Shown here in pieces: positions 1 through 41,045 of a DNA stretch of 41,045 nucleotides. How positions within the stretch are numbered: the first letter of the stretch is position 1; each line of letters opens with the position of its first letter. Made by a program: the position numbers and the translations under genes. Below the pieces are notes generated by a model. The model saw only the letters and a program-made list of their open reading frames with translations, had not been told where the DNA came from and searched no databases. The stretch is from Bacillus sp. AFS059628 (GTDB lineage Bacteria > Bacillota > Bacilli > Bacillales > Bacillaceae_G), in NCBI RefSeq assembly GCF_002571225.1, contig NZ_NVEC01000025.1, forward strand, positions 22,644-63,688. Direction: 5' to 3'.

Positions 1-10
1 TCCTGTTTTT

Positions 11-1894
11 CTATTCAATCGTCTTCAGTAATAACTTTTTCAATAGCGGTTTAATTTTCAGACGTAAATCTTCAGCATGATTTGCAACTAAGAAGTGATG
101 GTTATAAATGTTCTTCATTAATTGATAAGTTGCTTCTTTTGCTTCGCCTTCTTCGATGAAGATTCCGATTACTTCCATACCACTTTTACGAGCAAGTTTG
201 ACAGCTTCATGCGTATCTAAAATACCGTCTTGTTGATAGTCTAGCGCAGAAGGCTCACCATCTGTAAAAATAAGTAAGAATTTATGCTTTTCTGGTCTTT
301 TCGCAAGCTTTTCAGAAACGATACGAATAATATATCCGTCGCGGTTATCTTCCTCTTCGCGAAGCTGCATAATTTCAGGCCCAACGTTTGGTAACGTTGA
401 GTTTTTATACGTTACAACTTCATGGATAACGTTCGGCTTATCTTCAGGTTTAGCACTAGAGGCATCTTCCCAAAATCCGCTAATAGCGTGCGGGATTTTT
501 AAAGATTTCAACGCTTCATGGAATAGGACTACACTCTTTTTCGTTTCTTCCATTTTGTTATACATAGAACCAGAGCAGTCCACTAGTAGTTGGAATGCAA
601 CATCGAGTTCTTGTGATTCTTGTCCTTTTTTATAAAACATGCGCGGCTGCTTTTCAGTATAAATACGAAGGAATTTCTTACGAAGTCTTCCGTAATATTT
701 ATCACTATTTGCATTCATTTTATTTTCAATCGTTTTTTCGATAATTTTCTTTAATTCTTTTACATCTTTATTAACGACTGATTTGATAACTTGGTAATCT
801 TTTTTCTCATCGCTATTTGCTCTGCGAGCCTCTTTAAATGTATGAGAGGCACCAACGTTATACTTACCGTATGCACCCTCGTTTTGGCTAGAAGCGTGTG
901 AAGCTCTTGCTTCTTCTGTATCAGCACCATCAAAGTTGGATTGTGTACTTTTTTGAGAAGTACCTTGTACAGAACCAAGTGCTTGGTCGCCATCTTCTGA
1001 TTCGCGAGCAGTATCGCCCATCATATTTGTTTTTGTTCCGCTTTCTAATTCAAAGCGTAAAAAGTTCTCGTTTTCGTTATTTTTATTTTCACGATGCCAT
1101 GTAGAGAAACTTTCATCCATTTTGTTTTTATTTTCATCGTCATCTATGAGTTGTGTATCATCATTTGCTAAATCTTCGACGCGACAGTTCTTTTCGTCTG
1201 CGATGACAGATAAATAAAGCGGAGCATGTCCGAAATAATTATTAAGCATATCACTTTCAAGAAGGCCTTCTAAACGATAGCGAATTTTCTCAACGATATA
1301 CATAATATCTTCCGTATTACGAACTTGGAATGTTTCATGCAAAATTGCTTCAATTTGCTCGAAGTATTCATTATTAAACATTTCATATTTATCGCTCGTT
1401 AATGACAGATAGCAGAGACAAAATAGACCATCACCGTGATAGTTACGAACACGATTGATTTCATTTTGTGAGCCGAAGTAATTGCGATACATTTCTTTTC
1501 TTCTTTTAAAAATATGCTTTGTGCCAGGGCGTAAGTTTTTTACAATTTCCTCAACACGTAAATCTTCTAATAGAACAAATAATTGTGTTAAAAACTTTTT
1601 TAAGGGTGATTCTTGTAATTCAATCGCATAAGAACGAATTAAAGTCATGTCCGAGTAATGTTTATTACCAAGTGCTTTTAAAAACACTTCGCTTTTTAAT
1701 CCGATTACTGTATCCTCTTCTTTTCGATCATCCCAAAAGTGACTAATGACAACCTTTTTTTCAATTTCGTCGTAGTATGCTTTATAGCCATACTCAAGGT
1801 AGGCATCGTCTTCTTTTAGAAGAGCATACATTAAGTTTTCCATTTGTAGAAACAGCGACGCATCAATTTTTTTGTCACTAAAAATTTGTCTCAT
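11..1894 (-). CDS. von Willebrand factor A domain protein (partner of MoxR ATPase)
   Basis: A 627-residue protein whose C-terminal third is a von Willebrand A domain. A metal-binding MIDAS motif DCSGS starts near residue 439, and a second motif TDGEP lies near 545. The N-terminal 230 residues are mostly helical. The middle (about 245-360) is very acidic, Ser/Asn-rich and probably disordered, and residues 370-420 are Lys-rich. The architecture resembles CobT/NorD-like vWA proteins and B. subtilis YojO. In these families the vWA protein works with a MoxR AAA+ ATPase as a chaperone-like pair that remodels or inserts metal into a target complex. The ATPase gene lies 3 bases upstream, which supports that pairing. 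GAGGGA seven bases before the ATG supports the start. The target is not evident from the sequence; no obvious client gene is adjacent. Confidence 0.85.
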   Translation of the reverse strand: MRQIFSDKKIDASLFLQMENLMYALLKEDDAYLEYGYKAYYDEIEKKVVISHFWDDRKEEDTVIGLKSEVFLKALGNKHYSDMTLIRSYAIELQESPLKKFLTQLFVLLEDLRVEEIVKNLRPGTKHIFKRRKEMYRNYFGSQNEINRVRNYHGDGLFCLCYLSLTSDKYEMFNNEYFEQIEAILHETFQVRNTEDIMYIVEKIRYRLEGLLESDMLNNYFGHAPLYLSVIADEKNCRVEDLANDDTQLIDDDENKNKMDESFSTWHRENKNNENENFLRFELESGTKTNMMGDTARESEDGDQALGSVQGTSQKSTQSNFDGADTEEARASHASSQNEGAYGKYNVGASHTFKEARRANSDEKKDYQVIKSVVNKDVKELKKIIEKTIENKMNANSDKYYGRLRKKFLRIYTEKQPRMFYKKGQESQELDVAFQLLVDCSGSMYNKMEETKKSVVLFHEALKSLKIPHAISGFWEDASSAKPEDKPNVIHEVVTYKNSTLPNVGPEIMQLREEEDNRDGYIIRIVSEKLAKRPEKHKFLLIFTDGEPSALDYQQDGILDTHEAVKLARKSGMEVIGIFIEEGEAKEATYQLMKNIYNHHFLVANHAEDLRLKIKPLLKKLLLKTIE

Positions 1895-1897
1895 GAA

Positions 1898-2791
1898 TTA
1901 TCCCTCAAAGAAATAACTTTCTGCTAATTCACGGACAGTCATTTGTTCTGTTTCATCGTTTAATTTTGCGATAATACTACGTTCAATTGCACGCATAACA
2001 GGAATATATACACCTAAATCACATGCGTCGATAATGCCACGAATACTTGCTGCTTCTTCACTTACACGTCCATCACGAGCTAAAGGCATAAGGTCGCTTG
2101 CAAATGCGACGAACTTTTCAATTGTTGCAACATCATTTAATTTTGATTCTGCTAATAATAGTTCTTTTAATGTATCACCTTGAATATAAGGAACTTCAAT
2201 AATAACGAAACGGTTTTTTAACGCTTCGTTTAGTTCACTTGTACCAACGTAACCTTCATTAATTGCTGCGATTACACGATATTCTTCATCACCGTATACA
2301 ACTTCTTGTGTAAATGGGTTAGTAATCATTTTACGATAATCTAATGCACCGTGAAGAAGTGGTAACGTTTCAGGTTTTGCCATATTGATTTCATCAATAT
2401 ATAAGAAATGACCGCTCTTCATTGCCTTCATAAGAGGACCGTTAACGAATGTAACTTCAGATGCGCCATCTTTTGTTTGTAGTGTGTTGTATCCTAAAAT
2501 ACCTTCTACATCTAGATCAACAGAACAGTTAATGCTATGCATTGGTTTTTGGAATAAAGAAGAAAGAGTTTCAGCTAGTACTGTTTTACCACTACCAGTC
2601 GGCCCTTTTAATAGAATGTTTTTGCCAAGAAGAAGTGCTGTAATGGCATCTTCGATAATGCTGTTATCAGATGCCTTATATATTTTGGTACCGATTAAAT
2701 GTGCATTTTCACCAGCTTCTTGTTTATTCTTTTCGTGAATGTTTGAGAGCTGTTGTTTTAAATCAGCATGTATATGAAATTGTTCTAACAT
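1898..2791 (-). CDS. MoxR-family AAA+ ATPase
   Basis: A 297-residue soluble AAA+ ATPase. Walker A is GPTGSGKT at residues 63-70, and Walker B is FLYIDEIN with D133 and E134, followed by the short-helix insertions typical of MoxR/NorQ/CbbQ proteins. It is expected to form a hexamer that uses ATP to remodel a client together with the vWA protein encoded 3 bases downstream (B. subtilis YojN/YojO arrangement). The frame is open upstream to 2899. I chose the ATG at 2791 because AGGTGG sits just upstream of it and the conserved protein begins there; the extra upstream residues are hydrophobic and unconserved-looking. A sigma-A-like promoter lies at 2834-2862, so the pair is probably transcribed independently of the cardiolipin synthase gene. 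Confidence 0.88.
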   Translation of the reverse strand: MLEQFHIHADLKQQLSNIHEKNKQEAGENAHLIGTKIYKASDNSIIEDAITALLLGKNILLKGPTGSGKTVLAETLSSLFQKPMHSINCSVDLDVEGILGYNTLQTKDGASEVTFVNGPLMKAMKSGHFLYIDEINMAKPETLPLLHGALDYRKMITNPFTQEVVYGDEEYRVIAAINEGYVGTSELNEALKNRFVIIEVPYIQGDTLKELLLAESKLNDVATIEKFVAFASDLMPLARDGRVSEEAASIRGIIDACDLGVYIPVMRAIERSIIAKLNDETEQMTVRELAESYFFEG

Positions 2792-2833
2792 GTATTTCCC
2801 ACCTAACATTATTTTCATAAAGTAATACATCTT

Positions 2834-2862
2834 ATGATAACTTGTTTTAATATGGTATGCAA
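2834..2862 (-). promoter_or_regulatory. sigma-A-type promoter for the MoxR/vWA pair
   Basis: On the minus strand TTGCAT (2862-2857) and TATCAT (2839-2834) are separated by 17 bases, a near-consensus vegetative promoter about 40 bases upstream of the MoxR start. It lies after the cardiolipin synthase terminator. Confidence 0.55.
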
Positions 2863-2883
2863 AGAAAAGGAAAAGAGAGAAAT

Positions 2884-2920
2884 ACAAAAGAAAAAGCAAT
2901 CAATATTACATTGACTGCTT
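2884..2920 (-). terminator. intrinsic terminator of cardiolipin synthase gene
   Basis: An 11-base stem with one mismatch (arms 2910-2920 and 2894-2904) is followed on the minus strand by a T-rich tract. The stem overlaps the cls stop codon. Confidence 0.7.
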
Positions 2921-4448
2921 ACAGTAAAGGAGAAATGAGCCTCATAAAAGACTCCAATATTCGTTTTTTGATACTTCTTTTTTGGAAAGCGTTCCATTTA
3001 ATTTCAGTGGAATGCTTAAAGTCTTCTTCAAAATCACGTTTTATATCATGAACAGTTTCTGATTCATAAAGTACGCTAATAAGTTCGTAATTTAATTCAA
3101 AGCTACGTACGTCCATATTTGCTGTTCCAATTGTCGCGATTTTATCATCAACAAGTACAATTTTCGCATGCATAAAACCATCTTTATAACTATAAATGGA
3201 AGCACCAGCTTTTAAAAGTGGAGTGAAGTAGGACTGAGATGCTTGATCACTAATAATACTATCACTTTTACCAGGATATAAAATACGTACATCTATGCCA
3301 GATATTGCGCTTAAACGTAATAACGTTAAAGTTTCTTGATCTGGAATAAAGTATGGTGTAGCGATCCAAATCGATTTTTTTGCAGATCCCATAATAGCTA
3401 ATAATGTATTGCGAATGCTTTTATCATCTGAGCTTGGTCCGCTCGCTACAATTTGCACAGCACCTTCTGCACTTAAAATTTCTTTACCAGGGAAGTATTG
3501 TCTATTCATAAATTGATCCCAGGAATAAGTATTCAACCCACTAGATGCATAGAGCCAGTCCTCTAGAAAGATTGCTTGTAATTTATATAGTGCTTTTCCT
3601 TCTATTTTTAAATGACTATCCCGCCAAACGGGGAATTTTTTTGAACGGCCAAGGTATTCATCACCGACGTTGAGCCCCCCAGTAAAACCGATTTCTCCAT
3701 CTACGATGACAATTTTACGATGGTTGCGATAATTGACAGTTTCAAGTAACCAAGCTGAAAAAATAGGGTCAAATTCAACAATTTCAATCCCAGCTTCTTT
3801 CATAGGTTTTAAAAAGCGTCTTCTTAACGTATTACTTCCTAATCCATCATAAAGGAAGCGTACAATAACACCAGATTTTGCTTTTTTTATTAACGCATCC
3901 CGAACTTTTGTACCAATCTCATCAGATTTATAAATATAGTATTGAATATGTATGTGATGTTTTGCTTGCTCGATAGCTTGCAAAATTTCTGAGAATGTTT
4001 GATCTCCGTTTGTTAAAAGTTTTGTAGTTGTTCTATCTGCGGCAGGTCCGCCTCCGAATTTTTGTATAACTTTTGTTAAATGTGTAGAACGCTCATGTAA
4101 GGGGACTGTGAGTGATAATTCTACTCGTCTTCCTTCTAATATTTCACGGAATAATTTTCTTTGCTCTTCTGAACGATGTAGATGTTTTTTTCTTCTCCAA
4201 CGGCTACGACCGAAAATAGAGTATAAAAGCACACCTACAACGGGAAGAAGTGCTAATACTAAAAACCAGGCTAAAGTACTTTGAGGAGACCTATTTTCGA
4301 TAAAAATAACGAATGAAATTCCTATGATTGTAATAGACCATAAGGCACCGACAAATGTATATAAAGAAATAAACGATGTATTTAATAGGAAAAGAACGAT
4401 AGATATAATTACAAATATTAATAATAATTGAACGATAGGCTTCTTCAT
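2919..4448 (-). CDS. cls: cardiolipin synthase
   Basis: A 509-residue phospholipase-D superfamily membrane enzyme that condenses two phosphatidylglycerol molecules into cardiolipin and glycerol. The N-terminus carries two membrane segments (about 5-25 and 35-80), followed by an Arg/Lys-rich stretch. Both catalytic HKD motifs are intact: H243-K245-D250 in NHRKIVIVDGE and H427-K429-D434 in MHAKIVLVDD, each followed by a GG/GT-containing loop. The length is normal for Bacillus Cls. AGAGGAA precedes the ATG at 4448. B. cereus group genomes carry several cls paralogues, so the exact numbered paralogue cannot be assigned here. A TTGTAA-16-TATAAT promoter lies upstream. Confidence 0.93.
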   Translation of the reverse strand: MKKPIVQLLLIFVIISIVLFLLNTSFISLYTFVGALWSITIIGISFVIFIENRSPQSTLAWFLVLALLPVVGVLLYSIFGRSRWRRKKHLHRSEEQRKLFREILEGRRVELSLTVPLHERSTHLTKVIQKFGGGPAADRTTTKLLTNGDQTFSEILQAIEQAKHHIHIQYYIYKSDEIGTKVRDALIKKAKSGVIVRFLYDGLGSNTLRRRFLKPMKEAGIEIVEFDPIFSAWLLETVNYRNHRKIVIVDGEIGFTGGLNVGDEYLGRSKKFPVWRDSHLKIEGKALYKLQAIFLEDWLYASSGLNTYSWDQFMNRQYFPGKEILSAEGAVQIVASGPSSDDKSIRNTLLAIMGSAKKSIWIATPYFIPDQETLTLLRLSAISGIDVRILYPGKSDSIISDQASQSYFTPLLKAGASIYSYKDGFMHAKIVLVDDKIATIGTANMDVRSFELNYELISVLYESETVHDIKRDFEEDFKHSTEIKWNAFQKRSIKKRILESFMRLISPLL

Positions 4449-4516
4449 TTTTATAAAATTCCTCTAATCTTTCTTAAATATAAACTTCTTATAAAAAGGT
4501 ACAATCCGACATTCTT

Positions 4517-4544
4517 ATTATAAAGTGTTTTGTTTTTTTTACAA
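4517..4544 (-). promoter_or_regulatory. cls: sigma-A-type promoter for cls
   Basis: Minus-strand TTGTAA (4544-4539) and TATAAT (4522-4517) are separated by 16 bases, with a start site expected about 60 bases before the cls ATG. Confidence 0.5.
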
Positions 4545-4649
4545 AATATAGACATTTTCCTCATGCCTTCCGCATTTGTCCTACATACAGTATATTGTTA
4601 CGCTATTAGCCCGCTATTTGCTGGTTAATAAACAGTGTAGGAGGGACAA

Positions 4650-4685
4650 AATCCTTGCCCCTTATATAGGAAAGGGGCAAGGATT
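4650..4685. other. perfect 14-bp stem-loop in the cls / His-Gly gene intergenic region
   Basis: A perfect inverted repeat, left arm 4650-4663 (AATCCTTGCCCCTT) and right arm 4672-4685, with an 8-base loop. In the plus direction no clear T-run follows. In the minus direction a short TTTTG follows. The rest of 4449-4771 holds the cls promoter, a CATACAGTA sequence (4584-4592) that fits a sporulation sigma E/K -10 element without a clear -35, and a GGAGGG at about 4640 with no ORF behind it. The hairpin would lie in the 5' leader of the His/Gly-rich gene if transcription starts near 4600. Confidence 0.6.
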
Positions 4686-4771
4686 CTTACTATTATATAG
4701 GTTACCAACAAGGTCCGTACTATTCATAAAATATCTATTAAGATGAGAAAATGGAAAAGGAGCGGAGAAAC

Positions 4772-5098
4772 ATGAATTATATAGAAAATAACGGATTGTA
4801 TTATCGTAATCATCATCATGGAGGGCACAATTATAACGGTGGGCATCACCACCATGGAGGACACAATCACCATGATCATCACCACCATCACGGAGGTGGA
4901 TGGGGCTGGGGTGGTGGTTCATGGGGCGGTGGATTTTTCCCTGGAAGCTTTGCTGGAGGTGTTTTAGGGGGACTTACAGCTGGCGCGTTAACGGGTGCAG
5001 CAGGTGGAGGCTACTATCCAGCACCGTATCCAGTAACTTATCCAGCGCCATACCCAACGCCATATCCGGGTTATCAGCAAATAACATATCCATATTAA
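4772..5098 (+). CDS. small His/Gly-rich protein with Pro-Tyr repeat tail
   Basis: A 108-residue protein of unrecognised family. From the N-terminus: an Asn/Tyr-rich lead, about 30 residues of His/Gly/Asn repeats (HHHGGHN-type units, up to five His in a row), a Gly/Trp stretch, a small hydrophobic Gly/Ala segment (about 55-78), and a C-terminal tail of YPAPYP-like repeats. There is no signal peptide. The composition suggests a metal-binding, self-associating structural protein, comparable with spore coat or exosporium proteins of this group; that is inference. The frame is open from 4751, but AAAGGAGCGG at 4757-4766 places the start at the ATG at 4772. It is a single-gene unit with its own strong terminator. 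Confidence 0.75.
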   Translation: MNYIENNGLYYRNHHHGGHNYNGGHHHHGGHNHHDHHHHHGGGWGWGGGSWGGGFFPGSFAGGVLGGLTAGALTGAAGGGYYPAPYPVTYPAPYPTPYPGYQQITYPY

Positions 5099-5133
5099 AC
5101 TAAAAAAAGAGGCTTTCCTCTTTTTTAGTTTAA
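5097..5133 (+). terminator. intrinsic terminator of the His/Gly-rich gene
   Basis: A long stem whose arms begin AAACTAAAAAA and end TTTTTTAGTTT, with a GAGG/CCTC core and a short loop. It immediately follows the stop codon at 5096-5098 and could act in both directions. Confidence 0.8.
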
Positions 5134-5575
5134 TAAAGCATTTATAAAATATTTCCAAAAAAATGGTGAAAATATGTTAATATTTTGTTATTGTAATTTT
5201 AAAACATATATACTAATTTTAATTTTTATATTCTTATTCAGGAATAGTTGTATAGTGTGCTCAAATGTCTATTTCGCTAGTAAAGTAAAAAGGTTAGATG
5301 TAAGTAGAATTAGTAGGAAACTAGGATTGTATAGAGCTAGTTATAAAGGTATGTAAGTATAATAAGGTAAGCTAAGTATAGCGATAAGAAACAACTATTT
5401 ATAATTGAAACGGTATTATATTGCTTTTTATTACAAATAATATTATGTTATTTTAATCGGCATATTTCAAAATATGATTTATGTAAAGGACGATTATTAG
5501 GAAATGAAATGTCTCTATTTCTATGAAAAGAAACAAGTTGTGTTTTAGTCAGATAGGAAGCAAGGAGAGATGCGC
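5134..5575. other. AT-rich intergenic region without a convincing gene
   Basis: About 440 bases of very AT-rich sequence. An open frame at 5174-5356 has no ribosome binding site and low-complexity hydrophobic coding, so I do not call it. The promoter of the downstream PAS-GGDEF-EAL gene must lie here, but I see no unambiguous -35/-10 pair. Confidence 0.4.
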
Positions 5576-7282
5576 ATGCTAGAACAAAGAGGTCATGCAT
5601 TATATGACTCTTCATTGCGAGATTTAAAGTTAGCATTAGATGAGTCTTCAATTGTTGCGATTACAGACCGAAATGGTCTTATTACATATGTAAATGATAA
5701 GTTTTGTGAAATATCCAAATATCCACGAGAAGAGTTAATAGGGAAAGATCATCGTATTTTAAATTCAGGGCATCACCCGAAAACATTTTTTCAAGTTCTT
5801 TGGAAGCGTATTTTGAGCGGAAAAGTATGGAGAGGTGAAATTCAAAATCGAGCAAAAGATGGGACATATTATTGGGTTAAAACAACAATTGTTCCATTTT
5901 TAAATGAAAAAGGAGAGCCATATCAATTTATTGCGATCCGAAATGATATTAGTAGTAGGAAAGAAGCAGAACAGAGGTTGCGTTTAAGCGAAAGCCGTTA
6001 TAGGGAGCTTGCGTATCATGATGCTTTAACGAGTTTGCCGAACCGACTACAGTTAATAACGACTGTTAACGAGATGATTGCAGGCAAAAAAGAATTTGGT
6101 ATGATTTATTTTGATTTGGATCGTTTTAAATTTGTAAATGACACGTTAGGTCATATGATAGGGGATTTACTTTTAAGCGAAGTTGCTTCACGGTTGCATT
6201 ATGTGCTAGGAGAGAAAGATGTTCTGGCTAGGCTGGGGGGCGACGAATTTGTGCTGTTAACAAAAAATCATACGCAAGATGAAATGAGGCAGCTGGCGAC
6301 ATCTGTGTTGTCGTGTTTTCAGGCACCATTCATGCTTGAAGGGCATGAAGTATACATTTCAGCTAGTCTAGGACTTTGCTCATATCCGCAAGACGGACAA
6401 GATGTTGAAACGCTATTGAAAAATTCGGATTTAGCTATGTACAGTGCGAAAGAACAAGGTAGAAATGCGGCGTGTTTCTTTACAGATGAGTTACGTGCGA
6501 AAATAAATCGTAGAATGAAAATTGAATTTGCCTTGCAAAAGGCAATTCGTGATGAAGAGTTAGATGTGGCGCTGCAGCCTATTATTGATTTGAAAACGAA
6601 GAGATATACTGGTATTGAGGCTTTAGTACGTTGTTCGACAGAAGAGGGGCCGATTTCGCCAGGCGAATTTATTCCAGTAGCTGAAGAATCTGGACTTATT
6701 ATAAAATTAGGGGACTGGGTATTAGAAAAGTCATGTCGCTTGTTTAAAACATTGCCAGAGTATCAAGACGGACTAAAGTTATCTGTGAATTTATCCATAC
6801 AACAATTAATGCAAAAGCGTTTTATTTTATCTGTACGTAGCATTTTAAGGAGAACGGGCTTTCCTCCGAATCGTTTGATTTTAGAAATAACGGAAAGCAT
6901 TGCTGTTCGACATTTTGATTATATTATTGCTACATTACAAGAATTAAGGAATATGGGTATATTAATTGCTTTAGATGACTTCGGAACGGGCTATTCTTCT
7001 TTATATTATTTAAAACAATTACCACTGGACATAGTAAAAATTGATCGTAATTTTATTCGTGAATTTCATTATGATCATGCACAGCCAGAGCGAACGATTG
7101 TAAAATCTGTTATTGAAATTGCCCATAGCTTACATTTAGCAGTAGTTGCTGAAGGGGTAGAGACAGTAGAGCAAGAAAGTTTATTACAATCTATGGGCTG
7201 TGATTACGTACAAGGATTTTATTATGCGAAACCTTTATCTGTAGGAGAGTTAAAAGAAAAGTTAATGACAGATTTCGAATAA
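5576..7282 (+). CDS. PAS-GGDEF-EAL cyclic-di-GMP turnover protein
   Basis: A 568-residue cytosolic signalling enzyme. A PAS domain with PAC tail spans about 20-140, GGDEF about 145-305 and EAL about 320-565. The diguanylate cyclase motif is intact (GGDEF, residues 221-225). The phosphodiesterase signature is intact: EAL at 348-350, plus [29 protein letters not shown] and QGFYYAKP. The RxxD product-inhibition site expected a few residues before GGDEF is replaced by GEKD, so feedback inhibition is probably lost. There is no membrane segment; input probably comes through PAS ligand binding. The frame opens at 5570, but AAGGAG at 5562-5567 is properly spaced for the ATG at 5576, not 5570. Whether cyclase or phosphodiesterase activity dominates cannot be read from sequence. 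Confidence 0.92.
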
Positions 7283-7311
7283 AAAAGAGAAGCTGGTAGC
7301 TTCTCTTTTTT
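7281..7311. terminator. bidirectional intrinsic terminator
   Basis: AAAAAAGAGAAGCT and AGCTTCTCTTTTTT arms around a 3-base loop. It serves the plus-strand cyclic-di-GMP gene and the convergent permease gene ending at 7315. Confidence 0.85.
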
Positions 7312-7314
7312 AAT

Positions 7315-8706
7315 TTATTTTTTTGAGTTTTTCATTAGTACTGGATAAAGAATAAGGCCTAATACGAACAATCCGATTCCTAAGAAGAACGTTTTTAAAT
7401 CAGCAGTGCCTGTTTTGATAACCCAAATAGAATATATAAATGCTAACGTAGTAATGATGCCGTCCTTTATTCGAGAGCCAGGCATTATATCATATGTTTC
7501 TCCTGTAATAACCAGTTTGAATTGGTACAGCGTAGAAACAAGGTATGGAATTAAATAAGCTAATGTTGCTACAACGATAGCGAAATTATAAGCTTCTGAC
7601 ACGGTACCAGAAATCGTTGAGAACAAGAAAATCTGCGTCATTACATTTGTAATCAATAATGATTTTGAAGGACTACCTTTTTTATTCGTTTTCGCGAAAA
7701 GCTTGGGGAAAAGTCCGTTCTTTGCAGCCTGGTAAGGTGCTTCTGAACTAACAACAATCCAGCCCACTGTAGATCCAAATAAAGATACAAGTGCAAGTAG
7801 AGCCATGATATAGGCACCTTTATTGCCAATGGCTAAATTTAATGCATCTACTAATGGTTTTTGAGACTCTTTTAAAGCATCTTGCGGGAGAGCGCCCATT
7901 GTAAGTAGAGTAATTGACATGTAAATAAGAAGAGCGATAATTAATCCGAAAATGGTAGCTTTTTTTACATCGCGCTGAGATTTTGCACGATTAGAAAGCA
8001 TGACAGCCGATTCAATACCGATAAATGCCCAAAGTGTTGCAATAGCAGCTGAATTGATTTGTCCACCTAAAGAAATGGATTGTCCTGCTTCATTCATAAA
8101 TGTTTGACCGTCTCCGAAATTAGAGGCATTGAAAATAAATAATGTGATTACAATAAACATTGTAAATCCGATAATCTTTGCAATGGTAGCAAGAAGATTC
8201 ATATTTCCAGCTCGGTCAATATTTTGAGAAAGAATATATTGAATTCCCCATAACATAAGGCTACATACGAGGAAAGTTAATCCTTTTCCGAGTTCTAGTG
8301 AAAATCCGTTCGTTGAAAAGAGAATTTGCTTACTTTGTAAAACTGGAAAGAATGTTGATAAATATCCAGCGAAGGAAATAATAACAGATGCTGTTGCAGC
8401 CCAGTTCGCAGCCCAATATCCCCATGCCATACTATATCCTGCAACTTTACCCGCTTTTTTTGAAGGGAACATTGCTTGAGCGTAACTTTGTGGTCCTGCT
8501 TTTAATTCTGGTTTTCGAATTGCTAAATTTCCAAACACGAGTGCAATCATAAATACGCCAAGACCTGTAATACTCCATGCAAGTGTAGAACCCATTGGAC
8601 CTGATACTTGTGCTAAATTTGCTGGGAGCATAAATACGCCACCACCAACCATATTTCCGATAACAAAAGCTGTTAAAATCCATAATCCCCATTTTTTCGT
8701 TTCCAT
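7315..8706 (-). CDS. APC-superfamily amino acid antiporter/permease (predicted histidine-linked)
   Basis: A 463-residue integral membrane protein with about 12 hydrophobic segments. The first carries the APC signature GNMVGGGVFMLP, and WAFIGIES appears in the sixth-segment region. Together with the WGYWAANW segment, this is the pattern of the basic amino acid/polyamine antiporter (ArcD-like) branch. It would move an amino acid across the cytoplasmic membrane, by exchange or proton coupling. The upstream leader encodes a peptide with four consecutive His codons, so I infer a histidine-type substrate; the protein alone does not prove this. AAAGGAG lies nine bases before the ATG. The gene stands alone, with terminators on both sides and a leader of about 265 bases. 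Confidence 0.82.
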   Translation of the reverse strand: METKKWGLWILTAFVIGNMVGGGVFMLPANLAQVSGPMGSTLAWSITGLGVFMIALVFGNLAIRKPELKAGPQSYAQAMFPSKKAGKVAGYSMAWGYWAANWAATASVIISFAGYLSTFFPVLQSKQILFSTNGFSLELGKGLTFLVCSLMLWGIQYILSQNIDRAGNMNLLATIAKIIGFTMFIVITLFIFNASNFGDGQTFMNEAGQSISLGGQINSAAIATLWAFIGIESAVMLSNRAKSQRDVKKATIFGLIIALLIYMSITLLTMGALPQDALKESQKPLVDALNLAIGNKGAYIMALLALVSLFGSTVGWIVVSSEAPYQAAKNGLFPKLFAKTNKKGSPSKSLLITNVMTQIFLFSTISGTVSEAYNFAIVVATLAYLIPYLVSTLYQFKLVITGETYDIMPGSRIKDGIITTLAFIYSIWVIKTGTADLKTFFLGIGLFVLGLILYPVLMKNSKK

Positions 8707-8769
8707 TTTTGTTAACTCCTTTGTAGTAAGTTTTGCTTAAACATCATTTTTTACTAGCTTTTTGGCAAT

Positions 8770-8810
8770 AAAAAAAGAGCCATGTAGATAAAAAATACCT
8801 ACATGGCTCT
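8770..8810 (-). terminator. leader terminator (attenuator) upstream of the permease
   Basis: On the minus strand AGAGCCATGTAG (8810-8799) pairs perfectly with CTACATGGCTCT (8787-8776), followed by a run of T at 8776-8771. It lies before the permease coding region, so read-through must be controlled. The 5' arm contains GTAGGTA, which can instead pair with TACCTAC of the preceding hairpin. Confidence 0.85.
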
Positions 8811-8818
8811 TCGCCAAA

Positions 8819-8882
8819 GCGTAGGTACAACGGGAATAACCCTTGTACCTACGCGTAATTTTTCCGCTAGGTTTCAAGGGTT
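8819..8882 (-). promoter_or_regulatory. alternative anti/pro-terminator hairpins in the permease leader
   Basis: Minus-strand segments. Segment 1 (8882-8865, beginning AACCCTTG) overlaps the leader peptide stop codon. Segment 2 (8855-8838, ending CAAGGGTT) can pair with segment 1. Segment 3 (8834-8819) pairs with segment 2 through a perfect 12-bp stem plus a GGG/CCC extension. Segment 3 also contains TACCTAC, complementary to GTAGGTA in the terminator 5' arm (8802-8796). The 1:2, 2:3 and 3:4 folds are mutually exclusive, the layout of a translational attenuator. Confidence 0.7.
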
Positions 8883-8940
8883 ACGTATGATGATGATGTT
8901 TTTGTGCAAATGTAACTACAATTGTTGTATAAGTAAGCAT
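8881..8940 (-). CDS. histidine-codon leader peptide (19 aa)
   Basis: A short ORF encoding MLTYTTIVVTFAQKHHHHT, with four consecutive CAT codons just before the last codon. GGGAG nine bases upstream is a good ribosome binding site, and a promoter lies about 40 bases further up. The stop codon overlaps RNA segment 1 of the downstream alternative hairpins. Position and composition match attenuator leader peptides such as those of enterobacterial his operons. Its role would be to let the ribosome sense charged histidyl-tRNA and set the fold of the leader RNA. There is no T-box sequence in the leader. I am confident of the ORF and structures; the regulatory role is inference. Confidence 0.7.
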   Translation of the reverse strand: MLTYTTIVVTFAQKHHHHT

Positions 8941-8976
8941 AGTTCTTTGCTCCCTTTCTCCTCTGATTTTGAAGTT

Positions 8977-9005
8977 AGTATACTACATGTTTTTTTGAAT
9001 GAAAA
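8977..9005 (-). promoter_or_regulatory. promoter of leader peptide-permease transcript
   Basis: Minus-strand TTTTCA (9005-9000) and TATACT (8982-8977) with 17-base spacing. Transcription would start near 8970, giving about 30 bases before the leader peptide ATG. Confidence 0.5.
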
Positions 9006-9091
9006 GAAAAATATAAAAATTTTTATAAAAATACGTTTTAAAGATTAAATATTTACCTGTATTTTTCCTATACTGGAAAATAAGTGAGAGA

Positions 9092-9119
9092 TTGGCAGAA
9101 GAGTGTAGCATGGTATAAT
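9092..9119 (+). promoter_or_regulatory. treR: extended -10 promoter for treR
   Basis: TTGGCA at 9092-9097 and TATAAT at 9114-9119 with 16-base spacing and a TGG extended -10 immediately before TATAAT. It is about 40 bases before the treR start. Confidence 0.65.
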
Positions 9120-9156
9120 ACATATAGAATTAGAAGGTGACAAGGGGCTATTGTAG

Positions 9157-9867
9157 ATGATGAGCAAGTATGAACAAATTTATACAGAAATCAGTAAGTC
9201 TATTGATAATAAACAATTAAAAGAGGGATGCAAAATCCCATCAGAAACTGAATTAATGAAGCAATATGAAGCGAGCCGAGGTACAGTAAGAAAAGCTGTA
9301 GATTTATTACAAGAGCGTGGATATGTTCAAAAAATACATGGAAAAGGTGTCTTTGTTTTAAAGCGAAAAAACATTGAATTCAACTTTGGTGGCATTGTAA
9401 GCTTCCAAGAAGAAAATGAACGTTTAGGACGCCATTGTATTACAGAAGTCGTGGAAATGGAGAAAGTAAAAGCGACAAAAGAGGTTGCAAAGCTATTAAA
9501 TGTGAAAGAGAAAACAGAAATAGATCATATTAAACGCGTACGGAATATTGATGGAGAAAAAGTAATTTTGGATATTAATCATTTTGTATCGGAATATATT
9601 CCTGGATTAACGAGTGAAATTGCAGCGCAGTCCATTTATAAATACATTGAGAAAGAACTAGGTCTTCATATTAGTTATTCGCAGAGAGTAATTGAAGTAC
9701 AGCCATGTACAGAGGACGATAGAAAGTATTTAGATTTAAATGGAACAGACTATGTTGTTGTCGTGAAAAACTTTACGCATTTTTATGATGGAAGTCAGTT
9801 CGAATATACAGAATCCCGCCACCGCTTAGATATTTTTCATTTTTCAGATGTGGCGCGGAGAAAATAA
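9157..9867 (+). CDS. treR: trehalose operon repressor TreR (GntR/HutC family)
   Basis: A 236-residue GntR-family regulator. The N-terminal winged helix-turn-helix (about 1-70) contains PSETELMKQYEASRGTVRKA and the GYVQKIHGKG wing, followed by a UTRA effector-binding domain (about 85-230) ending in ESRHRLDIFHF. It closely follows B. subtilis TreR, which represses trehalose genes and is released by trehalose-6-phosphate. The gene is followed by a terminator, then by the treP-treA operon. In B. subtilis treR lies downstream of treA, so the order differs here. Two adjacent ATG codons start the frame; AAGGGG nine bases before the first supports it. The tandem palindromes at 9919-9960 are its likely operators. 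Confidence 0.92.
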   Translation: MMSKYEQIYTEISKSIDNKQLKEGCKIPSETELMKQYEASRGTVRKAVDLLQERGYVQKIHGKGVFVLKRKNIEFNFGGIVSFQEENERLGRHCITEVVEMEKVKATKEVAKLLNVKEKTEIDHIKRVRNIDGEKVILDINHFVSEYIPGLTSEIAAQSIYKYIEKELGLHISYSQRVIEVQPCTEDDRKYLDLNGTDYVVVVKNFTHFYDGSQFEYTESRHRLDIFHFSDVARRK

Positions 9868-9868
9868 G

Positions 9869-9904
9869 GAGATGGAACGTAATAACGTTTCATCTCTTTT
9901 TTTT
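9869..9904 (+). terminator. intrinsic terminator after treR
   Basis: A stem of GAGATGGAACGT with ACGTTTCATCTC around AATA, followed by eight T. It separates treR from treP. Confidence 0.85.
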
Positions 9905-9918
9905 ATAAAAAAATGACA

Positions 9919-9965
9919 AACTCGTATATACGAGTGTTGACTAACTTATATATACGAGTTAATAT
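9919..9965 (+). promoter_or_regulatory. treP: treP promoter with tandem TreR-type operators
   Basis: Operator 1 is the perfect palindrome ACTCGTATATACGAGT at 9920-9935. Operator 2 is an imperfect copy, AACTTATATATACGAGTT, at 9943-9960. The -35 TTGACT (9937-9942) lies between them and a TAATAT -10 (9960-9965) overlaps the end of operator 2, so repressor binding would block polymerase directly. Confidence 0.75.
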
Positions 9966-9969
9966 GTAA

Positions 9970-9984
9970 TTGTAAACGGTATCA
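9970..9984 (+). promoter_or_regulatory. catabolite responsive element (cre) of treP
   Basis: TTGTAAACGGTATCA fits the Bacillus cre pattern WTGNAANCGNWNNCW at every fixed position. It lies just downstream of the -10, where CcpA/HPr-Ser-P would repress in glucose. Confidence 0.7.
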
Positions 9985-10008
9985 AAAAAAGAAAAGAGGG
10001 ACGGGAAT

Positions 10009-11436
10009 ATGGGGAAAGACTATCGTAAAACAGCAGAGGAAGTGTTGCAGTATATTGGTGGGAAAGACAATATTGAACAAGCTGCACACTGTGTAACGAG
10101 ACTCCGTATCGCTTTAAAAGATGAAAGTAAAATAGATAACGATAAATTACAATCTGTTTCATTAGTGAAGGGAGCGTTCCATAACGCTGGGGTATTTCAA
10201 ATTGTAATCGGTCCAGGAGATGTTGATCGAGTATATGCTGAATTGATAACGCTTGCAGGTATGAAGGAAGCGACAGTAGCTGACGTAAAAGATTCTGGAA
10301 ATCAAAAGTTAAATCCAGCTCAAAAGTTTGTAAAAGTATTTTCAGATGTATTTATGCCGATATTACCAGCAATCGTAACAGCTGGTTTACTAATGGGAAT
10401 TAACAACCTATTAGGGGCGAAGGACTTATTTTTTGAAGGTAAAAATTTATTAGATGTGTATCCAAACTTAAGTGGGCTTTGGGATTTAATTAATATGATG
10501 GCGAATACAGCTTTCGTATTCTTACCAGCACTTGTCGGTTGGTCAGCAACAAAACGTTTTGGTGGTAGTCCGATATTAGGGATTGTTATGGGATTAATGC
10601 TTGTGCATCCAGCCTTATTAAACGCGTGGGATTACGGAAAAGCAGCGACTGGTTTAGACGGACAAAAGATTGAGTACTTCGATATTTTAGGATTATTTCA
10701 AATTGAGAAGGTAGGGTATCAGGGTCAAATCTTGCCGGTTTTAGTAGCTGCATTTGTATTAAGTAAAGTGGAAATTTTCTTGAAGAAACATGTACCAAAT
10801 GCAATTCAACTATTAGTTGTACCAATTACAACGATTGTCGTAACAGGTGTATTAGCACTAGGGATTATTGGTCCAGTTACACGTCATATTGGAGATTTAT
10901 TAACAGTTGGATTAGTAGGTGTATATGAAACAGTACCAGTAGTTGGTGCAGTATTGTTTGGAGCATTATATGCACCGCTCGTAATTACAGGTATGCATCA
11001 TATGTTTATTGCTATCGACTTACAATTAATTGCACAGCACGGTGGTACATTCATTTGGCCAATGATTGCCCTTTCTAACATTGCGCAAGGTAGTGCGGCA
11101 CTTGCGATGTTCTGGATTTCTAAAAATCAAAATGATAAAAGCATGGCATCTACATCAGCAATCTCAGCATATTTCGGTATTACAGAACCAGCTATGTTTG
11201 GTGTAAACTTACGAAATAAATTCCCGTTCTATGCAGCGATTATAGGATCGGCTATTGCAGCTATATTTATTACGTTAAATGGTGTATTAGCACCTGCTAT
11301 CGGAATTGGCGGATTACCAGCATTTATTTCTATCATTCCGAAATCGATTCCGATGTTTATTGTCGGAATGGTTATCGCAGTTGTAATCCCATTTACGTTA
11401 ACGTGGTTATTTGCAAAACGAGTAAAACAGAAGTAG
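10009..11436 (+). CDS. treP: PTS trehalose-specific EIIBC component
   Basis: A 475-residue membrane permease that imports trehalose and phosphorylates it to trehalose-6-phosphate. The EIIB domain spans about 1-85, with the phosphorylated cysteine C28 in AAHCVTRLR. The EIIC domain (about 105-470) has about ten membrane segments and the GITEPAMFGVNLR motif. There is no EIIA domain, so phosphate must come from a separate EIIA-Glc type protein, as in B. subtilis TreP. GAGGGACGGG precedes the ATG. It is followed after 13 bases by the phosphotrehalase gene, forming an operon induced by trehalose through TreR and repressed by CcpA. Confidence 0.95.
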   Translation: MGKDYRKTAEEVLQYIGGKDNIEQAAHCVTRLRIALKDESKIDNDKLQSVSLVKGAFHNAGVFQIVIGPGDVDRVYAELITLAGMKEATVADVKDSGNQKLNPAQKFVKVFSDVFMPILPAIVTAGLLMGINNLLGAKDLFFEGKNLLDVYPNLSGLWDLINMMANTAFVFLPALVGWSATKRFGGSPILGIVMGLMLVHPALLNAWDYGKAATGLDGQKIEYFDILGLFQIEKVGYQGQILPVLVAAFVLSKVEIFLKKHVPNAIQLLVVPITTIVVTGVLALGIIGPVTRHIGDLLTVGLVGVYETVPVVGAVLFGALYAPLVITGMHHMFIAIDLQLIAQHGGTFIWPMIALSNIAQGSAALAMFWISKNQNDKSMASTSAISAYFGITEPAMFGVNLRNKFPFYAAIIGSAIAAIFITLNGVLAPAIGIGGLPAFISIIPKSIPMFIVGMVIAVVIPFTLTWLFAKRVKQK

Positions 11437-11449
11437 GAGGAAGTTGAAC

Positions 11450-13111
11450 ATGAAGGATTGGCATAAAAGTGTAGTTTATCAAATTTATCCGAAGAGCTTT
11501 AATAGCTATTACAATAAAGAAACCGGTGATATAAAAGGGGTTACAGAGAAACTAGATTATTTAAAAGAACTCGGAGTAGATTATATTTGGTTAACACCGA
11601 TATACCAATCACCACAAAATGATAATGGATACGATGTAAGTGATTACTACAGCATTGATCCATCTTACGGTACGATGGAAGAGTTTGAAGAGCTTTTAGA
11701 AGAAGCAAAGGCACGTAACATTGAAATTATGCTGGATATCGTTGTAAATCATAGTTCGACGGAGCATAAGTGGTTTAAGGAAGCGAAGGAAGATAAAAAT
11801 AGTCCATATCGTAATTATTACATTTGGCGTGATGAAAAAAATAATTGGCAATCTAAGTTTGGCGGGTCTGCTTGGAAATATGATGAGAAGACAGAGCAAT
11901 ATTTTTTACATCTATTTGATGAGACGCAAGCTGATTTAAATTGGGAAAATGAAAAACTTCGTGAAGAAGTGTATGAAATGATGGGCTTTTGGCTTGATAA
12001 AGGGGTAACTGGATTCCGATTAGATGTTATTAATTTAATTTCAAAAGATCAACAGTTTTTAAATGATGACGGAAGTACGGCAACAAGCGATGGACGTAAA
12101 TATTATACAGATGGTCCGCGTGTTCATGAATATTTACAAGAGATGAACCGAAATGTTTTTGAAGGGAAAGATGTAATTACAGTTGGAGAAATGTCATCTA
12201 CAACAATTGATAATTGTATTAAATATTCAAACCCTGAGCGCAATGAATTAAGTATGACGTTTAGTTTTCATCATTTAAAAGTAGATTATCCGAATGGAGA
12301 TAAGTGGACGGAAGCGCATTTTGATTTCATTAAATTAAAAGAGATTATGTCTAATTGGCAAATTGAAATGCAAAAGGGCGGGGGATGGAATGCATTGTTC
12401 TGGTGTAATCATGACCAGCCTCGTATTGTATCACGCTTTGGCGATGATCGAAAGTACCGAAATGAATCTGCAAAAATGTTAGCGACAGCTATGCATATGT
12501 TGCAAGGTACACCTTACATTTATCAAGGCGAAGAAATCGGTATGACGAATCCTAAATTCGAATCCATCGAGCAATATCGCGATGTAGAATCGTTAAATAT
12601 ATATGATATAAAGCGAGAAGAAGGATTATCAAAAGAAGAGATTATCGGGATTTTAAAACAAAAATCTCGTGACAACTCCCGTACGCCGATGCAGTGGAAT
12701 GAAGAAATGAACAGTGGTTTTACAACAAGTACACCTTGGATTTCAGTGGCTGAAAACTTTAAAGAAATAAATGTGGAGAAGGCACTAGAAGATAAAGAGT
12801 CTGTATTTTACCATTATAAAAAGTTAATAGAACTTAGAAAAACGTATGATGTAATTACAGAAGGAGAATATGCTATTTTAGATGAAAATCATCCTAAAAT
12901 TTGGGCATATACTCGTACTACAGAGAGTGAAGTGTTGCTTGTTATTAATAACTTCTACGGAGAAGAAATAACGTATTCAGTACCAGCCCATGTTCAATTA
13001 GATGGAATGAAACAAGAAGTACTACTGTCGAATTATAAAGATTCCAGCAAGGACATTACAAAACTTAACTTAAGACCATATGAATCAATTGTCTATCGAT
13101 ATATGAAATAA
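11450..13111 (+). CDS. treA: trehalose-6-phosphate hydrolase (phospho-alpha-1,1-glucosidase)
   Basis: A 553-residue cytosolic GH13 glycosidase that splits trehalose-6-phosphate into glucose and glucose-6-phosphate; the gene is called treC in some genomes. The catalytic triad is visible: nucleophile D192 in GFRLDVI, acid/base E247 in VGEMS and D322 in NHDQPR. Start is WHKSVVYQIYPKSF-like, typical of oligo-1,6-glucosidase/TreA proteins. The frame can begin at a TTG at 11444, but AGGAGG at 11435-11440 is nine bases from the ATG at 11450 and only three from the TTG, so the ATG is preferred. That ribosome binding site overlaps the treP stop, which suggests coupled expression. Confidence 0.95.
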   Translation: MKDWHKSVVYQIYPKSFNSYYNKETGDIKGVTEKLDYLKELGVDYIWLTPIYQSPQNDNGYDVSDYYSIDPSYGTMEEFEELLEEAKARNIEIMLDIVVNHSSTEHKWFKEAKEDKNSPYRNYYIWRDEKNNWQSKFGGSAWKYDEKTEQYFLHLFDETQADLNWENEKLREEVYEMMGFWLDKGVTGFRLDVINLISKDQQFLNDDGSTATSDGRKYYTDGPRVHEYLQEMNRNVFEGKDVITVGEMSSTTIDNCIKYSNPERNELSMTFSFHHLKVDYPNGDKWTEAHFDFIKLKEIMSNWQIEMQKGGGWNALFWCNHDQPRIVSRFGDDRKYRNESAKMLATAMHMLQGTPYIYQGEEIGMTNPKFESIEQYRDVESLNIYDIKREEGLSKEEIIGILKQKSRDNSRTPMQWNEEMNSGFTTSTPWISVAENFKEINVEKALEDKESVFYHYKKLIELRKTYDVITEGEYAILDENHPKIWAYTRTTESEVLLVINNFYGEEITYSVPAHVQLDGMKQEVLLSNYKDSSKDITKLNLRPYESIVYRYMK

Positions 13112-13146
13112 AAGGTTGTATGCCCGCGCGGCATACAACCTTTTTA
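13110..13146. terminator. bidirectional terminator between treA and the germination operon
   Basis: AAAAGGTTGTATGCC and GGCATACAACCTTTTT arms around a GC-rich loop. It serves treA on plus and the convergent gerC-type gene on minus. Confidence 0.88.
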
Positions 13147-14268
13147 CTTTAAGACACCACTATACAAAATATTTACGTCTACTTCTGGTTTGAATTTTAC
13201 TTTTGCATAATCTTTATTCCAATTTTTTTTCTTCCATAAGTCAGGATGATATGCGATAAGATGTCTTCCGATACCGAAAGCATCACAATTTGCTTTTTGT
13301 AGTTGGTTTGTTATTTTTTTTGCTTCTTTCGTAAGTTGTTTAGATAGTTCTTTGTTTAGTTTTTCTCTATCGTCCATTGTATACAGATTATCTCTTGGAG
13401 ATTCAAGTGCTATTACCTTTAGTTGTAGCTTAATATGAGCATAAACATTTCCTTTTTTATCGGTTTTTATTTTTAAGTCTCGTTTTAACTTTCGATTGCT
13501 AATTTCCATTGTTACATAATCAGATGTCTTCTCTGATTCCTCGCTAGTAAGTTTTTGGGTTATACGGGCACTTGTTCCCATTTTTCCGGTTAATAATACG
13601 AATAAAACCGATTGTTTCAAAGGTAAATGCCCAGTCAATTTATCATTGTTAAATAAAGCTAACCCGTTTGTAATTACTTCTTTTCCTTTTATTTTTATGG
13701 AAGGGAGGGTAAAGTCTTTACCGGGATCCAACATTTTTGTAGCAGCTGTTTCTAAAGTTTCTTTTGGAAATACACTCATATCTTCTAAGCTTTTCACTTT
13801 TTTCTTTAAAAAATCTCCAATTAATAAATTTCCTACTTTCTTTTTTTCGAGTACCTCGGACGTTTCACCATCTACTGCAATAACCTTTACTAAAGCAGTT
13901 GGATTTGTTGGGTCCCGAAAACTGACATCTAAATAGGGGAGTATCCCTTTTTTTAGAATTTTGGTTCCTAATAATTGAACACCATATTTAAAATAGCGAA
14001 TATTCCCAGTCACATTTTTTTTTAGGGCATCGCTTGTATCCCTTATGTTATGCCCCGTTGCTGAATGTATTTCATTCTCGAATGAAGATTGTTCTCCGCT
14101 TGAACTTTTTACGAGCTCTATTGTTTGCTGGAGTTTATTCTCTTCCGTAATATCAGCTCCAATGCTATAAGCTAACCTTGCCTCCCTTAATGGTTCTTGA
14201 TCCCAACAGCCAGAAAGGAGGGAACTAGTACATAATATAAAAAGTAATTTAACTCTTTTTTGGAACAT
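13144..14268 (-). CDS. spore germinant receptor subunit C (Ger(x)C lipoprotein)
   Basis: A 374-residue lipoprotein of the spore inner membrane germinant receptor. The signal peptide ends in lipobox LLSGC with C21 as lipidation site, followed by the family signature WDQEPLREA. The rest is the mixed alpha/beta Ger(x)C fold, and the protein is full length. The C subunit is required for a functional receptor complex with A and B. AAGGAG seven bases before the ATG supports the start. It is the last gene of an A-B-C operon and overlaps the B gene by 20 bases. Expression is expected in the forespore under sigma G, although I could not identify that promoter confidently. The paralogue letter cannot be assigned from sequence alone. 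Confidence 0.92.
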   Translation of the reverse strand: MFQKRVKLLFILCTSSLLSGCWDQEPLREARLAYSIGADITEENKLQQTIELVKSSSGEQSSFENEIHSATGHNIRDTSDALKKNVTGNIRYFKYGVQLLGTKILKKGILPYLDVSFRDPTNPTALVKVIAVDGETSEVLEKKKVGNLLIGDFLKKKVKSLEDMSVFPKETLETAATKMLDPGKDFTLPSIKIKGKEVITNGLALFNNDKLTGHLPLKQSVLFVLLTGKMGTSARITQKLTSEESEKTSDYVTMEISNRKLKRDLKIKTDKKGNVYAHIKLQLKVIALESPRDNLYTMDDREKLNKELSKQLTKEAKKITNQLQKANCDAFGIGRHLIAYHPDLWKKKNWNKDYAKVKFKPEVDVNILYSGVLK

Positions 14269-15364
14269 ATTGTTCTCCTTTCTTCTTTCTTATTACTGAA
14301 TAAAGTAGAAATAAAAGAGGGAGGCCAACGATGAAAATATAGGTGAACTTATCAGTGAAAGTAGAAATTACTTTTAATTCTTCAGGCGTATCTATAAATA
14401 AGGCTACACTAAAAGCAATAATACCAACGATTGGAACAGCTTTTTTATGATTAGAAAGGTTGAATATGTGTCCAATGCCAATAGAAGCAGCACAATAATA
14501 ACTAGCAATAGAGGCAGCAACAGTTATCATCCAAATTGGTATGAATAGTAAATCAGTCCGGTCTATAATCCCGATATGTAAGGAGCGTAATAAGTAAGCA
14601 ACTGGCTCTGGGATAAGTTCAATTTGTTTTGGACTAAATACGATAAAGCAAATCCAAACAGTAAAAGCATAAAAGAGAGTCACAAATCCATTAGCGATAG
14701 AAATTGCCTTCAGTTTTGCCACAGAACTCCCATTTACTTTAGGAAATGCGATAAGAAAGATTTCAAAACCATACATAGCTGTAATTGTTTCTTTCGATGC
14801 TTGAATAATATTCCACCATCCAGCCTCTGTAATGGGAAAAATATAAGAAAAATCAGCTCGGGAAAGCCCAAGGGCAATTAAAAGCGCCATAGGTAAAATT
14901 AGAATAGAGGTCATGACATAAAATCGTACGATGACTTTAAACGTATTATAAGCTACATAACAACAAGCTATTGTAAATAGCATGAGAATGGCATACCACG
15001 GAGTTGCTTGTAATATCCAAACTTTAATGACATTACAAACATTTAACATAACCGTCATACCGATAAGGATAAAATAAAAAACATAAGCAAAACCTAATAG
15101 TTTTCCAAACTTATTACCAAATAGCATACAAACACTCTCATACATATCTGCATCAGGAAATCGTTTTAAGAAAAGCCACATAAGTAAAATGATAAGTTGA
15201 ATTGCCAATCCAGCGATGAGTGCAGAAATCCATCCACCACCTTTAGCAATCGGATGAAGGCGGTTTGGTAGAGAAAGTATACCCACTCCAATTTGGCATT
15301 GAATAACGAAAAAGGTAAATTGAACTAGCGAGATTTTACTTTGCGTGTTTGTCACCGTCCTCAT
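14249..15364 (-). CDS. spore germinant receptor subunit B (GerAB-type permease-like)
   Basis: A 371-residue integral membrane protein with about ten hydrophobic segments, of the spore germination permease family within the APC superfamily. GVGILSLP lies in the first segment. The B subunit holds the amino acid or nucleoside germinant pocket in known receptors. It overlaps gene A by 29 bases and gene C by 20. The ATG at 15364 sits directly against GAGAGAGG, which is too close; a GTG at 15355 has better spacing (about eight bases), so the true start may be three codons later. The gene is intact, with no frameshift. Confidence 0.92.
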   Translation of the reverse strand: MRTVTNTQSKISLVQFTFFVIQCQIGVGILSLPNRLHPIAKGGGWISALIAGLAIQLIILLMWLFLKRFPDADMYESVCMLFGNKFGKLLGFAYVFYFILIGMTVMLNVCNVIKVWILQATPWYAILMLFTIACCYVAYNTFKVIVRFYVMTSILILPMALLIALGLSRADFSYIFPITEAGWWNIIQASKETITAMYGFEIFLIAFPKVNGSSVAKLKAISIANGFVTLFYAFTVWICFIVFSPKQIELIPEPVAYLLRSLHIGIIDRTDLLFIPIWMITVAASIASYYCAASIGIGHIFNLSNHKKAVPIVGIIAFSVALFIDTPEELKVISTFTDKFTYIFIVGLPLLFLLYSVIRKKKGEQYVPKKS

Positions 15365-16838
15365 CCTCTCTCGTTACATGTTGACGTTGCATTTTTTTCG
15401 GTTTTGGATCATGTGGTCGTTCCCAAAATGACCAAATTGGTAGTCTTACGAAAGAATCTTTCATATCTTTAATTCGCATCGGGGCAATAGGAGAAAGATA
15501 TGGTGTATGAAATGAATGTAGTTGACATAAATGAACGAAAGTTATAATTAGACCGAATGATATGCCTACATATCCAAATATGGCAGCAAGGAGCATTAAT
15601 GGAAAACGAAGAATTCGAACTGCTGAACTCATATCGTTTGATGGAACGAGAAAAGATGAGATTGCAGTTAAAGCTACTACGATGATCATCGTATAAGAAA
15701 CGAGCCCAGCTTTTACAATCGCATCACCAATTACTAAACCACCTACAATACCGATTGTTTGTCCAACACGGCTCGGCAAGCGAATACCAGCTTCTCGTAA
15801 TAACTCGAAAATTAACTCCATTAAGAGAGCTTCAAAAATAGGAGGAAGCGGTACTTTCTCTAACGAAGCTTTAATCGTATACACAAGTTCGAGCGGCAAC
15901 ACATCGGGATGAAATGCGACAGTTGCAATATATAAAGCTGGCAAGAGAAAGGCAATTAAAAAACTTACTAAGCGAATCATTCGGACGAAAGAACCGACAA
16001 TCCAGCGGTTATTATAATCATCTGGTGATTGATAAAAAGCGAATAACGTAACAGGTACGATGAGCGTTGTTGGATCTCCGTCAGATAAAATGGCAACACG
16101 TCCTTCCATTAAATTAGCAACAGTTCTATCTGGACGCTCTGTATTTAATTGCTGCGGAAATGGCGAGAAAGACGTATCCTCTATAAATTCTTGTATGTAT
16201 CCTGGTGACATAAGTGCATCCGTTTTAATCGTTTCTAATCTTCTTTTCACTTCTGTAACTAAATCGTCATTCGCTATATTTTGCATATAAGCAATTGCCA
16301 CTTTCGTGTGCATCTCTTCACCAATTGTAAAGTATTTAACAACTAAATTTGGACTCTTAATGAGTTTACGAATAGAGGTTAAATTCGTTGCTAAATCTTC
16401 TACGAAACCAGTATGTGGTCCACGTACAATGCCTTCATTATCAGGCTCTGCTATATCTCTCTTTAAAGATAAGGTTGTTTCGAAAATACAAAAACTGTCG
16501 ACATGTTCATGAAAATATAAGGATTTACCTTGTAATAAAACCTGTACTCCATAATTTAAATTCGTTTCTTTTTTCATATTTAACGTAGAAAAAGATTTAT
16601 CTAAAGGTAAATCCGAACGCGTTAATAATGGCTCAAGAGCTAATTGATGAATTAAATTTGGATCTGCTAAAGATTCAATATATATGATTGTTCCTTTTCC
16701 GTTTTGAAAAGGGATATCTAATTTTTTTATATCATCTGAGTGACAGAGTTTATTTTCAATGTAATTCATATTTTCCGAAAGTGATGGAAACATATGCTTT
16801 TGGTTTTTACTCTCTTGCTGTTCTTTTTGCTCTGTCAT
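15336..16838 (-). CDS. spore germinant receptor subunit A (GerA family)
   Basis: A 500-residue receptor A subunit. It has a hydrophilic N-terminal region (about 1-260) with the Ger_A pattern YIESLADPNLI, then FMEGRVAIL-type sequence (here NLMEGRVAILSDGDPT). About five membrane segments follow (about 285-450), with PSRVGQTIGIVGGLVIGDA and FLVPSNDMSSAVRILRFP. The C-terminus is cytosolic and basic. The frame extends to 16919, but AGAGGTGG before the ATG at 16838 fixes the start there. It is first in the operon A-B-C. The receptor would trigger spore germination on nutrient binding; the germinant is unknown. Confidence 0.93.
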   Translation of the reverse strand: MTEQKEQQESKNQKHMFPSLSENMNYIENKLCHSDDIKKLDIPFQNGKGTIIYIESLADPNLIHQLALEPLLTRSDLPLDKSFSTLNMKKETNLNYGVQVLLQGKSLYFHEHVDSFCIFETTLSLKRDIAEPDNEGIVRGPHTGFVEDLATNLTSIRKLIKSPNLVVKYFTIGEEMHTKVAIAYMQNIANDDLVTEVKRRLETIKTDALMSPGYIQEFIEDTSFSPFPQQLNTERPDRTVANLMEGRVAILSDGDPTTLIVPVTLFAFYQSPDDYNNRWIVGSFVRMIRLVSFLIAFLLPALYIATVAFHPDVLPLELVYTIKASLEKVPLPPIFEALLMELIFELLREAGIRLPSRVGQTIGIVGGLVIGDAIVKAGLVSYTMIIVVALTAISSFLVPSNDMSSAVRILRFPLMLLAAIFGYVGISFGLIITFVHLCQLHSFHTPYLSPIAPMRIKDMKDSFVRLPIWSFWERPHDPKPKKMQRQHVTREDEDGDKHAK

Positions 16839-17100
16839 AATTTCCACCTCTTTTAGAATAAAGTTACTTCTGTTAATTTTTGCTTTTTGTGAGAATTTTA
16901 TGCTTGGATTATTTGGCAAGGTAGCTTGAAAGTTCTGTTGCGTTATCTTCTATACTTAAAGAAAATGAAAATTAGGAGAATGGGAAGAAAGCGTATATTA
17001 GATTGACGATATTAATATATATCTTTTGTACTATAGGAGGGTAAACCTAGGGGCACATATAATTACATCATTCGATGAATAGGAAATTTAAGAAAAGAGA

Positions 17101-17200
17101 TTTATAATAGTATTGTGTCTTGCCTTTTTAAGTGCAGTACACAGCCGGTGATTGGCTAGTGGAGGTTCTTCCATTTTGCCAGTGCCGGTTTTTTATTGGA
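17101..17200 (+). ncRNA. possible small RNA or leader ending in a complex terminator
   Basis: Between the divergent germination operon and the histidine kinase gene (no gene in 16839-17242) lies a nested structure. CCGG (17145-17148) pairs with CCGG (17185-17188), TGGC with GCCA, and an inner TGGA/TCCA hairpin encloses GGTTCT. A run of six T (17189-17194) follows. A TATAAT-like sequence is near 17103. This may be an independent small RNA or a 5' attenuator of the kinase operon. It matches no riboswitch consensus I know. Confidence 0.4.
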
Positions 17201-17242
17201 TAATAGAGAAAATGAAGTTTTATAAAGAAAGAAGGGGTTGTT

Positions 17243-19075
17243 TTGAAGGATGTAAATTCTATCTTTATGAGAGAAAAGATTGCTAGTTCTTATCTTTATT
17301 TTATTTCTTTTCTTGGTTTAATTACTATAACTATATCTTTACTTGAAATTAAAATCCCTTCTCATTCAACAATACTAATATTGTTATTAATATTTATGGG
17401 GATTGCAGAGTATTTTCCTGTACGATTTTGGAGAGGAACGAGCTCGCTTGCCTTTCCTATAATTTACGCTATGAGTTGGCAGTTTGGAATCCATATAACT
17501 ATTATTGCTATTGTACTCGTAACGTTAATTATTCACCTGCATCGTCGTTCACCAATACAAAGAATGTTATTTAATAGTACTCAGCATGCGCTTAGTTTGA
17601 TCTTGGCCGAATGGTTTTCAAATAAATGTATGCTCTTATTAATTAACAAGATAGATATGTCAGTTCTATATGAAAATTTAATATCTTTGTTATTATTTTG
17701 CGTGTTTTTTTGTTTTTTCAACAACCGCTTTTACGATTTGTTAATGATACTCCTTCCGCAACCATATTCAATCTATCAGTGGTATAAAAAAACTGTAACT
17801 GTATTTCTTTGCGAAACTTTTGGTTTCTCTTATGCGGCACTGATGCATGTATTAATTAGTACATATAGTGTGGAAGTAAACGAGGTTACAGTACTGTTTT
17901 TCTTTTTTCCACTTGTAGCAGCCTCAATTATTAGTTCTTTTTCTGTACGGATAAGGATGGAGAAGGAACGATTATATGAATTATTTCTTATTACGACCGA
18001 AATTAGTCGAGGACTAACGGGAGGAAACTTGAAGCATATTAAACAAGCACTTAAAGGTTTTTTCGGCATACAAGCATATGTAATATGGACAAAAGATGAT
18101 GGAAACTGGAATATTCTATTAAAAGATGGAAAAGTCCGCTCTAATATTTCTGATCATTCAGAAAACAGCAAGGCGTTTGAGGAACTCTCTAAAAATCTAG
18201 TATTTAATGATTGGAAAATTGGTACGGCTCCTGGAGATGAAATATTTGATAGTGTCATACGCTCACTTGTGTATTTTCCTCTTATTGTAAATCATGAACT
18301 AGTCGGAATGTTTGTTGCAGGAAAAAGTAGAACTGCAGGGTTTTTTCCGGAAGATGTACAGTCGTTAGCTACATTTTCTAACCAATTAGCTAACGTAGTT
18401 AAAACAAGGATATTGATTTCTGAGCAGGAAAAAAGAATGATTTTAGAAGAAAGAAATAGAATCGCACGCGAAATTCATGATGGTATTGCGCAAACATTGG
18501 CCGGGGTGATATTTCAACTAGAATCCGCGCAGAAAAAATACCGTGATAAACCAATAGATATGCAGCAAATAGTAGAGAAAAGCATAAAAGATTTAAGGGG
18601 AAGCCTAGGGGAAGTTCGCTATTCTATTTATGCTTTAAAACCATATCCCACACAACAATTAGGACTTAAGCAGGCGATAGCGAGTAAAATAAAGTCTTTA
18701 AAACAAGAATACGAACTAGATATTACATATCATGAAAGAGGTCATGCACGTGCGCTTAGTTTTTCAAAAGAAAGGGTTATTTTTGATACATTACAAGAGA
18801 GTTTGCAAAACATTGTAAAACATGCAAAAGCAGAAAAGACTGATGTTTTACTTAGCTATCAAAGTGAGCACGTGCTTTTAAGGGTTAAGGATAATGGGGT
18901 TGGTTTCTCATTATTTGAGTCTATGATTAAAACGAAGAATGAGCCACATTATGGTATATTACATATGAATGAACAAGCTGAACAGTTAGGGGCTACTTTA
19001 CAGATTGATAGTTCTGTAGGGAAAGGGACAGAAATTACACTATTAATTCCAGATTCACAAACAAGGGGTGCGTAA
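17243..19075 (+). CDS. membrane sensor histidine kinase (NarL-type, HisKA_3)
   Basis: A 610-residue sensor kinase. About six to seven membrane segments occupy residues 15-235, and a GAF-like domain about 240-385. The HisKA_3 dimerisation domain has phosphoacceptor H412 in REIHDGIAQTLAG, and the HATPase_c domain has DNGVGF and GKGTEITLLIP. It would phosphorylate the response regulator encoded one base downstream. The signal is unknown; a GAF domain after a multi-pass sensor suggests sensing of a membrane or small-molecule cue. The start is a TTG at 17243 supported by AAGGGG six bases upstream; the next ATG at 17267 has no such site. The upstream region holds a possible attenuator. Confidence 0.88.
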   Translation: MKDVNSIFMREKIASSYLYFISFLGLITITISLLEIKIPSHSTILILLLIFMGIAEYFPVRFWRGTSSLAFPIIYAMSWQFGIHITIIAIVLVTLIIHLHRRSPIQRMLFNSTQHALSLILAEWFSNKCMLLLINKIDMSVLYENLISLLLFCVFFCFFNNRFYDLLMILLPQPYSIYQWYKKTVTVFLCETFGFSYAALMHVLISTYSVEVNEVTVLFFFFPLVAASIISSFSVRIRMEKERLYELFLITTEISRGLTGGNLKHIKQALKGFFGIQAYVIWTKDDGNWNILLKDGKVRSNISDHSENSKAFEELSKNLVFNDWKIGTAPGDEIFDSVIRSLVYFPLIVNHELVGMFVAGKSRTAGFFPEDVQSLATFSNQLANVVKTRILISEQEKRMILEERNRIAREIHDGIAQTLAGVIFQLESAQKKYRDKPIDMQQIVEKSIKDLRGSLGEVRYSIYALKPYPTQQLGLKQAIASKIKSLKQEYELDITYHERGHARALSFSKERVIFDTLQESLQNIVKHAKAEKTDVLLSYQSEHVLLRVKDNGVGFSLFESMIKTKNEPHYGILHMNEQAEQLGATLQIDSSVGKGTEITLLIPDSQTRGA

Positions 19076-19076
19076 A

Positions 19077-19718
19077 ATGATTAAAATATTAGTAGTGGAT
19101 GATCATGCTTTTTTACGAGACGCAATTCGGAGCATACTAGAGGATGAATCTGATATGAACGTGGTTGGAGAAGCTAGCTCTGGGGACGGAGTATTGGAAA
19201 AAGTAGAAGAATGCAGACCAGATTGTATTTTGATGGATATTAATCTTCCGGGAAAAAATGGTATTGAAGCTACAGAGTTGGTGAAAAAAAACTATCCGAA
19301 TTGCCGAGTACTTGTGTTTACAATGTATGAGCATGATGAGTATTTAATGGATGCACTTCAGGCTGGTGCTGATGGGTATTTATTGAAAGATTCATCATCG
19401 GAGCAGGTAGTAGCAGCAATTCGGATGTTATATCGAGGCGATTCCGTTATTCATCCGCGTATGACTAAAAAATTAATTACATATCATCAGCAAAAAATGA
19501 AAGTAGAATCAAATGAAAATGAACTGACGGAACGTGAAAAGGAAATTCTCTTTGAATTAGTAAAAGGACTTAGTAATAAAGAAATTGCTGAAGCTCTGTA
19601 TATTAGTGATAAAACAGTTAAAATTCACATCAATAAAATTTTTAAAAAACTAAATGTGAAAAGTCGGTCGCAAGCGGTGATTTATGCAGTTCGAAATCAA
19701 TTGGTTCCGTTGGATTAA
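19077..19718 (+). CDS. NarL/LuxR-family response regulator
   Basis: A 213-residue response regulator. The receiver domain (1-120) has acidic pair D8/D9, phosphoacceptor D54 in LMDINLPG and K near 104. A LuxR-type helix-turn-helix (about 145-210) carries LTEREKEILFELVKGLSNKEIAEALYIS-type sequence. The frame opens at a GTG at 19068, but AAGGGG at 19063-19068 is eight bases before the ATG at 19077, one base after the kinase stop, so the two genes are translationally coupled. Targets are unknown. The large protease gene lies downstream but is separated by a terminator. Confidence 0.92.
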   Translation: MIKILVVDDHAFLRDAIRSILEDESDMNVVGEASSGDGVLEKVEECRPDCILMDINLPGKNGIEATELVKKNYPNCRVLVFTMYEHDEYLMDALQAGADGYLLKDSSSEQVVAAIRMLYRGDSVIHPRMTKKLITYHQQKMKVESNENELTEREKEILFELVKGLSNKEIAEALYISDKTVKIHINKIFKKLNVKSRSQAVIYAVRNQLVPLD

Positions 19719-19731
19719 ATAAGAGATGTTT

Positions 19732-19795
19732 AAAAGAACTATCGTGTTTCTTTATTCTATATTACAAAGAATAAAGAGCAAGATAGTTCTTTTGT
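19732..19795 (+). terminator. intrinsic terminator of the two-component operon
   Basis: A long stem with AAAGAACTATC/GATAGTTCTTT outer arms and TTCTTTATTC/GAATAAAGA inner arms, followed by a short T-run. Confidence 0.75.
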
Positions 19796-19901
19796 ACTAT
19801 GTAGACATAGAATTATTAGAAAAAAGATACGCCTTTTGTTCAATTTTCAGAAAAATCAGAACGTGTAATAATAAATATAGAATTACATTTTAATCCTATT
19901 A

Positions 19902-19942
19902 ATAATTTATTTTATGAAAATCTTTTAGTGAAAATAAATTAT
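19902..19942. repeat. 12-bp perfect inverted repeat upstream of the protease gene
   Basis: ATAATTTATTTT (19902-19913) and AAAATAAATTAT (19931-19942) flank a 17-base loop. It lies in the otherwise gene-poor 19719-20118 region, which also has a possible 18-codon leader ORF at 19971-20027 (ATG after AAAGG). It may be an operator or an mRNA hairpin. Confidence 0.4.
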
Positions 19943-20118
19943 GGGGGCTTCTATAGAAAGGTTAAAGTGAATGATTAGCTCTATGGGGATGGTAGTAGTG
20001 TTGGAAATTCTTAATGTTACAAAATAAAAGTTTAAGATTAATAGAATTTTCAATACTAAATGGGAATTTAAGAATCAATTTGTTTAGAAAAATAATTTTA
20101 GTAATGGGGAGATGCAAT

Positions 20119-23100
20119 ATGAAACGAGGGGAATTTGGGAAAATTCTTATTGGAACGCTAACAGTTGGAATGTTATTGTCTCAAGGAATTCCATATAACG
20201 TATTGGCGGAAGAGGTAAATACATCTAATTTAACTGGGATTGATGATGCAAATGCTGTATTGAAAGGTCTTACAAAGGAACAACGTAATGCTTTGAAAAC
20301 GTTAGATACAAAACCGGGTTTTGTTATTTCACCAGGAATCAATATAGCAAGCCCTAATAATGTGAATGTAATTATAGAATTTAAGCAAGCACCTAGCAAA
20401 ATTGAGGTATTAAAACAAGCGGCTAAAGGAAAAAAGTTAGCTCTTTCAAATGCTGAGCAAAAGGTAGAGGCATCACATAAAGGGTTTAAAGCAGAGCTTG
20501 AAAAGCTTCAAAAAAATAAAGATAAAGGTACAAATTTAAAATCTGTAAAAATAACAAAAGAATATAAGAATGCTTTTAATGGAGTAGCAATGTCGTTACC
20601 AGCCAATATGATTGAAGACTTAGTTCGTACCGGTATTGTTAAGCGTGTATGGGAAGATCGTGAGGTCAAAATTGATTTGCCAAAAGAAACAGCTAAGGCA
20701 GGTATCGAGCCAAAAATGGCAGATAGTGTACCACAAATTGGTGTGGACAAGCTACACGATGAAAAAATAACAGGTAAAGGAATTAAGGTGGGGGTATTGG
20801 ATACAGGCATTGATTATAACCACCCTGATTTAAAAGATGCATATAAAGGATATCGTGCAAAGCAAGGTGAGGATCCAAGCAAAATAGATCCGAACTCCAT
20901 AAAAGGATGGGACTTTGTTAATAATGATGCTGATCCAATGGAAACAACGTATAAGGATTGGCAAAATTCTGGAGGATATCCTGAGATTTATGAGGGAAGT
21001 GCATATTATACATCCCATGGTACTCATGTAGCTGGGACAATTTCTGCAGACAAAAAGAATAATGTAGATTATGCAGTGAAGGGCGTTGCCCCAGATGTAG
21101 ATTTATATTCATACCGCGTATTAGGTCCATATGGAAGTGGACAAACAAGTGGTATTCTTGCTGCAATTGATAAAGCAGTGAAAGACGATATGGATGTTAT
21201 CAATTTATCACTAGGAGCGTCTATTAATGATCCTTTATATCCTACTTCTGTCGCAGTGAATAATGCGATGTTAGCTGGTGTTGTTACAGTAGTAGCAGCT
21301 GGTAATAGTGGTCCGGAAGAAGGTACCATTGGATCACCTAGTGCAGCAGCACTTCCCATTACAGTGGGAGCCAGTGACGCTGCAATGACTATTCCAACGT
21401 TTTCCGCCGATGCAGGTGATGTACATGTAGATAAGATGATGCTACTTGGAAAAAGCTTTACTGATAAGATTGAAGATTTGAAAGGACAATCCTTATCGGT
21501 TATATATGCAGGGCTTGGGAAATTAGGTGATTTTACAGGGAAAGATGTAAAAGGGAAGTTAGTTCTTATCCAACGAGGTGAGATTACATTTGATGAAAAA
21601 ATTAAAAATGCTAAGGATGCAGGCGCAAAGGCAGTAATTGTATATAACAATGTAGATGGGGAAATTACAAGTTATGTTGGGGAAAGTACTTCATCTATTC
21701 CATCGTTCCGCTTAACAAAAGCAGATGGTGAGAAATTACAAGCAAAAGCTGTACAAGGAGATGTATCGTTAGCGTTTGGAGAACTTAGTAATATAAAAAC
21801 AGAGGGAGATCACTTAGCTGATTTCAGTTCCCGTGGTCCCGCAGCGAAAACAGATGATATTAAGCCAGATATTGTAGCACCAGGTGTGTCTATCTTCTCA
21901 ACTGTTCCTGAATATATTAATGATCCAAAGGATGGAGAAAATTATCCGGTAGCGTATGGACGTATGTCAGGTACATCTATGGCAACTCCTCATACTGCAG
22001 GGGTTGCGGCACTGATTTTACAGGAACATCCAAACTATAGTCCATTTGAAGTAAAAGAGGCACTTATGAATACCGCAGTTGATTTAAAAGAAGAGCGTTC
22101 TGTATTTGAGGTGGGATCAGGAAGAATTGATGCATATCGTGCAGTTCATGCAGATACATCTATTGAGGTTATCGATAAAACATCAAACGTTATAGATGAT
22201 GAAGAAGTAGAAATTGAAGAAAAAACAGGTTCTATTGCATTTGGGTATAAAAATCAAATTGAAACTGGGCCTATTAAAGATAGCCGAAAAGTGTTAATTA
22301 AGAACAGCAGTAAAACAGATGGGAAAGAATTTAAATTAGAAGTAGAGTTTTCACCTACAAGTGTAGGTGTGCAAGATGCAGCGAAGAATGGTGTGAAGCT
22401 AAACGTACCAGATTCTATTAAAGTAGCTCCTGGTACATCAGGGGAACTTAGTCCTGAAATTATCATTCCGGAAAACGCTGAATTTGGTAGATATGAGGGT
22501 TATATTCATATTTCAAATAAAAAAAATGAAAAGGAAGTATATCAAGTACCATTTGCGGTTAAATTCACAGAAAAAGGGATTGCGTCTGTGGATTTACTGA
22601 GAGATGCAATGGCAACAGATGCATCTAAATTCCATCCATTTATGGAAAGACCTAGTTCGCCTTTGACATTTAAATTAAATAGTCCTCTTGAAACTATTGA
22701 TGCAGTTGTGAAGGACCGAAAGACAGGGAAGGCATTAGGAGTCGTTGGTACACTTAATGCAAGTAGTCTAACACCAAATGTTGAGTATATGATGTTTTCT
22801 GGTATGGCAGGGTATGTACTTCCATTTACAGGAGATCCAGCTCATCCAATTGGGGATAAACCTGTTATGTTGCCTGATGGAGATTACGAATTGAACTTCG
22901 TTGGATATGATAAAGAAGGGAAATCGTATACAAAAGGCGATAGCATAATCATTGATAATGTAATACCTGAAATGAAATTTAAGGATGTACAACCTGGTAT
23001 ACACGAAGTCAATGATTCCATGTTTAAAGAAGAAGACGGCCAACGTGCATTATGGGTGCATGGTAATATTTATGATTCTACAGTAGATGCATTAAAGGCA

Positions 23101-24360
23101 AAAGGCTTGCAGTATGATCAAAAAGCGAATCAAATTGTATATTATCAAAACTCAGCCTTCCCATCAGGTTGGTTGAATACAATTCAAGCAAATGGTGATT
23201 TTAAATTTGGAGTACTTCCAGAGGAAATAAATGAGCCGTTAAATTTAAAATTATTTGGATATGACCTTGCCACTGCGGGGAATATGGCAACTGGATATAA
23301 AGATTATGTCTTTGTAAAAGAAGGGACAGAATACGCTGTTCCAAGTTATGACAAAGATAAAATAAAATTAGGTGAAAAAATTACGTTAACTTTGAATCTC
23401 AATAATGTAAAACAGCTTATGTCAGGTACATTTGAAATTCCTTATTACAAGCAGCTCTTTAAATTTACAGATGTGAAACCAAATCCAGCACTTACGGAAT
23501 ATGTAAAACAACATGGACTGAATCTTAAATTAGAAGATCCGAAGGTAAGTGAAGAAGGAGCTTGGGAAAATAAGGTGAAAATTGGCGCGTCATTGGAAGG
23601 AAAAGAATTTAAAGGATTAGATGGAGATACACCATTTTTAGATGTTACATTCGAGATGACGAGCGATGAATACTTTAATGATTTAACTGCATTTGGAGTA
23701 GATAAGTTCTCTTATACAAAAGTTGGTGCAACAGAAGGCAATGAGATTCCTGTGTTTAAAGATAAATCTTTTGCTATTGTTTCGAAACATTCAACGGTTA
23801 CAGGATATATTGGTCCGGAAGCTTTCTTGAATGAAGAGGGGTATTTAGGTAAGAAAGACTATACAAAACTAGGAGCAAAAGTGTACGCAGTTGGCAAGGA
23901 TGGAAAGAAATATACAGGAACGATTAATGAAAATGGGCAATTTGAGATTCATAGTGTTCCAGTAAGCGATAAAGAATATGATATTTTCGTAGAAATGCCA
24001 GGTCATTTAAATAGTAAATTAACAACAAAAATAGGGAAGATGCAAGACGGTGAATTAGTGGGACAAAACTTTAGAGCTAACATGGATGATAACCTTGCAG
24101 GTGATGTAAACGGCGATAAAATGGTAGATATTCAAGATGCTAGAATAGCAGCTTTATCGTATGGAAAAGGAAAAGTATCTGTAAAAGATGGAGATATAAA
24201 TCAAGATGGTGTTGTAGATGAAACAGATATTCGTTTTATCGAGAAAAACTTCTTGAAAAAGGGGCCAGAGGCTAAAGAAAATCAGAAACCGAAAGAAAAT
24301 GTAGGGCCAGTGACGTTAGATAAAATCTTACGCTCTATTGGTTTAGAACCAAAAAAGTAA
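20119..24360 (+). CDS. large secreted S8 subtilase (Vpr-like) with cohesin-like and dockerin-like modules
   Basis: A 1413-residue secreted serine protease. A signal peptide (about 1-30, ending near VLAEE) is followed by an I9-type inhibitory propeptide (about 70-185). The S8 catalytic domain has D228 in LDTGID, H300 in SHGTHVAG and S620 in GTSMATPH; a PA domain is inserted between His and Ser (about 440-560). Fn3/beta-sandwich regions follow, then a region near 1095-1235 resembling a cohesin fold and a carboxypeptidase-regulatory-like segment. Last comes a dockerin-like pair of calcium loops: GDVNGDKMVDIQDA from about 1328 and GDINQDGVVDETD. No LPXTG or SLH anchor is present. The frame extends upstream to 20014, but GGGGAG before the ATG at 20119 and the signal peptide fix the start. 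It is related to Vpr of B. subtilis but much longer. Confidence 0.88.
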   Translation: MKRGEFGKILIGTLTVGMLLSQGIPYNVLAEEVNTSNLTGIDDANAVLKGLTKEQRNALKTLDTKPGFVISPGINIASPNNVNVIIEFKQAPSKIEVLKQAAKGKKLALSNAEQKVEASHKGFKAELEKLQKNKDKGTNLKSVKITKEYKNAFNGVAMSLPANMIEDLVRTGIVKRVWEDREVKIDLPKETAKAGIEPKMADSVPQIGVDKLHDEKITGKGIKVGVLDTGIDYNHPDLKDAYKGYRAKQGEDPSKIDPNSIKGWDFVNNDADPMETTYKDWQNSGGYPEIYEGSAYYTSHGTHVAGTISADKKNNVDYAVKGVAPDVDLYSYRVLGPYGSGQTSGILAAIDKAVKDDMDVINLSLGASINDPLYPTSVAVNNAMLAGVVTVVAAGNSGPEEGTIGSPSAAALPITVGASDAAMTIPTFSADAGDVHVDKMMLLGKSFTDKIEDLKGQSLSVIYAGLGKLGDFTGKDVKGKLVLIQRGEITFDEKIKNAKDAGAKAVIVYNNVDGEITSYVGESTSSIPSFRLTKADGEKLQAKAVQGDVSLAFGELSNIKTEGDHLADFSSRGPAAKTDDIKPDIVAPGVSIFSTVPEYINDPKDGENYPVAYGRMSGTSMATPHTAGVAALILQEHPNYSPFEVKEALMNTAVDLKEERSVFEVGSGRIDAYRAVHADTSIEVIDKTSNVIDDEEVEIEEKTGSIAFGYKNQIETGPIKDSRKVLIKNSSKTDGKEFKLEVEFSPTSVGVQDAAKNGVKLNVPDSIKVAPGTSGELSPEIIIPENAEFGRYEGYIHISNKKNEKEVYQVPFAVKFTEKGIASVDLLRDAMATDASKFHPFMERPSSPLTFKLNSPLETIDAVVKDRKTGKALGVVGTLNASSLTPNVEYMMFSGMAGYVLPFTGDPAHPIGDKPVMLPDGDYELNFVGYDKEGKSYTKGDSIIIDNVIPEMKFKDVQPGIHEVNDSMFKEEDGQRALWVHGNIYDSTVDALKAKGLQYDQKANQIVYYQNSAFPSGWLNTIQANGDFKFGVLPEEINEPLNLKLFGYDLATAGNMATGYKDYVFVKEGTEYAVPSYDKDKIKLGEKITLTLNLNNVKQLMSGTFEIPYYKQLFKFTDVKPNPALTEYVKQHGLNLKLEDPKVSEEGAWENKVKIGASLEGKEFKGLDGDTPFLDVTFEMTSDEYFNDLTAFGVDKFSYTKVGATEGNEIPVFKDKSFAIVSKHSTVTGYIGPEAFLNEEGYLGKKDYTKLGAKVYAVGKDGKKYTGTINENGQFEIHSVPVSDKEYDIFVEMPGHLNSKLTTKIGKMQDGELVGQNFRANMDDNLAGDVNGDKMVDIQDARIAALSYGKGKVSVKDGDINQDGVVDETDIRFIEKNFLKKGPEAKENQKPKENVGPVTLDKILRSIGLEPKK

Positions 24361-24432
24361 GTGGACAAACTTCTAGAGTAAATAAAGCAATAAAACAATA
24401 AATATAAAATGAAATGAGATGAGATTGGTTAA

Positions 24433-24478
24433 CAAATAACCGGTAATGATTTACGGTAACATTGCCGGTTATTTTAAA
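24433..24478 (+). terminator. intrinsic terminator after the protease gene
   Basis: AAATAACCGGtAATG pairs with CATTgCCGGTTATTT, followed by TTAAAAG. It isolates the protease gene from the TasA-like gene; the remaining 24479-24624 must hold the latter's promoter (weak TTGGTA-16-TAAAGT near 24493). Confidence 0.7.
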
Positions 24479-24624
24479 AGTAATAGTCATTTTGGTACAT
24501 GAAGTAACTAGTTTAAAGTTAGTTCAATTTGGTTGTGGGACAAGGGAGTTGCTTAAATTATTATTGTTTGTGGGATGAAAATAAGGTTTGTAGTTTGAAC
24601 TTTAAAAATAGGGGGACTTGTGAA

Positions 24625-25224
24625 ATGAGTATTAAGAAAAAAATTGGTATGGGTGTTGTAACTGCAGCACTTGGTTTATCTTTAATTGGTGGGGGAACAT
24701 ATGCGTATTTTAGTGATAAGGAAGTGTCACAAAACACTTTTGCAGCGGGTACTTTAGATTTGAGTGTTAATCCTGAAGTTGTTATTAATGTCGATAATAT
24801 TAAACCAGGTGATGAAATGGAGCGTGGTTTTCAATTAGTAAACAAAGGAACTTTAGCAATAGGAGATGTGAAACTCCTGACAGATTACAGTGTAATCGAT
24901 GCTAAAGGAGATAATGAAAATGCTGATTTTGGTGATCATATCCGTGTTGATTTCTTATGGAATTTGGATAAAAATGAGGTTCCAATTTGGTCTACTACAT
25001 TATCTGAATTAAAGGTAGCTACGCAAAACGGAAGTATTCCGGATCTTGTACAAAAAGGTGTTGTAGACCGAGAAGGAAATGGACTTGCTCCTGGTGATGA
25101 TGATACTTTTTATGTAATTTTCACATTTGTAGATAATGATGCAGAGCAAAATGTATTTCAAGGGGATTCATTAAAATTAAATTGGACTTTCAATTCAATG
25201 CAGACAAAAGGTGAAGAGAAATAA
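24625..25224 (+). CDS. TasA/camelysin (CalY)-like secreted protein
   Basis: A 199-residue secreted protein of the TasA/camelysin family. The signal segment MSIKKKIGMGVVTAALGLSL is followed by GGTYAYFSD and FAAGTLDLSV, the family hallmark just after signal peptidase cleavage. The rest is a beta-rich domain with PGD turns. Relatives form biofilm fibres (TasA, CalY) or are reported as the casein-cleaving surface protein camelysin. They are normally processed by the dedicated peptidase SipW, but no sipW gene lies here. The frame extends to 24529; GGGGG ahead of the ATG at 24625 and the typical MSIKKK start support this choice. It is a single-gene unit with terminators on both sides, directly after a secreted protease gene. 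Confidence 0.88.
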   Translation: MSIKKKIGMGVVTAALGLSLIGGGTYAYFSDKEVSQNTFAAGTLDLSVNPEVVINVDNIKPGDEMERGFQLVNKGTLAIGDVKLLTDYSVIDAKGDNENADFGDHIRVDFLWNLDKNEVPIWSTTLSELKVATQNGSIPDLVQKGVVDREGNGLAPGDDDTFYVIFTFVDNDAEQNVFQGDSLKLNWTFNSMQTKGEEK

Positions 25225-25287
25225 AAATAAATGTTATATACGAGAATCAATTGATGAAGAATTGATAAATAAAAATTTTAATAGTGT

Positions 25288-25319
25288 AAAGGTTGATTTA
25301 GTTAATCAACCTTTTTTTG
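25288..25319 (+). terminator. intrinsic terminator of the TasA-like gene
   Basis: AAGGTTGATT and AATCAACCTT arms with a five-base loop, followed by a run of T. Confidence 0.85.
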
Positions 25320-25389
25320 TTTTTAGATTATTTATAGCAGTACTTCTCACATTTATGTCGAATTAAGAAGATATATAGGAGGGATACAT

Positions 25390-26361
25390 ATGGAAATAGC
25401 GGTAGAACGTGTTTTTACAAAAGAGATTTTAAAAAGAGCGGCGAGTTTGTTTCATGTAACAGTGGAAGAGAAGCCACTTGGAGATTTTGAAAATTATATT
25501 TTTAAGGCGAAGGGTGATCGTGGCGAAGATTACGTATTGCGTTTAACTCACTCTTCTCATCGCTCCAAAAAAGAGGTAGAGGCTGAACTAGATTTTTTAC
25601 GATATGTTGCGGAGAATGGGGCAAAGGTAGCAGGACCTCTTTATTCAACGTCTCGAAATCTCGTAGAAGAAATCGTAGCAGAGGATGGGACTTTCTTTTT
25701 TGCTTCTTTATTTACATATGCAAAAGGTGAGCAAGTAAAAGGAGCGGAATCGCCTTATTGGGGAGACGCTTACTTTGAAGCATGGGGAAAAGCAATTGGC
25801 CAACTGCATCGCCTTACAATGGATTATCCTAAAACAGACTACCGTGATACGTGGGAAGAAGATGAGAGTGGGATTGTTAATGAATTAGAAGATGATCAAG
25901 TGAAAAAGATCGCTGCGGTATTAATGGATGAGATAAAGGCCCTTCCAATTGAAAGAGAAACGTTCGGCCTTATGCATGGTGATATTCATCCAGGTAATTT
26001 TCATTATGATGGTAAAGAGCTAACGATCTTTGATTTTGATGATGCGTCCTATAATTACTTCATTCATGATTTGGCAATGGTCCTTTATTATTCAGTTTTA
26101 TTTACACCGTGGACAGCGGAAGAGAAGACAGACTTTGCTCGTAAACAATTACAAGTATTACGAAAAGGATATGAGTATGAGCACAGACTGGAAAATAGTT
26201 GGTACGAATCGTTACCACTATTTTTACGTTTACGTGATATAGGTTTATACGGCACGCTTCAAAAGAAGTTTAAAGGGAAAGATATGCCAGATAACTTCCG
26301 GAATTTATCAGAAGAGCTATACGAAAGAATTATAAAAAGAGAAGCAATTGTGAATATATAA
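25390..26361 (+). CDS. APH-fold phosphotransferase (YerI-like)
   Basis: A 323-residue protein of the aminoglycoside phosphotransferase / choline kinase / homoserine kinase type II superfamily. The catalytic loop HGDIHPGNFH and the metal-binding IFDFDD motif are intact, and the N-lobe has YVLRLTHSS with the expected lysine region. It would phosphorylate a small-molecule hydroxyl group using ATP. B. subtilis YerI is a similar protein of unknown substrate. TAGGAGG lies seven bases before the ATG. It stands alone and is followed by a terminator, so context does not reveal the substrate. Antibiotic resistance should not be inferred from the fold alone. Confidence 0.85.
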   Translation: MEIAVERVFTKEILKRAASLFHVTVEEKPLGDFENYIFKAKGDRGEDYVLRLTHSSHRSKKEVEAELDFLRYVAENGAKVAGPLYSTSRNLVEEIVAEDGTFFFASLFTYAKGEQVKGAESPYWGDAYFEAWGKAIGQLHRLTMDYPKTDYRDTWEEDESGIVNELEDDQVKKIAAVLMDEIKALPIERETFGLMHGDIHPGNFHYDGKELTIFDFDDASYNYFIHDLAMVLYYSVLFTPWTAEEKTDFARKQLQVLRKGYEYEHRLENSWYESLPLFLRLRDIGLYGTLQKKFKGKDMPDNFRNLSEELYERIIKREAIVNI

Positions 26362-26373
26362 TACATTTTGTTC

Positions 26374-26414
26374 AAAACAAAGTATATAAAATAAATATAT
26401 ACTTTGTTTTTTTA
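26374..26414 (+). terminator. intrinsic terminator
   Basis: AAACAAAGTATAT and ATATACTTTGTTT arms followed by more T; it separates the kinase gene from the symporter gene. Confidence 0.75.
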
Positions 26415-26517
26415 TACAAAAATATGTTTACTTTATTAAAATAATATTGTCCTAGATTCGGTATACACTTATAATTTTATATATATTCTGAATATTCTTT
26501 ATAAAGAAGGAGGGGGA

Positions 26518-27981
26518 ATGTTGGAAGCTTTCGTAAATTGGTTAAATAATATTGTTTGGAGTCCAGCACTTGTTTATTTATGTTTAGGAGTAGGTTTATA
26601 TTTTTCTATTCGAACGAAGTTTTTACAAGTAAGACATGTAGGAGAAATGGTGAAGCTGACATTTCAAGGAGAAAAATCAGAGGCTGGTGTTTCTTCGTTC
26701 CAAGCGTTAGCACTTTCATTATCAGGGCGCGTTGGGACAGGGAATATCGCTGGGGTAGCAACAGCGGTTGCCTTCGGTGGACCAGGAGCTGTATTTTGGA
26801 TGTGGGCAGTGGCCTTTTTAGGAGCAGGATCAGCTTATGTAGAATCTACACTCGCACAAATATATAAGACAAAACATCAAGGACAGTTTCGCGGTGGACC
26901 TGCTTATTACATTGAAAAAGGCTTAGGTGTGAAATGGTATGCATTAGTATTCGTTGCAGCGACAATTCTTGCAACGGGGCTTTTACTACCAGGTGTGCAA
27001 GCAAATAGTATTGCTGTAAGTTTAGAGACAGCTTTTGGAATTAACACTACATTATCAGGGGCTTTATTAGTTGTTGTATTAGCTCTTATCATCTTCGGTG
27101 GAGTAAAGCGAATCGTTAACGTTGCACAAGTTGTCGTACCGTTTATGGCAGTTGGTTATATTTTAGTAGCTTGCGTTATTGTTGCTATGAATATTGAAAA
27201 ATTGCCAGAAGCATTTATGTTAATTATAAGAAGTGCTTTTGCATTAGAGGCGGCTTTCGGTGGTATTATCGGTTTAGCAATTTCTTGGGGAGTAAAACGT
27301 GGTATTTATTCCAATGAAGCAGGGCAAGGAACTGGACCACATGCAGCGGCAGCTGCTGAAGTATCACATCCAGCTAAACAAGGTTTAGTGCAAGCATTTT
27401 CCGTTTACATTGATACATTATTTGTTTGTTCAGCAACAGCATTTATGATGATTATTACAGGCATGTATAACGTATTTGATGCAAGCGGAAAAAACTTTAT
27501 CGTAAATAAATTAAATGGTGCTCAACCAGGACCGGGATATACACAGGCAGCAGTAGAATCTGTTTTCCCTGGATTTGGAAACGGTTTCGTTGCAATCTCA
27601 TTACTATTCTTTGCATTTACAACAATTATGGCATATTACTACATTGCAGAAACGAATATCGCGTACTTAAATCGTGAGAAAGATCGTCCTTGGCTGTCTC
27701 TGGTACTAAAATTTGTATTTTTAGGAGCTGTATTCTACGGCTGTATAAAAACAGCAGCAACAGCTTGGGCTTTAGGTGATATCGGTGTAGGAATTATGGC
27801 ATGGGTAAATATCATTGCGATTTTACTATTACAAAAACCTGCATTAGTCGCATTAAAGGATTATGAAAAGCAGAAAAAAGAAGGAAAAGATCCAGTATTC
27901 GATCCAGGGCCATTAGGCATTAAAAATGCTGATTTCTGGGAGCATGAGTACGGAAAAGATAAGAAAGAAGAAGTATCTTAA
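26518..27981 (+). CDS. sodium:alanine symporter family protein (AGCS)
   Basis: A 487-residue membrane protein with about ten to eleven hydrophobic segments. It carries the AGCS signatures GRVGTGNIAGVATAVAFGGPGA and GIYSNEAGQGTGPHAAAAAEVSHP. It imports alanine, glycine or possibly glutamine with Na+ (B. subtilis AlsT/GlnT relatives). AAGGAGGGGG is close to the ATG at 26518; a TTG three bases later would have slightly better spacing, so the start is uncertain by one codon. It is flanked by terminators, so monocistronic. Confidence 0.92.
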   Translation: MLEAFVNWLNNIVWSPALVYLCLGVGLYFSIRTKFLQVRHVGEMVKLTFQGEKSEAGVSSFQALALSLSGRVGTGNIAGVATAVAFGGPGAVFWMWAVAFLGAGSAYVESTLAQIYKTKHQGQFRGGPAYYIEKGLGVKWYALVFVAATILATGLLLPGVQANSIAVSLETAFGINTTLSGALLVVVLALIIFGGVKRIVNVAQVVVPFMAVGYILVACVIVAMNIEKLPEAFMLIIRSAFALEAAFGGIIGLAISWGVKRGIYSNEAGQGTGPHAAAAAEVSHPAKQGLVQAFSVYIDTLFVCSATAFMMIITGMYNVFDASGKNFIVNKLNGAQPGPGYTQAAVESVFPGFGNGFVAISLLFFAFTTIMAYYYIAETNIAYLNREKDRPWLSLVLKFVFLGAVFYGCIKTAATAWALGDIGVGIMAWVNIIAILLLQKPALVALKDYEKQKKEGKDPVFDPGPLGIKNADFWEHEYGKDKKEEVS

Positions 27982-27995
27982 TAGATTAGAAATGA

Positions 27996-28028
27996 AAAAG
28001 CAAAGGGAAAATCCCTTTGCTTTTTTTA
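27996..28028 (+). terminator. intrinsic terminator of the AGCS gene
   Basis: AAAAGCAAAGGG pairs with CCCTTTGCTTTT over a short A-rich loop, followed by T. Confidence 0.88.
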
Positions 28029-28115
28029 TGGGTAAAATGAAGCAGGCAGTTATTTTTTTGCCTATTTTTGAATATAAAAAGAATGTACATGCTTTGTTAG
28101 GAGAAGGGGGGGAGT

Positions 28116-28847
28116 ATGTTGATAGAGTTTCGTAATGTAAATAAATATTATGGCAATTTTCAAGTATTAAAAGATATTAATGTGCAAGTGAAGAAAGGTG
28201 AAGTGGTAGTAGTTGTTGGGCCTTCAGGATCGGGAAAAAGCACGTTGCTTCGTTGCATAAATCAGCTAGAGGCAATTACAGATGGAGAGTTAATTGTACA
28301 AAATACGGAGGTACACAATGCCAAAACAGATATGAATGAATTACGCCGAAATATCGGAATGGTCTTTCAACATTTTTATTTATATCCACATAAAACGGTT
28401 CTTCAAAATATTACACTAGCACCTATTAAAGTAAATAAAATTTCAAAAGAGGAAGCTGAGAAAACAGCGATGTTTTATTTAGAGAAAGTAGGGATACCGG
28501 AGAAGGCTAGTGTATACCCGCATCAATTATCCGGAGGACAACAGCAAAGGGTAGCAATTGCTAGAGGGCTCGCAATGCAGCCGGAAATTATGTTGTTCGA
28601 TGAGCCTACGTCTGCTCTTGATCCAGAGATGATTGGGGAAGTACTTGATGTTATGAAAACGCTAGCTAAAGAAGGAATGACGATGGTTGTTGTCACACAT
28701 GAGATGGGATTCGCGCGGGAGGTAGCCGATCGGATTTTATTTATGGATGATGGCAAAATCATTGAGGATACAACACCGGCGCAATTTTTTGCAAGTCCTG
28801 AACAAGAAAGAGCGCGTCTATTTTTAAGCCGAGTGTTAAACCATTAA
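28116..28847 (+). CDS. glnQ: polar amino acid ABC transporter ATP-binding protein (GlnQ-type)
   Basis: A 243-residue ABC ATPase. Walker A is GPSGSGKST (K41), the signature is LSGGQQQR, Walker B is [13 protein letters not shown], and the switch histidine lies in VVTHEMGFA. The sequence fits the polar amino acid uptake (PAAT) subfamily, most likely glutamine/glutamate. It is first in a four-gene operon with a lipoprotein receptor and two permeases. GGGGGG before the ATG supports the start. The gene symbol reflects the subfamily, not a proven substrate. Confidence 0.9.
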
Positions 28848-28859
28848 AGGAGGAGTTTT

Positions 28860-29690
28860 ATGCTTAAAATGAAAAAGTTGTTTACGTTAATCGTATTTTC
28901 ATGTTTATTCGTACTTGTCATTGCCGGATGCGGAAGTAAAAAAGATGAGGCGAAAGAAACGAATACGAAGCAAGGCAGGGCTGTGGAGCAAATTAAGAAG
29001 CGGGGGAAATTAGTAGTTGGAGTGAAGAATGATACGAACTTATTCGGCTTGAAAAACCCTTCAACAGGGCAAGTAGAAGGATTCGATGTTGATGTTGCAA
29101 AGGCGCTTGCGAAAAAAATTCTTGGAGATGAAAAGAAGTTAGAGTTAAAAGAAGTAACGTCTAAAACGCGTATTCCACTATTGAAAAACGGTGATATTGA
29201 TGCAATTATCGCAACAATGACAATTACAGAAGAACGTAAAAAAGAAGTGGATTTTTCAGATGTATATTTTAAAGCAGGACAATCGTTACTTGTGAAAAAA
29301 GGGAGCGATATTAAAAGTATTGATGATGTGAAAAAGGGCGTGAAAGTGTTAGCTGTCAAAGGTTCAACATCTACAAATAATATTCGTCAAAAGTCACCAG
29401 AAGCGACTGTATTAGAATTTGAAAATTACAGTGAGGCATTTACGGCTTTAAAAGCAGGGAAAGGGGATGTTTTAACGACAGATAATGCAATTCTTTACGG
29501 TATGGCAAAACAAGATTCGAATTATGAAGTTGTAGGAAAAATTTTCACGGATGAGCCGTACGGAATTGCAGTGCAAAAAGGTGCAGATGATTTAACGAAA
29601 GAGATTAATAGCTTAATTAAAGACATGAAAGCAAGCGGAGAGTATGACAAATTATATGAGAAATGGATTGGGCAAAAACCAGAGAAGTAA
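28860..29690 (+). CDS. glnH: amino acid ABC transporter substrate-binding lipoprotein (GlnH-type)
   Basis: A 276-residue family 3 solute-binding protein. The signal peptide ends with lipobox VIAGC (C24), and a type II periplasmic-binding fold follows, with GKLVVGVKNDTNLFG, GFDVDVAKALAKK and DAIIATMTITEERKKEVDFSD. Tethered outside the membrane, it would deliver glutamine, glutamate or another polar amino acid to the permeases. AGGAGG is six bases before the ATG, 12 bases after the ATPase stop. A hairpin follows the gene and probably raises receptor level over permease level. Confidence 0.9.
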   Translation: MLKMKKLFTLIVFSCLFVLVIAGCGSKKDEAKETNTKQGRAVEQIKKRGKLVVGVKNDTNLFGLKNPSTGQVEGFDVDVAKALAKKILGDEKKLELKEVTSKTRIPLLKNGDIDAIIATMTITEERKKEVDFSDVYFKAGQSLLVKKGSDIKSIDDVKKGVKVLAVKGSTSTNNIRQKSPEATVLEFENYSEAFTALKAGKGDVLTTDNAILYGMAKQDSNYEVVGKIFTDEPYGIAVQKGADDLTKEINSLIKDMKASGEYDKLYEKWIGQKPEK

Positions 29691-29709
29691 AGTGATAAAT
29701 AGTAAAAGT

Positions 29710-29737
29710 GAGAGGATGAGAGTACTCATCCTCTTCT
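29710..29737 (+). terminator. intercistronic hairpin between receptor and permease genes
   Basis: AGAGGATGAG and CTCATCCTCT arms with a four-base loop, followed by the weak T-rich tract TCTTCT. It is likely a partial terminator or mRNA stabiliser within the operon. Confidence 0.6.
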
Positions 29738-29760
29738 TCTAAAGAAAGAGGGGAGAATAT

Positions 29761-30417
29761 GTGCCTGATTTTTCTATATTAACGAATAACATTGATATGT
29801 ATTTAGAAGGATTTAAATATACAGTGATGTCTAGTGTAATCGCATTAATAGGCAGTTTTATTTTAGGCATAATATTAGCGGTAATGCGTATTGCACCGAT
29901 TCGCATTTTAAATTGGTTGGGAGCTACTTTGGTGGAATTTGTAAGAAATATTCCACTCGTATTAATTGCATTTATATTCTATTTTGCTTTACCTGTAATA
30001 GGAATTACTTTAAATGGTTTTGTAGCAGGGACAGCTACGCTTACCGTATATACTGCAGCGTTTATTGCGGAAGTTATTCGTGCTGGTATTCTATCAGTCG
30101 CGAAAGGCCAGATGGAAGCAGCACGTTCTTCAGGATTGACGTATACGCAAGCAATGTACCATGTCGTTTTACCTCAAGCGATGAAAATCGTAATCCCTCC
30201 TCTAGGAAATCAATTTTTAAATTTAGTAAAAAACTCTTCCATACTCGGAATTATCGCTGGAGCTGATTTAATGTATCAAGGAGACTTAATTTCAACGAAG
30301 ACATTTGTTACGTTCGATGTGTATATATTTGTCGGGATGTTTTATTTAATATTAACAATTCCGCTCAGTATGCTAGTGCGTTATTTAGAAAAACGCTTAG
30401 CAAAGGAGGCGGTGTAA
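29761..30417 (+). CDS. glnM: amino acid ABC transporter permease (GlnM-type)
   Basis: A 218-residue permease of the HisM/GlnP family with about five membrane segments. The cytoplasmic EAA loop reads GQMEAARSSGLTYTQAMYHVVLPQA. It forms a heterodimeric channel with the next gene product. The start is GTG at 29761, supported by GAGGGGAG six bases upstream. It is followed directly by the second permease gene. Confidence 0.9.
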   Translation: MPDFSILTNNIDMYLEGFKYTVMSSVIALIGSFILGIILAVMRIAPIRILNWLGATLVEFVRNIPLVLIAFIFYFALPVIGITLNGFVAGTATLTVYTAAFIAEVIRAGILSVAKGQMEAARSSGLTYTQAMYHVVLPQAMKIVIPPLGNQFLNLVKNSSILGIIAGADLMYQGDLISTKTFVTFDVYIFVGMFYLILTIPLSMLVRYLEKRLAKEAV

Positions 30418-31062
30418 ATGGATTTTAAGGGAGCAATAACAGGTGATCATATTCTATTTTTATTAAAAGGATTACTTATAACGCTAGAGGTAGCACTCAT
30501 AGCAATTGTACTTAGTTTTATTATTGGTAGTGTAGTAGGGATATTGCGCTACATGAAAATCCCTATCGTCTCACAAATATTAGGGATTATCGTTGAAGTA
30601 ATTCGAAACTTACCACTACTTTTAATTATATTTTTCACGTATTTTGCACTTCCAGAAGCAGGCTTGAAATTAGAAATTATAACAGCTGTAATTGTTGCTT
30701 TAACAATATTTGAAGCAGCAATGATATCTGAAATTGTTCGAAGTGGTCTATTATCGATTGAAAAAGGACAGATTGAGGCCGCAAGATCTTCGGGATTAAC
30801 GTATGTTCAAGCGCTTTGGCATATCATTTTACCACAGGCGTTAAGAAGAATGGTTCCACCGCTTGTTAGTCAGTTTATTTCGTTGCTGAAAGATACAGCA
30901 TTAGCAGTTGTTATATCACTGCCAGAGCTTATGCATAATGCTCAAATTATTAGCGGGCAAAATGTAAATTATATGATTCCAACGTTTATGGTAGTAGCTT
31001 GTATGTACTTTATCGTAAATTATAGTTTATCAATTTTATCGAGAAGATTAGAACTCCGTTAA
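30418..31062 (+). CDS. glnP: amino acid ABC transporter permease (GlnP-type)
   Basis: A 214-residue second permease of the same family, with the EAA loop GQIEAARSSGLTYVQALWHIILPQA. The ATG at 30418 follows the glnM stop with no gap, and AAAGGAGG lies inside the end of glnM, which suggests translational coupling. It completes a canonical ATPase-receptor-permease-permease operon ending in a terminator. Confidence 0.9.
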   Translation: MDFKGAITGDHILFLLKGLLITLEVALIAIVLSFIIGSVVGILRYMKIPIVSQILGIIVEVIRNLPLLLIIFFTYFALPEAGLKLEIITAVIVALTIFEAAMISEIVRSGLLSIEKGQIEAARSSGLTYVQALWHIILPQALRRMVPPLVSQFISLLKDTALAVVISLPELMHNAQIISGQNVNYMIPTFMVVACMYFIVNYSLSILSRRLELR

Positions 31063-31089
31063 CCTTTACAATATATGTAAAGGTTTTTC
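31060..31089 (+). terminator. intrinsic terminator of the amino acid ABC operon
   Basis: AACCTTTAC and GTAAAGGTT arms around ATATAT-like loop, followed by TTT. Confidence 0.8.
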
Positions 31090-31187
31090 CTTGTTTCTCC
31101 TTATTTTCCTTTAATTATAATCATAATCTCGCGATAATTCGATTTTTTATATTATTTTATCAGAAAAGTTTTAATTTTATATAGAAA

Positions 31188-31202
31188 ATGTAATCGCTTT
31201 CG
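31188..31202 (+). promoter_or_regulatory. possible cre site upstream of amino acid permease
   Basis: ATGTAATCGCTTTCG matches the cre pattern except for the last position. It lies about 65 bases before the permease start; CcpA control is possible but unproven. Confidence 0.4.
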
Positions 31203-31266
31203 TGTATATTTTTATTATCAGAAAATTTTAACAAGATATAGGGGTATTTGTAGGGGGAGGATTTAG

Positions 31267-32688
31267 ATGCAGCAACCAACGAATGAGAAATTACATCGTA
31301 CCATGAAGAGTAGACATTTATTTATGATCGCACTAGGTGGTGTAATCGGGACTGGTTTTTTCTTAGGTTCAGGTTACACCATTAATCAGGCTGGACCAGG
31401 GGGAGCCATCCTTTCCTATTTAGTGGGCGGATTTATTATGTATTTAACAATGCTTTGTCTTGGAGAGTTAACGGTAGCGATGCCAGTTTCAGGTTCTTTC
31501 CAAAAGTATGCGACGAAGTTTATTGGGCCAGGAACGGGCTTTATGATTGGCTGGCTATATTGGCTTGGCTGGGCAGTAACAGTAGGACTAGAATTAACGT
31601 CAATCGGTTTAATGATGAAAAGATGGTTTCCGAATGTTGATGTTTGGGTATGGTGTCTCGTATTCGGCATTATTTTATATGCGTCAAACGCAATTTCGGC
31701 GAAAAGTTATGCTGAATTAGAATTTTGGTTCTCTAGTATTAAAGTAGTTACCATTCTTGCCTTTGTTGTTCTTGGTGGTAGTGCATTATTAGGGTTTATA
31801 TCATATGACGGAAAAGAAGCAGCACCTCTTTTTTCTAACTTTGTAAGCGATGGTGGATTATTCCCGAATGGACTAGCTGCCGTATTACTTACGATGATTA
31901 CAGTTAACTTCTCGTTCCAAGGAACAGAGTTAATCGGGATTGCAGCGGGAGAAAGTGAAAATCCAGAAAAAACAATTCCACGCGCGATCCGTAATACAGT
32001 ATGGCGCATTATGTTATTCTTCATTTTAACAATGACGATTTTAGTCGGATTAATTTCTTGGAAAGAAGCTGGCGTAATTGAAAGTCCATTCGTAGTCGTA
32101 TTTGATAAAATCGGTATTCCGTACGCAGCTGATATTATGAACTTCGTTATTATTACAGCGTTACTATCTGTAGCGAATTCAGGATTATATGCGGCAACTC
32201 GTATACTATGGTCACTTGCAAATGAAGGAATGGCACCAAAGTCTTTCCAAAAAGTAAATAAACGTGGTATTCCAATTACAGCGTTAGTTGTAACAATTGC
32301 TGTAGCTGCTCTATCTTTATTAACAAGCTTCCTTGCAGAAGATACAGTATACATGTACTTATTATCTATAGCTGGTTTATCAGCTGTTTCAAGTTGGATT
32401 ATTATTGCTTTATCGCAACTTCGCTTTAGAAGTCAGTATATAAAAGGCGGAGGAAAGTTAGAGGACTTAAAGTATAGAACACCACTATACCCAATCGTCC
32501 CAATCTTAGCTTTAATTACAAATAGTATCGTTGTTATTAGTTTAGCGTTTATTCCAGAACAAAGAATGGCGTTATATTGTGGTATTCCATTTATCATTTT
32601 CTGCTACATATATTATTATATAAATAAGAAACGGCAGAAACCGATGAAGGTGGAGACAACTAATGAAACTAACAATCAAACACGATGA
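31267..32688 (+). CDS. amino acid permease (AAT/APC family)
   Basis: A 473-residue APC-superfamily permease with 12 hydrophobic segments. The N-terminus RTMKSRHLFMIALGGVIGTG, followed by FFLGSGYTI, is diagnostic of the amino acid transporter (AAT) family, which imports amino acids with protons. Substrate is not evident; relatives in Bacillus include YbxG and YbgF. GGGGGAGG is six to seven bases before the ATG. The 3' end overlaps the OsmC-like gene by 26 bases, so both are probably co-translated. Confidence 0.9.
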   Translation: MQQPTNEKLHRTMKSRHLFMIALGGVIGTGFFLGSGYTINQAGPGGAILSYLVGGFIMYLTMLCLGELTVAMPVSGSFQKYATKFIGPGTGFMIGWLYWLGWAVTVGLELTSIGLMMKRWFPNVDVWVWCLVFGIILYASNAISAKSYAELEFWFSSIKVVTILAFVVLGGSALLGFISYDGKEAAPLFSNFVSDGGLFPNGLAAVLLTMITVNFSFQGTELIGIAAGESENPEKTIPRAIRNTVWRIMLFFILTMTILVGLISWKEAGVIESPFVVVFDKIGIPYAADIMNFVIITALLSVANSGLYAATRILWSLANEGMAPKSFQKVNKRGIPITALVVTIAVAALSLLTSFLAEDTVYMYLLSIAGLSAVSSWIIIALSQLRFRSQYIKGGGKLEDLKYRTPLYPIVPILALITNSIVVISLAFIPEQRMALYCGIPFIIFCYIYYYINKKRQKPMKVETTNETNNQTR

Positions 32689-33040
32689 TATTGAGGCAGA
32701 TTTATCGTATGGTTCATTAGCGATTGGAAAAGAAAACGGGTATTCACCGCTACAATTACTCGTTTCTTCTATCGCAGGATGTAGCGCAATTGTTTTTCGA
32801 ACAATTTTAGAAAAGAAACGTATTACATACGATACGTTTACAATTGAAACGGAAATTGGTAGAAGTGATGCTCTATCGAAACCAGTTGAAAGTATTCATT
32901 TGCATTATAAAATTAAAGCACAAAACATTACAGAAGAGCAGTTGGACAAGGCGCTGCAGCTTGCAGTGAAAAATTGCACGATTGTTCAATCGGTAAAAGA
33001 TAGTATACAAGTTACGGAAACAATTGAGCTAATAAAGTGA
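32663..33040 (+). CDS. OsmC/Ohr-family protein
   Basis: A 125-residue protein of the OsmC superfamily. Two cysteines in the expected positions, in SIAGCSAIVF and KNCTIVQSV, fit the catalytic pair of thiol peroxidases that reduce organic hydroperoxides. It is smaller than typical Ohr and resembles the YhfA-like branch, whose activity is poorly defined. The start ATG lies inside the permease gene, preceded by AAGGTGGAG. The overlap ties it to an amino acid permease, an odd pairing. A strong terminator follows. Confidence 0.87.
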   Translation: MKLTIKHDDIEADLSYGSLAIGKENGYSPLQLLVSSIAGCSAIVFRTILEKKRITYDTFTIETEIGRSDALSKPVESIHLHYKIKAQNITEEQLDKALQLAVKNCTIVQSVKDSIQVTETIELIK

Positions 33041-33083
33041 AACAGAAAAACGTGAGAATACGGCTCTCACGTTTTTCTGTTTT
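33040..33083 (+). terminator. intrinsic terminator after the OsmC-like gene
   Basis: AAACAGAAAAACGTGAGA and its complement flank a seven-base loop. The stem overlaps the stop codon and ends 16 bases before the HIT gene start. Confidence 0.85.
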
Positions 33084-33099
33084 AGAGAGAGGGGAAAGT

Positions 33100-33537
33100 A
33101 TGATGGAATGTTTAGGGTGTAAATTAGCAAACGAAGAGGAAAAAATATATAAAGTATATGAAGATGACTATGTAACATGTTTTTTAGATCATGAACCTTT
33201 TTATCCAGGTCATACTTTAATTGTGCCCAAGCAGCATATTGTAGAAGTAGATGAATTAAATGATATTGTAGCAAAAGCAATTATGGATGCTTCTAAGATT
33301 ATTGCAAAAGCGATTAAGATAGTATATAAACCTGACGGAGTTACAGTTTGTCAAAATGGTGGAGTATTTAACGAGTTAACACATTATCATATGCATGTCG
33401 TACCAAGATATAAAGAGCGTTCGTTTGCTGAGTTTTATATGGTACAACCGGAAGAAAAGCAGAATCATAACTTGGAAGAGACACAGAATTTGTTAAAAGA
33501 AGCGATAGAGCATATGCTGCTTACTGAAAAGGCGTAG
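33100..33537 (+). CDS. HIT-family nucleotide hydrolase/transferase
   Basis: A 145-residue histidine triad protein. HYHMHVVP supplies H95, H97 and H99 of the H-x-H-x-H catalytic motif, and an N-terminal C-x-x-C (CLGC) is present. Such proteins hydrolyse AMP-linked dinucleotides or aminoacyl adenylates. The frame extends upstream to 33037 through the terminator hairpin. AGGGG just before the ATG at 33100 sets the start; the second ATG immediately after it is an alternative. It is a monocistronic unit with its own terminator. Confidence 0.9.
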   Translation: MMECLGCKLANEEEKIYKVYEDDYVTCFLDHEPFYPGHTLIVPKQHIVEVDELNDIVAKAIMDASKIIAKAIKIVYKPDGVTVCQNGGVFNELTHYHMHVVPRYKERSFAEFYMVQPEEKQNHNLEETQNLLKEAIEHMLLTEKA

Positions 33538-33558
33538 CGGTCAGGAAAATTCTAATAT

Positions 33559-33606
33559 TAAAAAGCCCAGTTTCTCAGTTAAAATAGAGAAATTGGGCTT
33601 TTGTTT
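33559..33606 (+). terminator. intrinsic terminator of the HIT gene
   Basis: AAAAGCCCA and TGGGCTTTT outer arms with TTTCTC/GAGAAA inner arms, followed by GTTT. Confidence 0.85.
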
Positions 33607-33683
33607 ATTTTATTTATAAACAGATTTTGTGGTGTCACAAAGTATATCGCTCATTCGTTATATAGAGTGAGAGGAGGAATTAT

Positions 33684-33746
33684 ATGAAAGTTACAAACAA
33701 CGATTATGAAAAGATGGAAGAGCTATCAGTCTCCATACATATGTAA
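33684..33746 (+). CDS. possible 20-aa ORF or 5' remnant with strong ribosome binding site
   Basis: An ATG at 33684, eight bases after AGGAGG, opens a 20-codon frame MKVTNNDYEKMEELSVSIHM that stops at 33746. The last 21 bases overlap the 3' end of the convergent WYL regulator gene. The start looks real, but the protein ends abruptly exactly where the regulator begins. It may be the 5' end of a gene truncated by a past deletion rather than a functional small protein. Confidence 0.4.
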   Translation: MKVTNNDYEKMEELSVSIHM

Positions 33747-34667
33747 AACTTCCTTTGCACGCATACGTAAACCATCTATCAATTCTTTCGGTTCTAAAAC
33801 TCGTGCATCTTTCCCAAGTCTATAAAATAAAGGGGTAATAAAGTTAATTTCACCTTTATCAATTGTTGAATATATATATCCTGAACCGTCTTCGTTTACT
33901 ACTACGAATTCTTCAAGGTAAGGAACGCTTTTACATTGGCGTACACCTTCTGTTGTTAGTAAAACATGTAACTGAGTAGGACTATGTATTACGTTAGAGT
34001 TAGAGGCAAACCACTCTTCTAAATTCATGAATGTATCTTCATTTTCTTCCGTTGATAATATAGAAAGAATACGATCGACGCGATACAGTAATGTTTTTTC
34101 TACATTAAAATCATAAGCAGGTAAATACCATAAACCATCATGTGCATATACACCGATAGGATGAACATGTTTTGTTTTTATCCCTGATTTAGATTCGTAT
34201 TGAAAGTGTAAATTTTTATTTTCAATAGCCGCAGTTAATACTTCGTTTAAAAGAGGTGTATCAATCGTTCTCTTCGGATTCCAAAAAGCGATATAAGAAC
34301 GTATTTTATCAACTTTCGCTTTCGCATCATGCTGAAGAGAGCTATACAGTTTATGTGTAACGGAAGTGATTTCTGTGTTAAAAGGTAAGTTTCTGTAGTA
34401 GCTTAAAGATTGAAATGCAAAAAAGATGGAGACTGCTTCTTCTTCCGTAAATAAAATAGGAGGAATGACTCTATTTGTTAATACTTTATATCCTCCGTTG
34501 CGACCCTGTTCTGCATAAATAGGTAAACCCATATCACTTAAATCTACAATGTATCTATGGACAGTACGAACGGAAATATTAAATTCGTCAGCTATTTCTT
34601 GAGCTGTAAATGTCTTTTTGGCAGAAGCAAATATAAGAATATCTAATAAGCGTTTAGCTTTTGACAA
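33726..34667 (-). CDS. HTH-WYL domain transcriptional regulator (YafY family)
   Basis: A 313-residue regulator. The N-terminal HTH_11 winged helix (about 1-60) has FTAQEIADEFNISVRTVHRYIVDL. A central WYL domain contains the name-giving GLWYLPAYDF near residue 185, and a C-terminal WCX-type region follows. WYL proteins bind nucleic acid or small ligands and act as transcription factors. The open frame begins at a GTG at 34676, but AAGGTG is six bases before a TTG at 34667, which I take as the start. It is divergent from the RibD_C reductase gene, with a 9-bp palindrome between them that is the likely operator. Confidence 0.85.
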   Translation of the reverse strand: MSKAKRLLDILIFASAKKTFTAQEIADEFNISVRTVHRYIVDLSDMGLPIYAEQGRNGGYKVLTNRVIPPILFTEEEAVSIFFAFQSLSYYRNLPFNTEITSVTHKLYSSLQHDAKAKVDKIRSYIAFWNPKRTIDTPLLNEVLTAAIENKNLHFQYESKSGIKTKHVHPIGVYAHDGLWYLPAYDFNVEKTLLYRVDRILSILSTEENEDTFMNLEEWFASNSNVIHSPTQLHVLLTTEGVRQCKSVPYLEEFVVVNEDGSGYIYSTIDKGEINFITPLFYRLGKDARVLEPKELIDGLRMRAKEVLHMYGD

Positions 34668-34688
34668 ATGTATCACCTTTTTCTTTTT

Positions 34689-34711
34689 AACATGACATAA
34701 AGTGTCATGTT
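34689..34711. promoter_or_regulatory. palindromic operator between WYL regulator and reductase genes
   Basis: AACATGACA (34689-34697) and TGTCATGTT (34703-34711) form a perfect 9-bp inverted repeat with a five-base spacer. A plus-strand promoter-like TTGTTA/TAATGT pair lies just downstream, so binding would affect both divergent genes. Confidence 0.6.
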
Positions 34712-34773
34712 TTATTGTTAGTATATTGTTTACATCATAATGTTATCAAGATGAAACACAAGGAGGTAAAAAG

Positions 34774-35295
34774 ATGTCACGTGAAATTGTTTTATTTATT
34801 GCGGCGAGTTTAGATGGATATATTGCGAAAGAAAATGATGATTTAGAGTGGTTAATGGAAACGGAAGGAGAGGGAGATAACGGTTATACAGAAATGTATG
34901 AAACAATTGATACAATAATTATGGGAAAAAGAACGTACGATTATGTAGTAGAGCATATAGAACCATTCCCGTATTTAGATAAAAAATGTTATGTTTTTTC
35001 TAACTCAGAAAAAGGTTCAAACGAACACGTGGAGTTTGTAAATGAAGATGTAGTGGAGTTTACAAAAAGGTTAAAAGCACAAGAAGGATCTAAAATATGG
35101 ATGGTCGGTGGAGGGAGTCTACTAAGAGAGTTCTTTAAGAATAATCTAATTGATGAATATGTTGTTACAATTACACCGCATATATTAGGTTCTGGAGTTC
35201 CGTTATTCCAAGATAAGAACCCGGAAATTAATTTAACTTTAACAGATACGAAACGTTTTGGGCAATTTGTAAATTTATATTATAAAGTAAAATGA
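34774..35295 (+). CDS. dihydrofolate reductase-like / RibD C-terminal domain protein
   Basis: A 173-residue protein of the RibD_C / DHFR-fold family, like B. subtilis YyaP. It opens with REIVLFIAASLDGYIA and contains IIMGKRTYDYV and KIWMVGGGSLLREF, which fit an NAD(P)H-binding reductase. The substrate is not known; it should not be assumed to be folate. AAGGAGG precedes the ATG. It is probably controlled by the divergent WYL regulator. Confidence 0.88.
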   Translation: MSREIVLFIAASLDGYIAKENDDLEWLMETEGEGDNGYTEMYETIDTIIMGKRTYDYVVEHIEPFPYLDKKCYVFSNSEKGSNEHVEFVNEDVVEFTKRLKAQEGSKIWMVGGGSLLREFFKNNLIDEYVVTITPHILGSGVPLFQDKNPEINLTLTDTKRFGQFVNLYYKVK

Positions 35296-35296
35296 T

Positions 35297-35332
35297 ACAA
35301 AAACACGACTATTAATGATAGTCGTGTTTTTG
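35297..35332. terminator. bidirectional terminator overlapping the histidine kinase stop codon
   Basis: ACAAAAACACGACTAT and ATAGTCGTGTTTTTGT arms with a five-base loop. The convergent histidine kinase gene ends inside it, so its last codons form one arm. Confidence 0.85.
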
Positions 35333-36700
35333 TATAGATGGCAATGAAATAATAAAGCAAGATCCGTGATTGAATTCGCTTGTTACAGTAATATTCCCGC
35401 CGTGTAGTTCTACAATTTCTTTCACGATAGATAGTCCTAAACCAGTTCCACCGGTAGCTCGTGATCTTGCTTTATCAACTCGATAAAAGCGATCGAAAAT
35501 GTGAGGGAGATCTTCAGACGGAATACCTTCGCCTTCATCTTCAATTGTAATAGAAATACTTTTATGTTCTTCTGTAACAGAAATGTTTATATGAGAATGT
35601 TCTTTTGAATGTCTATAAGCGTTATTTAAAATGTTCATCACAACTTGTTCGAATCGTTGTTCATCTAAGTTTACTAGCAGAGTAGGAGGGCAAGAGAAAG
35701 AAACTGTAATGTACCTTTCTTTATACATAGCATTTACTTTTTCGACTATGCGAGTCAGGAAGGTGTGTAAATGTACTTCCTTTACTTGAATAGAAAAGTT
35801 ATGTTGTTCCATTTGTGCAAGTGAAAATAAATCTTGAACTAAGTTTGTAATGTAATCAGACTCATCTTTTATAATAGATAAATATCGCAACCGTTGCTCA
35901 GGAGATGTGCTTTCTTTTAAAGCAATGTCAGCGTAACCTCTTACGTACGTTAATGGTGTTCGTAATTCGTGAGCAACACTTGCTAGAAATTCACTTCGCT
36001 CTGTTTTCATATAATGTAAATCATTAGCAAGCGTTTGAATAGACGATGCTAGTTCACCAATTTCATCATTTCGAGTAGTCGTTAATGAAACTGATAAATC
36101 ACCTTTACTCAGTTTTTCAGTGGCATGTTTCATGTGTAACAATGGTTTTGTTAACAACCGTGATAAGAGAAAGATAGTAATGGCTGTTAATAGAAACGTA
36201 ATGACTCCGGCAATAATGAATTGTATTGTTAGCCCATTCACCATTTTTTCAATAGATTCTGTCCCAAGAAACATGTACACATAGCCTTCATGTTTTCCAT
36301 TTACTACAATGGGACTAACTGTACATATATAATTAGATGTTTTCCAATGATTCTCTATAATTGCGCCTTCATGATCTGTTCGTGTTTGCATCTTTTCAAT
36401 ATGCTTTTTTATAGTAGTATTTATTTCGTTGGATTTGGCTAGTACATCCTTATTTGCATTTGTAATAACAACAGTCGTTTCGGCTTCGGATTCCATTAGC
36501 GCAACATGTGAGATTGTTTGCTTATCAAAATACTTTTCAAGGACATCTCTGTGACTATTTCCGCGCTTTAATAAAGCTGTCATTTCTTCATTTACTCTAT
36601 TGTTGACAAGGCTATAATAAAGCAAGACAAATAGAACACTTTCGATTAAAAGTGTAACAATTAAAAAATAAAATCCGAGCTGAATAGAAATTCGTTTCAT
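35312..36700 (-). CDS. sensor histidine kinase with HAMP domain
   Basis: A 462-residue membrane kinase. The first membrane segment is about 8-30, an extracellular sensor region about 31-155, the second membrane segment about 158-180, and HAMP about 180-232. HisKA has H244 in SVAHELRTPL, and HATPase_c has NILNNAYRHS, DEGEGIP and GGTGLGLSIV. It would phosphorylate the response regulator encoded 11 bases upstream. AAGGAG is eight bases before the ATG. The signal is extracytoplasmic and unknown; a lipoprotein encoded divergently could be a target. Confidence 0.92.
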   Translation of the reverse strand: MKRISIQLGFYFLIVTLLIESVLFVLLYYSLVNNRVNEEMTALLKRGNSHRDVLEKYFDKQTISHVALMESEAETTVVITNANKDVLAKSNEINTTIKKHIEKMQTRTDHEGAIIENHWKTSNYICTVSPIVVNGKHEGYVYMFLGTESIEKMVNGLTIQFIIAGVITFLLTAITIFLLSRLLTKPLLHMKHATEKLSKGDLSVSLTTTRNDEIGELASSIQTLANDLHYMKTERSEFLASVAHELRTPLTYVRGYADIALKESTSPEQRLRYLSIIKDESDYITNLVQDLFSLAQMEQHNFSIQVKEVHLHTFLTRIVEKVNAMYKERYITVSFSCPPTLLVNLDEQRFEQVVMNILNNAYRHSKEHSHINISVTEEHKSISITIEDEGEGIPSEDLPHIFDRFYRVDKARSRATGGTGLGLSIVKEIVELHGGNITVTSEFNHGSCFIISLPSIQKHDYH

Positions 36701-36711
36701 CGTTTTGCTCC

Positions 36712-37389
36712 TTACTCTAGAGTATCAACCCATCGATACCCGACTCCGTAAACTGTTTTTAAGTGGTGATCAATAGGGAAATTTACTTTTCGTAATTTTT
36801 CACGCAAATTACGAATATGTGAATCGACTGTTCGATCTTCTGTATTTGTATTTAATCCCCAAATTCGTTCAATGAGCTGATCGCGGCTTAATACGTAGTT
36901 CACATGACGTAAAAATAATCCGAGTAAAGAGAATTCGATTGGAGTGAGAAGAAGTTCTTCATTATCGACAGAGACGAAATGCTTTGCCTCATCCCATAAA
37001 ATTCCATGATATTGGATTTGCGCGTGTTGATTCGTTCGCCTTAAAACAGCTTCAATTCTTGCGAAAAGCTCCTCTTCATGGAAAGGTTTCGTTACGTAAT
37101 CATCCGCTCCGAGTTTTAACCCTTGGATGACATCTACCGTTTGATCACGAGCAGTTACCATAATGATAGGAACGTTACTAAATGATCGAATTCTTTTGCA
37201 CGTTTCCCACCCATCCATCTTTGACATCATAATATCAAGTAAAACAAATTTGAAGTTTCGATTTTCTATATGTGAAATAGCTTCTTCCCCGGACACTGCA
37301 CATACGCAGTTGTATCCGATTGGAGTAAGGTAAAGTGTTAATAATTCAAGCATTCTCGGCTCATCATCTACGAGTAGTATATCGACCAT
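36712..37389 (-). CDS. OmpR/PhoB-family response regulator
   Basis: A 225-residue response regulator. The receiver has D8/D9, phosphoacceptor D52 in LLDIMMSKMDG, and the KPF motif. A C-terminal winged helix follows, with LTPIEFSLLGLFLRH and DRTVDSHIRNLREKL, ending in VYGVGYRW. The frame opens at 37404, but GGAGGT five bases before the ATG at 37389 sets the start. It is first in the operon with the HAMP kinase. A promoter TTGACT-18-TATAAA (37433-37404) and a large inverted repeat lie immediately upstream. Confidence 0.93.
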   Translation of the reverse strand: MVDILLVDDEPRMLELLTLYLTPIGYNCVCAVSGEEAISHIENRNFKFVLLDIMMSKMDGWETCKRIRSFSNVPIIMVTARDQTVDVIQGLKLGADDYVTKPFHEEELFARIEAVLRRTNQHAQIQYHGILWDEAKHFVSVDNEELLLTPIEFSLLGLFLRHVNYVLSRDQLIERIWGLNTNTEDRTVDSHIRNLREKLRKVNFPIDHHLKTVYGVGYRWVDTLE

Positions 37390-37403
37390 AGAGTACCTCC
37401 GCA

Positions 37404-37433
37404 TTTATAGTTATTACTTAAATTGTAAGTCAA
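37404..37433 (-). promoter_or_regulatory. promoter of the OmpR-type two-component operon
   Basis: Minus-strand TTGACT (37433-37428) and TATAAA (37409-37404) with 18-base spacing, directly before the regulator gene's ribosome binding site. Confidence 0.6.
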
Positions 37434-37438
37434 AATCA

Positions 37439-37482
37439 TGAAGAAATGGTGCAGATTATCATGCATCTGCATAATTTCTTCA
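37439..37482. repeat. interrupted inverted repeat in the divergent regulatory region
   Basis: TGAAGAAAT-gg-TGCAGAT (37439-37456) and ATCTGCA-ta-ATTTCTTCA (37465-37482) form a 16-bp two-part palindrome. It lies just upstream of the two-component promoter -35 and before the lipoprotein gene. It is a candidate autoregulatory binding site. Confidence 0.6.
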
Positions 37483-37563
37483 GAATTGCTTGTTATTGTA
37501 AAGTTGAAATTCCATTTTAGGTAATGATATTGGCTCAAAAACGATTCATACGGAGGCGGTATA

Positions 37564-38811
37564 GTGAAAAAGATGACCCGAATCTTTGGGATAACAATAA
37601 TTACAGCAGTTGGTCTTGCTGCATGTGGGCAAACGAAAACGGATCATAAAAGTCATGAATCGAAAGAAGAGAACAAAACAGAGCAAAAGGAAATGAAAAT
37701 GAATCAGGAGGTAACTGCGCCGAAAGAAATGAACGAAGGTGCATGGAATGATTTATTAACGACAAGCTTAAAAAATGTAACGAGATTAAACACAAACGAT
37801 CCGCTGCAAATGGCAGTATTAACTTCGCAAACGATATGGCCAGCAACGCATAAAGAGAATCAGCCAGGCGCTATTATTTTAGTACCAGTAAACGAATGGC
37901 AATTAGGTATCGCGAGTGCCGATCTTATCCATCACCCAAACAACGGGCCTATCTTATTTATAGAAAAAGAAAAGGTACCCGAAATGACGTTAAAAGAAAT
38001 AAAACGATTAAATCCGCTCGGAACGAAAGATGGAACACAAATTATGGTGATGGGGGATGTCGGTGCATCTACCCTTGAGCAATTAAAAGATTATAAAGTA
38101 AAGCAAATAAAAGAAACGGATCCAGCTACATTTGCTAAAGAGGTGGATAAAGAATATGCCGATATAACAGGAAGCTACCCGAATAGTGTTATTATCGGTT
38201 CGTCTGAAGAAGAAGGACGTTTATATACAATACCAGCTGTAAATTGGATCTCTCATATGCCAGAACCGCTTTTATATACAGAGAAAGATAAGGTGCCAGA
38301 AGCAACGATAGAGGCATTAAAGGTGAGAAAAGAGAAAGTGAATATATATGTATTAGGACCAGAAAAAATCATTTCAAAAGCAGTGGAAAAAGAGTTAAGT
38401 AAATACGGGAAAGTAACGCGTATTAGTGGTGAGACCCCAACAGAAAATTCTGTTGCCTTTGCGAAGTTTAAAGATGAAAAAACAAAATTTGGATGGGGGT
38501 TCACAAAACCAGGTCATGGTTTATCATTTGTTTCAAGCAAAACACCAGACTTAGCAGTCGCAGGAGCACCATTTTCACATATGGGTAAACACGCACCTGT
38601 TGTATTGTTAGAAGAAGGTAAAGCTTCGCAACCAGTTTATGACTTCCTTGCTACTATTCAGCCGAAATTTAAAGATGACCCAACGCTTGGACCGTATAAT
38701 CACGGTTTCTTATTAGGAAGTACGAGTGATATTTCATTTGAAACACAAGGTATATTGGATGAGAGGTTAGAGATTGTACAAGAAAGTGGTCAAGGGCACG
38801 GTGGACATTAA
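37564..38811 (+). CDS. lipoprotein with probable cell wall-binding type 2 repeats
   Basis: A 415-residue exported lipoprotein. The signal peptide ends in lipobox GLAAC (C21), followed by a Lys/Glu/His-rich linker (about 22-55) and then three similar modules. Each has a pattern like NVTRLNTNDPLQMAVLTS, then GPILFIEKEKVPE and INVYVLGPEKIIS-type strands. These resemble the CW_binding_2 family found on the surface of Gram-positive bacteria. The C-terminus ends in GQGHGGH. The start is GTG at 37564, with GGAGG seven bases upstream. It is divergent from an OmpR-type two-component system across an inverted repeat, so I infer that system regulates it. Confidence 0.78.
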   Translation: MKKMTRIFGITIITAVGLAACGQTKTDHKSHESKEENKTEQKEMKMNQEVTAPKEMNEGAWNDLLTTSLKNVTRLNTNDPLQMAVLTSQTIWPATHKENQPGAIILVPVNEWQLGIASADLIHHPNNGPILFIEKEKVPEMTLKEIKRLNPLGTKDGTQIMVMGDVGASTLEQLKDYKVKQIKETDPATFAKEVDKEYADITGSYPNSVIIGSSEEEGRLYTIPAVNWISHMPEPLLYTEKDKVPEATIEALKVRKEKVNIYVLGPEKIISKAVEKELSKYGKVTRISGETPTENSVAFAKFKDEKTKFGWGFTKPGHGLSFVSSKTPDLAVAGAPFSHMGKHAPVVLLEEGKASQPVYDFLATIQPKFKDDPTLGPYNHGFLLGSTSDISFETQGILDERLEIVQESGQGHGGH

Positions 38812-38817
38812 GTGAGA

Positions 38818-38848
38818 GAAGACGCTACTGTTTGTAGCGCCTTTTTTA
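38818..38848. terminator. intrinsic terminator after the lipoprotein gene
   Basis: CGCTAC (38823-38828) and GTAGCG (38834-38839) with CTTTTTT following. It overlaps the end of the convergent ArsR-like gene. Confidence 0.7.
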
Positions 38849-39406
38849 TGCGTCTTCATCTATTCGATAGCTTATGACTACATAAGCGTACGTATGTTGT
38901 TTATTTTGATCTGGGTTTTTATTAGAAGAAGGAGAGGAATCTATAGGTTCTTGTGCTGGCCGTAAGCATTTTATAAGGTTATCACATGTTTCTCTCCATT
39001 GTTTTTCGGTTTGGTTCTTATAAGCAGTACTTATAAGACCAGATTCATCTTGATCGTCTTTTTTCATATTTAAATGAATTTTTTTTAGACCAGTTTCAAT
39101 AATATGACGTGTATGGTTTATAATTTCATCACTATGTTCTTTTTGGAGCTGATCGGATAAAGTATACGCAGTCTGTTTCGCTTTATAGTATTTTTCAGTT
39201 AAATTGCCAATTACTTTTGTGTCTACAACTTCTAGTATGCCAGCTTCTTCTAGTTTTTTGACGTGATAGTAAAGGCGAGACTGCTTTTCGTTTAGTTTTT
39301 CAGCTAGTTCTTTTACTGTAATAGGTTGTTTATTTGCATGGTGTAAAATCTTTTGACGTTTAGGATCACAAATTAATTTATATAGGGCGAGTTCATTTAT
39401 ATCCAT
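38846..39406 (-). CDS. ArsR-like helix-turn-helix regulator
   Basis: A 186-residue regulator with an N-terminal winged helix (about 10-85; KLICDPKRQKILHH, ITVKELAEKLNEKQSRLYYHVKKLEEAGIL). A helical region and a polar Ser/Asn/Gln-rich stretch follow, with a short strand-like C-terminus. No metal-binding cysteine cluster is seen, so metal sensing is unlikely. It follows the MFS exporter gene in the same direction after 94 bases. AAGGAG is eight bases before the ATG. It probably controls the exporter; the inverted repeat at 39451-39471 is a candidate operator. Confidence 0.85.
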   Translation of the reverse strand: MDINELALYKLICDPKRQKILHHANKQPITVKELAEKLNEKQSRLYYHVKKLEEAGILEVVDTKVIGNLTEKYYKAKQTAYTLSDQLQKEHSDEIINHTRHIIETGLKKIHLNMKKDDQDESGLISTAYKNQTEKQWRETCDNLIKCLRPAQEPIDSSPSSNKNPDQNKQHTYAYVVISYRIDEDA

Positions 39407-39450
39407 AAAGAAGACTCCTTCAACGTAAATGTTTGTTTGATTATTTAAAT

Positions 39451-39471
39451 AATAACACGTTTCTTGTTATT
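39451..39471. promoter_or_regulatory. inverted repeat before the ArsR-like gene
   Basis: AATAACA and TGTTATT, 7-bp arms with a seven-base spacer, between the MFS gene and the regulator gene. A possible autoregulatory operator. Confidence 0.4.
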
Positions 39472-39500
39472 ACATAACGATGAAGGAGAAAAGAGTACAA

Positions 39501-40781
39501 TTATGAAAGGGCCTTTTCATGAATTTTTGTCTCTATAGATACGTTACGAATGTGAGGATTTTTCAAGGCGATTCCAGATCCTACAAAGAAAAATAAGCTC
39601 CCTAATAGGATAAGTAGTGTAACTCCATACATATCTGCTATCCATCCACTAAATAGCATTGTAAGCGGCATTGTAGAAGTGATTATAGTACTTGCTAGAC
39701 CGTCTATTCTACCGCGATACTTTTGTTCTACAAGGAGTACGGTGATAGTTTCATCGATAATTGAAAATAAAGTAAGAGAGAATGAAATGATGAACATACA
39801 AAGTACCACTGTCCAAATGGAAAGAGAGAAAGCTAGCCCAACCATTGCAAATGCCGATAAGAAAATGCTACCACTTAAGAGTAATCCTTTTTGGAGTTTT
39901 TTTCCGATATATCCTGCGACAAAACCACTAATAATGCCACCAATCATATACCCCATATTTATTATACCTAAGCTTTCAGGACCACCAGTAATTTTATAAG
40001 CAAGAGCAGGGAAGATGGGATTTAGTAGACCAGCCCCAATATTAACGATAAATGCAATGAAAATGAGTCCCTTAATGTACGGATATAATTGAATATAATG
40101 CCAACCATCTTTCATATCTTGCACCCAAGTTGTTTTTTCTGGAGGAATTGTTTGTGTTGAGTTTGAATGTGTGGGAATCTTTGCTGATAAGATACAAATT
40201 GCAACGAATAAAAATGTACAAGCATTAAGAACAATTGAAAATGTAGCACCGAGCCAAACAATCATAAAACCGGCGAGACCATTACCTATAAGACGAGAGA
40301 GCTGGTTAACGGCCATAAATTGTCCGTAATATTTAGCATAGTTTTCTTTTCCAACAATTTCAGGTAAAACAGATGCTTCAGTCGGGCCTAAAAAGGTTGT
40401 TAAAACGTTTAATAAAAAAGTAGAGAGTATCGCGATGTAGAGTGAAATGTGATGGGTGGATAAGTATATGGCTAGTATAAGAAGAACAACTGCACAAGAG
40501 GCGATATGAGTGAAAAATAGTATAGCTTTTCGATTGTATCGATCTGCAAATACACCAGCAACTGGTGAAACAATCATTTGAGCAGTAATCATAGCAATAA
40601 TAACAAATGCGGACTCAAGTGATGATTTATTTGCTGTAAATACAATCCACATAATAGTCATGGAATAAAATGCACTTCCAATACTGGAAATAGCATTACC
40701 AAGCCAGAGCAATAAAAATGATTTATTTTTGTAAATCGGTACTTCTTTCCTTTTCAGAGGAGTTTGCATAAGGAATGACAT
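39501..40781 (-). CDS. MFS transporter (drug exporter-like)
   Basis: A 426-residue major facilitator superfamily protein with 12 hydrophobic segments. N-terminal NKSFLLLWLGNAISSIGSAFYSMT, with GVFADRYNRKAIL between segments 2 and 3, is typical of the MFS_3 / enterobactin-exporter-like branch (macrolide or drug efflux). A regulator gene follows in the same orientation. GGAAGG abuts the first ATG at 40781, and a second ATG at 40769 is 12 bases from it, so the exact start is uncertain. The upstream sequence contains a perfect 16-bp inverted repeat that reaches the ribosome binding site. Confidence 0.88.
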   Translation of the reverse strand: MSFLMQTPLKRKEVPIYKNKSFLLLWLGNAISSIGSAFYSMTIMWIVFTANKSSLESAFVIIAMITAQMIVSPVAGVFADRYNRKAILFFTHIASCAVVLLILAIYLSTHHISLYIAILSTFLLNVLTTFLGPTEASVLPEIVGKENYAKYYGQFMAVNQLSRLIGNGLAGFMIVWLGATFSIVLNACTFLFVAICILSAKIPTHSNSTQTIPPEKTTWVQDMKDGWHYIQLYPYIKGLIFIAFIVNIGAGLLNPIFPALAYKITGGPESLGIINMGYMIGGIISGFVAGYIGKKLQKGLLLSGSIFLSAFAMVGLAFSLSIWTVVLCMFIISFSLTLFSIIDETITVLLVEQKYRGRIDGLASTIITSTMPLTMLFSGWIADMYGVTLLILLGSLFFFVGSGIALKNPHIRNVSIETKIHEKALS

Positions 40782-40785
40782 CCTT

Positions 40786-40825
40786 CCATTAAAATTTATT
40801 TAACCGTTAAAATAAATTTTAATGG
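40786..40825. repeat. perfect 16-bp inverted repeat at the MFS gene 5' end
   Basis: Left arm 40786-40801 (CCATTAAAATTTATTT) and right arm 40810-40825 with an eight-base spacer. The left arm touches the ribosome binding site of the exporter gene, so it could be an operator or an mRNA hairpin that limits translation. Confidence 0.65.
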
Positions 40826-40914
40826 ATTTTTATGGTGAAATCAATAAAAAACTGAAAATTAAATTAATTTTTAGATTGCTATTTTGAACCGGGTAAACTT
40901 TTACATAGCAAAAA

Positions 40915-41045
40915 TCTCTCTACTCGTTATATAATAGCCTTCGTGCAGTCGGATTAGATTTTCTTATGGAGAAAATCAAATGATAAAGTGAAACTTTAAT
41001 CAGTGGGGGTTTTGTTCATCCCTCACTGATTATTAGTTGAACCAA
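40915..41045. repeat. possible dispersed intergenic repeat, cut by the window edge
   Basis: The terminal segment has no gene. It contains a hairpin, TAATCAGTG (40997-41005) with CACTGATTA (41024-41032), with a G-rich 5' and C-rich 3' inner part. The wording AAACTTTAATCAGTGGGGG, then CACTGATTATTAGTTGAACC, resembles intergenic repeats I recall from B. cereus group genomes. The element runs off the window, so its ends and class are undetermined. Confidence 0.4.

Follow-up and report, generated by a model that had tools for sequence, protein, structure and literature searches.

How is an amino acid permease gene of Bacillus sp. AFS059628 controlled, and what does its leader reveal about the substrate? 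The gene (7315..8706, minus strand) encodes an APC-superfamily amino acid permease of 463 aa, a predicted transporter of histidine or a related compound, and lies in the window, i.e., the whole stretch of 41,045 nucleotides analyzed here. Judging from sequence and modeled folding, its leader very probably acts as a ribosome-mediated, histidine-responsive transcription attenuator controlling the permease. The leader elements are all on the minus strand. A weak promoter-like site (TTTTCA-17-TATACT, 8977..9005) places the probable transcription start near 8970, about 265 nt from the permease ATG (8706), which agrees with the leader length given in an earlier note on this DNA. The promoter proposed in that note corresponds to this site, but the site scores 9/12 matches and the 1.5 kb scanned contains 9 such sites against 5.7 (sd 2.5) expected, which is not beyond chance alone. 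A Shine-Dalgarno-like sequence assigned by eye (AAAGGGAG, 8950..8957) precedes a leader peptide ORF of 19 codons plus TAA (MLTYTTIVVTFAQKHHHHT, 8881..8940), with four CAT (His) codons in a row at 8887..8898; a terminal His run also occurs in relatives of the leader. Segment 1 (8865..8883) starts at the stop codon of this ORF and can pair with segment 2 (8838..8856). Segment 2 pairs with segment 1 in the predicted ON state or with segment 3 (8819..8836) in the OFF state, and segment 3 can instead pair with segment 4 (8796..8811) as an antiterminator. Segment 4 is also the 5′ arm of the terminator, whose 3′ arm, segment 5 (8775..8790), is followed by a U-tract. The 2:3 stem has 12 consecutive pairs and further pairs past a bulged G, and the intrinsic terminator 4:5 (8812-8774) has 17 pairs, a loop of 5 and then a T-run. 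The 19-codon ORF with its four CAT codons, the perfect 12-bp stem, the alternative helices 1:2, 2:3 and 3:4 and the terminator, all reported in the earlier note, are present in the window as described.

Such an ORF rarely arises by chance. The criterion applied was an ATG ORF of 8-40 codons with at least 3 consecutive His codons and a Shine-Dalgarno-like sequence. It selects 0/5000 dinucleotide shuffles of the 400 nt upstream in the window, and the leader is the sole qualifying His ORF in the 41 kb on both strands. Among 50 permease relatives taken from genome contigs, 4 carry a qualifying leader upstream (L005, L012, L022, and L048), compared with 1/5000 shuffles and 1/1350 background segments; when the Shine-Dalgarno requirement is dropped, the counts are 4/50, 8/5000, and 6/1350, respectively. 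By the same criterion the leader is absent before the other 46/50, so the attenuator is not a general trait of the permease family. No genome named as a member of the B. cereus group is among the 50 relatives. The run of codons for a single amino acid in a short leader ORF that marks amino-acid attenuators is thus found here, and translation of the ORF is predicted. Alternatively, a constitutive terminator and a chance ORF might share a hairpin-rich 5′ UTR devoid of regulation, and the near-chance numbers of promoter-like and terminator-like sites in the region would suit this. Against this stand the shuffles, the recurrence of His leaders before histidine genes and the covariation of mutually exclusive helices (both described below), which make an unregulated leader scarcely credible.

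The attenuator reading makes definite predictions about folding. RNA was folded beyond the downstream edge of a ribosome, set from toeprint geometry, with the polymerase just past segment 4 and the ribosomal A site occupied by either the initial His codon or the stop codon. In the window, 1:2 forms together with 3:4 when the ribosome is absent or stalled, and 2:3 forms when it is at the stop codon. Among nine leaders, the ribosome stalled at His gives 1:2 and 3:4 in 8/9 (exception L059), the ribosome at the stop codon gives mainly 2:3 in 7/9 (L058 and L099 are mixed), and RNA free of ribosomes gives 1:2 and 3:4 in 7/9 (exceptions L059 and L100); L059 folds to 2:3 in every state. Folding thereby supports the switch proposed in the earlier note, with a stall at the first His codon leading to 1:2 and 3:4 and a ribosome at the stop codon leading to 2:3. 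When charged tRNA-His is scarce, the leading ribosome would stall on the CAT codons, which immediately precede segment 1. Free segment 1 would pair with segment 2, and the released segment 3 would pair with the loop-proximal half of segment 4, preventing nucleation of the terminator and allowing transcription of the permease. When histidine is ample, a ribosome at the stop codon would cover segment 1, leading to 2:3 and then 4:5, and transcription would end near 8770. Promoter use, leader translation, stalling, termination, the response to histidine and histidine uptake by the permease are all predicted steps of this scheme. Because segment 1 starts at the stop codon, the untranslated leader is predicted to be ON.

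As soon as segment 5 has been transcribed, 9/9 leaders fold into the terminator whether the ribosome is stalled or at the stop codon, so the decision of the switch must be kinetic. In B. subtilis, RNA polymerase reportedly moves ahead of the ribosome (runaway transcription, cited in PMC9226507), and leader attenuators of this species use NusG-dependent pausing at TTNTTT (PMC9226507, PMC6851288). Straight after the 1:2 hairpin of the window, TTATTC (8834..8839) has one mismatch to this motif and might serve as a pause site. In the 15 of the 17 leaders of alignment A3 that were compared, the sequence directly after segment 2 has 4 of the 5 fixed T positions in 12/15 and 3 in 3/15, and none of the 15 matches 5/5; since the loops are T-rich, the resemblance is only suggestive. 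A wider proposal, which we consider possible but rather doubtful, is that one default-ON RNA switch family has spread among HisRS, HisD, two transporter families and an orphan gene, and that 1:2 doubles as a polymerase pause hairpin with an adjoining TTNTTT-like NusG motif, at which the paused polymerase awaits the ribosome. If true, this would explain ribosome-mediated amino acid attenuation where RNA polymerase outruns the ribosome. In any case, the leader makes it testable how a ribosome steers termination despite a faster polymerase.

Relatives of the leader RNA extend well beyond the permease. The RNAs before permease orthologs in Bacillus sp. 165 (L022, 74% identical permease, peptide MFNTTMFVQLHHHT) and Ectobacillus panaciterrae DSM 19096 (L048, 78%, MFNVTLFAQLHHHT) are near-identical to that of the window, and identical Shine-Dalgarno-like letters (AAAGGGAG, by eye) precede their leader peptides. 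Compared to the window, the N-terminus of the peptide is altered, and the His run and hairpins are kept. Among 19 genomes from the family to which the L048 genome belongs, a DNA search matched 5, adding L053 (MLRLLIVAQLHHHT), L054 (MLRLLIIAQLHHHT), and L055 (MLFIQKSWVHHHRN). A search of 397 genomes of the order matched 7, adding L058 (MIHFVLIINKSYNHHNR) and L059 (MINQLTFPQLHHT); a further candidate from this search, L060, was rejected as a chance match. Covariance model R1 (see below) added L099, L100, and L101. The next gene encodes HisRS (PRK12420, NCBIfam) in L055 (610.2 vs. a cut-off of 540) and in L059 (648.1 vs. 540), in the latter case after an unassigned 141-aa ORF and several hundred bases, and HisD in L058 (323.6 vs. 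243.8, NCBIfam). HisRS PRK12420 is above its cut-off in all 4 cases scanned with HMMs (L063, L065, L140, and L156), as is HisD in L064. Behind L053 and L054 comes a small orphan gene encoding about 150-190 aa (L061:4926-5417, L062:3979-4470, and a relative at L048:4596-5174), with no Pfam or NCBIfam match in the copy scanned (L062). In L048, whose permease also bears the leader, this relative (37% identity, E 1e-24) follows the permease gene, which suggests one regulon. L100 and L101 precede a PF03553/PF13726 transporter of the Na+/H+-antiporter family (scanned in L113; L114 is 94.3% identical), which we take to be similar to B. subtilis YuiF. YuiF has been named as a histidine permease (PMC9413887).

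More distant relatives, a diverged group scoring about 38-44 bits with R1, precede hisZ-hisG-hisD operons (by eye, 7 loci) with peptides such as MFFARTNNGLQHHHPPRV. In the one his-operon locus scanned with HMMs, hisZ is the best match yet below cut-off (191.1 vs. 271.65). The genomes of this group include G011, which holds L046 (Gottfriedia endophytica). The genes downstream of the relatives thus appear to serve histidine (HisRS, HisD, the his operon), and the window permease may do so as well. At L099 the next large gene encodes an alpha/beta hydrolase. This hydrolase gene (L112:2406-3491) lies behind a His leader, and two genomes with similar neighbors have the PF03553 transporter at this place; it looks as if the target had been replaced behind a kept leader. 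Genome G016 carries two different leaders of the his-operon class on contigs C9 and C83 (L097 and L102), MFFARTNNGLQHHHPPRV and MLLARLNKGLHDHHPLRG, pointing to a second his operon or to a mixed assembly.

Covariation of the four helices was assessed on three alignments. On A2 (11 sequences), RNAalifold itself picked 1:2 together with 4:5, with 97.2% of cells paired and 10/23 pairs changed on both sides, a level reached by 1/500 shuffles; sliding the structure lowers the pairing to 29-50% of cells. With A1 (8 sequences), RNAalifold picked 2:3 with 4:5, with 96.7% of cells paired and 7/27 pairs changed on both sides (reached by 0/500 shuffles). The antiterminator 3:4 pairs in 92.9% of the A1 cells with 2/7 pairs changed on both sides, which 54/500 shuffles reach; its support is weaker because the helix is short. 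On A3 (17 sequences), 2:3, 3:4, and 4:5 beat all 500 shuffles in cells paired and in covariation score, and their both-sided changes are reached by 14, 307, and 20 of 500 shuffles, respectively. Helix 1:2 is unsupported on A3, where 58.8% of cells pair, 121/500 shuffles are as high and a version slid by +1 pairs 65.7%. Segment 1 appears to be displaced by a column or so in A3; an alignment-free swap test disagrees with A3, yet the failure on A3 stands. This test compares duplex energies of native segment pairs with those of segments exchanged between genomes; the segments were chosen by eye, which biases the native energies, and the swap comparison less so. With 11 diverged leaders, 0/20000 permutations reach the native mean for any of the four helices. 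With the 7 most diverged leaders, 11 (1:2), 4 (2:3), 17 (3:4), and 5 (4:5) of 20000 do so, where the identity itself accounts for 1 of 5040 permutations. The first run gave 0/5000 for all four helices with 11 leaders, and 11, 11, 60, and 16 of 5000 with 6 representatives (identity 1 of 720). Most telling is the series GTAGG/CCTAC, GCAGG/CCTGC, GTGGG/CCCAC, in which segments 2, 3, and 4 change together. Covariation of the stems, named as a check in the earlier note, therefore holds for 2:3 and 4:5 and, more weakly, for 3:4; for 1:2 it is found on A2 and in the swap test and fails on A3. Despite this disagreement, the leaders show helices that exclude one another and lead to an intrinsic terminator, as amino-acid leader attenuators do.

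Two covariance models, R1 built on 8 leaders and R2 on 11, were used for wider searches, and both include the His-codon columns. In the window, R1 gives one strong match (135.6 bits), a sequence that belongs to its own training set. Across the order, 70/397 genomes have some R1 match at E ≤ 0.01, mostly below 39.9 bits. Among 45 R1 loci examined, an ORF with a terminal HH run is found in 23/24 at 39.9 bits or more and in 1/21 below, so that the lower matches are treated as chance; since R1 holds the His-codon columns and 7/45 of the loci are training sequences, this is a consistency check rather than an independent test. R2 matched 1/15 and 1/2 genomes in the families of G221 and G057, each time the training genome alone, 3/193 genomes in a third family (L123, L124, and L125) and 1/5 named genomes. 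Across the class it matched 23/398 genomes with 24 matches, of which 2 are training sequences, 3 are weak (40.5-43.5 bits) and have no locus, and 19 were examined. All 19 have a His-run leader ORF, with the model containing the His-codon columns. HisRS lies downstream in 18/19, two of them scanned with HMMs (641.0 and 664.9 vs. 540); behind the other 17 leaders of L140-L157, HisRS is 74.8-84.1% identical to that of L156. The remaining locus precedes a hisZ-like gene (151.8, below cut-off). His codons are therefore conserved alongside the hairpins (terminal run in 23/24 R1 and 19/19 R2 loci) while the peptide N-terminus varies, a test weakened by the His-codon columns of both models. The L123, L124, and L125 loci (around 1450-1640), excluded from these counts, show HisRS-like genes behind His-run leaders (e.g., MLSVKIIISLSQLHHHIK) that differ in hairpins and terminator (by eye), and are possibly a further leader class. 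The leader DNA has no match on plasmids, and its exact core is absent from the viral contigs searched. The permease has 428 plasmid records, every one below 60% identity.

At gathering score, no Rfam family matches the window leader or nine relatives, including the proteobacterial His_leader (RF00514). Below threshold, the leader matches RF04312 trpB best (35.3 bits vs. a cut-off of 59), and the absence of a T-box, noted before by eye, is confirmed by the lack of any T-box among covariance matches at E up to 10. In 19 of the 50 permease loci, Rfam gives 5 matches (L008, L014, and L016), and no T-box is among them. These scans also speak against a metabolite- or protein-binding switch, in which the RNA would bind histidine, tRNA or a protein and the leader ORF would be incidental. 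The high primary-sequence conservation of segments 2-3 among the window, L022, and L048 could be taken as a sign of such a binding site. However, the segments vary elsewhere while their pairing holds, and terminal His codons recur in diverged RNAs, so that we judge a binding switch very unlikely.

The His codons could instead control translation or RNA stability, through access to the ribosome binding site or protection of the RNA, with the hairpin and U-tract being incidental. The leaders of L005 (2850-3000, MITIKCEFHSIKHHHRYHHHSC) and L012 (2850-3000, MIITIKNNYNSIMAHHHQNHHHSC), unrelated His-rich ORFs before orthologous permeases, bear on this: by eye, no terminator is evident between leader and permease, which means that a terminator need not accompany a His leader. 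In the family of the window, in contrast, the terminator 4:5 covaries, a 3′ T-run follows it in every row of A2 and A3, and segment 3 still pairs with the loop-proximal half of segment 4. Control of translation or stability is thus improbable for the window leader, although translational attenuation may perhaps operate in L005 and L012, which would then be convergent evidence for a histidine substrate. The points that weigh against transcription attenuation itself are the failure of 1:2 on A3, the both-sided changes of 3:4 that shuffles of A1 and A3 also reach, the folds of L059, L058, and L099, the formation of the terminator in both ribosome states once segment 5 is present, the choice of the segments by eye, the 46/50 permease relatives that lack the leader and the position of L099 before a hydrolase gene.

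The substrate of the permease is not fixed by its own sequence, as its profile matches and solved relatives indicate. The protein matches Pfam AA_permease_2 and stays below the cut-offs of the NCBIfam basic amino acid/polyamine antiporter subfamily (348.5 vs. 409.05 bits), the arginine-ornithine antiporter (307 vs. 591) and the histidine-histamine antiporter (207.1 vs. 725); the AdiC arginine/agmatine antiporters are its only solved relatives by sequence. No his or hut genes were recognized by eye near the permease in the nine loci listed. The leader points to histidine or a relative as the likely substrate and ties the permease to a His regulon.

Attenuation by His leaders has already been predicted in Bacillus, and the permease leader appears to belong there, in a family wider than found described. 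For bacilli, Naville and Gautheret (2010, PMC2965389) described His leader peptides upstream of hisS* and hisZ. Like the window leader, these combine a short His-run ORF with a premature terminator in Bacillus, with HisRS paralog and hisZ genes as targets; the parts of that paper dealing with them describe only hisS-family targets, without a permease or a base-pair model. Ashniev et al. (2022, PMC9413887) report candidate attenuators before his operons in six species of the B. cereus group, and also in Eubacteriales and Erysipelotrichales. These leaders likewise have three to five consecutive His codons and attenuator, terminator and antiterminator hairpins, but unlike here the attenuator rows considered in Table 3 name only his operons and no transporter. 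A His-run ORF directly followed by attenuator, antiterminator and terminator hairpins, as expected for the Firmicutes His attenuators of these two studies, is found in the window. The earlier contrast with a Bacillus that normally uses T-boxes was too strong, given these predictions (PMC2965389, PMC9413887). Attenuators are stated to occur where HisR is missing, and RF00514 to have no match in Firmicutes (PMC9413887). The statement on HisR mostly fits: a TrpR-family match exceeds the cut-off in 1/19 genomes of the family (B. subtilis as positive control), but this sole positive genome, G011, carries an attenuator as well. In literature lying mostly outside subscription papers and supplements, no description of a His leader of this kind upstream of an APC permease was found. 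The permease target, one RNA family common to unrelated histidine genes and unmatched by Rfam, and the default-ON logic thus appear to be new. The data suggest that the His-codon attenuators of Bacilli include an RNA family not matched by Rfam 15.

In the his and trp leaders of E. coli, termination is the default. The window leader shares with the enterobacterial his and trp attenuators the codons of the regulated amino acid, the selection of hairpins by ribosome position and the intrinsic terminator, but differs in that segment 1 starts at the stop codon and untranslated RNA is predicted to be ON. The enterobacterial logic invoked in the earlier note applies to the ribosome-position switch and not to this default. 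In the ilv-leu leader of S. aureus, a selected mutation of a leader Leu codon to a stop codon is expected to relieve repression (PMC5794164). This is also an amino-acid leader of Firmicutes, and the stop mutation fits the predicted ON logic, although the amino acids and the RNA are different (PMC5794164). In B. subtilis, stalling on a leader ORF controls read-through at bmrCD, tlrB (yxjB) and vmlR (PMC4191407, PMC6851288, PMC9226507), and NusG pausing at tlrB synchronizes RNA polymerase with the ribosome (PMC6851288, PMC9226507). These leaders sense drugs, whereas the window leader is predicted to sense an amino acid.

Some neighbors of the permease deserve mention. Divergent from it, positions 9157-13111 (plus strand) look like a trehalose operon: a trehalose-type repressor above the TIGR02404 cut-off (345.9 vs. 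211.95) is followed by PTS transporter-like and glycosidase-like ORFs (by eye). At 4751-5098 (plus strand), about 3.8 kb from the His leader, a 115-aa protein with 16 His and 28 Gly has no Pfam match at 1e-10. Farther away, positions 20014-24360 (plus strand) encode a subtilase-family protein of 1448 aa, with Peptidase_S8 and a PA domain.
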